From the NCBI GenBank assembly GCA_036001065.1, contig DASYUQ010000100.1, forward strand, positions 1 to 55,136: DNA of 55,136 bases, in the 5' to 3' direction. Below are positions 1 through 55,136 of this stretch, in pieces; within the stretch, counting starts at the first letter, position 1, and the number at the start of each line of letters is the position of its first letter. The notes under the pieces were generated by a model, which was not told the origin of the DNA, made no database searches, and saw only the letters and a program-made list of their open reading frames with translations. Position numbers and translations under genes: made by a program. The DNA is from Candidatus Methylomirabilota bacterium (GTDB taxonomy: Bacteria > Methylomirabilota > Methylomirabilia > Rokubacteriales > CSP1-6).

Positions 1-16
1 GTGATGATGGGGCTGG

Positions 17-3000
17 TCACGGCCGGCCGTTACCCGCCTGGAGGGTGCTCAGCGCGCGCAGGACGTCCTGGATCTGCAGCGGCTTGGCCAGGACGAGATC
101 CACCCCGCGCGAGGGCAGATCCTCCGGCGCCACTTCCACTCCGAATCCGCTCATCATCACCACCGGCACCTCCGGCGCCTTGGCCTTCACCGCGCGTGCC
201 ACCTGCCAGCCCGTCATGCCCGGCATCGCCAGGTCCGTGAAGACCACGTCGAATCGCTCGGCGCCGAGTCGGCCCACCGCGTCCTGGCCACTCTGCACCG
301 TCACCGCGGTGTGGCCGGCGGTGATCAGGATGTCCGCCACCACCTCTCCGACCTCTTCCTCGTCGTCCACCACCAGGCAGTGCAGCGAGGTCGCCGCCCC
401 CGCCGGCGCCGCGAGCGGTGGGGCCGATTGCTCCACCGAACCCGAAATCACGACGGGGAACAACAGGCGGAAGACCGTGCCGTGGCCCTCTTCGCTCTCG
501 ACCGTGATCCGTCCGTGGTGGCGCTGGAGAATACCATAGGCCATCGAGAGACCGAGGCCGGTCCCCTTCGGCCCCTTGGTCGTGAAGAACGGGTCGAAGA
601 TCTTCTCCCGGAGGTCCTCGGGGATCCCGACGCCGGTATCGCTCACCGCGACCTCCACCTGCCCGTCCACCACCGCCGAGCTCAGGGTGAGGACGCCGCC
701 GTCCGGCATCGCGTCGACCGCATTCAGGATGAGGTTGGTCATCGCCTCCCGTAGCTCGGCCGGATCGCCGGCCACCCGCGGCAGCGACGCGAGCTCAGAC
801 CGCACCTCGATGGCGACCCCGCGTCGGAGCGACTCCTCGCGCCACCGCGACTGGGTGATCTCCAGCGCGTCGCGCACGACCTCGTTGAGATCTACCGGCA
901 CCAGCGGCTCATCGCGGCGAATGCGGGCGAACTCCTGCAGCCGGCGCACGGTCTGGGCGCCATCCGTCGCCGAGCGCTCGATCACCTCGAGCCATTGCCG
1001 GAGCTTGGGGTCCTCGACGCGTCGGAGGAGCAGCTGGGTGCGGCCGAGGATGGCGGCCAGCAGGTTGTTGAAGTCGTGGGCCACGCCGGAGGCCATCTCG
1101 CCCAGAGCCCGCAGCTTCTCCGTGCGCACCAGGTGGTCCTGGGCCGCGGCCAGCTCGCCGTAAGCCCGGGTCCGCTCCTCGAACAGGCGCGCGCTCCGGA
1201 GCGCCAGCGCCGCCAGATCGGCGATGTTGGCGAGGAGATTCTCGTCCGCGGCCGTGAAGGCCCGCTCGGCGCTGCGCAGGGCGAGGACGCCCAGCACCCT
1301 CTCGCCCGCCCGCATGGGCACCCCCAGCCAGCAGGGAAACGCCTCGACCCCGGCCACCGCCGCCACGCCCCGGCGCGCGCACTCGCCGAGATAGTCCTCG
1401 GTTCGGATGGCGCGCCCGGTCGTCAGAATCGCCGACACCAGACCGGACCCCAGGCGATAGCGCTCGGGCAGCGCCGGATCGCGCCGGCCGTGCCGGAGGT
1501 CCAGGGGTACGTCGACCTCGTCGCCTCCCTCGGTCCGGAGGGCGATGAGCATGCTGCGCGCGTCCAGGATCCGCCCGACCTGGCTGTGGAGCGCGTCGAT
1601 GAGCGCATCCTGGTCGAGCTGGCCCGTCACGGCGCGCGCCAGCTCGTGCAGCACCGACAGCTCCTCCACCTGCCGCCGGTTCTGCTCGAAGAGCCGGGCG
1701 TTCTCCACGGCCACGCCCGCCTGGTTGGCGATCGCCTCCATGAGCGCCAGCTCGCCCGGGGAGAAGTCGCGCTGCTCCTCGCGCCAGACCGCGACGAACC
1801 CCGCGATCAGCCGCTCCTTGGCCAGGATCGGCACGAAGAGCTGGCTCCGATGGGGCGCGATCCGCGTGAGGAAGGGCGGGATCCGCGGATCGGCGTCGGC
1901 GTTGCGCGCGAACACCGCCCGCTTGGTCCGGGCGGCCTCGGCGTAGAACGGGTGCTCGAGGATCGACAGGCGCACCTCGCGGACCGCCGGCAGCCACTCC
2001 GGCGGTACGTGGTAGCCTGCCGTCGGGGCCAGCCATTCGCCGCTCCCGTCCAGCATCCAGATGCCCACCGTATCGGCGCCGATGGCCCGGGTGATCTGGC
2101 GCATGAAGTGGCGCAGCAACGGGTCGAGGTCGAGGGTGGACGACAGCGTCCGGCTGACGGCCAGCAGGGTCTCGGTCTCCTTCAGCCGCACCTCGCGCTG
2201 CCGGGCCAGCTCGGCGTTCTCGAGGGCAAGCCCGATCTGCGCGGCGACGCCCTCCAGGAGCCGGATCTCGGCGGACTCGAACCGCCGTCCGGTGCGCCAC
2301 CAGACGAGGATCAGACAGCCTCGGCTCTCGCCGCGCACGCGGGTGGGCGCCAGCATGACCGAATGCGGCGGCAGGAGCCGAACCCACCGCTGATCGAAGC
2401 GCTCGTCGTCATGGGTGTTCGGGCTCCAGATGACCCGCCCTACGCGGTACTCGTGGAGCAGGCGCGGGATGCGCTCCAGCACGATCGGATGGCTGATGAA
2501 GACCGCGCGCAGAGACCCGGGCACCCGGTAGCCGGCGAGCGGCTGGAGCGCTTCACCGCGCTCATCGAGCACGTAGGCCCCGACCATGTCGGCCCCGAAC
2601 GCCTGGCCCACCTCGCGCGCCACGCGCCGCAGCGTCTCGTCGACGGGGCCCGGCTGGGAGAGCACCTGGCCGATCGCCAGCAGCGTCGTGGTCTCCCGGA
2701 GCCGCTCCTGGGCCTCCGCGTAGAGGCGGGCGTTCTCGAGGGCCAGGGCGAGCTGGCCCGCGATGGCTGTCGCGAGATTCACCTGCCACGGCTGGAACGG
2801 GCTGACGCGCTCGCAGTAATCGAGGTTCAGCACGCCGATGACCTCGTCCTGACGGATCAGCGGCACGGCCATGTACGACTTCAGGCCGTAGGCGTCGATC
2901 CACTGCCGGGGAATCAGGTCCGTAGCCGTGGTGTCGTCGATGAGGACCGGCCGGTGGGTCTCGATGGCGCGGACGTGCGCCGGCACGTCGCCGAGCGCGC

Positions 3001-6000
3001 AGGGCGGCAACGCCGTGAAGGCGGCCCACATCTGGGGATCCCGGTGGCCGTCGGCGAACTGCGCCATGAGCGGGACGATGCGATCGCCGTCCCAGAGCTC
3101 GATCGAGCAGCGATCCACCCGGCAGACCCGGGCGATCTTGATGGCCACGCGCTTGAGCAGTTGCTTGGAATCGAGGGTCGCGGTGAGGATCTCCGCCACC
3201 TCGAGCAGCGCCCGCGTCTCCTCGAGCCGCCGGCTCGTCTCGGCATAGAGACGGGCGTGGTCGAGCGTGACGGCGGCCTGGGCGACGAAGCTCTCCAGCA
3301 GGCTCTGGTCGTCGGGGCCGAAGCTGAACGGCGCGCGGCCATTCAGCGTCAGCACGCCGAGCAGCGAGTCCTGCAGCACGATGGGTACGGCGAAGAAGCT
3401 GGTGATGCCGTGCGCCCGCGACCAGTCCCGGGCCTGGTAGCGCTCGTCGGCGAAGACGTCGGGGATGTTCAGCGGGCAGCGGTGGGCGGCCACCCAGCCC
3501 GCCGCGCCCTCGCCGAACGCCAGCGCGGCCAGCGGGAAGTCGGCCCCCAGGCGGTCGTCGGAGAAGCCGCTGATCTTGAGCGTGCGCGTGCTCTCGTCGG
3601 CGACCCAGAAGGCGACCAGCGGCGCGCCCATCAGCTCCGAGGCCGCGCAGGCGATGGTGCGGAGGACCTCGTAGATGTCGAGGGACGACGACACGATGCG
3701 GTTGACGTTGGCGAGCGTGCGGAGCCGCGCGGCCCGCACTTCCAGCGTGGCGTAGAGGCGCGCGTTCTGAATCGCCAGGGCCGCGTGGTCGGCGAGCTGC
3801 AGCAGCACGGCCTCGTGCCGGTCGGTGAAGGGCCGGGCCACGCGGTTGTCGACGTACAGGACGCCTTCCACGCGATCCCCGATGCGGATGGGGACGGCCA
3901 GCTCGGCGATGACGCCCTCCTCCCGGGCGACCGCCAGATAGTCCTTGGTGATGCGCGGGTCGCCGGCGTAGTCGTCGGTGCGGAAGGGCCGCCCGGTCAC
4001 GAGGACCTGGCCGGAGACGCCCTTGCCCGGCTCCAGCCGGAAGGCGTCGTACCGCCGATAGCGGGTGCCCACGCCGTAGCGGAAGACCATCTCGTCGGAG
4101 CCCGGCTCGCGGAGCGCGATCCGCGCCAGGTCGCTCCCGCACAGCTCCCGGGCGCCCCCGATGAGGCGCTGCAACACCGTGTCGATGTCGAGCGAGGCGT
4201 TGATCGTCCGCGCCAGCTCGGCGATCACCTCCGCCTCCCGGCGCCGCTGCTCGGTCTCGTCGTGGAGCCGGGCGTTCTCGATGGCAATGGCGGCCTGGGT
4301 GGCGAGGGATTCCAGAACGGCCAGGTCGTCGGCCGAAAACGGCGCCGCGCCGGTCCCGCGACGGGACATGTTGATGACGCCGAGCACCCGATCGCGAAGG
4401 ATCAGCGGATGCGCCATCAGGCGAGTGAAGCCGACGGCGACGAATCGCTCGAGCGCGTACGGCGACGCCGCGTAGTCGTTGACGACGAGCCCCCGCCGCT
4501 CCTGAGCGCAGGCGCCCACGAGGCCGTGCCCGAACGGGACGCGACGATCGAAGAGCGCGTGCTCGCTCCAGGCGGACGGCGTCAGCCGGCGCTCCTCCTC
4601 GACCAGATAGATCACACCGTCGGCACCGAAGAGCCGGCCGGCGCGATCGACGATGAGCTGGAGCAGGCGGTCGAGGTTGAGCTCGGCCGCGAACTCCCCC
4701 TCCACCTCCGCCAGGACCTCGACCTGGGCCCGCCGCGCCGTCTCCAGCGCGAACAGGCGCGCGTTCTCGAGGGCCCGGGTCGCCTGATCGGCGAAGGCCT
4801 GGGCCAGCCTGATGTCCTGCTCCTCGAAGATCCGGCCCGCTCGATCCCCCACGCCGAGCGCGCCGATCACCCGATCGTGAACCCGCAGCGGCACCGCCAG
4901 AACCGCCCGAAAGGGCGCCTGCTCGATCTGGGCTCGGACCTCGGGCGGGAGCGACACCCCGGGATCGTTCAGCAGATCCCTCGTCACCACGGCCCGCCGC
5001 TCCCGCACGGCGAGCCCGCTCACGCCGGTCTCCTTCGGAAGGGCGATGCTCCGCGGGAAAGCCGGACCGACGTCGCCGGAGACCGCCATCGCCACCAGGG
5101 CGCCCGAGGCGGGCTCCAGGCGGTACACGACGGACGCCTGCGCCGCCAGCAACCCACGGACGTTGTCAGCGACGCGCTGGGCGACGACGTCGGGATCCAG
5201 AGTCTCGGAGAGCAGGCGCTCGACGTCGGCGAGCGCGGCCATGCGCTCGGCCTGACGGCTCGCCTCGCGGTGGAGGCGCGCGTGCTCCAGGGCGATGGCG
5301 GCCTGCCCGGCGAACGCCTCGGCCAGCTCCCGATCGCGCGCGGTGAAGGGGTGGCGCGCGCGGAAGGTGAAGACGCCGATGATCCGCTCCCCGGCGCGCA
5401 GCGGCACGCCCAGGTAGGTCGTGTAGCCCAGACGCGCGTCCGCCGCCCGATGCTCGGGCACCATCTCCGGCACCTCGGCGACGTCGGCGGCGATCGTCCG
5501 CCCTTCCCGGACGACCCGGCCGCTGAAGCTCTCCCCCACCTTGATGCGCGGGCGGAGCATCGTCTGGGCGGCGGTGCCCGCCAGGCCCGCCAGCACCAGC
5601 TCGTCGCCCTCCACGAGCCGGAAGCCCGCGTTGTCGACGTCGAGGAGCCGCGCGGCCTCTTCGGCGATGGCCCGGAGCAGCGCGTCGGCGGATTCCGCTG
5701 CGCCGATCTTCTTGTTGATCTCCAGCAGCGCCGCCAGTTGGGCCCCGTGGATCGTCTCGTCCTCGAAGCGCCGCGCGCTGTCGAGGTCATCGGCGGTGGC
5801 CGACGTCCGCCTCGCCGTCCGGCCCGTGAGGCAGGCCGCAGCCACCACCGCCGCGACGGCGACGGCCAGCGAGCCGAGCAGCCAGCCCCGCAGCCGCTCG
5901 CGCTCGGCCCGGTACGCCGCCTCGGGGACCAGGGCCCAAAGCCCGGCGATCGGACCGAGCGGCCGCAGCGCCCAGGGCTCGCCCGCGATCTCGACGGTCC

Positions 6001-6700
6001 CCGTGCGGGCGGCCGCCGCCCAGCCGTCGGCCGGCGCCTCCGCGCGGGTGGCGCCGAGCAGCCGGTCCCCCGCCAGCGCCACAACGGCCGGCCGCGCCGC
6101 CACGCTGCCCAGCGGGCGCTCGAGCCGCGCCAGCCGGCGGCCGACGATCGCCGCGCCGGCGGGCGCACCGCCGGCCCCGCGGATCGGGGCGGCGGCCAGG
6201 AGATACGCCCGCCCGTCGATAACGTGAAAGACGACCCTCGGCGCGGCGACCGGGGCCAGATCGGGGACGGATGCGCGGGGCAGTGCCGGCACCTGGACGA
6301 GGGTGCCGCCGCGGGCATCCAGCACGAGCAGGAGATCGGCGAGGCGCTCGACCGTGAGCGCGATCATGCGCGCCGAGGCCCCGCGCGCCAGCGTCGCCCA
6401 CTGGCCTTTGACGGCGCCCTCGACGACGGCGGCATCCTGGGCGAGGATCCGGGCCTCGCGCAGGAGCGCCTCTTGCGCCTCCTCGACGACCTCCCGGGCG
6501 GCGGCGACGGCCTGGGCGACGAGCGTGGCCTGGCGCTCCTCGAGCTGCCGGAACAGGGCGGCGGCGCCGAGGCCCCAGAGCCCGGCGAGCACGATGAGGA
6601 TCGCCGCCGGCCGAGCGAGAGGCGCCAGCGTGATCGCGGGCCTCAGCGGCGCTCGCCGACGCGGTGGAGCTTCAAGAGGTTGGTCGTGCCCGTCACCCAC
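17..6700 (-). CDS. Hybrid histidine kinase with nine tandem GAF domains and a receiver domain
   Basis: A 2227-residue membrane sensor kinase. A first membrane helix (about residues 25-48), an extracytoplasmic sensor region and a second helix (about 275-297) are followed by nine consecutive GAF domains (about 315-1815). Each GAF ends in a helix like ALENARLY. The kinase core has the H box [11 protein letters not shown] box [14 protein letters not shown], and G boxes DTGVGIPE and [14 protein letters not shown]-terminal receiver begins [11 protein letters not shown] and has the phospho-acceptor Asp in [13 protein letters not shown]. It should pass a small-molecule or redox signal to its receiver and perhaps to unseen partners. 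The GTG start at 6700 overlaps the end of pyruvate kinase by 58 bp; a start a few dozen codons downstream is possible. The ligand cannot be inferred. Confidence 0.93.
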
Positions 6701-8070
6701 ATCGGTGAGCCGGAGATGATGACGATCACGTCGTTGGTCCGCACCGAGCCGTCGCCCAGCAGCGTGGCCTCCACCTCCTCGATCATCTCGTCCGTCGTCT
6801 CCACCTTGCGGATCAAGCGCGACGAGACGCCCCAGGAGAGCGCGAGTCGTCGCTGGACCTCCACGAAGGGCGTGAGCGCGATGATCGGGACGTCCGGGCG
6901 CTCCTGGGAGATCAGGCGCGCCGAGAACCCCGACTGCGTGAAGGCGACGATGGCGCGGGCGCCGAGGACGTGGGCCGCCGTGGCCGCCGCGTCCGAGATC
7001 GCCTCGGGGAAGCCGACGCCCTCCCGGTGACGGCGGGGCCGCTCGCCCCGGAGCACCGCTTGTTCGGCGCGCTCGGCGATCCGCGCCATCACCTGCACGG
7101 CCTCGACCGGGTAGCGGCCGGTGGCCGTTTCGGCCGATAACATGATCGCGTCGGCGCCGTCGAATATCGCTGTCGACACATCAGAGACTTCCGCGCGAGT
7201 TGGCCGGAGATGCGTGACCATGGACTCGAGCATCTGCGTGGCCACGATCACCGGGACCTTCGCCGCCCGCGCCTGCCGGATGACCTCTTTCTGGATGTGG
7301 GGCACCTCTTCCAGCGGCACGTCGAGGCCGAGGTCGCCCCGGGCCACCATGACCGCGTCCACCATGGTGAGGATGCCGGAGAGTTTGGCGATCACCTCCT
7401 GGCGCTCGAGCTTGGCGACGATCGGCAGATTGGCCCCCTGCTCGTGCAGGAACTTCCGGACCTCGCCGATGTCCGCGGCCGAGCGCACGAAGGAGATGGC
7501 GACGAAGTCGATGCCCTGCCGGATGCCGAAGCGCAGATCCTCCTTGTCCTTCTCGGTGAGACACGACACGGGCAGCGGCACGTGGGGTAGCGAGATCCCC
7601 TTGTGATCGCTGACGCGCCCGCCCGCGGTGACGCGACAGCGCACCCCGTCCGCCGTCGTCTCCTCGACCTGGAGCTGGATCAGGCCGTCGTCCATCCAGA
7701 TCTGGTCGCCCGGGCGCACCTCCTTCAGGTACTCCGGATGCGAGACCGACGCGCGCTCGGCGGTGCCGACGACCGGGTGGGCCGTCAGCGTGAAGACCTC
7801 GCCCCCCTCCAGGTCGACGCGCCCGCCGCCCCCGACACCGAAGGTTCCCAGCCGGACCTTCGGGCCTTGCAGGTCCTGGAGGATGGCGACCGGGCGGCTC
7901 CAGCGCTCCGCGCCCTGGCGAATCCTCCGGACGACCTCGGCGTGCTCGGCGTGGGTGCCGTGGGAGAAGTTGAGCCGGGCCACGTCCATACCGGCGGCAG
8001 CGAGCTGCTCCAGCCGCTCGGCGCTGCTGCTGGCGGGCCCGATGGTGCAGATGATCTTTGTGCAACGCAT
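6643..8070 (-). CDS. pyk: Pyruvate kinase
   Basis: A 475-residue pyruvate kinase, the final ATP-forming step of glycolysis (phosphoenolpyruvate + ADP to pyruvate + ATP), cytosolic. It opens with KIICTIGPASSS and has the substrate-loop motif RLNFSHG, DLQGPKVRLG before the B domain, and the active-site signature around IVAKLERQEVI with the catalytic Lys. The Mg-binding segment MVARGDLGLD follows, and the C-terminal domain is full length. The ATG at 8070 lies about 10 bp from a family 1 palindromic repeat that separates it from uvrA upstream. The 3' end overlaps the sensor kinase start, so the two may be co-transcribed. Confidence 0.97.
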   Translation of the reverse strand: MRCTKIICTIGPASSSAERLEQLAAAGMDVARLNFSHGTHAEHAEVVRRIRQGAERWSRPVAILQDLQGPKVRLGTFGVGGGGRVDLEGGEVFTLTAHPVVGTAERASVSHPEYLKEVRPGDQIWMDDGLIQLQVEETTADGVRCRVTAGGRVSDHKGISLPHVPLPVSCLTEKDKEDLRFGIRQGIDFVAISFVRSAADIGEVRKFLHEQGANLPIVAKLERQEVIAKLSGILTMVDAVMVARGDLGLDVPLEEVPHIQKEVIRQARAAKVPVIVATQMLESMVTHLRPTRAEVSDVSTAIFDGADAIMLSAETATGRYPVEAVQVMARIAERAEQAVLRGERPRRHREGVGFPEAISDAAATAAHVLGARAIVAFTQSGFSARLISQERPDVPIIALTPFVEVQRRLALSWGVSSRLIRKVETTDEMIEEVEATLLGDGSVRTNDVIVIISGSPMWVTGTTNLLKLHRVGERR

Positions 8071-8078
8071 GTCGCTTC

Positions 8079-8154
8079 ATCGGAGGGGGCGGACGTTACG
8101 GCCCCCTCCGAAGCCTCCCCCTAGGGTTGCGCCGGCAGAGCCGGCGCTCGAAGC
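8079..8154 (-). repeat. Family 1 double-hairpin repeat, copy a
   Basis: Two palindromes: a long arm pair CGGAGGGGGC / GCCCCCTCCG at 8081-8110 and a short one GCGCCGGC / GCCGGCGC at about 8130-8148, joined by a CCTCCCC spacer. On the minus strand it reads short hairpin first. It lies between uvrA and pyk and overlaps the uvrA 3' end. Other copies are near 18.1, 19.6, 20.2, 28.7, 33.3 and 50.5 kb (two). Confidence 0.85.
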
Positions 8155-10913
8155 ATGTTCTTCAGGAACTGGCCGGTGTAGGACCGGTCGGCCTGGCGGG
8201 CGATCGCCTCGGGCGTGCCCGCGGCGACGAGGCGGCCGCCCTCGTCGCCCCCCTCCGGGCCCAGGTCGATGATCCAGTCCGCGGTCTTGATGACGTCCAG
8301 GTTGTGCTCGATGATCACGACGGTATTGCCCTGGTCGACGAGCCGGTTGAGCACGTCGAGCAGCTTCTGGATGTCGGCGAAGTGCAGGCCGGTCGTCGGC
8401 TCGTCGAGGATGTAGAGCGTGCGCCCGGTGGCGCGGCGGCTCAGCTCCGTGGCCAGCTTCACCCGCTGGGCCTCCCCGCCCGAGAGCGTCGTGGCCGATT
8501 GGCCCAGCCGGATGTAGTCCAGCCCCACTTCGTTCAGGGTCTCCAGCTTGGACTTGATCACCGGCACGGCATCGAAGAACTCCAGCGCCTCGCGGACGGT
8601 CATGTCCAGCACGTCGGCGATGGACTTGCCCTTGTAGTGGATCTCCAGCGTCTCGCGGTTGTAGCGCCGGCCCTTGCAGACGTCGCACGTCACGTAGACG
8701 TCGGGCAGGAAATGCATCTCGATCTTGACGAGCCCGTCGCCCTGGCACGCCTCGCACCGGCCGCCCTTGACGTTGAACGAGAACCGGCCGGGCGGATAGC
8801 CGCGCATGCGCGCGTCGGGCGTACGCGCGAAGAGCGTCCGGATGAAGGTGAAGACGCCCGTGTAGGTCGCAGGGTTCGAGCGGGGCGTGCGCCCGATGGG
8901 CGACTGGTCGATGTCCACCACCTTGTCGAGGTGCTGGGCGCCCTCGATCCGGTCGTGGGCGCCCGGCCGCTCGTGCGCCCGATGGAGCATCTGGGCGAGC
9001 GCCCGGAAGAGGATGTCGTTCACGAGGGTCGACTTGCCCGAGCCCGACACGCCGGTGATGCACGTGAACGTGCCCAGGGAAATCTTCACCGGTTCGCCCT
9101 TGAGGTTGTGCTCCCGCGGGTTGTGGATCGTGAGGAACGCGCCGCTGCCCTTCCGGCGCTGCGCGGGCACGGGAATGGTGAGCGCCCGGCTCAGGTAGCG
9201 GCCGGTCAGCGAAGCCGCGTTGGCCATGATCTCGTCGGGCGTGCCCACCGCGACCAGGTGGCCGCCCAGCTCGCCCGCCCCTGGCCCCAGGTCGATGATG
9301 TAGTCGGCGGACCGGATCGTCTCCTCGTCGTGCTCGACGACCAGGACCGTGTTGCCCAGGTCGCGCAGGCGCTTGAGGGTGTCCAGCAGTCGCCGGTTGT
9401 CGCGCTGGTGCAGGCCGATGGACGGCTCGTCGAGGATGTAGAGGACGCCCACCAGGCTGGAGCCGATCTGGGTGGCCAGACGAATGCGCTGGCCCTCGCC
9501 GCCCGAGAGCGTCCCCGCGGGGCGGTCGAGCGTCAGATAGTCGAGCCCGACGTCCCGGAGGAAGCCCAGCCGCTCGCGGATCTCCTTGAGCACCCGGCGG
9601 GCGATGACGACCTCCCGCTCGGTCAGCCTGAGCGCCTCGAAGAACGCCGCGGCCTCCTTGATCGTGAAGCTCACGACGTCGGCGATGGACCGGCCGGCGA
9701 TCCTGATGCCCAGCGACTCGCGCCGGAGCCGGGAGCCGCCGCAGTCGGGGCAGCGCCGCTCGGCCATGAACTGCTCGATCTGGCGCCGCGCGTCCTCGGA
9801 CTCGGTCTCGCGGTACCGCCCCTCGAGCACCCGGACGACGCCCTCGAAGCCGTCCGGCTCGCCGTGCAGCACGAGATCGCGCACCGACTTCTTGAGCGTC
9901 TTCCAGGGGGCGTCCAGGGAGAACCGGTACCGCCGGGCCAGCACCTGGAGCGTCTGCCTGAAGTACGGCGACTCGCGCCCGGCCCAGGGGGCCAGCGCCC
10001 CGTCCTTCAGCGAGCGCTCGGGGTTGGGCACGAGCCGCTCGGGGTCGATCTCCCAGCGCGTCCCGATACCTGCGCACGCCTCGCACGCGCCGTACGGGCT
10101 GTTGAACGAGAACATGCGGGGCGAGACCTCCGGCAGGGAGATGCCGCACTCCGCGCAGGCCAGGCGCTCCGAGAAGACCATCCGCTCGCCGCCCTCGAGC
10201 GCCTCGACCTGGACGACGCCGTCGGCGAGCCGGAGGGCCGTCTCCAGCGAGTCGGCCAGCCGTGAGCCCACCGTCTCGCGCACGATCAGGCGATCGACGA
10301 TGACCTCGATCGTGTGCTTGCGGTTCTTGTCGAGCTCGATCTCCTCGGCGAGCTCGCGCACGACGCCGTTGACGCGCACGCGCGAGTAGCCCTGGCGCCT
10401 CAGATCGAAGAAGAGCTTCTTGTACTCGCCCTTCCGGCCGCGGACCACCGGGGCCAGGATGAGGAGCCGCGTTCCCGCCGGCTGGGCCAGGACCCGGTCG
10501 ACCATCTGCTGGACGGTCTGGGCCGAGATCACGCGCCCGCAATTCGGGCAGTGGGGCACGCCGATGCGGGCGAAGAGGACGCGCAGGTAGTCGTAGATCT
10601 CGGTGACGGTGCCGACGGTGGACCGCGGATTGCGCGACGTCGTCCTCTGCTCGATGGAGATCGCCGGCGAGAGGCCCTCGATGGAGTCGACCTCGGGCTT
10701 CTCCATCTGTTCGAGGAACTGGCGGGCGTACGCGGAAAGCGATTCCACGTAACGCCGCTGGCCCTCGGCGTAGATCGTGTCGAACGCCAGCGACGACTTG
10801 CCGGAGCCGCTGAGCCCCGTGATGACGACGAGCTGATCGCGCGGGATCTCGAGATCGATGCTCTTGAGGTTGTGCTCCCGCGCCCCGCGGATGACGATGC
10901 GGTCGCTCGCCAT
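8121..10913 (-). CDS. uvrA: UvrABC excision nuclease subunit A
   Basis: A 930-residue UvrA, the damage-recognition ATPase of nucleotide excision repair. The first Walker A is [14 protein letters not shown] and the second [13 protein letters not shown]; each half has a Q-loop and an LSGGE signature. Zinc-binding cysteine pairs are visible (CAECG...CEAC, and CEACQGDG...CDVC), along with the interaction-domain segment near CPNCGRV. Length is normal for the family. The last codons (RAPALPAQP) and the TAG stop come from a family 1 repeat, so the extreme C-terminus is not conserved UvrA sequence. ATG at 10913; only a weak Shine-Dalgarno is seen. Confidence 0.98.
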
Positions 10914-10922
10914 AACCCGTTC

Positions 10923-10951
10923 ATTGTGACAGGCGACGTTGAAAATGGCAA
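10923..10951 (-). promoter_or_regulatory. Putative sigma-70 promoter of uvrA
   Basis: On the minus strand TTGCCA (10946-10951) and CACAAT (10923-10928) are separated by 17 bp just upstream of the uvrA start codon. The fit is moderate and the implied leader would be very short. No LexA-like box was recognised. Confidence 0.4.
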
Positions 10952-11163
10952 CGCGCGTGCGGAGTTACGCAGCGTCACAACCACGCCGCCCGCCCCCGCT
11001 CCACCCTCCCTGCCGTTGTCGCTCTGGCATCTGGAGTGTCCGAAAACAGGACGCTCTGACCACACAAGCCGAAGACTCCCGTCGCCATTCGCCGACGACC
11101 GCGTGACGGCCAAGGTCCGGAATGAGCGCGCTTCTTGACGACCGGACCGCCAGGAAGAGCGGC
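10952..11163. other. Divergent intergenic region, first part
   Basis: This is the upstream part of the 474-bp gap between uvrA and the riboswitch-controlled gene. I see no gene or repeat in it. It could hold an activator site for the sigma-54-type promoter immediately downstream, but I cannot identify one. Confidence 0.4.
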
Positions 11164-11179
11164 AGGCACGGTCCTTGCG
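11164..11179 (+). promoter_or_regulatory. Putative sigma-54 (RpoN) promoter
   Basis: The sequence AGGCACGGTCCTTGCG matches the sigma-54 core (TGGCACG, four bases, TTGC). The invariant GG (11165-11166) and GC (11177-11178) are separated by exactly 10 bp. Transcription would start near 11190, about ten bases before the first stem of the riboswitch. No convincing sigma-70 promoter was found in this gap on the plus strand. A sigma-54 promoter would need an enhancer-binding activator, which I do not see here. Confidence 0.6.
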
Positions 11180-11199
11180 TCCGTGCACGCCGGTACAGG

Positions 11200-11285
11200 C
11201 CTTCTCGACAAGAGCAAACCCGTCGCGAGGCGGGGACGCAAAGCCACGGGTCAGGCCAGGCACCTGACGGCCGGGTTACCGAAGG
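11200..11285 (+). promoter_or_regulatory. GEMM-I cyclic dinucleotide riboswitch, A20 (cGAMP-type) variant
   Basis: All GEMM-I landmarks are present: GCAAACC at 11214-11220, a stem closed by a GCGA tetraloop (11225-11228), GGGACGCAAAGCC, a second stem GTCAGG / CCTGAC, and the terminal GGGTTACCGA. P1 is CCTTC (11200-11204) with GAAGG (11281-11285). The ligand-contacting base equivalent to G20 of the Vibrio Vc2 RNA is A (11213, in AAGAGCAAACC). A at this place marks the Geobacter riboswitches selective for 3',3'-cGAMP. The downstream coding gene is MlaC-like. The expression platform (11286-11387) has no obvious terminator; control could be at translation. Confidence 0.88.
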
Positions 11286-11296
11286 AAGGGCTAGAG

Positions 11297-11395
11297 ATGA
11301 TCTCACGACCCGCAACACGGGCCCGTCCGCGGCGCGTCGTCGCTCCTCGCGTGCTCCACCAGCACCAATCACAAAGGGGCCGACTGTATGACTAG
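11297..11395 (+). CDS. Possible 32-residue leader ORF after the riboswitch
   Basis: An ATG six bases after GGAAGGG (the strand that closes riboswitch stem P1) opens a 32-codon frame ending at TAG 11393-11395. That stop overlaps the first codons of the MlaC-like gene (ATG 11388). The peptide is Arg-rich with no recognisable domain. If translated, P1 pairing would hide its ribosome-binding site and could couple ligand binding to the downstream gene. It may equally be a chance frame. Confidence 0.3.
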   Translation: MISRPATRARPRRVVAPRVLHQHQSQRGRLYD

Positions 11396-12032
11396 AGCGC
11401 TGAGCGTGTTGCGTATGGCGGTGGCCGCCTTCAAGGGTCACGTCACGTCACCGGGGGCGGTCGTGAAGTCGGCGACGGCGGGGGTCACGACCATCCTCAA
11501 GAGCGCGAGATCCCGCCCGCACGGGCAGGGGGCGCTGACGCGCCAGGATCTCCAGCGCGTCCACGGCGAGATCCGCCGGATCGCGAACGAGGTCTTCGAT
11601 ACCGAGCAGATGGCGCGGGGGCTGCTGTCGCGCCACTGGGCGACCCGAACGCCCGCGCAGCAGGCGGAGTTCGTGCGGCTCTTCACAGGCTTCCTGGAAC
11701 GCTCGTGCGCGTCTCACATCACGGAGAGCTGGCGCGTGACGATCCTCCAGGTGGGCGAAGTCCTCGACGGAAACTTTGCCATGGTCACCTGGAGAATCTT
11801 CACGCTCCGGACACTTGCCCTCCTCGTCTATCGACTGCACCTCAAAAACGGGCGGTGGAAGATTTACGACGTCCTCCTGAACGGCGAGAGCTTCGTCGCC
11901 GCCTGCCGGAGCCAGTTCGATCGCGCGCTGACCTTCCCGTCCGACGCGGCCTCCATTCAGGCCGCCCTGGCCGAAGCGCTACGCCGATGGAATCGCGCTG
12001 CGGGTGTCGAGCTCAGCTCGACTTCGCCCTGA
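11388..12032 (+). CDS. MlaC/Ttg2D-like phospholipid-binding protein
   Basis: A 214-residue protein of the MlaC (toluene tolerance Ttg2, HpnM) family, periplasmic carriers that move phospholipids or other lipids between membranes. The diagnostic region is FDTEQMARGLLSRHW, then TPAQQAEFVRLFTGFLE, followed by GRWKIYDVLLNGESFV near residues 155-175. The N-terminus has only a short hydrophobic stretch, so an export signal is not obvious. The gene stands alone: no MlaA, B, D, E or F partner is in the window. Its 3' end overlaps the convergent membrane-protein gene by 20 bp. The cyclic-dinucleotide riboswitch upstream is its evident regulator. Confidence 0.85.
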   Translation: MTRALSVLRMAVAAFKGHVTSPGAVVKSATAGVTTILKSARSRPHGQGALTRQDLQRVHGEIRRIANEVFDTEQMARGLLSRHWATRTPAQQAEFVRLFTGFLERSCASHITESWRVTILQVGEVLDGNFAMVTWRIFTLRTLALLVYRLHLKNGRWKIYDVLLNGESFVAACRSQFDRALTFPSDAASIQAALAEALRRWNRAAGVELSSTSP

Positions 12033-13689
12033 GCACGCGCCGCTTGTCCGGCTCCCACCGCACCCCGAGCGCGGCCACCGCCCAGGCCACCGGGGCGGCG
12101 ACCAGCGCCGGGTACGCGCCTACGACGGAGGCCCCGGCCGCCAGCCCCGGACCGGCCAGGGCCAGCGCGGCGAAGACGGCGGCGCCGACGAGAGCGCCGG
12201 CCGCGCGCGCCGCCGAGCCCGCCCCCGCGAGCGCCGGCGCGATCGCCACGGCGGCGAGGCCCAAGGCAAGGGTCAGCGCGCGCCAGGTATCGACGGGCCA
12301 GGCGGCGAGCGCGGTCGCCCCGGCGAGCAGTCCCAGCCAGACCACGTCGACACGGGCACCCCGGCCCGTGCCTCGCTCGACCGTGACGGCCGTCAGCACG
12401 CGGTCATGGAGCGCCGACGTCGTGGCCACGAAGAGCGCCATGAGAGCGATGAGCACGGTGAGGACGAGCGCGCGATCCCACGGTGGCCCCGGAAGCGCCC
12501 ACGGCAACCGGGCCAGCGACGCCACCGCGGGCGCTCCCAGCGCCAGCTCCGGCCCCGCGAACCCGCCGTAGACGCCCCAGCAGACGGCGCCCACGACGAC
12601 GAGCGGCACCGCGAGCGCCCCGAGCGGCGCCAGGCCGGCCGCGACATGCGGACCGTCCCCGTCGCGCCGGGGCGGGAGAAGCACGAGGGCGCCGCCAGCG
12701 AGCGTGACCAGCGCGGCCAGAAACGTGGCCAGCGCGGTACCCAGACTTCGCTCGCGCGGATCCGCCCATATCACGCCCGACAGCGGCGCCTCGGGCACGC
12801 GCTTGCCGGGCTCGAACCGTACGCGCACGCCGGCCGCGAGGTCCAGCCGATCGCCCGGGCGCAAGGCGAGCCCCTCGCCCCGGGCCAGGCGCCATTCCCG
12901 AACGACGACGCGATCACCGTCCCGCTCGACCACCCGGAAGACGGCCTCGCCCAGCGCCGTGATCCGGTGGGGCTCGCTGAAGACGAGCGACGTCGGCACC
13001 AGCAGCACCGCTCCCTCGGTCACCCACGCGCTCCGCTCGCGGAAGACGAGCGCGGACCGGGAAGCCAGCGCGCTCCACGCCTCCCACGGCGACCGACCCG
13101 ACATGGCAGCGATGGCGAGAAGCGGGAGCACCAGCCCGGCCACTCCCACCGTGAGCGCGACCCGGCGCACCCTCGCGCCGGCGGACGCGCGAGTCAGGCC
13201 CAGCCCCAGCGCCGCTGCGACGGCGAGGCCCAGCCAGCGGGCTCCGCCGAGAACGCGGGCCAGGTCGGCGACGACGGCGAGGCTCGCCCACAGCACGAGG
13301 CCGACGCTCGCTGTCCCCAGCATCGTCAGCGCCGCGCCGGACCGCCCCGCGGGCGACGGCAGTGCCCACAGCCGCGCCAGGAGAGGGGCGAGACAGGCGA
13401 CGAGTGCCAGCAGCGGCGCCCCCGGCTCACCGGCCACGACGTGAGCGGCCAGCGAGGCGACGAGCGCCGGGCTCAGCCAGGCCGCGGCCGAGGCGGGCCG
13501 GCGTGCCCGCGCCAGCACGAGGCCCGTCACCAGCGCACCGAGCGCCGGGGCCACCAGGACGGCATACCACCAGAGCAGCGCGACGCCGGCCAGGCGAACG
13601 CTGCCGAGACGGGGAAGCGAGGCGAGAAGGGCGCCGCCGGCCAGGAGCACCAACAGCACGACGACTCCGGCGCGGCGTGCATCGGTCAT
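12013..13689 (-). CDS. Polytopic membrane protein of unknown function
   Basis: A 558-residue protein with many hydrophobic segments. About six helices occupy the first 200 residues, a soluble domain lies at roughly 215-310, and another set of helices follows to the end. The soluble part contains GEGLALRPGDRLDLAAG and resembles no family I can name. A -10-like TATAAT (minus strand, 13704-13709) lies only about 15 bp from the ATG, which has no clear Shine-Dalgarno, so a very short leader is possible. It converges on the MlaC-like gene. Function unknown. Confidence 0.75.
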   Translation of the reverse strand: MTDARRAGVVVLLVLLAGGALLASLPRLGSVRLAGVALLWWYAVLVAPALGALVTGLVLARARRPASAAAWLSPALVASLAAHVVAGEPGAPLLALVACLAPLLARLWALPSPAGRSGAALTMLGTASVGLVLWASLAVVADLARVLGGARWLGLAVAAALGLGLTRASAGARVRRVALTVGVAGLVLPLLAIAAMSGRSPWEAWSALASRSALVFRERSAWVTEGAVLLVPTSLVFSEPHRITALGEAVFRVVERDGDRVVVREWRLARGEGLALRPGDRLDLAAGVRVRFEPGKRVPEAPLSGVIWADPRERSLGTALATFLAALVTLAGGALVLLPPRRDGDGPHVAAGLAPLGALAVPLVVVGAVCWGVYGGFAGPELALGAPAVASLARLPWALPGPPWDRALVLTVLIALMALFVATTSALHDRVLTAVTVERGTGRGARVDVVWLGLLAGATALAAWPVDTWRALTLALGLAAVAIAPALAGAGSAARAAGALVGAAVFAALALAGPGLAAGASVVGAYPALVAAPVAWAVAALGVRWEPDKRRVLRAKSS

Positions 13690-13780
13690 TGGCGACGCGG
13701 GCGATTATAGCAGTATGCTGGGGCCGTACGGGCCGCCGCCAGGCGATGACGGGGCGGGACATCGTTGTCGAGGAGTGCGC

Positions 13781-14479
13781 ATGGCAGACAGGATCGAACG
13801 CGTACTGGTCGTGACCGCGCACCCCGACGACGCCGAGTTCGGCGCCGGAGGCACCGTCGCCAAGATGGTGAAGCAGGGGCGAGAAGTGACTTATGTCGTC
13901 GTCACCAACGGCAACAAGGGGTCCAGCGACCGCTCGATGACGCCCGAGCGCCTGGCCCGCATCCGGGAGGCGGAACAGCGGAACGCCGCCCGCGTCCTCG
14001 GCGTCGAGCGGGTGGAGTTCCTGGGCTACGACGACGGCGAGCTGGAGGACACCCGCGACCTCCGGCGCGACGTCACGCGCCAGATCCGGAGGTGGCGAGC
14101 CGACCTCGTGATCACCCAGCATCCCCGCCGCACGTACAACCTCTACGCCTCCCACCGCGACCACCGGATCACCGCGGGTGTCGTGCTCGATTGCATCTAT
14201 CCCCTGGCCCGCGACCACATGTCGTTCCCGGAACTGCTGGCCGAGTACGAGCCGCACAAGGTGCGCGAGGTCTATCTCATGCAGTGGGAGAGCCCGCACC
14301 TCGTCGTCGACATCTCCGACACGATGGACCTGAAGCTCAAGGCGCTCGCCTGCCATCAGAGTCAGGTCGCGGATTTCCCGGGCGTCGAGGCGCGGGTGCG
14401 GGAGCGCAGCGCCGCGCTCGGCAAGGCCCACGGCTATGTCTACGCGGAGGCCTTCGACCGGATCGTGATTCCGCGCTGA
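13781..14479 (+). CDS. PIG-L (LmbE) family deacetylase
   Basis: A 232-residue zinc-dependent amide hydrolase of the PIG-L/LmbE family, which deacetylates N-acetylglucosamine-type groups. The metal-binding motif HPDDAEFGAGGT is near residue 13, and SHRDH supplies the further metal His in the middle of the protein. I chose the ATG at 13781 because GAGGAG lies just upstream; an upstream in-frame start would only add an unconserved tail. The exact substrate (bacillithiol or glycolipid precursor, or another) cannot be read from the sequence. Confidence 0.9.
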   Translation: MADRIERVLVVTAHPDDAEFGAGGTVAKMVKQGREVTYVVVTNGNKGSSDRSMTPERLARIREAEQRNAARVLGVERVEFLGYDDGELEDTRDLRRDVTRQIRRWRADLVITQHPRRTYNLYASHRDHRITAGVVLDCIYPLARDHMSFPELLAEYEPHKVREVYLMQWESPHLVVDISDTMDLKLKALACHQSQVADFPGVEARVRERSAALGKAHGYVYAEAFDRIVIPR

Positions 14480-14548
14480 TGCCCGGATGCCGGAGCCGGC
14501 CCCTCTTGGACGGCGGTATCCCGCGCCGGCGGCGGTAGAATAGCTCTC

Positions 14549-14725
14549 GTGTCCCGCCTGCGCCCGCTGACCCTCGGCGCCCTTGTCCTGGTATTCGCGT
14601 TGGTCGCGGCGCGGGCCAGCGCGGCCACGGTGCCGCCGGAGGCGACCTGGCTCTCAGACCAGGTTCGAGCGCTGACGGCGCCGGAGATGGAGATGCGCGA
14701 CCGTGAAGGGCCCCGGCATGGCTGA
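14549..14725 (+). pseudogene. Signal-peptide remnant of an exported protein
   Basis: A 58-codon frame with a GTG start encodes a clean signal peptide (RLRPLTLGALVLVFALVAAR, cleavage near ASAA). It is followed by about 30 residues including WLSDQVRALTAPEMEMR, and ends inside the next gene. The segment after the signal resembles the opening of secreted M28-type aminopeptidases (VRALTAPEMEGR-like), so this may be the 5' end of such a gene whose remainder was lost. It could instead be a genuine short secreted peptide. Confidence 0.4.
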
Positions 14726-16337
14726 GCGCGACCCCGAAACCGCCCAGACGCTCACCGAGGTCCTGCGCCGACGGGCGGCGCTGAGCGGCCAGCAGCCGTA
14801 CTTCCACCTGTACGGCGAGGCGGTGACGTACGGCCGGCTGTGGGAGCTGAGCGCGCGGTACGCGGCCGCGCTCGCGCGCGCGGGTGTCCGCGCCGGCGAC
14901 AAGGTGTGCCTCATCTACCCGACGTGCGCCGAGTTCTTCTACACCTTCTTCGGCGCGCTCCGGCTGGGAGCGGTGCCGGTGCCGCTCTACCCCACGCTCG
15001 GCGTCGAGGCCACGGCCAACATCTTCCGCGACTCGGAGGCGGTCGCGGTGGTGACGATCGGCTGGTTCCGGAGGAACGTGGACGCCAGCGCGGCGCTCGC
15101 CCCCAACGTCCGCGTCGTGCTCGAGCCGGTAGACCTGGAGGCCGAGCCGCCGGCGACCCGCCTCCCCGAGCCGAGCCCGGACGATCTGGCCTTCATCCAG
15201 TACACCTCGGGCAGCACCGGACAGCCGCGGGGCGTCATGCTCACCCACCGGAACGTCGTGAGCACCTGCCACTTCATGGCGGAGGCGTCGGGGCTCACCG
15301 CCCGGGACCGCGTCGTCTCGTGGCTGCCGCTCTACCACGACATGGGGCTCATCGGCTGCTCGTTCACGCCGCCGCTCACGGGCACGCCGCTCTGGCTCCT
15401 GCCCCCCGACCTCCGCAATCCGCGCCAGTGGCTCGAACTGGTGACCGAGGTCCAGGCCACGTTCACGGTCTCGCCGGATTTCGGCTACCGCAACTGCGTG
15501 AGGAACGTCCGGGAGACCTCGGGGATCGACCTCTCCACCCTCCGCGCCGCGCTCTGCGGCGCCGAACCGGTGCGCGCCTCGACCCTCCACGCCTTCGAAC
15601 GGCACTTCGGGATCAAGAACGTCATCGCGCCGTGCTATGGGCTGGCCGAGGCGACGCTCGCGGTCGCCATCTGGCCGTTCGGGACGCCGATCCGCCTGGA
15701 TCCCAGCGGCCGCTTCGTCTCCGTGGGGCGCCCCTGCCGCGGCGTTTCGGTGCGCATCCTGCCGCCGAGCGAGGACGGGACCACGGGGCCCCCGCTGGGG
15801 CCCGGCGTCGAGGGCGAGATCTGCGTGAAGAGCCCCGGCATCATGCGCGGTTACTACAACAGCCCCGAGGCGACGGCCAGGGTGCTGTCGCCGGACGGCT
15901 GGCTGAGGACGGGCGATCTGGGCTTCGTGGACGGCGAGGGGTACCTGTACATCAGCGGCCGGCTGAAGGACCTCATCTGCCTGGGCGGCGAAAACGTCGC
16001 GCCGACCGATATCGAGGACATCGTGGATCACGTTCCCGGCGTGCGCTACTCGGCCGCCGTCGGCCTCGAGAGCGAGCGCACGGGCACGCAGCGCCTCTAC
16101 GTCGTCGCCGAGGTGCGAGGCGACGGCCCCGAGCCCGCGCCGCCCCCCCGCCTGGTCAGCGAGATCGTCCGGCGCGTGCACGAGGGCCGCGGCCACCGTC
16201 CTGCGCGCGTGCTGCTGGTCCGGCCCGGGACGATTCCGAAGACCTCGAGCGGCAAGATCCAGCGCTCGCGCCTGGCGCAGATGATCCAGGCGGGTGAGCT
16301 GAGGGACAGGCTGGTCCAGCCCGCCGGCACCCCTTAG
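14718..16337 (+). CDS. Fatty acyl-AMP ligase-like AMP-binding enzyme
   Basis: A 539-residue adenylate-forming enzyme. It carries the ATP loop YTSGSTGQPRGVMLTHRN near residue 160, LPLYHDMGLIG typical of fatty acyl-AMP ligases, GLAEATLAV near 307, RTGDLGFVDGEGYLYISGR near 396-415, and the C-terminal catalytic Lys in PKTSSGKIQRS near 511. It activates a fatty or related acid to an acyl-adenylate for transfer to an acyl carrier protein or CoA. No carrier-protein domain is attached. The ATG at 14718 has GAAGGG upstream; a GTG at 14703 is an alternative. The start overlaps the preceding signal-peptide remnant. Confidence 0.88.
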   Translation: MAERDPETAQTLTEVLRRRAALSGQQPYFHLYGEAVTYGRLWELSARYAAALARAGVRAGDKVCLIYPTCAEFFYTFFGALRLGAVPVPLYPTLGVEATANIFRDSEAVAVVTIGWFRRNVDASAALAPNVRVVLEPVDLEAEPPATRLPEPSPDDLAFIQYTSGSTGQPRGVMLTHRNVVSTCHFMAEASGLTARDRVVSWLPLYHDMGLIGCSFTPPLTGTPLWLLPPDLRNPRQWLELVTEVQATFTVSPDFGYRNCVRNVRETSGIDLSTLRAALCGAEPVRASTLHAFERHFGIKNVIAPCYGLAEATLAVAIWPFGTPIRLDPSGRFVSVGRPCRGVSVRILPPSEDGTTGPPLGPGVEGEICVKSPGIMRGYYNSPEATARVLSPDGWLRTGDLGFVDGEGYLYISGRLKDLICLGGENVAPTDIEDIVDHVPGVRYSAAVGLESERTGTQRLYVVAEVRGDGPEPAPPPRLVSEIVRRVHEGRGHRPARVLLVRPGTIPKTSSGKIQRSRLAQMIQAGELRDRLVQPAGTP

Positions 16338-16349
16338 GCGGGGGCGGAT

Positions 16350-17000
16350 CTAGATCTTCGCGCCCGCCTTGTTCCAGTCGTCGATGAACTTCTTGAGCCC
16401 GAGGTCCGTCAGCGGGTGCTTGATGAGCTGCTCGAGCACCGCGAACGGCATGGTGGCGACGTGGGCGCCGGCCTTGGCGGCGTCGATGACGTGGAGCGGA
16501 TTGCGGATGGAAGCCGCCAGCACCTGCGTCGTGAAGCCGTAGTTGCGGTAAATCTGGCAGATGTCGCGGATCAGGTCCATGCCGACGTGTGAGATGTCAT
16601 CGAGACGTCCGAGGAACGGGCTGATGTAGTAGGCTCCGGCCTTGGCCGAGAGCAGCGCCTGGTTCGGCGAGAAGCAGAGCGTCTGATTGACGCGGACCCC
16701 CTTGCCGGACAGGTGCTTCACGGCCTTGAGCCCGTCCTTGGTGAGCGGGCACTTCACGACGACGTTGGGCGCGATCTTCACCAGCTCCTCGCCCTCTTTG
16801 ACCATGCCCTCGAAGTCCGTCGCCACCACTTCGAGGCTCACGTCGCCGGGGACGATCCCGCAGATCTCCTCGACGAGCGGCCGGAACGGGCGCTTTTCCT
16901 TCGCGATCAGTGACGGGTTGGTGGTCACCCCGTCCACCACGCCGAGGGCGACCCCTTCCTTGATCTCGTTGACGTTCGCCGTATCGAGAAAGATCTTCAT
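16350..17000 (-). CDS. Transaldolase, fructose-6-phosphate aldolase (FSA) subfamily
   Basis: A 216-residue single-domain transaldolase. [15 protein letters not shown] opens the barrel, [12 protein letters not shown] is the family motif, and the Schiff-base lysine is Lys83 in [11 protein letters not shown]. The length (about 215) and the short N-terminus place it in the FSA/TalC group rather than the long transaldolases. It acts in the pentose phosphate pathway, or as a dihydroxyacetone/fructose-6-phosphate aldolase. It follows a broken cyclophilin-like gene and probably uses the promoter at 17223-17252. Confidence 0.95.
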
Positions 17001-17003
17001 GAC

Positions 17004-17212
17004 GTGCCTCTCCTCCTCCGCCTCGGGACCGTTCGATGCGCACGCGCGGCCCCGCCCGGACCTTCCGGAACGCGGTGGCGTCCCCGACGACCTGGCCCAC
17101 CGGGTTCACGGGGCTCGCCGATCGCGCTGGCCGTGCGCGAGTCGTTGAGCCGCGCTTCCACCGACACCGCGCCCGCATCGATGCGAATCGCGCGCGGCGC
17201 CCGGTCGTTCAT
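17004..17212 (-). pseudogene. Remnant of a cyclophilin-like (TM1367/DUF369) gene
   Basis: The frame from ATG 17212 encodes IRIDAGAVSVEARLNDSRTA, the first strands of the small cyclophilin-like fold. After about 31 codons similarity stops. In another frame (about 17004-17110) appears [20 protein letters not shown] and RAGPRVRIE, matching the C-terminal part of the same family (compare ASAVNVIGKIVEG and DGEKVAV in the Thermotoga protein). The middle, about 60 residues, is missing and the frame is broken. Its promoter and position would now serve the transaldolase gene. Confidence 0.7.
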
Positions 17213-17222
17213 CTCATCACCC

Positions 17223-17252
17223 AGCCTAGTCTCCGCTCGGAAGCGAAGTCAA
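17223..17252 (-). promoter_or_regulatory. Putative sigma-70 promoter
   Basis: On the minus strand TTGACT (17247-17252), an 18-bp spacer and TAGGCT (17223-17228) lie just upstream of the cyclophilin-like remnant and the transaldolase gene. Confidence 0.5.
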
Positions 17253-17262
17253 GGTCGCGGGG

Positions 17263-18105
17263 TCACTCCCGGGCGCGATACTCTCCCAGCGCCTCCTCCA
17301 GCGCCGCGAGGTCGGGCACGGTGGACCAGCCCTCCCCCTCCACCGACAGCGCGGCCGCGCAGGCGGCGGCCGCGGCGGCTTGCCAGGCATCGCCGTCGAG
17401 CCGGTAGGACGCCAGGAACGCGGCGGCGAAGACGTCGCCGGCGCCCGTCGAGTCCACTTCGCGGCTCGGGCGGGCGCGCACCTCGAAGCGCTCCCCGCTG
17501 ACGTACAGCAGCGCGCCGGCGCGGCCGGCCGTCACCGCGGCCAGCGGCAGCCGCTGCAGCCATTCGGTCAGCGAAGACTCCTGACCCCGCACGTCCTCCG
17601 CGCTGACGAACAGCGCCAGGAGCCGGTTCAGCAGCTCCCGCGGAGGCGTCCAGGGCTGGGGCGTGACCTCGCCCGCCGGGCCCGCGGCCCGCAGCCAGCC
17701 CTGAGCCTCCACCGCCAGCGTCGCCTCGGTGAACGTCCGGGCGAAGGCTGGATCGACTTCGCCGAAGACCGGCGCCAACAGCACCAGTTCGGCATCGAGC
17801 CAGTCGGGAGGAACGTCGGCCGGGCTGATGGGGGGCGCCGAGGTCACCAGGCGCAGCCGGCGTCGGCCGGCCTCCCGGCGGTGCTCGAAGACGGTCGTGT
17901 GGGGCGCCGGGACGCTGATCACCTCAATCTGGGGCGGGATCGCGTCGAGCGGGAAATCCTCGCCGTGGCTCGTGAGAATACCTGCGGAGAGGCCGAGCCG
18001 GTCGGCGGTGACAGCAGCGAACAGCGCGGCGCCACCCGGCCGGGTGACGTCGCCGAAGCGATCGAGCGTCAGGTGCCCGACGGCGACGAAGTCGGGAGCC
18101 ATCAT
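17263..18105 (-). CDS. PfkB-family carbohydrate kinase
   Basis: A 280-residue ribokinase/PfkB-type kinase that transfers phosphate from ATP to a sugar or nucleoside. PGGAALFAAVTADRLG near the N-terminus is the substrate-side glycine motif. DSTGAGDVFAAAFLASY near residue 225 is the second PfkB signature with the catalytic Asp and the anion hole. The protein is on the short side for the family. Tandem ATGs lie at 18105 and 18102, with no Shine-Dalgarno because a family 1 repeat occupies the site. An upstream frame reading through the repeat is not credible as coding. The substrate cannot be assigned. Confidence 0.88.
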   Translation of the reverse strand: MMAPDFVAVGHLTLDRFGDVTRPGGAALFAAVTADRLGLSAGILTSHGEDFPLDAIPPQIEVISVPAPHTTVFEHRREAGRRRLRLVTSAPPISPADVPPDWLDAELVLLAPVFGEVDPAFARTFTEATLAVEAQGWLRAAGPAGEVTPQPWTPPRELLNRLLALFVSAEDVRGQESSLTEWLQRLPLAAVTAGRAGALLYVSGERFEVRARPSREVDSTGAGDVFAAAFLASYRLDGDAWQAAAAAACAAALSVEGEGWSTVPDLAALEEALGEYRARE

Positions 18106-18210
18106 GCCCGGAGGGGGGCTTCGCCCCCCTTCCGGATTCCTGCTCGGAAGGGGCCTCGCGGCCCCTTCCGAACCTTCCCGAAGGTTGCGCGGGCAAAGCC
18201 CGCGCTCGAA
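18106..18210 (-). repeat. Family 1 double-hairpin repeat, copy b
   Basis: Contains two long-arm palindromes (GGAGGGGGGC... at about 18110-18132 and CGGAAGGGGCC / GGCCCCTTCCG at 18144-18170) and the short hairpin GCGCGGGC / GCCCGCGC at 18187-18206. It abuts the ATG of the PfkB kinase gene. Confidence 0.8.
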
Positions 18211-18277
18211 TCGGCGATCGAGCCCGATGGCGCGCGGCGGGTATTGGGGCGCCGCGCGCCGGCCGCGAATCCCTCGG

Positions 18278-19549
18278 CTAGGTCCACTTGCGCTCGTCGG
18301 TGATCTTCTTGGCGTTCTCCGGGATGATGCCGGCGGCGACGATCTCGACGGCACCGCGCAGCTTCATCACGTCGCGGATCGCCGCCTCCAGCGCGCGCGT
18401 GACCGCTTCGGCGCTGGCGCCCCCCGCCAGCTCGACCCGGAACGTGAGCGTGTCCTGATGGCCTTCGCGCCCGACGACGACCTGATAGCGGGCGAGGCCG
18501 GACGCGCGGGCGGCCACCTCGTCGGCCTGGCGCGGGTGGATGAACATGCCGCGCACCTTCGTGACCTCGTCGGCGCGGCCGCGCCAGCCGAGCATGCGCG
18601 CGGCGGTGCGCCCGCAGGGGCACGGCGCGTCGTCGATCACGGTGAGGTCGCCGGTGCCGAAGCGGATCATCGGATAGGTGTGATTGTCGACCGTGGCCAC
18701 CAGCTCGCCGATCTGGCCGTGGGGCAGCGGCTCGCCGGTCTGGGGATTGCACACCTGGACGATCGCGTCCTCGACGAGGTGCATGCCGGATTTTTCCGGG
18801 CACTCGTAGGCGACGAAGCCGAGATCGGCGGTGCCGAACCCCTGGCGCGTCAGGACGCCGTGCTCCTCCTCGACCTGGCGCCGCAGCGACTCGGGCAGCG
18901 GCTCGGCGCCCACCTGCGCGACCTGAAACGGCAGCCGGCCCACACCCATCTCCTTGGCCCGGGTCAGGACCGTCATGAGGAAGCTCGGCGTGCCGACGTA
19001 GCCCGTCGCCCGCACCGCCATGGCCACGGTCACCTGCGTGTCCGTGTTGCCCACGCCGGTCGGCACGACCGTACAGCCGATCAGGTGCAAGGCCTCGTCG
19101 AGCTCGTGCGCCGCCGGCACCAGGTGATAGAGGAAGGTGTTGATGACGACGTCGCCGGGGCGGAAGCCGCCGGCGTAGAGGCACGTCTCGCCGTGCCAGG
19201 CGCTGAGCTCCGGCCCCATCGGCTCCAGAATCGGCCCCGGGGAGACGAAGATCCGCCGGACCTTGCCGAGGGGCACCGTGCAGAAGCCACCGAAGGGCGG
19301 GTCGGCCTTCTGCAGTTCGGGCATCTCGCTCTTCTTGATCACCGGCAGCCGCGCCAGATCGTCCACGCCGCGGACGTCGGCGGGACGCAGGCCCGCCCGC
19401 TCGAGGCGACGTCGCACCCCGGGCGCCTTGTCCCCGGCGTGCTCGAGCAGGCGGGCCAGCCAGCGGGCCTGGTAGCGCTGGCGGGCCGCAGGGGACATGG
19501 TCTCCTTCTCCCGGTTCCAGTACCCGGCGCGCCGATCAACCTTGTTCAC
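18278..19549 (-). CDS. Phenylacetate-CoA ligase (PaaK) family enzyme
   Basis: A 423-residue adenylate-forming CoA ligase of the PaaK type. The N-terminus has the family hallmark YWNREKETM, followed by GGFRPGDVVINTF, TPSFLMTVLTRAKEMG, GFGTADLGFVAYECPEKSGMH and YPMIRFGTGDLT. The C-terminal domain includes RADEVTKVRGMFIHP. It should activate an aromatic or other carboxylic acid to its CoA thioester. The GTG at 19549 was chosen because GGGAGG lies seven bases upstream and the protein then starts where PaaK homologues start. Regulation is not visible; a family 1 repeat lies upstream. Confidence 0.9.
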   Translation of the reverse strand: MNKVDRRAGYWNREKETMSPAARQRYQARWLARLLEHAGDKAPGVRRRLERAGLRPADVRGVDDLARLPVIKKSEMPELQKADPPFGGFCTVPLGKVRRIFVSPGPILEPMGPELSAWHGETCLYAGGFRPGDVVINTFLYHLVPAAHELDEALHLIGCTVVPTGVGNTDTQVTVAMAVRATGYVGTPSFLMTVLTRAKEMGVGRLPFQVAQVGAEPLPESLRRQVEEEHGVLTRQGFGTADLGFVAYECPEKSGMHLVEDAIVQVCNPQTGEPLPHGQIGELVATVDNHTYPMIRFGTGDLTVIDDAPCPCGRTAARMLGWRGRADEVTKVRGMFIHPRQADEVAARASGLARYQVVVGREGHQDTLTFRVELAGGASAEAVTRALEAAIRDVMKLRGAVEIVAAGIIPENAKKITDERKWT

Positions 19550-19579
19550 GCCGTCGCCTCCCGTTGTGATGTACGCTGC

Positions 19580-19689
19580 TCGAGCGCCGGCTTTGCCGGC
19601 GCAATCTCCACTGGGGAGGTTCGGAGGGGGCCGTGCGGCCCCCTCCGACCAGAAATCTCGGAGGGGGCCGTAACGTCCGCCCCCTCCGA
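19580..19689 (+). repeat. Family 1 double-hairpin repeat, copy c
   Basis: The short hairpin GCGCCGGC / GCCGGCGC (19584-19602) is followed by TGGGGAGGT and two long palindromes, CGGAGGGGGCC / GGCCCCCTCCG (19622-19648) and a second with a central GTAACGT (19659-19689). It is nearly identical to copy d. Confidence 0.85.
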
Positions 19690-19695
19690 TGGAGC

Positions 19696-20142
19696 TCACT
19701 GGCCGACGATGCTCTGCTTCATGGACCCGAGCAGACCCAGCAGCTCCCGCTTGTCCCTCTCCGCCACCCGGTGCTTGTCGAGCGCCTTCACCAGCGCCTG
19801 CACGGTCGCGTTCCACTCGATCTCGGTGACGTTCATCCCCCGGTGGGCCGTCTTCATGTCGCGCCCGACGTACGAGCACGGACCGCCGGCGGCTTCGCAG
19901 ATCTGGTCCGCCAGGTTGGACTTCAGCCGGAAGACCGCGGGCGGCGGCAGGCTCTTGAAGCGGGCGTTGATGCGGTCATCGGCGACGACGTTGGCCACGA
20001 AATCGTCCACGACGAGGGCGATCCCCTCGCGGCCGCCGAGCCGCTTGTAAAGCGACGGCTCCGACGGCGCCGTGGTCGCGCAGGCCCCCAGGCCCGCAAC
20101 AAGCATCAGCAACACTAACCCCTTCACCGATCCCCGCGTCAT
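19696..20142 (-). CDS. Lipoprotein-type group I truncated hemoglobin
   Basis: A 148-residue protein with an N-terminal lipoprotein signal (hydrophobic run, then GLGAC with the lipidated Cys near residue 21) joined to a truncated hemoglobin domain. SLYKRLGGREGIALVVDDFV is the typical TrHb-N opening. The proximal heme His is in KTAHRGMNVTEIEW near residue 100. Such globins bind O2 or NO or transfer electrons. Most family members are cytosolic, so anchoring outside the inner membrane is unusual. The ATG has GAGGAAC upstream and sits between family 1 repeat copies c and d. Confidence 0.88.
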   Translation of the reverse strand: MTRGSVKGLVLLMLVAGLGACATTAPSEPSLYKRLGGREGIALVVDDFVANVVADDRINARFKSLPPPAVFRLKSNLADQICEAAGGPCSYVGRDMKTAHRGMNVTEIEWNATVQALVKALDKHRVAERDKRELLGLLGSMKQSIVGQ

Positions 20143-20154
20143 CGCGTTCCTCGT

Positions 20155-20261
20155 TCGAGCGCCGGCGTTGCCGGCGCCTCCTTTGGGGAGGTTCGGAGGG
20201 GACCGCGCGGCCCCCTCCGACCAGAAATCTCGGAGGGGGCCGTAACGTCCACCCCCTCCGA
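20155..20261 (+). repeat. Family 1 double-hairpin repeat, copy d
   Basis: Same organisation as copy c: the short hairpin GCGCCGGC / GCCGGCGC, GGGGAGGT, then two long GC palindromes with the shared linker CCAGAAATCT. It lies between the globin start and the MITE-like element. Confidence 0.85.
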
Positions 20262-20262
20262 G

Positions 20263-20354
20263 GCTAGTGCCGTTCCAACTTGTTGATACTAAATCTGTCC
20301 ACGAACGACGTACACGGTGCCTTCCTAGGCGCGAATAGTTGGAACGGCACTAGC
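20263..20354. mobile_element. 92-bp MITE-like element with perfect 18-bp terminal inverted repeats
   Basis: GCTAGTGCCGTTCCAACT (20263-20280) is exactly repeated in inverted orientation at 20337-20354, with about 56 bp between that are AT-richer than the surroundings. It has no coding capacity. The ends contain CTAG, so a TA- or CTAG-type insertion target is possible. The right end supplies the stop codon of the livF-type gene next to it. It could fold as one long hairpin and act as a terminator for the cluster. Confidence 0.7.
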
Positions 20355-21144
20355 TCAGCCAGCGTTTGCGACGCTTGTAGTGCTTGACGTCGCGATAGGA
20401 CTTGCGGGCCCCCACCTCCGTCAGCCCCAGGTAAAACTCCTTGATGTCGGCGTTCTCGCGGAGCGCGTCGGCCGAGCCCTCCAGGACGATCCGCCCGTTC
20501 TCCATCACGTAGCCGTGCTCGGCGATGGTCAGCGCCAGCGTCGCGTTCTGCTCCACCAGCAGCACCGTGAGCCTCTCCTCGCGATTCAGACGCTGGACGA
20601 TGCCGAAGATCTCCTCCACGAGCATCGGCGCCAGTCCCAGGGACGGCTCGTCCAGCAGCATCACGCGGGGGCGCGACATCAAGGCGCGTCCGATGACCAG
20701 CATTTGCTGCTCGCCGCCCGACAGATAGCCGGCCTGGACGGCGCGCCGTTTCTGGAGCAGCGGGAAGTACTCGTAGACGCGCTCGATCTCCTCCCGCACC
20801 CGCCGGACGTCGGACACGACGTGGGCGCCGGCGATCAGGTTCTCCTCCGTCGTCAGGTGCTCGAACACGCGGCGGCCCTCGAAGACCTGCACGACCCCGC
20901 GCTGGACGATCTCGTGGGGCGGCAGCCGGTCCACGCGCTCGCCGTGGAACTCGATCGAGCCCTTGGTCACCTCCCCGCGCTCGGACCGCAGCAGGCCGGA
21001 GATGGCCTTGAGCGTCGTGCTCTTGCCGGCGCCGTTGGCGCCCAGCAGCGTGGTGATGCCCCCCTCCCGGACGTTGAGTGACACCCCCTTGAGCACGAGG
21101 ATGACGCCGTCGTAGATGACCTCGATGTTGTTCAACGCCAACAT
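20350..21144 (-). CDS. livF: Branched-chain-type ABC transporter ATPase, LivF type (cluster 1)
   Basis: A 264-residue ATPase: Walker A GANGAGKST near residue 35, signature LSGGEQQMLVIGRAL, Walker B VMLLDEPSLGLAP, and the switch His region. The C-terminal tail KSYRDVKHYKRRKRWLS is shared with the LivF of cluster 2. With LivG it powers a Liv-type importer (HAAT family). It is the last gene of cluster 1 and follows the two binding-protein genes. The TAG stop lies inside the terminal repeat of the MITE-like element. Confidence 0.95.
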   Translation of the reverse strand: MLALNNIEVIYDGVILVLKGVSLNVREGGITTLLGANGAGKSTTLKAISGLLRSERGEVTKGSIEFHGERVDRLPPHEIVQRGVVQVFEGRRVFEHLTTEENLIAGAHVVSDVRRVREEIERVYEYFPLLQKRRAVQAGYLSGGEQQMLVIGRALMSRPRVMLLDEPSLGLAPMLVEEIFGIVQRLNREERLTVLLVEQNATLALTIAEHGYVMENGRIVLEGSADALRENADIKEFYLGLTEVGARKSYRDVKHYKRRKRWLS

Positions 21145-21159
21145 GGTCCTGCCCGGCGC

Positions 21160-22407
21160 CTACTTCTTCACCGCCGCTTCCCTGACCAGCTTCGAGACGA
21201 CCTCCGGGTACGCTTTGAACCAGTCGGTCGCCCGCACCCATTTGCCGCCTCTCACCTGCCACACCTGCACCCAGCCGCCCCCCTCGTGGTCGTTGGGCGT
21301 GACCTCCAGCGGGGGCACCAGGCCCTCGAGCGTGAAGCCCTTGATCCGCTCGAAGCCGGCCTTCACGTCGGCCCCGGCGATCCGGCCGTCGGGCTTGGCC
21401 TTGACCGCGTTCCGGATCGCCTCGACGTGGAGCGCCGCGATGAGCACGCCGCGGTTGTAGTAGACGGTGGAGTCCATCTCCTTCGGCGGCTGCTTGCCCT
21501 CCTTCCGGTACAGCTCGCGGATCTCTTGGAGGACCCGAAAGCCGGTCCCCACCCCCGCGAACTGCAGCCCGTAGTAACCCTCGGCCACCGCCGCGCCGCC
21601 GGCCGCGTCGACATCGGCCTCGGCGGCCCCCCACACGAACGAGACGACCTTGCGCAGCGGGTACCCGACGCGCTTGAGTTCCTTGATCGATACCGACGGC
21701 GACCGGCCGAACAGGTGCGCGATCACGAAGTCGGCGCGGAAGCGCTGAGCGATGTCGAGCACCTGGGCGCCCATCTCCACACCCGGCGGCGGCACCGCGA
21801 AGATCTTGAGCTGAAAGCCCTCTCGGGACGCCAGCTCCTCGAAGGCCGGGATGGGCTCCCGGCCGGCCGGGTTGTCGAAGAACAGGAAGGCGATCTTCTT
21901 GCCCTGGAGACCGCCGAGCTGGTCCTTCACGAATTTCACCGCGGCCGTGGCCTGCGACCAATAGGTCGCGGCGATGGGGAAGATGTAGGGATACCGCGTG
22001 CCGTCCGCGGCGTCGGCCCGCCCGAAGCCGGGCGAGGTCCCGGGGATCCGGTCCTCGGTGAGCTTCTGGGTGAGGGCATAGGTCTGGGGGGTGCCGTAGA
22101 GCATGATGGAGACCGCACCCTCCTTCTTGTGCCGCTCGTAGGCCTCGACCGCGGGCGGCACCTTGTACTCGTGGTCGATCTCCACCGCCCGGATCTTGTG
22201 TCCGTCCACCCCGCCCTTGGCGTTCACGAGTCTGACGTAGTCGTGGATCCCCGGGCAGATCACGACGCCGATCGTCTGGGTCGCGCCCGTCCGGTCGCAC
22301 TGGAGGCCGACGACGATCTCATGGTCCGCTTGGGCGGAGGCGACGACCGCCAGCGTCACTCCGAAAGCGACCGCGATCGCCGTCAGAATCCCGAGACATG
22401 TCTTCAT
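21160..22407 (-). CDS. Periplasmic substrate-binding protein, Liv type (copy 1a)
   Basis: A 415-residue binding protein with a clear signal peptide (MKTCLGILTAIAVAFGVTLA, cleavage after AQA) and the type I periplasmic fold of leucine/amide-binding proteins. The mature protein starts DHEIVVGLQCDRTGATQTIG. It feeds the LivHM permease of cluster 1. It is a close paralogue of the next gene upstream: the whole length aligns, with the same blocks such as GHKIRAVEIDHEYKVP and FLFFDNPAGREPIP. The ligand may be an aromatic or fatty carboxylate rather than an amino acid, because acyl-CoA synthetases accompany the cluster. Confidence 0.93.
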   Translation of the reverse strand: MKTCLGILTAIAVAFGVTLAVVASAQADHEIVVGLQCDRTGATQTIGVVICPGIHDYVRLVNAKGGVDGHKIRAVEIDHEYKVPPAVEAYERHKKEGAVSIMLYGTPQTYALTQKLTEDRIPGTSPGFGRADAADGTRYPYIFPIAATYWSQATAAVKFVKDQLGGLQGKKIAFLFFDNPAGREPIPAFEELASREGFQLKIFAVPPPGVEMGAQVLDIAQRFRADFVIAHLFGRSPSVSIKELKRVGYPLRKVVSFVWGAAEADVDAAGGAAVAEGYYGLQFAGVGTGFRVLQEIRELYRKEGKQPPKEMDSTVYYNRGVLIAALHVEAIRNAVKAKPDGRIAGADVKAGFERIKGFTLEGLVPPLEVTPNDHEGGGWVQVWQVRGGKWVRATDWFKAYPEVVSKLVREAAVKK

Positions 22408-22422
22408 GGCCGCTCTCCTCCC

Positions 22423-23670
22423 CTACTTCTTCGCTCCGGCTTCTTTGATGTGCTTGGCGACGACGTCCTGGTACGCCTTGTACCAGTCCGTCACCCTCGC
22501 GAACTTGCCGCCCTTCACCTGCCAGATCTGCACCCAGCCTCCGCCCTCATGATCGTTCGGCGTGATCTCGAGCGGCGGGAGCAAGCCCCCCAGCGTGAAG
22601 CCCTTGATCTTCTCGAAGCCGGCCTTCACGTCGGCGCCGGTGACCTTGCCGTCGGGCTTGGCCTTGAGCGCGTTGCGAACCGCTTCGACGGCCACCGCCG
22701 CCCACATGACACCGCGGTTGTAGTAGACAGTGGAGGCCATCTCCTTGGAGGGCTCCTTGCCTTCCTTCCTGTACATCTCGCGAATCTCGGTGAGGACCGG
22801 GAAGTCCGTGCCGACCCCGGCGTACTGCATCGTGTGATACCCCTCGGCCACGCCGAAGCCCCCCGCGGCCTCGATGTCCGCCTCGGCCGAGCCCCACACG
22901 AACGAGACGACCTTGCGCAGCGGATAGCCGACGCGCTTGAGCTCCTTGATCGACACCGACGGCGACCGGCCGAACAGGTGCGCGATCACGAAGTCGGCCC
23001 GGTAGCGCTGGGCGATGTCGAGCACCTGCGCGCCCATCTCCACGCCCGGCGGCGGTACCGCGAAGGTCCTGAGCTGGAAGCCCTCCCGGGCGGCCAGATC
23101 CTCGAGCACGGGGATGGGCTCCCGGCCGGCCGGATTGTCGAAGAACAGGAAGGCGATCTTCTTGCCCTTGAGGCCACCCATCTGCTTCCTGGCGAAATCG
23201 ACCGCCGCGCCCGCCTGCGACCAGTAGGACGCGGCGAGGGGGAAGACGTAAGGATACCGGGTGCCGTCCGTGGCGTCGGCGCGCCCGAAGCCCGGCGAGG
23301 TGCCGGGGATGTGGTCCTCCGTGAGCTTCTGCGTGAGCGCGTAGGTGTGCGGCGTGCCGTAGAGGCTGATGACCACGGCGCCTTCCTTCTTGTGGCGCTC
23401 GTAGGCCTCCACCCCTTGCGGCACCTTGTACTCGTGGTCGATCTCGACCGCCCGGATCTTGTGCCCGTCCACCCCGCCCTTGGCGTTGACCAGCCTGACG
23501 TAGTCGTGATAGCCGGGGCACAGGTGCACGCCCACCGTCTGGGTGGCGCCGGTGCGGTCGCACTGCAGACCCAGCACGATCTCGTGGCTCGCCGCCGCCC
23601 ACCCGGGGCTCCCCAGCGTCACCGCGCTCATCATCAACAACCCGATCGGGATCGCCAGCCAACGCTTCAT
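22423..23670 (-). CDS. Periplasmic substrate-binding protein, Liv type (copy 1b)
   Basis: A 415-residue paralogue of the adjacent binding protein. Signal peptide MKRWLAIPIGLLMMSAVTLG, mature start near ASHEIVLGLQCDRTGATQTVG. The ATG at 23670 has GGAGAG upstream; a longer frame into the permease gene is not credible. The two copies differ mostly in the signal peptide and scattered surface positions, so they probably bind related ligands and share one permease. Confidence 0.93.
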   Translation of the reverse strand: MKRWLAIPIGLLMMSAVTLGSPGWAAASHEIVLGLQCDRTGATQTVGVHLCPGYHDYVRLVNAKGGVDGHKIRAVEIDHEYKVPQGVEAYERHKKEGAVVISLYGTPHTYALTQKLTEDHIPGTSPGFGRADATDGTRYPYVFPLAASYWSQAGAAVDFARKQMGGLKGKKIAFLFFDNPAGREPIPVLEDLAAREGFQLRTFAVPPPGVEMGAQVLDIAQRYRADFVIAHLFGRSPSVSIKELKRVGYPLRKVVSFVWGSAEADIEAAGGFGVAEGYHTMQYAGVGTDFPVLTEIREMYRKEGKEPSKEMASTVYYNRGVMWAAVAVEAVRNALKAKPDGKVTGADVKAGFEKIKGFTLGGLLPPLEITPNDHEGGGWVQIWQVKGGKFARVTDWYKAYQDVVAKHIKEAGAKK

Positions 23671-23696
23671 TCCCGCTCTCCTTTCATCGCGCACGC

Positions 23697-24764
23697 TCAG
23701 TACGCGAAGGGCCACACTCGAAAGTAGTTGCGGATGTTCCGCCACAGGCGGTTGAGCCCTTCCGGCTCCACGACGAGGAAGAAGACGATGAGGGCGCCGA
23801 AGAGGATCAGGCGCAGGTTGGGGATGGTGTTGAGCACCGCCTGGGGCGAGAGCACGAGGCTGCCGAAGGCCTCCATGGCGTAACGGATCAGGATCGGCAG
23901 CAGCGTCACGAAGATCGCCCCGAAGATCGAGCCCAGCACGGAGCCGAGACCGCCGATGATGATCATGGCCAGATAATCGATGGAGGTCACGATCTGGAAC
24001 TGCTCGTAGTTCGCGATCCCCAGGTAGTACGTGTAGAGCACCCCGGTGACGCCGGCGTAGAACGAGGAGATGGCGAAGGCGGTCAGCTTGTAGCGGAAGA
24101 TGTTGATCCCGATCAGCTCCGCCGCGATGTCGTGATCGCGGATGGCGACGAACGCCCGCCCCACCCGGCTGCGCATGAGGTTGAGGGTGCCGGTGATGGC
24201 GATCACGACGAAGACCAGCAGGAAGAAGTACATCTCGCGCTGGGAGGCGATTTCGAACCCGCCCAGGCGCGGCCGCGGGACCTCGATCGAAGCCTGGACG
24301 CCCCCGCTGATCCAGGTGACGTGGTTGATCGTCCACTCGATGATGAGCTGCCCCGCCAGCGTCGCAATCGCCAGGTACAGGCCCTTGATGCGGAGGGACG
24401 GGATGCCGACGACGGTGCCCACCAGGGCGGCCATGAGCCCGCCCAGCGGGAGCGACAGCCAGAAGGGCAAGTCGAGCCGGGTGGCGAAGTTGGCGGCGGT
24501 GTAGGCGCCGACCGACATGAAGGCGCCGTGGCCGATCGAGATCTGCCCCGTGTACCCGACCAGGATGTTGAGCCCCAGGGCGCCCACCACCGCGATGGAG
24601 ACGAGATTCACGATGCTGAGGTAGTACTCGTGGACGCTGAACGGCAGCACCACGAAGAAGAGCGCCGCCACCACGCCCACCGCCCAGCGGGCGATCGGCA
24701 GCGGATAGAGCGCCATGTCGGCTTCGTACGTCGTCTTCAGCACCCCGCACTCCCGATGAATCAT
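23697..24764 (-). CDS. livM: Liv-type ABC permease, LivM (cluster 1)
   Basis: A 355-residue inner-membrane permease with about nine or ten hydrophobic segments. Family motifs are GLNILVGYTGQISIGHGAFMSVGAY near residue 65, GIPSLRIKGLYLAIATLA, the ATPase-coupling loop GRAFVAIRDHDIAAELIG, and IIIGGLGSVLGSIFGA. The start MIHRECGVLKTTYEADMALYP matches that of the cluster 2 LivM (MIYRTAGQFKTTYASDQAIFP), which fixes the ATG at 24764. It pairs with LivH. Confidence 0.95.
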   Translation of the reverse strand: MIHRECGVLKTTYEADMALYPLPIARWAVGVVAALFFVVLPFSVHEYYLSIVNLVSIAVVGALGLNILVGYTGQISIGHGAFMSVGAYTAANFATRLDLPFWLSLPLGGLMAALVGTVVGIPSLRIKGLYLAIATLAGQLIIEWTINHVTWISGGVQASIEVPRPRLGGFEIASQREMYFFLLVFVVIAITGTLNLMRSRVGRAFVAIRDHDIAAELIGINIFRYKLTAFAISSFYAGVTGVLYTYYLGIANYEQFQIVTSIDYLAMIIIGGLGSVLGSIFGAIFVTLLPILIRYAMEAFGSLVLSPQAVLNTIPNLRLILFGALIVFFLVVEPEGLNRLWRNIRNYFRVWPFAY

Positions 24765-25062
24765 GCGCTGCCGCCCGGGCAGGATATGGCGGACGAGGGG
24801 TGGCGGTCCGCGGCGTGGGGCTGGGGGGTGACGGGGGAGCGCACGTGGCATGCGGGATGGGGTTGCCGGGTGGCGGGGGAGCGGCTTCCGTCCGCCAGCA
24901 GCGCGTGGCACCTCGAGCGGAACGCGCGGGAAATCACGCCGGACGCGGGGGGGCGATTCGCCGCCCCCGCAACGCAAGCCACCAACAGCGATGCCGGACG
25001 GGAGCCGCGACCCCGCCAGGACCCGCCAATCCCCTCCCGACGTGCCGCGTGCGTTCGCACCG
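24765..25062. other. livH-livM spacer with a G-quadruplex-type motif
   Basis: 298 bp without a credible gene, strikingly G-rich on the plus strand. GGGATGGGGTTGCCGGGTGG followed by CGGGGG (24854-24879) has four G-runs with loops of two, five and four bases, fitting a canonical G-quadruplex on the strand opposite the liv transcript. A further G-rich stretch lies at about 24794-24839. No promoter or repeat family was recognised. Confidence 0.45.
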
Positions 25063-25956
25063 TCATACCCGCTCGATGATCTGCTTGCCGAAGATCCCGT
25101 AGGGGCGGATCATCAGCGCCAGGATCATCAGGACGTAGGGCGCGAAGTCCTTGGTGCCCCCGCCGACCCAGGGGTCGACGTAGCCCGCCGCCACGTTCTC
25201 CACGATCCCGATGATCAGGCCGCCGATGATCGCGCCCGGGATCGAGTCCAGCCCACCCAGGATCACCACCGGGAAGACCTTGAAGCCGACCAGCGCGAGG
25301 TGGACGTCCACGCCGAGCAGGTTGCCCCAGACGACGCCGCCCAGGGCGGAGACGATGCCCGTCATCGCCCAGGCCAGCGCGAAGTAGCGCTCCACGTTGA
25401 CGCCCATCGCCATGGCCACCTGCTGGCTGTCGGCGACGGCGCGCATCGCGATGCCCTGGCGGGACCGGAGGAAGAACCAGCCGAAGATGGCCAGGAAGAG
25501 CAGGCTGACGGCGGCGCCCAGGAGCTGGATCGGCGGGATGAAGAGCGGGCCCCACACGATGGGCTCGTCGGGGATGGGCAGCGCCAGCGGCTTCGTCTCG
25601 GCGCCCCACATCAGCGGCCCGAAGCCCCGGAGGATGGCGGCCAGGCCGATCGTCGCCATGATCACGGCCACGATGGGCCGCCCGATCAGCGGGCGCAGCA
25701 TGGCGCGCTCGAGCCCGAAGCCGAACGCGATCATCAGCGCCAGGGCCAGCGCGACGGCCAGCCACAGCGGCGCGCCGTACGCTCCCAGGGCCACCGCGAC
25801 CATGAAGCCGGCGATCATGACGAACTCGCCCTGGGCGAAGTTGATGGCGTCGGTCGCCTTGTAGACCAGGACGAACCCCAGGGCGATCAGGGAGTACATG
25901 AGACCGATCAGCACGCCGTTGGAGATGAGGAGCCCGAAGAACTGCCAATCAAACAT
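25063..25956 (-). CDS. livH: Liv-type ABC permease, LivH (cluster 1)
   Basis: A 297-residue permease with about eight hydrophobic segments. GLMYSLIALGFVLVYKATDAINFAQGEFVM near the N-terminus is the LivH hallmark; GIAMRAVADSQQVAMAMGVNV is the coupling loop and VILGGLDSIPGAIIGGL follows. The ATG at 25956 overlaps the end of the acyl-CoA synthetase gene by 8 bp, suggesting translational coupling. The end IFGKQIIERV resembles the cluster 2 LivH. Confidence 0.95.
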   Translation of the reverse strand: MFDWQFFGLLISNGVLIGLMYSLIALGFVLVYKATDAINFAQGEFVMIAGFMVAVALGAYGAPLWLAVALALALMIAFGFGLERAMLRPLIGRPIVAVIMATIGLAAILRGFGPLMWGAETKPLALPIPDEPIVWGPLFIPPIQLLGAAVSLLFLAIFGWFFLRSRQGIAMRAVADSQQVAMAMGVNVERYFALAWAMTGIVSALGGVVWGNLLGVDVHLALVGFKVFPVVILGGLDSIPGAIIGGLIIGIVENVAAGYVDPWVGGGTKDFAPYVLMILALMIRPYGIFGKQIIERV

Positions 25957-27913
25957 GGTTTTGCGCAGCCGCAGGGCGTCCACGCCCGAAGCGAGCCTCT
26001 GACGCGTCGGCCGCCCCCTCGACGTCGTCGACGCGAACACGCGCCTGGACCGTCCCCTGCCGTCCGTCCTCGTAGGTGATGGCCGTGGCCATCGCCACCT
26101 CGTCCCGGCCGGCATAGAAGGCGTCGACGATCGCCGCGTACTTCTCGGCGATGAAGCGGCGCCGCAGCTTGCGCGTCCGCGTGATCTCGGCGTCGTCGGG
26201 GTCGAGATCCTTGGGCAGGAGGAGGAAGCGCCGGATCTTGGTCGATTCCGGCAGGGTGGCGTTGCACTTGCGGATCTCCTCCCGGATCAGCGCGCGCACC
26301 TCCGGCTTCTGGCTGAGGTCCATGTAGCTCGTGTAGGCGATCGAGCGCCGCTCGGCCCAGTTGCCCACGGTGTTGAGGTCGATGGCGACCATCGCCGCCA
26401 CGTACGGCCGGTCGTGGCCGAAGGCGACCGCCTCTCGGATGTAGGGGCTGAACTTCAGCTTGTTCTCGATGAACTGCGGCGCGAACGGCGCCCCGGCGGC
26501 CAGCGCGCCCACGTCCTTGACCCGGTCGATGATGACCAGATGCCCGCGCGGGTCGAGGAACCCGGCGTCGCCGGTGTGGAACCAGCCCTCGGCGTCGATC
26601 ACCTCGCGCGTCGCCTCCTCGGCCTTGAAGTAGCCGCGGAAGACGCCGGCGCTCCGGATGAGGACCTCGCCCTTGTCGCCGATCTTCACCTCGATGCCCG
26701 GGCACGGGCGGCCCACCGTGGTGGGGTTGGCTTCCGCGTCGGGCTGGAGGGAAACCAGCGCGCTCACCTCGGTGGAGCCGTAGACCTGCTTGAGGTTGAC
26801 GCCGAAGGAGCGGAAGAAGCGGAACGTTTCGGCGCCCAGCGGCGCGCCCCCGGTGTAGGCCCAGCGGGCCATGCCCAGGCCCAGCTGGTCGCGCACGGGG
26901 CCGTACACGAAGAACTCGCCCAGCCCGTAGGCCAGGCGGAGCCCCGGCGGCACCGGCTTGCCGTCGGCGCGGAGCGTCTCCACGCGCTCGGCCACCGCCC
27001 GGAATCGCTCGAAGATCCACCGCTTGAGGAGCGTCGCATCGGCGGCGCGCACCTGCAGCGAGGTCAACATGTTCTCCCAGATGCGCGGCGGTGCCAGCAC
27101 GGTCGTCGGTCCCAGCTCGCGCAGATCGCGCTGGACCGTCTCGGGGCTCTCCGGGCAGTTGCACGCAAAGCCCACGGTGAGGCTCAAGGCCAGCGAGTAG
27201 ATGCAGTCACCGATCCACGCCATCGGCAGGTACGACAGCCATTCGTCGGTGGGGCGGATGTCCTCCGTCCTGGTGAAGGTGCGGGCCGTCTCGATGGCGT
27301 TCCGATGCGTGAGCATGACCCCCTTGGGATCGCCGGTGGTCCCGGAGGTGTAGCAGATCGTCGCGACGTCGTCCGGCTGGCCCCGGGCCAGCTCCGCCTC
27401 GAAGGAGCCGGGATGCGCGGCGCCGAACTTCCGCCCCAGCTCCTCCACCTCGGCGACGGAGCGGAGCCAGTCGAAGCGGTAGGCGGCCATGCCGCGCGGG
27501 TCGTCGTAGATCACGCGACGGAGGGCGGGCAGCTCGTCGCGGAGCGCCACGACCTTGTCCACCTGCTCCTGATCCTCGGCGACGATGACCGAGACCTCGG
27601 CGTGGTTCCAAACGTAGGCCAGCTCCTTGGCGATGGAGTCCTGATAGACGGGCACGGCGACGCCGCCCAGCGCCTGGGCGGCGAGCTGGGCCCAGTACAG
27701 CCGCGGGCGGTTATCGCCGATCACCGAGAGCTTCTCGTCCCGCGTGAACCCGAGCGCGGCCAGCCCCAGGGCGAAGTCGTGCACGTGGTCGCGGTATTCC
27801 CGCCACGTGTACGGCTGCCAGATGCCGCGGTCCTTCTCCCGGATGGCCGTCTTCGCGCCGTACTGCTCGGCGTTCCGCAGCAGCAGTCGGGGCAGCGTGT
27901 CCGGCTCAGCCAC
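25949..27913 (-). CDS. Long-chain-type acyl-CoA synthetase (cluster 1)
   Basis: A 654-residue AMP-forming acyl-CoA synthetase of the large (FadD15-like) type. Motifs: ATP loop YTSGTTGDPKGVMLTHRN near residue 188, LSYLPMAWIGD, QVYGSTEVSALVSL, and WFHTGDAGFLDPRGHLVIIDR near the hinge. The C-terminal helix region has ITRTRKLRRRFIAEKY. It converts an imported carboxylic acid to a CoA thioester. The GTG at 27913 has a strong GGGGGGAGGG just upstream, and the protein then starts like its cluster 2 partner. It lies between LivG and LivH genes and overlaps livH, so uptake and activation are probably linked. Confidence 0.93.
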   Translation of the reverse strand: MAEPDTLPRLLLRNAEQYGAKTAIREKDRGIWQPYTWREYRDHVHDFALGLAALGFTRDEKLSVIGDNRPRLYWAQLAAQALGGVAVPVYQDSIAKELAYVWNHAEVSVIVAEDQEQVDKVVALRDELPALRRVIYDDPRGMAAYRFDWLRSVAEVEELGRKFGAAHPGSFEAELARGQPDDVATICYTSGTTGDPKGVMLTHRNAIETARTFTRTEDIRPTDEWLSYLPMAWIGDCIYSLALSLTVGFACNCPESPETVQRDLRELGPTTVLAPPRIWENMLTSLQVRAADATLLKRWIFERFRAVAERVETLRADGKPVPPGLRLAYGLGEFFVYGPVRDQLGLGMARWAYTGGAPLGAETFRFFRSFGVNLKQVYGSTEVSALVSLQPDAEANPTTVGRPCPGIEVKIGDKGEVLIRSAGVFRGYFKAEEATREVIDAEGWFHTGDAGFLDPRGHLVIIDRVKDVGALAAGAPFAPQFIENKLKFSPYIREAVAFGHDRPYVAAMVAIDLNTVGNWAERRSIAYTSYMDLSQKPEVRALIREEIRKCNATLPESTKIRRFLLLPKDLDPDDAEITRTRKLRRRFIAEKYAAIVDAFYAGRDEVAMATAITYEDGRQGTVQARVRVDDVEGAADASEARFGRGRPAAAQNHV

Positions 27914-27930
27914 CCTTGCCCTCCCCCCAG

Positions 27931-28707
27931 TCACGCACGGCGTGACTCTCCCAAATAGGCCTTGATCACGAGCGGGTTCGCCCGTACCTCGTCGGGCTTG
28001 CCCTCGGCGATCTTCTGGCCCATGTCGAGCACGGCCACCCGGTCGGAGATGTCCATGACCACGCCCATGTCGTGCTCGATCAGGATGGTGGTCGTGCCCC
28101 ACTCCTCGTTGACGTCGAGGATGAAGCGCGCCATGTCCTCCTTCTCTTCCTGGTTCATGCCGCCCATGGGCTCGTCGAGCAGCAGGATCTTGGGATCGAG
28201 CGCCAGCGCGCGTCCCAACTCCACCCGTTTCTGGAGCCCGTAGGGCAGCGAGCCCGTCGGGCGCCGGCGCAGGTCCTGGATCTTCAGGAAGTCGATGATG
28301 TCCTCGACCCGCCGGCGGTGGACGACCTCCTCCCGCTGGGCCAGCCCCCAGTAGGCGACCGACGCCAGCACGCCCGATTTCATGTGGACGTGCCGGCCCA
28401 GCATGAGGTTGTCGAGCACCGTCATGCCCTTGAAGAGCGCGATGTTCTGGAAGGTCCGCGCCACGCCCAGCTCGGCGATCCGCGAGGGATGGTGGCGGGT
28501 GACGTCGGCGCCGTCGAGCGCGATGCGGCCGCTGTCGGGATGATAAAACCCGTTGATCATGTTGAGCAGCGTCGTTTTGCCCGCGCCGTTGGGGCCGATG
28601 ACCGAGAGGATCTCGCTCCGCGGCACCTCCAGGCTGACGCGGGCCACGGCCTGCACGCCGCCGAACGCCTTGGACACCTCGCGGATCTCCAGCTGGGAGG
28701 ACATCAT
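27931..28707 (-). CDS. livG: Liv-type ABC transporter ATPase, LivG (cluster 1)
   Basis: A 258-residue ATPase: Walker A GPNGAGKTTLLNMINGFYHP, Q-loop GVARTFQNIALFKGMTVLDN, signature-equivalent LPYGLQKRVELGRALALDPK, Walker B ILLLDEPMGGMN, and IEHDMGVVMDISDR. The LPYGLQKR version of the signature is shared with the cluster 2 copy. Tandem ATGs lie at 28707 and 28704; a family 1 repeat sits where a Shine-Dalgarno would be. An upstream extension through the repeat is unlikely to be coding. Confidence 0.94.
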   Translation of the reverse strand: MMSSQLEIREVSKAFGGVQAVARVSLEVPRSEILSVIGPNGAGKTTLLNMINGFYHPDSGRIALDGADVTRHHPSRIAELGVARTFQNIALFKGMTVLDNLMLGRHVHMKSGVLASVAYWGLAQREEVVHRRRVEDIIDFLKIQDLRRRPTGSLPYGLQKRVELGRALALDPKILLLDEPMGGMNQEEKEDMARFILDVNEEWGTTTILIEHDMGVVMDISDRVAVLDMGQKIAEGKPDEVRANPLVIKAYLGESRRA

Positions 28708-28710
28708 TCG

Positions 28711-28782
28711 TCGGAGGGGGCGGAGGCTGCCCCCTCCGACACCTCCCCGGCCCGGCTTGCGCCGGCCAAGCCGGCGCTCGAA
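28711..28782 (-). repeat. Family 1 double-hairpin repeat, copy e
   Basis: Long palindrome TCGGAGGGGGC / GCCCCCTCCGA (28711-28739), spacer CACCTCCCC, and short hairpin GCGCCGGC / GCCGGCGC (about 28760-28779). It lies immediately upstream of the cluster 1 livG start. Confidence 0.8.
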
Positions 28783-29020
28783 GCGCCCGACCCTCGCGCG
28801 GAGGCGGAGAGCCCCGCGGCTCTCGCCGCCGACCTCGTGGTGTGAAGCCGACGGCGAGCGTGCGGACTGCCCGGGGTTCGGGATGGCCGGGGGCTGCGAG
28901 ACCCGTTCCCTCCAACCAGCCAGCCCACGCGCGCGGGTGGGGAACCGCCCGGCGACCATCGCCGCCGACCTCGTGGTCGAGCCGTCCCCGGCCATCCCGG
29001 GGCCGGGGCCGTCCGCGCGC
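28783..29020. other. Intergenic region between liv clusters 1 and 2
   Basis: The rest of the 313-bp gap. TCGCCGCCGACCTCGTGGT occurs exactly twice in direct orientation, at 28823-28841 and 28959-28977, 136 bp apart. I see no gene and no convincing promoter, so cluster 1 may depend on transcription from cluster 2. Confidence 0.45.
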
Positions 29021-29842
29021 TCACGACAGCCATCGTTTGCGCCGCCGGTAGTGCTTCACGTCGCGGTAGCTCTTGCGCTGTCCGACGCCGGTGAGCCCCA
29101 GGTAGAACTCCTTGATGTCCTCGTTCTGGCTGATCGCCTTGGCGTCGCCGTCGAGGACGATGCGGCCGTTCTCCATCACGTACCCATACTGGGCGAACCG
29201 GAGGGCCATGGCGGCGTTCTGCTCGGCGAGCAGGACGGCCACGCCTTCCTCGCGGTTCATGCGGCTGACGATGTCGAAGATCTCGTTCACCAGCATCGGC
29301 GCCAGCCCCATGGACGGTTCATCGAGCAGCATGAGCTTGGGCCGCGCCATGAGGGCCCGGCCGATGGCCAGCATCTGCTGTTCGCCGCCCGAGACGTAGC
29401 CGGCCTTGACCTGGCGCCGCTCGCGCAGGCGGGGGAAATAGCGGTAGACGAGGTCCAGGTCCTGCCTCAGCGCCCGGCCATTGCGCCGGGTGTAGGCACC
29501 GGTCAGCAGATTCTCCTCGACCGTGAGGTGCTCGAAGACGTGACGCCCCTCCATCACCTGGACGATCCCGCGCCTGACCACCTCGGCCGGGTCCTTCCGG
29601 TGAATGGCCTCTCCCAGAAACTGGATGTTCCCCTTGGTGACCGCGCCCCGCTCGGTCCGCAGCAGCCCCGAGACGGCCTTCAGCGTCGTGCTCTTGCCGG
29701 CGCCGTTGCCCCCCAGGAGGGCCACGATGCCCCCCTCGGGGACCTGGAGCGACACCCCCTTCAACACGAGGATCACGTGGTCGTAGATGACCTCGATGTT
29801 GTTGACCGAGAGCAGCGGCCGGGGGGCCCCGCCCACGCTCAC
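29021..29842 (-). CDS. livF: Liv-type ABC transporter ATPase, LivF (cluster 2)
   Basis: A 273-residue ATPase: Walker A GGNGAGKST, signature VSGGEQQMLAIGRAL, Walker B LMLLDEPSMGLAP, and tail KSYRDVKHYRRRKRWLS shared with the cluster 1 LivF. The GTG at 29842 lies four bases from the stop of the binding-protein gene upstream, with AGGGAC before it. It is the last gene of cluster 2. Confidence 0.95.
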   Translation of the reverse strand: MSVGGAPRPLLSVNNIEVIYDHVILVLKGVSLQVPEGGIVALLGGNGAGKSTTLKAVSGLLRTERGAVTKGNIQFLGEAIHRKDPAEVVRRGIVQVMEGRHVFEHLTVEENLLTGAYTRRNGRALRQDLDLVYRYFPRLRERRQVKAGYVSGGEQQMLAIGRALMARPKLMLLDEPSMGLAPMLVNEIFDIVSRMNREEGVAVLLAEQNAAMALRFAQYGYVMENGRIVLDGDAKAISQNEDIKEFYLGLTGVGQRKSYRDVKHYRRRKRWLS

Positions 29843-29846
29843 GTCC

Positions 29847-31166
29847 CTACTTTTCCTTCGCGCAGTCGCGCATGGTGTAGCCGAGCTTCTTGGCCTCCTC
29901 CACCGCGGCCGCCTCCAGCTTCGGGCGCACGACCTCGCGGATGGGCTCCATCCAGTCGGAGACGATGTTCCACTTCTTGCCGTCCCACTGCTGGACCAGG
30001 GCCAGCCCGTTGCCCTCGTGGTTCTCGCAGGTGACCCGGAGGGGGCGCATCATGCCCTTCATGCCCAGCTCCTCGAGACGCTTCTCGGTGAGGTTCAGGT
30101 TCTCGAAGCCCCACCGCACCTGCTCGCCGGTGAGCGGCTTGTTGCCGGACTTCGTCATGGCCGTGCGGATCGCCTCGACGTTCAGCATGGCGTTGATCGC
30201 CATGCGGTTGTAGAGCACCTCGCCGACCGCCTCGCGCTTGGCCGCGCCCTTCCCCTTGTCATAGACGTGCTTGAAGATGTCCTGGTGGACCTTGAAGTTG
30301 GCCCCGGGAGCGTGGAACGTCATGGACTTGTAGCCCTTGGCGCCATCACCAGCGGGGACCACGTCGGCCTCGGTGCCCGTCCACCAGTTGCCCACCATGT
30401 GGTCCATCTTGTAGCCGATGGCCGCCGCCTCCTTCACGGCCACCTGGTTCATCACGCCCCAGCCGGACACGAAGATCCAGTCGGGGTTCAGACGGCGGAT
30501 CTGCAGCCAGGTCGACTTCTGCTCCTGGCCCGGGTGGTCGACCGCCAGCAGCGTGAGCTCGAAGCCGTACTTGCGGGCGAGCTCCTCCAGGGTGGGGTTG
30601 GCCTCCCGACCGTACGGGCTGTTGTGGTAAATGTGGGCGATCTTCTTGCCCTTGAGCTTCTCCACCCCGCCTTCCTGCTGCCCCACGTACTTGACGAAGG
30701 CCGAGGCCTGGCTCCAGTAGGTCATGGGGAAGTTGAACACCCAGGGGAACCAGCGCCCGTCGGCGGAGGCCGTCATGCCGTAGCCCATCGAGTGGATGAC
30801 GACCTTGTCGCCCGGGGCCTTGGGGATCAGCTGGTAGGTGATGCCGGTGCTGTAGGGGTTGACCAGCACGGGGCTCCTGGACTTCAGCCGCTCGTAGCAC
30901 TCGACTCCCTGCTTGGTGTCGTACTGGGTCTCGCACTCCTCGAAGGCGATCTTGACTCCGTTCACGCCTCCGTCGCGCTCGTTGACGAGGTTGAAGTAGT
31001 CGCTGGCGCCGTTGGCGATGGGAATGCCGCTGGGGGCGTACGGTCCGGTCCGGTAGACCAGGAGCGGGATGAAGATCGACTTGTCCTGGGCCGGAGCCAC
31101 CGCCGCCAAGGGCCCGGCGGCCACGGCCAGCGCCAGCAGGACACTCAGGAGCAGCTTCACGCGCAT
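29847..31166 (-). CDS. Periplasmic substrate-binding protein, Liv type (cluster 2)
   Basis: A 439-residue binding protein with a signal peptide (MRVKLLLSVLLALAVAAGPL, cleavage near AQD) and a type I periplasmic fold. It is only distantly similar to the two cluster 1 binding proteins. The mature part contains PLLVYRTGPYAPSGIPIANG and the ligand-cleft region YWSQASAFVKYV. Divergence from the cluster 1 proteins suggests a different ligand. It lies between LivM and LivF genes. Confidence 0.94.
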   Translation of the reverse strand: MRVKLLLSVLLALAVAAGPLAAVAPAQDKSIFIPLLVYRTGPYAPSGIPIANGASDYFNLVNERDGGVNGVKIAFEECETQYDTKQGVECYERLKSRSPVLVNPYSTGITYQLIPKAPGDKVVIHSMGYGMTASADGRWFPWVFNFPMTYWSQASAFVKYVGQQEGGVEKLKGKKIAHIYHNSPYGREANPTLEELARKYGFELTLLAVDHPGQEQKSTWLQIRRLNPDWIFVSGWGVMNQVAVKEAAAIGYKMDHMVGNWWTGTEADVVPAGDGAKGYKSMTFHAPGANFKVHQDIFKHVYDKGKGAAKREAVGEVLYNRMAINAMLNVEAIRTAMTKSGNKPLTGEQVRWGFENLNLTEKRLEELGMKGMMRPLRVTCENHEGNGLALVQQWDGKKWNIVSDWMEPIREVVRPKLEAAAVEEAKKLGYTMRDCAKEK

Positions 31167-31183
31167 GGGTTGCCTCCTCTCTG

Positions 31184-32260
31184 TTAGTGGGGGAACGGCC
31201 AGAGACGCAGCTTTTCCTTGGTGATCTGCCAGAGCCGCGCCAGTCCGTGTGGTTCGACGATCAGGAAGAAGATGATGAGGGCGCCGAACACCATGAGCTC
31301 GATCTGCTTCTGCAGCGCCACCGGCAGCCCGAGTCCGACCAGATGCGGCGCGTTGGTCAGGAAGATGGGGACCAGCACGATGAACGCCGCTCCGAGGAAC
31401 GACCCGAGAATGCTGCCGAGGCCGCCGATGATGACCATGAAGAGGACTAGGAAGGAGATGTTGATGTCGAAGGCCTGCGTCTCGGCGCTGCCGAGGTAGA
31501 GGAAGACCAGCTCGGCCCCGGCCACGCCGCAGTAGAACGAGCTGATGCCGAACGCCAGCAGCTTGGTCCGCAGCGGGCGGATCCCGATGATCTCGGCGGC
31601 GATGTCGCGGTCGCGGATGGCCATCCAGGCCCGGCCCAGGCGCCCGCGCACCAGGTTCTTGGCCACCAGGCCGAAGACGGCGACGAACGCCAGGGCCATC
31701 ACGTACCGGGCTCCGGCGGTGGCGTTGGGACCGGTGACCAGCACGCCCAAAACCTCTCGGTCCGGCGCGGTGATGGTGCCGGAGGGCGCGTAGTTGACGA
31801 ACCAGGCGACCTTGTTGAAGAGCCAGAGGAGGAAGAACTGGGCGGCCAGGGTGGCCACCGCCAGGTAAAAGCCCTTGATGCGGAGGCTGGGGATCCCGAA
31901 GAGCAGCCCCACGCCGGCCGCGACGAGGCCGGCCAGGAGGAACACGGCGACGATGTCGAGGTGGGGGAACGCCGTGGACAGCTTGAAGGCGCTGTAAGCC
32001 CCTACCGCCATGAACCCGCCGGTGCCGAGCGAGAGTTGCCCGGCGTAGCCGGTGAGGAGGTTGAGCCCGAGGGCGGCCAGCGCGTAGACCAGAAGCGGGA
32101 TGAGGACCGCCTGCAGCCAGTACTCGCTGGCCAGGGCCGGCGGGATCACGAAGGCGGCTGTCAGAGCCAGGGTGACCGCCACGCGATCCTGGACGATCGG
32201 GAAGATCGCCTGGTCGCTGGCGTAGGTCGTCTTGAACTGGCCGGCCGTGCGGTAGATCAC
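31184..32260 (-). CDS. livM: Liv-type ABC permease, LivM (cluster 2)
   Basis: A 358-residue permease with about ten hydrophobic segments. GLNLLTGYAGQLSLGTGGFMAVGAY, GIPSLRIKGFYLAVATLAAQ, the coupling loop GRAWMAIRDRDIAAEIIG, and VIIGGLGSILGSFLGA are the LivM landmarks. It is co-linear with the cluster 1 LivM, including the short N-terminal extension before the first helix. The GTG/ATG region at 32260 has no competing start. Confidence 0.95.
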   Translation of the reverse strand: MIYRTAGQFKTTYASDQAIFPIVQDRVAVTLALTAAFVIPPALASEYWLQAVLIPLLVYALAALGLNLLTGYAGQLSLGTGGFMAVGAYSAFKLSTAFPHLDIVAVFLLAGLVAAGVGLLFGIPSLRIKGFYLAVATLAAQFFLLWLFNKVAWFVNYAPSGTITAPDREVLGVLVTGPNATAGARYVMALAFVAVFGLVAKNLVRGRLGRAWMAIRDRDIAAEIIGIRPLRTKLLAFGISSFYCGVAGAELVFLYLGSAETQAFDINISFLVLFMVIIGGLGSILGSFLGAAFIVLVPIFLTNAPHLVGLGLPVALQKQIELMVFGALIIFFLIVEPHGLARLWQITKEKLRLWPFPH

Positions 32261-32300
32261 GCTGTCACATCAGCTCCAGGCGACGTCAGTCGGAGCCGCA

Positions 32301-33233
32301 TCACACCCGCTCGATGATCTTCTCGCCGAACAGTCCCTGCGGCCGGAACAGGAGGAAGACCAGGGCCAGCCCGTAGGCGAACCAGTTCTCGATCGCCCCG
32401 CCGACGAGAGGTCCCCAGTAGACCTCGCCGATCTTTTCGCCGACGCCGATGATGAGGCCACCCGCGATGGCGCCCGGCACCGAGGTGAAGCCGCCCAGGA
32501 TGAGGACGGGCAGCGACTTCAGCGCGATGAGCGAGAGGCTGAACTGCACGCCGCTCTTGGCGCCCCACATGATGCCGGCGACGATGGCGACACCCCCCGC
32601 CACCGACCAGACGATGATCCAGATGGTCTTGAGCGGGATCCCGATGGAAAGCGCCGCCTCGTGATCGTCAGCGACCGCGCGCAAGGCGCGCCCGACCCGG
32701 GTTCCGTGGAAGAAGACGGCGAGCACAGCCACCAGGATCGCCGCCGTCACGCCGGCGGACAGCTCGAGCTCGTTCACGAGGACGCCGGCCACGCTGAAGG
32801 ACCGGTCCGGGATACCGACGTCGAGCCGCTTGACGTTGCTGCCCCACAGCAGCTCGCCGAAGCCCTCGAGGAAGAAGGTGAGCCCGATGGTGGCCATGAA
32901 CAGGATGATGTGCTCCTGGTTGACCAGCGGGCGCAGCACCACCCGCTCGATGGCGAAGGCGAGCAGGATCATCACCAGCGCGGTGAGCCCGAGGGCGAAA
33001 ACGACGGGCACGCCGCGCTCCATGAGCCCGACCAGGGTCAGCGCCGCGAACAGCACCATCACCCCCTGGGCGAAGTTGAAGACGCCCGACGCCTTGAAGA
33101 TCAGCACGAAGCCCAGGGCGACCAGCGAGTACATGAGCCCGGCAACGACCCCGCCGATCAGCACCTCGACGAAGAACGCCGGGCTCCCCGCGATATCGGC
33201 GAAGGGCGCCACCAACCCGTAGAGCACGTCCAT
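32301..33233 (-). CDS. livH: Liv-type ABC permease, LivH (cluster 2)
   Basis: A 310-residue permease. GLMYSLVALGFVLIFKASGVFNFAQGVMVLF is the LivH hallmark, GRALRAVADDHEAALSIGIPL the coupling loop, and ILGGFTSVPGAIAGGLIIG follows. The ATG at 33233 was preferred over the GTG three bases upstream because GGGAG is then six bases away. A family 1 repeat lies directly upstream of that ribosome-binding site. Confidence 0.94.
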   Translation of the reverse strand: MDVLYGLVAPFADIAGSPAFFVEVLIGGVVAGLMYSLVALGFVLIFKASGVFNFAQGVMVLFAALTLVGLMERGVPVVFALGLTALVMILLAFAIERVVLRPLVNQEHIILFMATIGLTFFLEGFGELLWGSNVKRLDVGIPDRSFSVAGVLVNELELSAGVTAAILVAVLAVFFHGTRVGRALRAVADDHEAALSIGIPLKTIWIIVWSVAGGVAIVAGIMWGAKSGVQFSLSLIALKSLPVLILGGFTSVPGAIAGGLIIGVGEKIGEVYWGPLVGGAIENWFAYGLALVFLLFRPQGLFGEKIIERV

Positions 33234-33246
33234 CACGCGCTCCCGC

Positions 33247-33317
33247 CGAGCGCCGGCTTTGCCGGCGCAATCCCTCTCTGGGGGAGGCTCGGAGGGGGCC
33301 TCGACGGCCCCCTCCGA
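33247..33317 (+). repeat. Family 1 double-hairpin repeat, copy f
   Basis: Short hairpin GCGCCGGC / GCCGGCGC at 33250-33268, spacer GGGGGAGGCT, and long palindrome CGGAGGGGGCC / GGCCCCCTCCG at 33290-33316. It lies between livG and livH of cluster 2. Confidence 0.85.
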
Positions 33318-33320
33318 TTT

Positions 33321-34105
<785 letters not shown>

Positions 34106-34109
<4 letters not shown>

Positions 34110-36022
34110 CGCGCCACCTCCCGGATCCTGAGATCGGCGCGCACGGTGCCGGTCCGGCCGTCCTCGTAGGTCACCTTCGCCTCGACCGCCACGTGCCCCT
34201 GATCGGAGTAGAGCGCGTCGATCAGCGCGGCGTACTTCTGGGCGATGTACCCGCGCCGGACCTTGCGCGTCCGGGTGATCTCCTCGTCGTCGGGGTCCAG
34301 CTCTTTATGGAGGATCAGGAATTTTCGGATCTGGGCGCCGCGCAGCACGTCGTCGTCCCGCAGGCTCCGGTTGACCCGGACGACCTCCTGGTGGATCAGA
34401 TCGTAGACCTCCGGCTTCTGGCTGAGGTCGGTGTAGCTCGTGTAGGTAATCCCCCGCCGCTCGGCCCAGTTCCCGACCGCCGCCAGGTCGATGTTGATAA
34501 AGGCTGCGACGGAGGGCCGCGCCTGCCCGGTGCAGACCGCCTCCCGGATGTACGGGGAGAACTTGAGTTTGTTCTCCAGGTACTTCGGGGCAAAGATCGT
34601 CCCGTCGGCCAGGCGGCTCACGTCCTTGGCGCGGTCGATGATCTTCAGGTGGCCATCGCGGTCGAGGAAGCCCGCGTCGCCCGAGTGGACCCAGCCCTCC
34701 CGGACCATCTGCTGTGTCGCCTCGACGTTCTTGTAGTAGCCCTGGAAGACTCCGGGGCTCCGATAGAGGACTTCCCCCCCTGGGGAGATGCGGATCTCCA
34801 CCCCGGGCAGCGGCGTCCCCACGGTGTCGAGCCGGACGTCCCCGTCTTTATGGATCGAGAGGAGGGCGCTGGCTTCGGTCATGCCATAGAGCTGCTTGAC
34901 GTTGATGCCGAGCGATCGGAAGAACACGAAGATCTCGGGACCGATGGCCTCGCCGGCGGTGTAGGCGATGCGGATGCGCCGCATCCCGAGGTTGTCCCGG
35001 AGCGGCCCGTAGACCAGGAGTCGTCCCAGCGGGTAGAGGAGGCGGCGCCACGGCGCCACCGGCTGGCGGCTGAGCCGGCGCCGCTCGATGTCCTGCGCCA
35101 GGTCGAGGAAGAAGTGGACCAGCTTCCGCTTGGGCCACGCCGCGTCCTCGATGCGGATCATGACGTTGGTCAAGAGGTTCTCCCAGATCCGCGGCGGCGC
35201 GAAGAAGTACGTCGGACCGATCTCCTTCAGATCCTGGAGCACGGTCGCCGCGCTCTCGGGGCAGTCGACGGAGAAGCCGGCGACGATGGACTGGGCATAG
35301 GAGAAGAAGTGGTCCCCCACCCAGGCCATGGGCAGGTAGGCGAGCACCTCCTCGTCGCGGCGGAGGCCTTCGGCGGCGATGGCGTTGCGCGCCGTCGATA
35401 TTAGATTTCGGTGGGAGAGCATGGCGCCCTTCGGAGTCCCGGTGGTCCCCGAGGTGTAGCAGATGATGGCGATATCGTCGGCGGTGCCCTTGGCGACCTC
35501 GTCGTCGAAGTACGTCGGGTTGTCGAGGGCGAACTTGGCACCGAGCTCCTGGAGCCGCTCGAGGCTCACCAGGAACGGCTCGGCGTAGGACCGCATCCCC
35601 CGCGGATCCTCGTAGATGATGACCTCGAGATGCGGGCATTGCTCCTTGACGTGGAGGAGCTTGTCCACCTGCTCCTGGTCCTCGACCACCGCGAACCTCG
35701 CCTCGGCGTGATCGACGATGTACGCGAGCTCCTTCTCGATCGAGTCCTGGTAGAGCGGAACGGGCACGCCGCCCAGGACCTGGGTCGCCGCCACGGCCCA
35801 GTAGAGCTGCGGGCGGTTGTCGCCGATGATGGCCGTCTTGTCGCCGCGCGCGAAGCCCAGCGAGGCCAGGCCCAGCGCGATGCGCCGGGCCTGCGCGAGG
35901 TAGTCGCTCCAGGTGTACGACCGCCAGATCCCGTACTCCTTCTCCCGGATGGCGACCTTCCGGGGGAAGCGTTGCGCATCGTGTCTGACGAGCTTCGGGA
36001 AGGTATCGAGCTCGGGCGTCAT
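34106..36022 (-). CDS. Long-chain-type acyl-CoA synthetase (cluster 2)
   Basis: A 638-residue AMP-forming acyl-CoA synthetase, paralogous to the one in cluster 1. Motifs: YTSGTTGTPKGAMLSHRN near residue 190, LAYLPMAWVGDHFFSYAQ, QLYGMTEASALLSI, GWVHSGDAGFLDRDGHLKIIDR, and C-terminal EITRTRKVRRGYIAQKY. It activates a carboxylic acid imported by the adjacent ABC system. The ATG at 36022 has GAGGGG upstream; a longer frame is unlikely to be coding. It is the first gene of cluster 2 and sits about 130 bp from a near-consensus promoter. Confidence 0.94.
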
Positions 36023-36153
36023 CGAGCCCCTCGGGCCATCACGGGCAATCTCTCTCTCTCCCCGTCGCGAGTACGTCCAAATCGCCTCCACGCTGGTGCT
36101 CACGAGCGGACCGCTGAACTCCAGGCTGGAGAAGGGCGGCGTCGAGTGGCGAA

Positions 36154-36182
36154 AGTCTAACGAAGCCCACGGGGGCTGTCAA
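36154..36182 (-). promoter_or_regulatory. Strong sigma-70 promoter of the liv/acyl-CoA synthetase operon
   Basis: On the minus strand TTGACA (36177-36182), a 17-bp spacer and TAGACT (36154-36159) form a near-consensus promoter. It gives a leader of about 125 bases before the acyl-CoA synthetase start. It is the only good promoter found for the minus-strand genes from 36.0 down to 20.3 kb. Confidence 0.7.
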
Positions 36183-36227
36183 GCATTTGGGCCGGAATGA
36201 CGAGCACTTACGCTGAGGTGGCCCCCG

Positions 36228-36464
36228 TCAGCGCAGCGCCTTGTCGATCAGCGGCAGGGCCGTGAGACACGTCACCGTCAGCGTCGCGGCGAAGGGCAGG
36301 CCCTTGCCCAGGACTGTTTGGCGAGCGCCAGCGCCGTCGGGCTCTTCTCGAGCAGCTCCTGACACCACTTCTCGACCTCGGCCCGGAGGTCCTGGAGCGG
36401 GACGGTTGATGGTGATCCAGGCCACGCCGTCCTTCTTCTCGTAGAGGATGTCCGTGTAGGTCAT
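36228..36464 (-). pseudogene. Remnant of an enoyl-CoA hydratase gene
   Basis: With GGGAGG before the ATG at 36464, the frame encodes MTYTDILYEKKDGVAWITIN and RP, the exact opening of crotonase-family enzymes, then leaves the family. In another frame (about 36308-36395) LRAEVEKWCQELLEKSPTAL and ALAKQSWA match the C-terminal region of the same family (MenB/DpgD-like). About 180 residues in between, including the oxyanion hole, are missing. The last 25 or so codons are of unknown origin. Confidence 0.75.
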
Positions 36465-36563
36465 CTGTCCTCCCACTGCGGATCTTGAACGCGCTGGCGG
36501 AGCGAGGAGGCGGGCCTCGTGCGCCCACCCCCCTGGCCGGCTGCTCCGCTTAGATCCTTTCGC

Positions 36564-37910
36564 TCAGACCCTAACGAAGAAGGGCAGGAGCAGGAACGCC
36601 GCCGAGATGATGACCATGTACAAGGCGAAATAGAGGATGCAGTAGCCCATGATGTCCCGAAACTCCAGCTTGGCCACGCCGAGGAGCGGGATCGCCCAGA
36701 ACGGCTGGATGATGTCCGTGATCATGTCGCCCCAGGCGTAGGCGATGATCGTCATCGCATTGGAGACGCCCAGGCTCTTGCCTGCTGCGATGATGTACGG
36801 CGCCTCAATGGCGAACTTCGACCCGCCGGAGGGGACGATGTAGTTCAGGATCCCCGAGTACCAGACGACGACGAAGGGGTACGTGGTCTGGCTCGCGATG
36901 GCGGTAAACCAGCCGGCCATGACTTCCGCCAGCCCGGAGAAGCGGATGATTCCGAAGATGCCGGCGTAGAAGGGGAACTGGATGACCACGCCCCAGATGA
37001 AGTTCCCCGCCTCCGTGGCGGCCTTGAGGAAGGAGGCGGGCGTCCAGTGCAGCAGAATGCCGATCATGAGAAGCGTGAAGTTCACCGCATCCAGGTTGAC
37101 ACCGGCAAACCCCTTGTCGCGGAAGTACCACCACAGCCAGATGAGCCCCCCGATGCCCACGACCAGGTTGATGCTGGGCGAGTGTTCCACCCGCTGGGCG
37201 GGCGTCATCTGGCGGGACCTGGCCGGCGCCGTGAACCCCTTCTCCTTGACCAGCGCCGGGTCGGCCTCGACAGTGTCTTCGCGTCGCGGGTGCATCGTGG
37301 GCCCGAAGACCGTGAGGGCGACCAGGATGATGGCGGCCAGGATGAGATTGAACGGATGGAACGTGGTTTCCGTGATCGGGATGATCCCGATGTCCTTCTC
37401 GAGGAAGTGCTTCGGCGTGGCTACCAGGAGCGTGGCCGAGCCCGAGAGACCCGAGTGCCACATGACCCCGAGCCCGAGGTAGGCAGTCGCCACCAGCAGC
37501 CGGTAGTCGACGCCGCGTTGCTTTTGCACCATGAAGCGGGTGAACACGGCCGACCCCACGATCGACAACCCCCAGTTGAACCAGGCCAGGACCATGGACA
37601 CGAGGGCCATCAGAGCGATGGAGCCCTTGGGGCTCTTGGGGAGACCGGCGAGGCCGCTCAGGATCCGGTTGAAGAACGGCGTGGTCGCCAGGATGTACCC
37701 GGTCACGATGATCAGGCACATCTGCATGGCGAAGCTCAGCAGGATCCAAAAGCCGTTGCCCCAGTGCTGCACCAACTGGTAGGGCGTCGCCTTGGTGAAG
37801 ATCAGCCCGAGGATGTAGGTGATGACTGAGAGGATGACCGCGATGATCCAGGCATCGGGGACCCAGCGCGTGCTCCAACGGGTCAGCGCCCCCGCCAGCC
37901 GTTGCAGCAT
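36564..37910 (-). CDS. atoE: Short-chain fatty acid permease, AtoE family
   Basis: A 448-residue polytopic permease of the AtoE (TIGR00366) family, which takes up short-chain fatty acids such as acetoacetate or butyrate. Hallmarks: WGNGFWILLSFAMQMCLIIVTGYILA, FNWGLSIVGSAVFTR, GLSGSATLLVATPKH, and VPSGGSKFAIEAPYIIAA near the C-terminus, with about ten hydrophobic segments. I chose ATG 37910 because GGGAGG is six bases upstream and MLQRLAGALTRWSTRWVPD aligns with the start of E. coli AtoE. Longer in-frame starts at 37949 and 38003 lack such a site. Confidence 0.93.
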   Translation of the reverse strand: MLQRLAGALTRWSTRWVPDAWIIAVILSVITYILGLIFTKATPYQLVQHWGNGFWILLSFAMQMCLIIVTGYILATTPFFNRILSGLAGLPKSPKGSIALMALVSMVLAWFNWGLSIVGSAVFTRFMVQKQRGVDYRLLVATAYLGLGVMWHSGLSGSATLLVATPKHFLEKDIGIIPITETTFHPFNLILAAIILVALTVFGPTMHPRREDTVEADPALVKEKGFTAPARSRQMTPAQRVEHSPSINLVVGIGGLIWLWWYFRDKGFAGVNLDAVNFTLLMIGILLHWTPASFLKAATEAGNFIWGVVIQFPFYAGIFGIIRFSGLAEVMAGWFTAIASQTTYPFVVVWYSGILNYIVPSGGSKFAIEAPYIIAAGKSLGVSNAMTIIAYAWGDMITDIIQPFWAIPLLGVAKLEFRDIMGYCILYFALYMVIISAAFLLLPFFVRV

Positions 37911-38057
37911 GAATCGCCTCCCTCTGTCGGCCAGGTGTCTGAACGCCATGGCGGCGGAGTCCTCACGCCGCGTCGCTACACCTATAACGGGTCGCGCTCC
38001 CACCCCCTCGAGATGCTCGAATCGAAGAGCGGGCAGACATGCTGTCGCCCGCGGCGG

Positions 38058-38087
38058 ACTCTAGCCAACCGGCGAAGGACTTGTCAA
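38058..38087 (-). promoter_or_regulatory. Putative sigma-70 promoter of the AtoE gene
   Basis: On the minus strand TTGACA (38082-38087), an 18-bp spacer and TAGAGT (38058-38063), in the gap between the enoyl-CoA hydratase and AtoE genes. The leader would be about 145 bases. Confidence 0.6.
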
Positions 38088-38106
38088 CGGACGGTCGCTG
38101 TCTCGG

Positions 38107-38883
38107 TCACTGCGGCGGAGGGTAGAAAACCGCCTCCCGCTTCTCCCGCCACGCCCGGTTCGCTTCCTCGATCTCCCAGGAGGCCATGCACTCGTTCTGC
38201 GCCTTGATGAGCTCCTCGATCAGGGCGCGCGGGTCTCCGTGGAAGGAGGCGTGGAGGAGTCGCTTGGTGTGGCCGGCCGCGGTGGGCGACGCCCCCCGCG
38301 CCTTGTCGATGAGCCCTCGGATCGTCGGCTCGATCTCCGCCGCCGGGCACACCCAGTTCACCAGGCCGATGGCGCGCGCGTCGGCGGCGCTCACCTCGTC
38401 ATTCAGGAGCGCCAGCTCCTTGGCGCGCCCCAACCCGACCACGCGGGCGAGCCTGAGCACGGCGCCATCGGGAATGAGCCCGTGCCGGGTGGCGCCGAGC
38501 CCGATGACCGCGTCGGCGGCGGCGACGCGCAGGTCGCAGGCGAGCGCCAGCTGCAGGCCGCCGCCGATGGAATGGCCGTGCAGCACCGCCACCGTGATCT
38601 TCGGCATGTCCTCCAGGCCGTTCAGCGCCCGCATCCAGTGACGGTAGAAGGGCTCGCCGATCGTACCCTCGGCGAGCGCCGTCCGGTCCATCCCCGAGCA
38701 GAAGGCGCGCCCGCGGCCGCGCACGATGACGAGCGCGACGCCGCCGGCGGCCGCCGCCGCTTCGACGTGGTCGGCCAGCGCGGCGGCCAGCTCGGTGTCG
38801 AGGGCGTTGAGCACGGCCGGCCGGTTCAGCGTGATCCAGGCCACGCCATCGCGCGCTTCGTAGGAGACGGGCTCGTCGCTCAT
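38107..38883 (-). CDS. Enoyl-CoA hydratase/isomerase family protein
   Basis: A 258-residue crotonase-fold enzyme acting on acyl-CoA esters, as in beta-oxidation. VAWITLNRPAVLNALD opens the domain. RAFCSGMD and HGHSIGGGLQLALACDLRVAA form the oxyanion-hole loops, and GLIPDGAVLRLARVVG follows. At the usual second catalytic Glu (often EvG...) the sequence reads LIPDGA, so hydratase versus isomerase or other activity is open. It has its own promoter and is divergent from the NMT1-like gene. Confidence 0.9.
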   Translation of the reverse strand: MSDEPVSYEARDGVAWITLNRPAVLNALDTELAAALADHVEAAAAAGGVALVIVRGRGRAFCSGMDRTALAEGTIGEPFYRHWMRALNGLEDMPKITVAVLHGHSIGGGLQLALACDLRVAAADAVIGLGATRHGLIPDGAVLRLARVVGLGRAKELALLNDEVSAADARAIGLVNWVCPAAEIEPTIRGLIDKARGASPTAAGHTKRLLHASFHGDPRALIEELIKAQNECMASWEIEEANRAWREKREAVFYPPPQ

Positions 38884-38906
38884 GGACTCTCAGGCGTGGC
38901 AGCGGG

Positions 38907-38936
38907 TTGGCGGTGGAGCCGACGAGGTTGTACGAT
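38907..38936 (+). promoter_or_regulatory. Putative promoter of the NMT1/THI5-like gene
   Basis: TTGGCG (38907-38912), an 18-bp spacer and TACGAT (38931-38936) on the plus strand, about 85 bases upstream of the binding-protein start. Four of six bases match at each box, so the call is modest. Confidence 0.35.
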
Positions 38937-38968
38937 GCTGAGGACCTCGCTCATGGACGGTGCCGTTT

Positions 38969-38997
38969 AACCTAGGGGAAGCTCATCCCTCTGTCAA
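38969..38997 (-). promoter_or_regulatory. Putative sigma-70 promoter of the enoyl-CoA hydratase gene
   Basis: On the minus strand TTGACA (38992-38997), a 17-bp spacer and TAGGTT (38969-38974), about 85 bases upstream of the hydratase start. Confidence 0.6.
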
Positions 38998-39023
38998 GGG
39001 ACGCCACCTCAGGAGATCATCTG

Positions 39024-39998
39024 ATGACGCCATTTCCCCGCCGTCGGTTCCTCCGGTCGACCGCGGTTGCCGCGGCCGGCGCCCTCGCCCCGCACATCGT
39101 CCGCGCTCAGACAACGAGCGTGAAGGTCGGCACCGCGGTGCTGGGCGATTACGCGCTGGCCGGTCCGTTCGTCCTCGCGCTCGAGAAGGGCTTCTTCGCC
39201 CAGGAGGGGCTCGCCGCCGAGTTCGTCCCCTTCCGCGGAGGCCCCAATCTCGCGAAAGCCGTGATCGCGGGCGAGATCCTGGTCGGCGCCACCGGCAGCA
39301 CGGACATTCTGGTCTTCCGCGAGGCCGGCATGCCGATCAAGATGATCGCCACCCATACCGAGGGCAATCATTTCACCCTCAACGTCGCGCCCGAGATCCA
39401 GCGGGTGGCGGACCTCAAGGGCCAGGCCATCGGCGTCACCCTCATCGGCTCGACCACGTGGGTCTTCGCCCGGATCGTGGCCAAGCAGCAGGGCTGGGAT
39501 CCCGATCGCGACGTGAAGATCGTGGGCCTCGGCGGGCTCGACGCCCAGCTGGCGGCGCTGGCGCGCAAGGAGATCCACGCCTTCGTCTGGGGCGACGGCG
39601 GGGCGGTCACCCAGCAACAGGGCAAGTCGAAGGTGCTGACGCGCCTGGACTCGGTGACGCCCCGGTGGATCAGCCTGATCCAGTACGCCTCCGAAGACGC
39701 GATCAAGAAGAACGCCGGGACCATCCGCAAGGCGATGCGGGCGATCTTCCGCGCCCAACACTTCATGCGGGCCAGCCCCCAGGACGCCGCCGAGATCGCG
39801 GCCAAGAAGCTCGGGTGGAGCGTCGAGGCGACGCTGGGCGCCCACAAGATCTCCGGACCGCTGCTCTCCGCGGACGGGACGATCAGCGTCGAGGCGCTCA
39901 AGACCATGCAGGACACGCTGCTCGAGCACGGGGTCATCAAGAAGCGGCTGCCACTGGACGACCACTACACCAAGGAATTCATCCCGGTGCGCGTTTAG
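39024..39998 (+). CDS. ABC substrate-binding protein, NMT1/THI5/SsuA type
   Basis: A 324-residue exported binding protein with a Tat-like signal (RRRFLRSTAVAAAGALAPHI, cleavage near VRAQ) and the type II fold of nitrate/sulfonate/taurine and thiamine-precursor binding proteins. VKVGTAVLGDYALAGPFVLA, GFFAQEGLAAEFVPF and GATGSTDILVFREAG are typical. It has no transporter neighbours. The nitrate/sulfonate-type permeases and ATPase at 46.4-48.8 kb lack a binding protein, so they may be its partners. The ligand is unknown. Confidence 0.9.
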   Translation: MTPFPRRRFLRSTAVAAAGALAPHIVRAQTTSVKVGTAVLGDYALAGPFVLALEKGFFAQEGLAAEFVPFRGGPNLAKAVIAGEILVGATGSTDILVFREAGMPIKMIATHTEGNHFTLNVAPEIQRVADLKGQAIGVTLIGSTTWVFARIVAKQQGWDPDRDVKIVGLGGLDAQLAALARKEIHAFVWGDGGAVTQQQGKSKVLTRLDSVTPRWISLIQYASEDAIKKNAGTIRKAMRAIFRAQHFMRASPQDAAEIAAKKLGWSVEATLGAHKISGPLLSADGTISVEALKTMQDTLLEHGVIKKRLPLDDHYTKEFIPVRV

Positions 39999-40042
39999 AT
40001 GTTTCGCCGGCGGGGCGATTCTCTGCGGACGACGCGCCCTTG

Positions 40043-41389
40043 ATGCTTCGCGCGGCGCTGCTGGCCGGCCTGCTCCTGGCCAGCGCGCCGGCGCCGGCCC
40101 CTGCCCAGCTCTTCCTCGCTTCGCGCCCGCACCCGCAGTTCACGGTCGGGCCTCTCTTCATCCTGGCCAACGTCACGCCGGAGCTGGGCGACGTGCCGGT
40201 GGACGTGCTGTTCAGCCTGGCGGTGCCGCCGACGCTGAGCGCCGGCGACATCGAGCAGGACCTCTACCTCTTGTGGCCCGGCGCGGTGGCGCCCGACCCG
40301 ACCGCGGGCCCGCCCGATCCCGCGCTGGCGCGCGCGGTGGAGCAGCAGGGCTTCGCCGTCATCGAGGAGGGGCGCCTGTCGCTCTCCGCGCGAAACCTCT
40401 ATCAGCGCGGGCCGGACGGCCGCAGCCTCCGCGAACCCCTCGCCGGCGGCGCCCCCTTCGTCACCTTCGTCCGCGAAGGGGGTGGCCTCGGGATCAGCTC
40501 GCCGGCCACCTACGTCCGGATCCCCTGGAGCCCGAAGAGCGCGAACCGCGCCTATCTCACCGGGCTGCGCCTGACGACCAGAGGGCTCGTCAAGCCCAAG
40601 CCCGCCACCTGGGTCGAGCGGACGCTCTGGGGCCCGCGCCACCGCCTGACCTTGAGCTTCGGCGACGTCCGCCAGCGCGCGACCTTCCCGATGTACTTCT
40701 GGAACCGCGACCGCGTGATCAAGCTCTCGGAGGACCCCTCGCAGCTCCTCATCAATTTCGCCCACGCCGACCGCCTCAAGATCGAGGAGATGTTCCCGCC
40801 GTCGGCGCGGCGCCAGCTCAGTGAGACCCTGGAGAATACCGACGTCGTCTCGATCTTCCTCGACCGCGCCGAAGGTCTCCGCCCCCAGACGCTGAGCGTG
40901 CAGTTCGGCTACTTCTGGGGGCTCCAGTCCTGGGCGCCGGTGCTCATCCCCCTGCTGTTCTTCGTGCTGGGCAATGTCGCCGCCGTCCTCGTCCGCGGCC
41001 TGGCCGAGCGTCTCGCCAGGGGCGTGTCCGGCCGCTTTCACATCGGGCGCGGCGCGCCGGCCCCGGCCGGACGGGATACCGGCGTCGTCGTCGCCCGGGA
41101 GACGCTGGCCCGGATCGTGCCGGGCGAGACGCGCTACCAGGAGGTGCTCCGGCTCTGCGGTCCCAACCCCGAAGAGCAGGAGCGGCTCACCTCGCCCGGC
41201 CACAAGACGCTCGTCTACCGCGGACGGCGTGTGGTGCCGCACCGCCGGCGCGCGCTCGGCTGGCTGTCGACCGTCGACCACTGGGACGTCGAGCACCACG
41301 AGGTGGAGATCGAGCTGGAGGGCGACGTGGTCCGCGACGTCCAGGCCCGGGTCCGCCGCACGCGGCTGCCGCACCCGGAAACCGCGTGA
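40043..41389 (+). CDS. Exported membrane-anchored protein with a BamE-like C-terminal domain
   Basis: A 448-residue protein of unknown function. It has a signal peptide (LRAALLAGLLLASAPAPAPA), a large exported beta-rich region (about 20-285), one membrane helix near 290-315 (WAPVLIPLLFFVLGNVAAVL) and a C-terminal region of about 120 residues. That region, PGETRYQEVLRLCGPNPEEQ followed by VYRGRRVVP and VEIELEGDVVRDVQ, has the layout of BamE/SmpA domains. If the topology is right that domain is cytoplasmic, unlike BamE. It follows the NMT1-like gene by 44 bp and may be co-transcribed. Confidence 0.78.
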   Translation: MLRAALLAGLLLASAPAPAPAQLFLASRPHPQFTVGPLFILANVTPELGDVPVDVLFSLAVPPTLSAGDIEQDLYLLWPGAVAPDPTAGPPDPALARAVEQQGFAVIEEGRLSLSARNLYQRGPDGRSLREPLAGGAPFVTFVREGGGLGISSPATYVRIPWSPKSANRAYLTGLRLTTRGLVKPKPATWVERTLWGPRHRLTLSFGDVRQRATFPMYFWNRDRVIKLSEDPSQLLINFAHADRLKIEEMFPPSARRQLSETLENTDVVSIFLDRAEGLRPQTLSVQFGYFWGLQSWAPVLIPLLFFVLGNVAAVLVRGLAERLARGVSGRFHIGRGAPAPAGRDTGVVVARETLARIVPGETRYQEVLRLCGPNPEEQERLTSPGHKTLVYRGRRVVPHRRRALGWLSTVDHWDVEHHEVEIELEGDVVRDVQARVRRTRLPHPETA

Positions 41390-41399
41390 GCGGCGCCGG

Positions 41400-42581
41400 C
41401 TAGCGCGAGATCGTCAGCCGCGCCCGGCCGTAGTGGTGCTCATCCACCCAGAGGCGTCCTTCGGCGAAGCGCGTCGAGCGGAAGGGCGTGAGATCGGCGG
41501 TGCGGGGCTTGCCCTCGACGATCCACTCGGCCAGGCAGCGGCCGATGGCGGGCGACGTCTTGAACGAGGTGCCCGAGTCACCCAGCATGCCGTAGAGGCC
41601 GGCCACCGACGGGATCTGATCGATGATCGGCCGCCCGTCGGGGCTCATCATGATCATGCCGGCCCAGCCGCCGCGCATGGTGGCCTCCGCGAAGACCGGC
41701 AGCCGCGCGGCCAGCTTCTGCCGACAGCGCCCGACGTAGTCCGGATCCACGCCCTCGTCGAAGCGATCGGGGTCGGCGTGGCCCACGCCCAGCTCGACGC
41801 CGGCCAGTGTCGAGGCGCCCCCTTCCGGCCGGAACCACGACTGGTGGATGGCGTCGATGACAGCCGGGTGGCGGTGCGCGAATCCGGCCGGCCAGCGGAG
41901 GATCGAGATCTGCACGCGATGGGGCGTGAGGCCGTAGTCGAGCCCGAGCGGCGCCAGCAGCGCCGTCGCCCACGCGCCGGCGGCGACGAGGACCACCGGG
42001 GCGGCGATGCGGTCCTCGGCCGTCTCGACCCCGACGACGCGCCCGCGCTCCACCAGGATGCGGCGCGCCTCGCAGTGCGTGCGGATGGTGACGCCCCGGC
42101 CGCGCGCGGCCTCGGCGAACGCGAACGTGGTGGCGTTCGGATCGGCGAAGCCGGAGCCCGGCTCCCAGGCGGCCGCCCCGATATCGTCGAGGTGGCAACC
42201 GGGCAGGATGCGCTTCAGCTCCTCTCGCGCGATCACCCGGGTGTCGATGCCGATCCGGCGCTGGGTCTCGACGTTGTGGGCGAGCGCGCCCTCGTAGCCC
42301 GCCCCCACGATCTGGATGAAGCCCGCCGGCTCGAAGCCGCAGGCGCCGCCGACGATGGCCTCGAAGTCGCGAAAGATCTTGAGGCTCTCGAAGGCCAGCC
42401 GCGATTCCGCCTCATTGGTGTAGTGCATGCGCACGAGCGAGCCCGACTTGCCGGTGGCCCCGGCGCCCAGGTGGTGGCGCTCGAGCAGCACGACCCGCGT
42501 CACGCCGAGAGTAGCCAGATGGAAGGCGGTGCTGGCGCCGTTGGCGCCGCCGCCGATCACGATGACGTCGGCCGTGGCCAC
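41400..42581 (-). CDS. FAD-dependent oxidoreductase, sarcosine oxidase/DAO family
   Basis: A 393-residue flavoenzyme that would oxidise an amine or amino acid. The dinucleotide-binding motif GGGANGASTAFHLATLG begins near residue 10, followed by LLERHHLGAGATGKSGSLVR. GVTIRTHCEARRILVERGRVVGVE is the internal motif, AAGAWATALLAPLG follows, and GLYGMLGDSGTSFKTSPAIG is the C-terminal flavin contact. The GTG at 42581 was chosen because the protein then begins a few residues before the FAD motif; longer frames run into a repeat array. The substrate is not known. Confidence 0.9.
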   Translation of the reverse strand: MATADVIVIGGGANGASTAFHLATLGVTRVVLLERHHLGAGATGKSGSLVRMHYTNEAESRLAFESLKIFRDFEAIVGGACGFEPAGFIQIVGAGYEGALAHNVETQRRIGIDTRVIAREELKRILPGCHLDDIGAAAWEPGSGFADPNATTFAFAEAARGRGVTIRTHCEARRILVERGRVVGVETAEDRIAAPVVLVAAGAWATALLAPLGLDYGLTPHRVQISILRWPAGFAHRHPAVIDAIHQSWFRPEGGASTLAGVELGVGHADPDRFDEGVDPDYVGRCRQKLAARLPVFAEATMRGGWAGMIMMSPDGRPIIDQIPSVAGLYGMLGDSGTSFKTSPAIGRCLAEWIVEGKPRTADLTPFRSTRFAEGRLWVDEHHYGRARLTISR

Positions 42582-42611
42582 GCGTGGATTGTGACACGAT
42601 CGGCCCGCCCC

Positions 42612-42643
42612 TTGACAGGGGGCTCCGCCCGGCCTCATATAGT
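42612..42643 (+). promoter_or_regulatory. Putative promoter upstream of the family 2 repeat array
   Basis: TTGACA (42612-42617) with CATATA (18-bp spacer) or TATAGT (20-bp spacer) at 42636-42643 on the plus strand. If used, it would place the whole repeat array in a leader of about 340 bases of the binding-protein mRNA. Confidence 0.45.
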
Positions 42644-42659
42644 CCGCGCCAATCGGCCC

Positions 42660-42976
42660 CAGGCAGCCCGCAAGGCAGGGCGAGCCGCAGGACGCCGCTG
42701 GGCGAGCCGCAGGACGGCCAGGGGCCGGGCCCCTGCATCCGAGGCAAGCAGGTCCAGAGAATCCCGCCGTCCGAGGCGAGCGAATCCACGCAGGGAGAGC
42801 CGCAGGACGTCGCGGGGCCGCAGGGCGAGCCGCAGCACGGCCGGGGGCTGGGGCCCCCGCGTGCGAGGCGAGCAAGTGAAAGGATCCCCGCCGTCCGAGG
42901 CGAGCGAATCCACGCAGGGTGAGCCGCAGGACGTCGCGGGGCTGGGGCCCCGCCGTCCGAGGCGAGCGAATCCAGA
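42660..42976 (+). repeat. Family 2 GC-palindrome repeat array
   Basis: About four or five degenerate units containing GAGCCGCAGGACG, a palindrome such as GCGGGGCTGGGGCCCCGC, and GTCCGAGGCGAGCGAATCC. GAATCCACGCAGGG recurs at about 42783 and 42906. The array fills the 406-bp gap between the oxidoreductase and the binding-protein gene and ends just before the latter's Shine-Dalgarno. Related copies are at 47892-48021 and 54999-55136. Confidence 0.75.
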
Positions 42977-42987
42977 GGAGGCCCGTC

Positions 42988-44535
42988 ATGGTCCAGGTCA
43001 CCCGACGCCACCTGCTCAAGGGCGCGGCCGCCGCCGGCGCCGTCGCCGCGCTGCCGGGGCCGCTCGTCCGTGAGGCCCACGCGCAGACGACCCAGAAGCG
43101 CGAGCTGGTCGTCGCCCAGGGCGGCGACATCTCGAAGTTCGACCCGCACTTCAGCACCTCGTCCAACGACATCCGCGTGTCGTTCAACCTCTTCGACAAC
43201 CTCACCAGCCGCCGCCCCGACGGCAGGCTCTATCCGGGGCTGGCCACGGAGTGGAAGCGGGAGGGCCAGACGATCTGGACGTTCAAGCTGCGGCCGGGTG
43301 TCCGGTGGCACAGCGGTGACGCCTTCACCTCCGCCGACGTGAAGTTCAGCCTCGAGCGCACCTGGGACCCCGCGCAGAAGACGCGGGTGAACACCGTGTT
43401 CACGACCATCGATCGCATCGAGGCGCCCGACGCGACGAACGTGGTCATCCACAGCAAGAAGCCGGATCCGCTGCTCCCCGCCCGCCTGGCCTTCTACGGT
43501 GGCCAGATCGTCCCCAAGAAGTACCTGGAAGCGGTCGGCAACGATGCCTTCAACGCCAGGCCGGTGGGCACGGGCCCGGTGCGCTTCGTCTCGTGGAAGA
43601 AGGACGACAAGGTCGTCCTGGAGGCGAACCCGGATTACTGGGGCGGCCGGATCGACGCCGACCGCGTGATCTTCCGCTCGGTGCCGGAGACCGCACCCCG
43701 GATCGCCGCGCTCCTCAAGGGCGAGGTGGACGTCATCACCCAGCTCTCCCCCGATCACGGCGAGCGCGTGGCCGGCACGGGCTCCACCCAGGTCGTGGGC
43801 GCGCTCTACGCGGGGCTCTACGTCCTGGCCGTGAACAGCAAGCGCCCGCCCCTCGACAACCCGCTGGTGAAGCAGGCCCTCTCGCTGGCCGTGGACCGCG
43901 AGCTCATCGTCAAAGAGCTGTGGCGGGGACGCGGGATCGTGCCCAGCGGCCCCATCGCCAAGGGCGACAACCACTACGACCCGGCGCTGCCGCCGCTCGC
44001 CTACAACCCGCGCGAGGCGCGCGAGCGGCTCCGAAAGGCGGGCTACAAGAACGAAGAGATCGTGATCGAGACCACGGTCGGCTACACCGCCAACGACAAG
44101 CCCATGTCCGAGGCGATCCAGGGCATGTGGCGCGAGGCCGGCGTCAACGCCAAAGTGGAGGTGGTCGAGTACTCCGTCCGCGCGCAGAAGAACCGCGACC
44201 GGAGCTTCAAGGGACTCTGGTGGTCGGATCCGACCTCCACCCTCGGCGATCCCGACGGCATGATGTGGCGCCTCCTGGGCCCCGGCGGGCCTCAGGACTA
44301 CTGGCGCCACCCGCGCTTCGACGAGCTGGGGGAGGCGGCGCGCTTCTCGGTGGACGAGAAGTTCCGCGCGGAGGCGTACCGGGAGATGACGAAGGTCTTC
44401 CTCGAGCACTTCCCGTGGATCCCGGTGATCCAGCCCTACGAGGACTACGGCCTGCAGAAGTACGTGGAGTGGACGCCGAACCCCAACCAGCAGTTCGAGA
44501 TCCGCCGCTTCAACTTCAAGTTCCGCCGCGCCTGA
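42988..44535 (+). CDS. Peptide/opine-type ABC substrate-binding protein (family 5)
   Basis: A 515-residue exported binding protein of the DppA/OppA (SBP family 5) type. It has a Tat-like signal (TRRHLLKGAAAAGAVAALPG, cleavage near AHAQ), the family motif around WTFKLRPGVRWHSGDAFTSA with DVKFSLERT, then PVGTGPVRFVSWKKDD and LANPDYWGG-like EANPDYWGG. AGGAGG precedes the ATG at 42988. It forms an import system with the two permease genes that follow; the ATPases are absent. The ligand may be a peptide or another small molecule. Confidence 0.93.
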   Translation: MVQVTRRHLLKGAAAAGAVAALPGPLVREAHAQTTQKRELVVAQGGDISKFDPHFSTSSNDIRVSFNLFDNLTSRRPDGRLYPGLATEWKREGQTIWTFKLRPGVRWHSGDAFTSADVKFSLERTWDPAQKTRVNTVFTTIDRIEAPDATNVVIHSKKPDPLLPARLAFYGGQIVPKKYLEAVGNDAFNARPVGTGPVRFVSWKKDDKVVLEANPDYWGGRIDADRVIFRSVPETAPRIAALLKGEVDVITQLSPDHGERVAGTGSTQVVGALYAGLYVLAVNSKRPPLDNPLVKQALSLAVDRELIVKELWRGRGIVPSGPIAKGDNHYDPALPPLAYNPREARERLRKAGYKNEEIVIETTVGYTANDKPMSEAIQGMWREAGVNAKVEVVEYSVRAQKNRDRSFKGLWWSDPTSTLGDPDGMMWRLLGPGGPQDYWRHPRFDELGEAARFSVDEKFRAEAYREMTKVFLEHFPWIPVIQPYEDYGLQKYVEWTPNPNQQFEIRRFNFKFRRA

Positions 44536-44577
44536 GCGCACCGCGGCCGGGGCCGTCGGTGGCCCCGGCCGCTTGCC

Positions 44578-45504
44578 ATGCGTGGGACTCTCGGTTTTCT
44601 GGCCCACCGGCTGCTGCGCGCGCTGATCGCGCTGTGGCTCGTCTCCACGGTCGTCTTCGTGGTCATGCGGCTCAGCGGCGATCCGGTGCCGCTGCTCCTG
44701 CCGCCCGACGCGCCCCGGAGTGAGATCTTCCGCGTCCGCGCCGAGCTGGGGCTGGACCGTCCCCTGCCCGTCCAGTACGCGACGTTCCTGGCGAACGTGC
44801 TGCGCGGCGACTTCGGCCGCTCCATCCACTTCCGGGAGCCGGCCGCCCGCGTCGTCCTCGACTATCTGCCCGCCACCCTCGAGCTGGGACTGGCGGCCTT
44901 CGCCTTCGCCGTGGTGGTGGCGGTGCCGATCGGCGTGCTGTCGGCGGCGCGGCGCAACTCGCTCCTCGACCACGCGGCCATGGGCGTGGCGCTGGTCGGG
45001 CAGGCGGCGCCGACGTTCTTCCTCGGCATCCTCTTCATCCTGCTGCTGTCGCTGAAGGCCGGCCTGCTGCCTACCGGAGGGCGCGGTGACTGGCACCATC
45101 TCGTGCTGCCGGCGCTGACGCTGGGCATCTTCGCCATGGCCTCCATCGCGCGCCTCACCCGCTCGGCGGTGCTGGAGGTGCTGCGCGCCGACTTCATCCG
45201 CACGGCGCGCGCCAAGGGGTTGTCCGAGCGACTGGTGGTGGTCAAGCACACGCTGAAGAATGCGGCGATCCCGGTCCTCACGATCACGGGCCTGCAGTTC
45301 GGCACGCTGCTGGGCGGGGCCGTCGTCACCGAGACGGTCTTCGCCTGGCCGGGGATGGGACGGCTGGCGATCCAGTCGATCTACAACCGGGACTACCCGG
45401 TCGTGCAGTGCGCGGTCTTTCTCTCGGCCGTCGTCTTCATCGTCATCAACTTCGTCGTCGATCTCCTGTATGGCCTCCTCGATCCCCGCGTCCGCCGCGC
45501 CTGA
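44578..45504 (+). CDS. ABC permease, DppB/OppB type
   Basis: A 308-residue permease with six membrane helices. RLLRALIALWLVSTVVFVVM opens the protein, LGLDRPLPVQYATFLANVLRGDFGRSI is the periplasmic loop typical of DppB, and the coupling loop has DFIRTARAKGLSE. TETVFAWPGMGRLAIQSIYNRDYP is the C-terminal hallmark. It overlaps the start of the DppC-type gene by 35 bp. Confidence 0.95.
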   Translation: MRGTLGFLAHRLLRALIALWLVSTVVFVVMRLSGDPVPLLLPPDAPRSEIFRVRAELGLDRPLPVQYATFLANVLRGDFGRSIHFREPAARVVLDYLPATLELGLAAFAFAVVVAVPIGVLSAARRNSLLDHAAMGVALVGQAAPTFFLGILFILLLSLKAGLLPTGGRGDWHHLVLPALTLGIFAMASIARLTRSAVLEVLRADFIRTARAKGLSERLVVVKHTLKNAAIPVLTITGLQFGTLLGGAVVTETVFAWPGMGRLAIQSIYNRDYPVVQCAVFLSAVVFIVINFVVDLLYGLLDPRVRRA

Positions 45505-46384
45505 CGCCGTCGTCGACCTCCGCTCCGTCGCGGCCAGGTCCGGCGCGCGGCGGCGTCGAGGCCTGGCGCTGGTACTGGCGGGCGCGGCCTTCGTCCTGTT
45601 GCTGGGCGCCGTGGCCGCGGCGGCGCCGTGGCTGGCGCCGCACGACCCGACGCGCCAGTCGCTCCGCGCCCGGCTGACCGCGCCCACCCTGGCGGCGGCC
45701 GACGGCCAGGCGCACCTCCTCGGCACCGACCATCTCGGGCGCGACGTGCTTTCGCGGGTGATCTACGGCGCGCGCGTCTCGCTTGTCATCGGCTTCGCCG
45801 CCGTGACCGTCGGCGGGCTGATCGGCGCGGCGCTGGGCCTGCTGGCGGGGTTCCGCGGCGGCTGGCTGGACGGCGTCGTCATGACGCTGGCCGATGCCCA
45901 GCTCGCGTTCCCCTTCATCCTGCTGGCCATCGGCATCATCGCGGTCCTGGGCCCCAGCTTCCCCACGCTGATCGTCGTCGTCGGGCTCTCGGGCTGGGTC
46001 GCCTACGCGCGGATCCTCCGCTCCCAGGTCCTGGTGCTGCGCTCGCGCGAGTTCGTGGACGCCATCCACGCGCTGGGCGGCTCCACCCTGCGCATCGTGC
46101 TCGGCCACATCCTGCCCAACGTCGTCTCCTCGCTGGTCGTCATCGCCACCCTCGAGCTGGCGCGCGCCATCGTGCTGGAGGCGACGCTCTCCTTCCTGGG
46201 GCTCGGCATCCAGCCGCCCACACCGTCCTGGGGCGGCATGATCCACGAGGGGCGCGAGTACCTGGACTCGGCGTGGTGGATCTCCACCTGCCCCGGCACC
46301 GTGCTGATGCTGACGTCGCTCGTCGTCAGCCGCACCGGCGACTGGCTGCGCGATCTCCTGGACCCGACGCTGAGGGGGGAGTGA
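45470..46384 (+). CDS. ABC permease, DppC/OppC type
   Basis: A 304-residue permease: an N-terminal helix, then LLGTDHLGRDVLSRVIYGARVSL (the DppC hallmark), GWVAYARILRSQVLVLRSREFVDA with the coupling loop, and EATLSFLGLGIQPPTPSWGGMI. The ATG at 45470 lies inside the end of the DppB-type gene; longer frames start within that gene. It is the last gene of the plus-strand set; no ATPase follows before the strand changes. Confidence 0.93.
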   Translation: MASSIPASAAPDAVVDLRSVAARSGARRRRGLALVLAGAAFVLLLGAVAAAAPWLAPHDPTRQSLRARLTAPTLAAADGQAHLLGTDHLGRDVLSRVIYGARVSLVIGFAAVTVGGLIGAALGLLAGFRGGWLDGVVMTLADAQLAFPFILLAIGIIAVLGPSFPTLIVVVGLSGWVAYARILRSQVLVLRSREFVDAIHALGGSTLRIVLGHILPNVVSSLVVIATLELARAIVLEATLSFLGLGIQPPTPSWGGMIHEGREYLDSAWWISTCPGTVLMLTSLVVSRTGDWLRDLLDPTLRGE

Positions 46385-46405
46385 CCAGCGCCCGCCCCCT
46401 CCGGT

Positions 46406-47164
46406 TCACCCCCGCCAGTGCGAGAGCTTCTCGTTGAGCGCGTCGAGGGCCAGCACGATGCCGATGGAGGCGGCCGAGACCAGGGCGGTGGCCGCGAAGA
46501 GCTGGGCGGCCTGAAAGCCGTTGGCCAGCGCGTTCATGACGTGGCCCATGCCGCGCACGCCGGCGAACATCTCCACGATCAGCACGCCCAGGAGACAGAA
46601 GACGATGCCCAGGCGGAGGCTCGCCAGCACCGAGGGCACGCTGGCCGGCAGGATGACCTTCCAGTAGACCTGCCAGGGCCGCGCGCCGTACGAGCGGGCG
46701 ACGGTGACCAGCGCCGGATCGACGTCGCGCACGCCCCCGATGACCAGCACGAGGATGGGAAAGAGGCCATGAAGGGCGCCGTAGGCGACCGCGGGCGCGG
46801 TGCCGAAGCCGAGCAGCAGCACGATCCAGGGCAGCACCAGGATCTTCGGGATCCCGTAGAGCGCGACGACGAAGGGATGGAGGACGTCGTGCATGGCCCG
46901 CACCGAGCCGATCACGAGCCCCGCCGGCACGCCCAGCCCCACGGCCAGCGCATAGGCGACTGCAGTCTTCGCCAGCGTGTCGCCGAGCGCGCTGAGCGCC
47001 GAACCCCCCATCGCCCCGAAGGCCCGCGCCACGGCGCTGGGTGGCGCGACGAAGAGCGGATCGACCCACCCGGCGCGCGCCGAGGCCTCCCACGCCGCCA
47101 GCACGGCCAGGATGCTCGCCACCTGCAGCAGCCGGATGCGACGGGTCTCGCTCACGTCGTCCAT
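46406..47164 (-). CDS. ABC permease, nitrate/sulfonate (SsuC/ThiX) type
   Basis: A 252-residue permease with six helices. KTAVAYALAVGLGVPAGLVIG, YGIPKILVLPWIVLLLGFG and the coupling loop ARSYGARPWQVYWKVILPASVPSVL are typical of this family. It is paired with a second, different permease and one ATPase upstream, so the transporter may be a heterodimeric pore. No binding protein is adjacent. Confidence 0.93.
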   Translation of the reverse strand: MDDVSETRRIRLLQVASILAVLAAWEASARAGWVDPLFVAPPSAVARAFGAMGGSALSALGDTLAKTAVAYALAVGLGVPAGLVIGSVRAMHDVLHPFVVALYGIPKILVLPWIVLLLGFGTAPAVAYGALHGLFPILVLVIGGVRDVDPALVTVARSYGARPWQVYWKVILPASVPSVLASLRLGIVFCLLGVLIVEMFAGVRGMGHVMNALANGFQAAQLFAATALVSAASIGIVLALDALNEKLSHWRG

Positions 47165-47898
47165 CGCCGGGCCCGGCGCTCGACCAGGCTGGCCAGCACG
47201 TCGGAGACGACGACCAGCGCCAGCGTCACCAGTACCAGCGCGACGTAGTCGGCCGTCCGGAAGAGCCCGTAGGCGTGGTTGATGAGCGCGCCCATTCCCG
47301 CCTTGGATCCCAGAACCTCGCCCACGATGACGCCGATCACGGAGAGCGCGAGCCCCGTCCGGAGCCCGCCCACCAGCGTGAAGAGCATGCCGGGAATCAG
47401 CACCTTGGCGAAGACGGCGAGCGGCGAGGCGCCGAAGCTCCGCGCGACCGTGACGAAGTGCGGGTTCACCTGGCGCATGCCGGCCAGCACCGCCAGCGTG
47501 ATGGGAAAGAACCCCAGGAGGAATCCGAACGCGATCTTCGAGGCGGCATCGAGCCCGAAGAAGAGCATGAGCGACGGGTACCAGACCACCGCCGGAACGG
47601 CGTAGAGCGCGCCCAGGATGGGCGCGAAGGTGCGCCCGAGGACGCGGTGGCCGCCCAGCGCGAAGCCCGCGCCCAGGCCGCCCGCCACCGCCAGCGCGTA
47701 GGCGACGGCGATCTCGCGGGCGGTGAGCAGGAAGTGTTCGGGCAGATCCGGGTACGAGCGCAGCGACAGGAGGTCGACGAGCGACGGCAGCGCCGCCGAG
47801 GGCGGCACGTGGAGAAGCGGGTTGCCCGCCCGGGCCGCGATCTCCCAGAGCCCCAGGGCCCCGAGCAGAATGGCCAGGCGAAGGGCCGAGAGTTTCAG
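47152..47898 (-). CDS. ABC permease, nitrate/sulfonate type, with an altered 5' end
   Basis: A permease homologous to its neighbour: AVPAVVWYPSLMLFFGLDAA, ARSFGASPLAVFAKVLIPGM, and VGEVLGSKAGMGALINHAYG. The first in-frame standard start (GTG 47808) would skip the first helix. Open frame upstream encodes LKLSALRLAILLGALGLWEI and AARAGNPLLHVPPSAALP, a normal permease opening, but no ATG, GTG or TTG precedes it, only CTG at 47898 (248 residues). That point is the edge of a 65-bp tandem repeat, so the original start may have been replaced. The 3' end overlaps the next permease by 13 bp. Confidence 0.85.
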   Translation of the reverse strand: MKLSALRLAILLGALGLWEIAARAGNPLLHVPPSAALPSLVDLLSLRSYPDLPEHFLLTAREIAVAYALAVAGGLGAGFALGGHRVLGRTFAPILGALYAVPAVVWYPSLMLFFGLDAASKIAFGFLLGFFPITLAVLAGMRQVNPHFVTVARSFGASPLAVFAKVLIPGMLFTLVGGLRTGLALSVIGVIVGEVLGSKAGMGALINHAYGLFRTADYVALVLVTLALVVVSDVLASLVERRARRWTT

Positions 47899-48021
47899 AG
47901 GCTCGCCTCGGGCGCAGGGGCCCCAGCCCCTGGCCGCCCTGCGGCTCGCACAGCCCGTTTCAGAGGCTCGCCTCGGGCGCAGGGGCCCCAGCCCCTGGCC
48001 GCCCTGCGGCTCGCACAGCCG
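47892..48021 (-). repeat. Family 2 repeat: exact 65-bp tandem duplication
   Basis: A unit beginning GTTTCAGAGGCTCGCCTCGG at 47892 recurs at 47957 with the same 64 bases, ending CGGCTCGCACAGCC. Each unit contains the palindrome CAGGGGCCCCAGCCCCTG. It is the reverse orientation of the array at 42.7-43.0 kb. It spans the gap between the ATPase and the upstream permease. Confidence 0.9.
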
Positions 48022-48810
48022 TCACGACTCGCTCATGGCCCGCAGTGACTCGCCGCGGATCTCACTCCAGAGCTTGGCCCGCAACGTCACCAGCTCGGGC
48101 GAGTCCATCGCGCGGGGATACCCGAGCGGCAGCTCGAGCACACTCTTGATCCGCCCGGGGCGGGCGGTCATGACCACCACGCGCGTCGACAGCGCGAGCG
48201 CCTCGTGCAGGCTATGGGTGACGAAGATCACGGTCTTCTTCGTCCGGCGCCAGATGTCGAGCAGCCACTCGCCCATGAGCACGCGCGTTTGCTCGTCCAG
48301 CGCCCCGAAGGGCTCGTCCATGAGGAGGATCTTCGTGTCGATGGCCAGCGCGCGCCCGATGGCCACACGCTGCTTCATGCCCCCGGAGAGCTCGCGCGGG
48401 TACTTGTCGGCAAAGCCGCGGAGGCCCAGCGGGCCGAGCAGCTCGGTAGCCACCGCGCGGCGCCGCCCGCGATCCCCGCCCTGGAGCTCCAGGCCGAACT
48501 CGACGTTCTCGAGCGCCGTGCGCCAGGGGAAGAGGCCGGGGTCCTGGAAGACGGTGGCGACGCGGCGGGGGTCGGGCCCGGTGACCGGCTGCCCCTCGAT
48601 CAGCACGCGGCCGCCGTCGGGGCCGACCAGGCCCGCCAGCATTCCGAGGAGCGTCGATTTGCCGCAGCCCGAGGGCCCGATGATCGTGCAGAACTGGCCC
48701 TCGCGCACCGCCAGCGACACGTCGCCGAGCGCGTCCACGACGCCCGAGGCCGTCCGGTAACGCTTGGCGACGCCGTCGATCCGGATCAGCTCAGCGTCGG
48801 CCACGCTCAC
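48022..48810 (-). CDS. ABC transporter ATPase, nitrate/sulfonate (SsuB/TauB) type
   Basis: A 262-residue ATPase: Walker [22 protein letters not shown]-loop [19 protein letters not shown], signature [20 protein letters not shown], Walker [17 protein letters not shown], and VTHSLHEAL. It serves the two permeases downstream. The GTG start overlaps the stop of the acyl-CoA dehydrogenase gene (GTGA), linking the transporter to the acyl-CoA operon. Confidence 0.95.
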
Positions 48811-49952
48811 GTGAGCTGGAGGATCTCACGCGCGATGACCCACCGCTGGATCTCCGACGTCCCCTCACCGATCTCCGTGATCTTCGCGTCCCGGAAGATA
48901 CGCTCCACCGGGAACTCCGTGATGTAACCGGCGCCGCCGTGGAGCTGCACCGCCTTGGTGGCGGCCTTCATCGCGGTCTCGGAGGCGAAGAGCTTGGCCA
49001 TCGCGGCGGCGTGCATCGCCGGCCGGCCCCTGTCTTTCAGCCAGGCGGCGCGCAGAGTCAGCAAGCGCGCCACTTCGATCTCGGTCGCGAGGTCGGCCAC
49101 GATCGCCTGGAGCCCGTTGAACTCCGCCAGCGTGCGCCCGAAGGCGGTCCGCTGATTCATGTACTTCACCGCCTGATCGAGGGCAGCCCGAGCGATGCCC
49201 ACCGCCATCGCGGCCATGGCGATGCGTCCGCCCTCGAGCACCTGCATGGCCTGCCCGAACCCCTCGCCGCGCCGGCCCAGGAGATTCTCGGCGGGCACCC
49301 GCGCGTCCTCGAAGATCAGCTCGGCGGTGTCGGAGGCGTGCAGGCCGAGCTTGCGGTAGGGTTGGCCGGCGGAGAAGCCGGGCATTCCCTTCTCGAGGAT
49401 GAACGCCGAGATCCCCCTCGACGACTGCTCGGCATCGGTGCGGGCCATCACCACCGCCGTCCCGCCCACGCTGGCGTTGGTGATGAACGCCTTGCTCCCG
49501 TTGAGCACCCAGACGCCGTCCCGGAGCTCCGCCCGCGTGCGGAGCGCGGCGGCGTCCGAGCCCGAGCCCGGCTCGGTGAGTCCCCACGCCCCCAGCACCT
49601 CGCCCCGGGCCAGCGGCGGCAGGTACTTCGCCTTCTGAGCGGGCGAGCCGAACATCACGGTGTGGCTGGCGCAGAGGGAGTTATGCGCCCACATGGTGAT
49701 CCCCACCGAGGCGTCGCCGCGGTTCAGCTCCTCGACGACCAGCGCGTAGGCGACGCAGTCGAGACCGGCCCCGCCGTACTCCGGAGGCACCAGCGCGCCC
49801 AGGAAGCCCAGCGCACCCAGCTTGCGCACGATCTCCCAGGGAAACTCGTGATGCTCGTCGTAGGGCGAGATCTTGTCGCCCAGCTCGCTGTCGGCGAACT
49901 GCCGGGCGACGTCGCGGATGTCCTTCTGCTCCGGGGTCAGCTCGAAGTCCAC
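48807..49952 (-). CDS. Acyl-CoA dehydrogenase (1)
   Basis: A 381-residue flavin-dependent acyl-CoA dehydrogenase, which introduces the alpha-beta double bond in acyl-CoA esters. The N-terminal helices start [40 protein letters not shown] and [20 protein letters not shown] are the FAD and substrate signatures, and the catalytic Glu is in [17 protein letters not shown] near the C-terminus. The GTG at 49952 begins the domain. It lies between the small ORF and the ABC ATPase gene, in the acyl-CoA operon. Chain-length preference is not readable. Confidence 0.95.
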
Positions 49953-49966
49953 GACCGGAACTCCCG

Positions 49967-50056
49967 TCAGGCCGAGCGCCGCTTGGCCCCGGCGCCGGGC
50001 CGGCCCTTCTTCAGGTGCTTGAAGAACTCGATCTGGCGCAGGCGCTTCTTGATCAT
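49967..50056 (-). CDS. Small basic 29-residue ORF
   Basis: ATG at 50056 preceded by GAGGGAAGG, stop at 49967. The peptide starts [20 protein letters not shown] and ends GAGAKRRSA, with about ten Lys/Arg residues. It fills the 114-bp gap between the mutase small-subunit gene and acyl-CoA dehydrogenase 1. No family is recognised. The good ribosome-binding site and position inside the operon make it more than chance, but without homologues it stays tentative. Confidence 0.45.
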
Positions 50057-50066
50057 GGGCCTTCCC

Positions 50067-50465
50067 TCACTTCAGCGCGTTCTCGCGGACGAAACGGACG
50101 ATATCCTGGGTCGAGGTCCCGGGGCCGAACAGCTCCTTGACGCCCAGCGCCTTCAGCGCCGCCGCGTCCTCGGGCGGGATGATGCCGCCGCCGAAGACGA
50201 CGATGTCCTCCGCGTCCTTTTCCTTCAGCAGCTCCAGCAGCCGCTTGAACAGGTAGTTGTGGGCGCCGGACAGCACGCTGAGGCCGATGGCATCGGCGTC
50301 CTCCTGGACCGCTGTGGCGACGATCTGCTCGGGCGTCTGGTGCAGGCCCGTGTAGATGACCTCGAAGCCGGCGTCGCGCAGCGCCCGCGCGACGATCTTG
50401 GCCCCGCGGTCGTGGCCGTCCAACCCGGGCTTGGCCACGATCACTCGGATCTTCCGCTCAGTCAC
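50067..50465 (-). CDS. B12-binding small subunit of an acyl-CoA mutase (isobutyryl-CoA mutase type)
   Basis: A 132-residue cobalamin-binding subunit. The B12 motif is in [18 protein letters not shown] (DxHxxG) near residue 13, followed by [20 protein letters not shown] and [12 protein letters not shown], the usual lower-ligand and cofactor loops. It is the separate small partner of the large subunit at 52190-53839. The GTG at 50465 has AAGGGG before it and starts a typical-length protein (about 130). The first 14 codons are duplicated upstream, together with a family 1 repeat. Confidence 0.93.
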
Positions 50466-50476
50466 ACTGACCCCTT

Positions 50477-50545
50477 TCGAGCGCGGGCTTCGCCCGCGCA
50501 ACCCTTGGGGGAGGACTCGGAGGGGGCCGCCGCGGCCCCCTCCGA
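50477..50545 (+). repeat. Family 1 double-hairpin repeat, copy g
   Basis: Short hairpin variant GCGCGGGC / GCCCGCGC (50481-50499), spacer TTGGGGGAGGA, and long palindrome CGGAGGGGGCC / GGCCCCCTCCG (50518-50544). Immediately upstream of the mutase small-subunit gene. Confidence 0.85.
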
Positions 50546-50548
50546 CGA

Positions 50549-50592
50549 AACCCGGGCTTGGCCACGATCACTCGGATCTTCCGCTCAGTCAC
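50549..50592 (-). repeat. Truncated duplicate of the 5' end of the mutase small-subunit gene
   Basis: These 44 bp are identical to 50422-50465, the first 14 or so codons ([14 protein letters not shown]) of the B12-binding subunit gene, 127 bp away. The copy runs directly into family 1 repeat g, so the frame is broken. With the repeat it makes an approximately 127-bp tandem duplication. Confidence 0.85.
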
Positions 50593-50601
50593 GACGCTGC
50601 C

Positions 50602-50671
50602 TTCGAGCGCGGGCTTCGCCCGCGCAATCCCGGGGGAGGATTCGGAGGGGGCCGTCGAGGCCCCCTCCGAC
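50602..50671 (+). repeat. Family 1 double-hairpin repeat, copy h
   Basis: Short hairpin GCGCGGGC / GCCCGCGC (50607-50625), spacer CCGGGGGAGGA, and long palindrome TCGGAGGGGGCC / GGCCCCCTCCGA (50642-50671). It ends two bases before the stop codon of the HIT gene. Confidence 0.85.
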
Positions 50672-50672
50672 C

Positions 50673-51101
50673 TTAGTCATGGTCCTGGCCGGCGAGCACG
50701 GACCGCAGCTTCTCACCGACCTTCATGATCTGGTTTCGGTCGCCGGGCACGAGCTTCCAGTCGAAGCCCTTGTTGTCGTTCGTCCAGCGCGGGATCAGAT
50801 GGAAGTGGAAGTGCGGCACCGACTGGAACGCCGCCGCCCCGTTGGCCTGCAGGACGTTGAGCCCATCGGGCTTCACCGCCCGCAGCAGGGCCATGGCCAC
50901 CCGCTTGGCCGTGGCGATGGCCGCCATCAAGTCTTCCTCGTCGGCGTCGAAGATGGTGGGCGCGTGCGCCTTGGGCGCCACCAGGCAGTGCCCGGAGTTC
51001 AACGGATTGATGTCCATGAAGCAGAGCGTCCGCTCATCCTCGTAGATCTTCAGCGACGGAACTTGTCCATCCCGGATCTTGCAGAACACGCACTCGCTCA
51101 T
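50673..51101 (-). CDS. HIT family nucleotide hydrolase
   Basis: A 142-residue histidine-triad protein. ECVFCKIRDGQVPSLKIYED is the family start with the metal-binding Cys pair, NSGHCLVAPKAH is the middle motif, and the active-site triad is HFHFHLIPR near residue 100. Such enzymes hydrolyse dinucleoside polyphosphates or AMP conjugates. It lies between the mutase small-subunit gene and the aminotransferase gene. Confidence 0.93.
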   Translation of the reverse strand: MSECVFCKIRDGQVPSLKIYEDERTLCFMDINPLNSGHCLVAPKAHAPTIFDADEEDLMAAIATAKRVAMALLRAVKPDGLNVLQANGAAAFQSVPHFHFHLIPRWTNDNKGFDWKLVPGDRNQIMKVGEKLRSVLAGQDHD

Positions 51102-51105
51102 CGTG

Positions 51106-52176
51106 CTATACCTCCACGGTCCAGCCGTGGCTGTCGGGTGCCGTCCCGTACTGGATCCCGACGATCGCGTCGTACAGGCGCTGGGTCAGCTCGCCGATTT
51201 TGCCGCCGTTGATGACGATCTGCTCGCCCCGGTAGGCCAGCTCGCCCACCGGCGAGATGACGGCGGCGGTGCCGGTGCCCCACACCTCCCGCAGGGTACC
51301 GTTCTTGGCCGCGGCCCGCACCTCGTCCATGGCGATCTGGCGCTCGGAGACCCACAGCCCCCACTCGCGCATCAGCGTGAGCGCCGAGTCGCGGGTGACG
51401 CCGGGCAGGATCGTCCCCGCCGTGAGCGGCGGCGTGACCACCTCGTCGCCCACCCGCAGCATGATGTTCATCGTGCCGACCTCGTCCAGGTACTTCCGCT
51501 CGCGCCCGTCGAGCCAGAGCACCTGAGTGAACCCCTGGTGCTTGGCCTCCTCGGCGGCGTAGAGGCTGGCCGCGTAGTTGCCCGGAGTCTTGGCGGCGCC
51601 CACGCCCCCTTCCACGGCCCGCACGTACTTGTCGACCACCAGGATCTTCACCGGGTTCATGCCTTCGGGGTAGTACGCGCCCACCGGCGACAGGATCACG
51701 AAGTAGAGATAGGACTTGGCCGGCCGGACGCCCAGGAACGGCTCGCTGGCGATGATGGTGGGTCGGATGTAGAGCGACGTCCCCACCGTGCCCGGCACCC
51801 AGTCGCGGTCGAGCCCGACCAGCGCCGTCAGCGACCTGAGGGCCAGGTCGGGATCGAGCGGCGGGATGCACATGCGCCGGGCGGAGCCGTTCATCCGCTC
51901 GATGTGCTTCTGGGGGCGGAAGAGGCGCACCTGGCCGTTCCGGGCCCGGAACGCTTTCAGCCCGTCGAAGATGCCCTGGGCGTAGTGCAGGAAAGACGCC
52001 GCCGGGTCCAGGGTCAGCGGCCCGTAGGGCTCGACGCGTGGATCGTACCAGCCCTTCTCCTCCTGGAAGTCCATCACGAATATGTGGTCGGTGAAGACGG
52101 TGCCGAAGCCAAGCTCGCTGTCCCCGGGCTTCGGTTTCCTCGTGGTCGCCCTGGTGATCCGGATCGCCTCGCTCAT
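51106..52176 (-). CDS. ilvE: Branched-chain amino acid aminotransferase
   Basis: A 356-residue PLP enzyme of the larger (type II) BCAT group. It interconverts valine, leucine and isoleucine with their 2-keto acids using glutamate/2-oxoglutarate. FLHYAQGIFDGLKAFR is the family signature, the PLP lysine is in GAAKTPGNYAASLYAAEEAK near residue 200, and WLDGRERKYLDEVGTMNIM follows. Its place among mutase and acyl-CoA dehydrogenase genes suggests a catabolic role, supplying 2-ketoisovalerate to isobutyryl-CoA. It is four bases from the HIT gene and 13 from the mutase gene. Confidence 0.94.
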   Translation of the reverse strand: MSEAIRITRATTRKPKPGDSELGFGTVFTDHIFVMDFQEEKGWYDPRVEPYGPLTLDPAASFLHYAQGIFDGLKAFRARNGQVRLFRPQKHIERMNGSARRMCIPPLDPDLALRSLTALVGLDRDWVPGTVGTSLYIRPTIIASEPFLGVRPAKSYLYFVILSPVGAYYPEGMNPVKILVVDKYVRAVEGGVGAAKTPGNYAASLYAAEEAKHQGFTQVLWLDGRERKYLDEVGTMNIMLRVGDEVVTPPLTAGTILPGVTRDSALTLMREWGLWVSERQIAMDEVRAAAKNGTLREVWGTGTAAVISPVGELAYRGEQIVINGGKIGELTQRLYDAIVGIQYGTAPDSHGWTVEV

Positions 52177-52189
52177 GGGCTGTCCTCGC

Positions 52190-53835
<1,646 letters not shown>

Positions 53836-53839
<4 letters not shown>

Positions 53840-54984
53840 GGCCTCAATCCCAGGACGTCACGCGCGATGACGAGCTTCTGGATCTGGGACGTCCCCTCGT
53901 AGATCTGGGTGATCTTCGCGTCGCGGAAGTGCCGCTCCACCTGGTACTCCTTGATGTAGCCGTAACCCCCGTGGACCTGGATGGCGTCGGTGGTGACCTT
54001 CATGGCCATCTCCGACGCGAAGAGCTTGGCCATCGAGGCCGCCACGGTGTAGGGCTGGCCGCCGTCCTTGAGCCCGGCCGCCCGCAGCGTCAAGAGCCGC
54101 GCGCCCTCGATGGCGGTGGCCATGTCGGCCAGCATCCACTGCACCATCTGGTGCTGGCCGATGGGGACGCCGAACGCCCGGCGCTCGCGCGCGTAGGCCA
54201 CCGCGCGCTCGTAGGCGCCGGTGGCGATGCCGATCGCCTGGGCGGCGATGCCGATGCGCCCGCTGTCGAGCGCCGACATGGCGATCTTGAAGCCCAGGCC
54301 CTCCTGGCCCAGGCGATTGGCGATCGGCACCCGGCAGTCCTCGAAGACGAACTCCGCGGTGTCGGAGGCCCGCAGGCCCAGCTTGTCCTCGATCTTGCCC
54401 ACGGTGAAGCCCGGCGTGCCCTTTTCGACGAGGAAGGCCGAGATGCCGCGGCGGGCCTGGGCGCGATCTGTCTGACAGAGGACGAGCGCCACCGAGGCCT
54501 CCCGCCCGCTGGTGACGAAGAGCTTGCGGCCGTTCACCACGTAGTGGTCGCCCTCGCGCACCGCCACCGTGTGCTGGTTGGACGCATCCGAGCCCGCCTG
54601 GGGCTCGGTGAGGGCGAAGCAGCCGATCTGGTGGCCCCCGGCGAAGGGCCGGAGGAACCGCTCGCGCTGGTCGTCGGTGCCGAACTTGTACACGGGGTCG
54701 CAGTAGAGCGAGTTGTTCACCGACATCACCACGGCGTGGGAGGCGCAGTGTCTGGCGATCTCCACCAGCGCCACGACGTAGGCGACCGTGTCGGCGCCGC
54801 TGCCGCCCCACTTCTCGGGGATGGCGATGCCCATCAGCCCGAGCTCCCCCATCTTCTTCACCGTCTCGTGGGGGAAGCGCGCCTCCCGGTCGATCTCCTC
54901 GGCGATGGGGCGGAGCTCGCTCTCGGCGAACTCCCGCGCCATCGCCTGGATCATCTGCTGCTCGTCCGACAGCTCCAGCCTCAT
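53836..54984 (-). CDS. Acyl-CoA dehydrogenase (2)
   Basis: A 382-residue acyl-CoA dehydrogenase. [20 protein letters not shown] opens it, [20 protein letters not shown] and [20 protein letters not shown] are the family signatures, and the catalytic Glu is in [18 protein letters not shown]. It is paralogous to dehydrogenase 1 but not a recent copy. It is the first visible gene of the operon, four bases overlapping the mutase gene, and a family 2 repeat lies just upstream. Likely substrates are short or branched acyl-CoAs. Confidence 0.95.
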
Positions 54985-54998
54985 CAGCGTTCCTTCAT

Positions 54999-55136
54999 AC
55001 GCTCGCCTCGCACGCGGGGGCCCCAGCCCCCGGCCGTGCTGCAGCTCGCCCTGCGGCCCCGCGACGTCCTGCGGCTCGCACTACCACCATACGCTCGCCT
55101 CGCACGGCGGGGCCCCAGCCCCGCGACGTCCTGCGG
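54999..55136 (-). repeat. Family 2 GC-palindrome repeat, running to the window end
   Basis: Two units begin ACGCTCGCCTCGCACG (about 54999 and 55090). They contain GCGGGGGCCCCAGCCCCCGG or the shorter GCGGGGCCCCAGCCCCGC, then GACGTCCTGCGG. Same family as 42660-42976, opposite orientation. It continues past the edge. Confidence 0.75.

Follow-up and report, generated by a model that had tools for sequence, protein, structure and literature searches.

A GEMM-I riboswitch aptamer of the c-di-GMP-I class with an A at position 20, probably a retuned c-di-GMP switch, upstream of a MlaC-family gene in a Rokubacteriales bacterium

The window analysed here is a stretch of 55,136 nucleotides from a Candidatus Methylomirabilota bacterium of the order Rokubacteriales. 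The sole above-threshold Rfam match that cmscan reported in the window lies at 11204-11284 on the plus strand and belongs to RF03167, c-di-GMP-I-GGC (66.2 bits, E 1.6e-13; gathering score 59). The same place matches RF01051, c-di-GMP-I, with 66.5 bits against a gathering score of 35, and the match is full length and above the gathering scores of both families. The element stands before a gene for a MlaC-family protein, and the features of the locus are as follows.

11204 to 11284, plus strand: GEMM-I (c-di-GMP-I class) riboswitch aptamer (RF03167, RF01051 and our own covariance model)
11208 to 11213, plus strand: J1/2 (ACAAGA), six bases (covariance-model alignment; compared with J1/2 A9-A14 of 4YAZ, PMC6274999)
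11213, plus strand: A equivalent to Vc2 position 20, with which J1/2 ends (covariance-model alignment)
11214 to 11239, plus strand: P2, made of GC, AAA, a stem with the GCGA tetraloop, GAC and GC (covariance-model alignment; pairs counted)
11240, plus strand: A47 equivalent, in J2/3 between the bases of the ligand (A in all 104 matches)
11242 to 11277, plus strand: P3 including an internal bulge (covariance-model alignment; pair counts)
11279, plus strand: C92 equivalent, Watson-Crick contact to a ligand guanine (C in all 103 matches having the column)
11284 to 11290, plus strand: GGAAGGG, purine-rich and Shine-Dalgarno-like, overlapping the P1 3' strand (by inspection; putative expression platform)
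11297 to 11395, plus strand: candidate 32-codon leader ORF, ATG at 11297, its stop overlapping the mlaC start (putative)
11388 to 12032, plus strand: MlaC-family gene, 214 aa (PF05494, E 1.5e-25; congener orthologue 89% identical)

A covariance model was built from 26 relatives and used to align 104 GEMM-I matches, among which the window element scores 102.7 bits and falls in the upper quarter. Across the 26 relatives 98.2% of the cells of the fold pair and 11 of the 24 pairs show two-sided changes, a level reached in none of 500 shuffles, which places the fold beyond chance. All conserved positions other than position 20 and all pairs are intact. A preliminary description of this DNA had named the element a GEMM-I riboswitch, pointed to the GCGA tetraloop and GGGACGCAAAGCC as landmarks and proposed RF01051 for scoring; both landmarks are present as described, and the Rfam scores at 11204-11284 together with the two-sided changes uphold the assignment. 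The element is a genuine GEMM-I riboswitch aptamer of the c-di-GMP-I class, and the riboswitch is probably functional.

From the end of the aptamer to the ATG (11388) of the MlaC-family gene there are 103 nt, and a Shine-Dalgarno-like AAAGGGG precedes the gene at 11373-11379. The earlier claim that a lipid-transport gene lies downstream agrees with the PF05494 match. We sought an intrinsic terminator in the leader and found none, and when the leader was folded in search of other structures its energy was no better than that of shuffled sequence. Since no intrinsic terminator was found, control is probably translational (or Rho-dependent); we would only tentatively place it at translation, the expression platform having been read by inspection. 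The leader frame at 11297-11395 is also open in the one congener compared (G052), and most substitutions between the two alter amino acids. Among 68 downstream proteins scanned, the MlaC family occurs only in the window species and this congener, and the idea that the group as a whole conserves control of MlaC was therefore rejected. The GEMM-I target genes of the order are of the kind expected for c-di-GMP, namely Ig-fold surface proteins, sigma-54 response regulators, PilZ proteins and glycosyltransferases. It may be noted that the MlaC-family protein lacks a clear hydrophobic signal peptide, which its paralogues in the genome have, and that its gene stands alone, the convergent neighbour at 12013-13689 on the minus strand giving no Pfam match. 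Elsewhere in the window, a 2227-aa frame at 17-6700 on the minus strand is, from its translation as read by eye, a candidate sensor histidine kinase with many GAF-like repeats and a receiver at the C-terminus.

In the covariance-model alignment A11213 falls at Vc2 position 20, one base 5' of the invariant GC pair with which P2 begins; A11240 corresponds to position 47 and C11279 to position 92. The preliminary description had put an A at the equivalent of G20 and had named, as the result that would refute it, a covariance-model alignment with G at this ligand contact; the model finds A. Its column-by-column alignment with the Geobacter cGAMP riboswitch is likewise correct, A11213 sitting in the place of A14. 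In the solved Geobacter structure J1/2 consists of A9-A14 (six bases), J2/3 of A41 and J1/3 of G74-C75, and A14, the last base of J1/2, is the equivalent of position 20 (PMC6274999); a cGAMP complex of a G20A GEMM-I has also been crystallised (4YB1, as cited in PMC6274999). The aptamer thus has A20, A47, C92 and a six-base J1/2 in common with the GEMM-Ib cGAMP riboswitch of Geobacter (Gm0970, pilM; 4YAZ), and both bases by which GEMM-Ib is recognised, A at position 20 and C at 92, are present, while the G at position 20 that is typical but not required in c-di-GMP-selective members is replaced by A11213. The remainder of J1/2 is common to the genome's own G20 paralogues and therefore carries no information on the ligand. 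Position 20 itself has been said to be one that 'rather represents a selectivity factor ... than a hard filter' (PMC9262584). Compared with RF01051 and its offshoot RF03167, the aptamer has the same helices, tetraloop and C92, but A instead of G at position 20. The RF03167 consensus has G at position 47, by our reading of the model consensus and of what the name c-di-GMP-I-GGC presumably means, whereas the aptamer has A (11240); all four GEMM-I copies in the genome carry A at 47, yet score best against RF03167.

We then consider how widespread and how old this A is. The three further GEMM-I aptamers of the genome (L001-L003) all have G20, and so does the orthologous aptamer of the congener (L057), which occupies the corresponding site upstream of the same gene, in a region of synteny with 93.6% nucleotide identity over 4476 nt. 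Within 11204-11284 the two orthologues differ at five positions, including position 20. GEMM-I matches were found in 38 of the 60 genomes of the order, and among 101 distinct aptamers from the phylum (from the 104 aligned matches) position 20 is G in 95, A in 5 and T in 1, with one of the A20 sequences (L286, genome G081) coming from outside the order. The A20 copies occur one per genome, and besides the window element two or more of them have close counterparts with G20 in relatives (L075 compared with L022 and L017; L086 with L078). Together, the G20 paralogues, the G20 orthologue of the congener and the G20 loci of relatives argue that A20 arises sporadically and is not a conserved feature; judged from the genomes compared, the A of this element is private to one species. 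Scanning genome contigs for an A20 GEMM-I pattern gave at least 120 stretches, and the matches listed include Firmicutes, Chloroflexi, Planctomycetota, Gemmatimonadota, Omnitrophota, Nitrospirota and Proteobacteria, besides Geobacterales. With A20 found across so many phyla, the base alone is not a marker of Geobacter-type signalling.

A source of cGAMP was sought in the genome, which is assembled in 239 contigs and rated 100% complete. Strict c-di-GMP synthases keep an Asp where Hypr enzymes have Ser or Thr, and Hypr enzymes make up only 0.17% of GGDEF domains (PMC9140294). The genome encodes six GGDEF proteins (seven Pfam matches), all of which read G-H/Y-x-x-G-D, that is, Asp, so that the Hypr GGDEF which the preliminary description had suggested looking for was found in none of the six. 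Asp was likewise seen in the GGDEF matches read from the congener and from the three same-family genomes that carry A20. As a positive control, the same reading detects Ser/Thr Hypr-type domains in two Geobacteraceae genomes, those of Geomobilimonas luticola and a Geobacteraceae MAG, as GHxxGS or GT domains and also the modified GGDDF type (L313, L315, L322, L323, L328, L339). In L328 and L339 the domain is of the GGDDF type and its selectivity position is taken by Ser or by a shifted motif, in which they resemble GSU1937 as described in PMC8835794. Geosporobacter ferrireducens carries an A20 GEMM-I (L150), and among its GGDEF domains, the smallest fragments excluded, no Ser or Thr was read, all having Asp except one degenerate domain with Asn (L312). 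SMODS is the Pfam domain of DncV-type cyclases, and a search of the genome for it found none; the DncV-like model PF21654 had no match in any control genome either, and a search with it is therefore uninformative. Neither the GGDEF reading nor the SMODS search thus shows the cGAMP-making host (by Hypr GGDEF or CD-NTase) that belongs to the GEMM-Ib setting.

We consider it probable that this is a GEMM-I riboswitch of the c-di-GMP class which had a G20 ancestor, underwent a recent, species-specific G20A change and is now a retuned c-di-GMP switch. The computed observations behind this reading are the fold, the ligand-contact bases, the congener's G20 orthologue standing before its own copy of the gene, and the detection of canonical GGDEF enzymes only. 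The ancestral riboswitch before the solitary MlaC-family gene would have had G at position 20, and a recent G-to-A change confined to one species would have followed. The ligand in cells is likely still c-di-GMP, bound with altered, presumably lower, affinity and looser specificity, and binding of cGAMP by the aptamer in vitro is plausible. G20A would then move the response threshold and install no new signal, and ligand binding would close P1 and sequester the GGAAGGG overlapping its 3' strand. What counts against the retuned c-di-GMP switch is that A20 is the exact base of the Geobacter cGAMP riboswitches, that a non-GGDEF cGAMP synthase of an unrecognised family is possible and that the genome, though rated complete, is fragmented.

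An unlikely alternative that deserves some weight is that the A is a neutral or harmful change in a decaying riboswitch, or an erroneous base in a single metagenome assembly. The change is seen in a single species and in a fragmented assembly, and the element has diverged from its congener counterpart (93.8% identity) to much the same extent as the gene (92.1%) or the leader (92.8%). Sporadic A20 copies elsewhere point the same way, two of them showing other departures from the consensus (L060, GGGCACGC; L075, an altered J1/2). Against this stand the intact state of all other conserved positions and of all pairs and the high model score; moreover, A20 recurs, with five cases in the phylum and a very wide spread beyond it, which indicates that this base is tolerated. 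Still less probable, in our judgement, is a true 3',3'-cGAMP sensor of the GEMM-Ib type through which the species controls its MlaC-like gene by cGAMP. The intact, high-scoring element with the A20/A47/C92 set and six-base J1/2 of the Geobacter riboswitch would suit such a sensor, but it sits among three G20 paralogues and a G20 orthologue, in a genome whose detected GGDEF enzymes are all canonical and in which the search for SMODS found nothing, and Geosporobacter has A20 with no Ser/Thr among the GGDEF domains read. The A20 copy is moreover single and isolated in its genome, whereas cGAMP is bound by 12 of the 17 GEMM-I riboswitches of Geobacter sulfurreducens (PMC8835794), and the Geobacter GEMM-Ib targets are cytochromes or pili, in contrast to the MlaC-family gene here. 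Physiological cGAMP signalling is accordingly possible but unsupported, and we rate it as improbable. The preliminary description had proposed cGAMP signalling in this lineage, and this part of it found no support, given the species-private A, the Asp of all GGDEF proteins, the SMODS search and the sporadic A20 across phyla; within the literature collection available to us, no paper pairs Rokubacteria with riboswitches. Slightly more remote again is the idea that an unrecognised cGAMP synthase and the single G-to-A change made a riboswitch that was inherited as a c-di-GMP switch respond to cGAMP in control of the MlaC-family gene; if true, ligand switching would have been caught between two sister species.

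With its repeated, sporadic origin in genomes that have only canonical GGDEF enzymes, A20 by itself serves poorly as an indicator of cGAMP signalling. The window species with A20 and its sister, the congener with G20, share the gene and the leader and offer a clean natural one-base experiment, suited to measuring the effect of position 20 on ligand choice and affinity.

Further observations were made on the aligned GEMM-I aptamers. Those of other genera (L287, L288 and partly L286) lie between GAAGACC upstream and GGTGGTCTTC downstream, and some of L286-L288 carry a GGGGTG...CACCCC-like hairpin; these flanks are possibly a shared expression platform, which is absent from the window element. 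When the second A of GC-AAA is replaced, the A of GGGACGC tends to be replaced with it (A/A in 80 sequences, C/C in 11, A/G in 6 and C/T in 2; examples are L069, L070, L073, L078, L085, L086, L089 and L090), which looks like the covariation of a non-canonical pair in the internal loop of P2.
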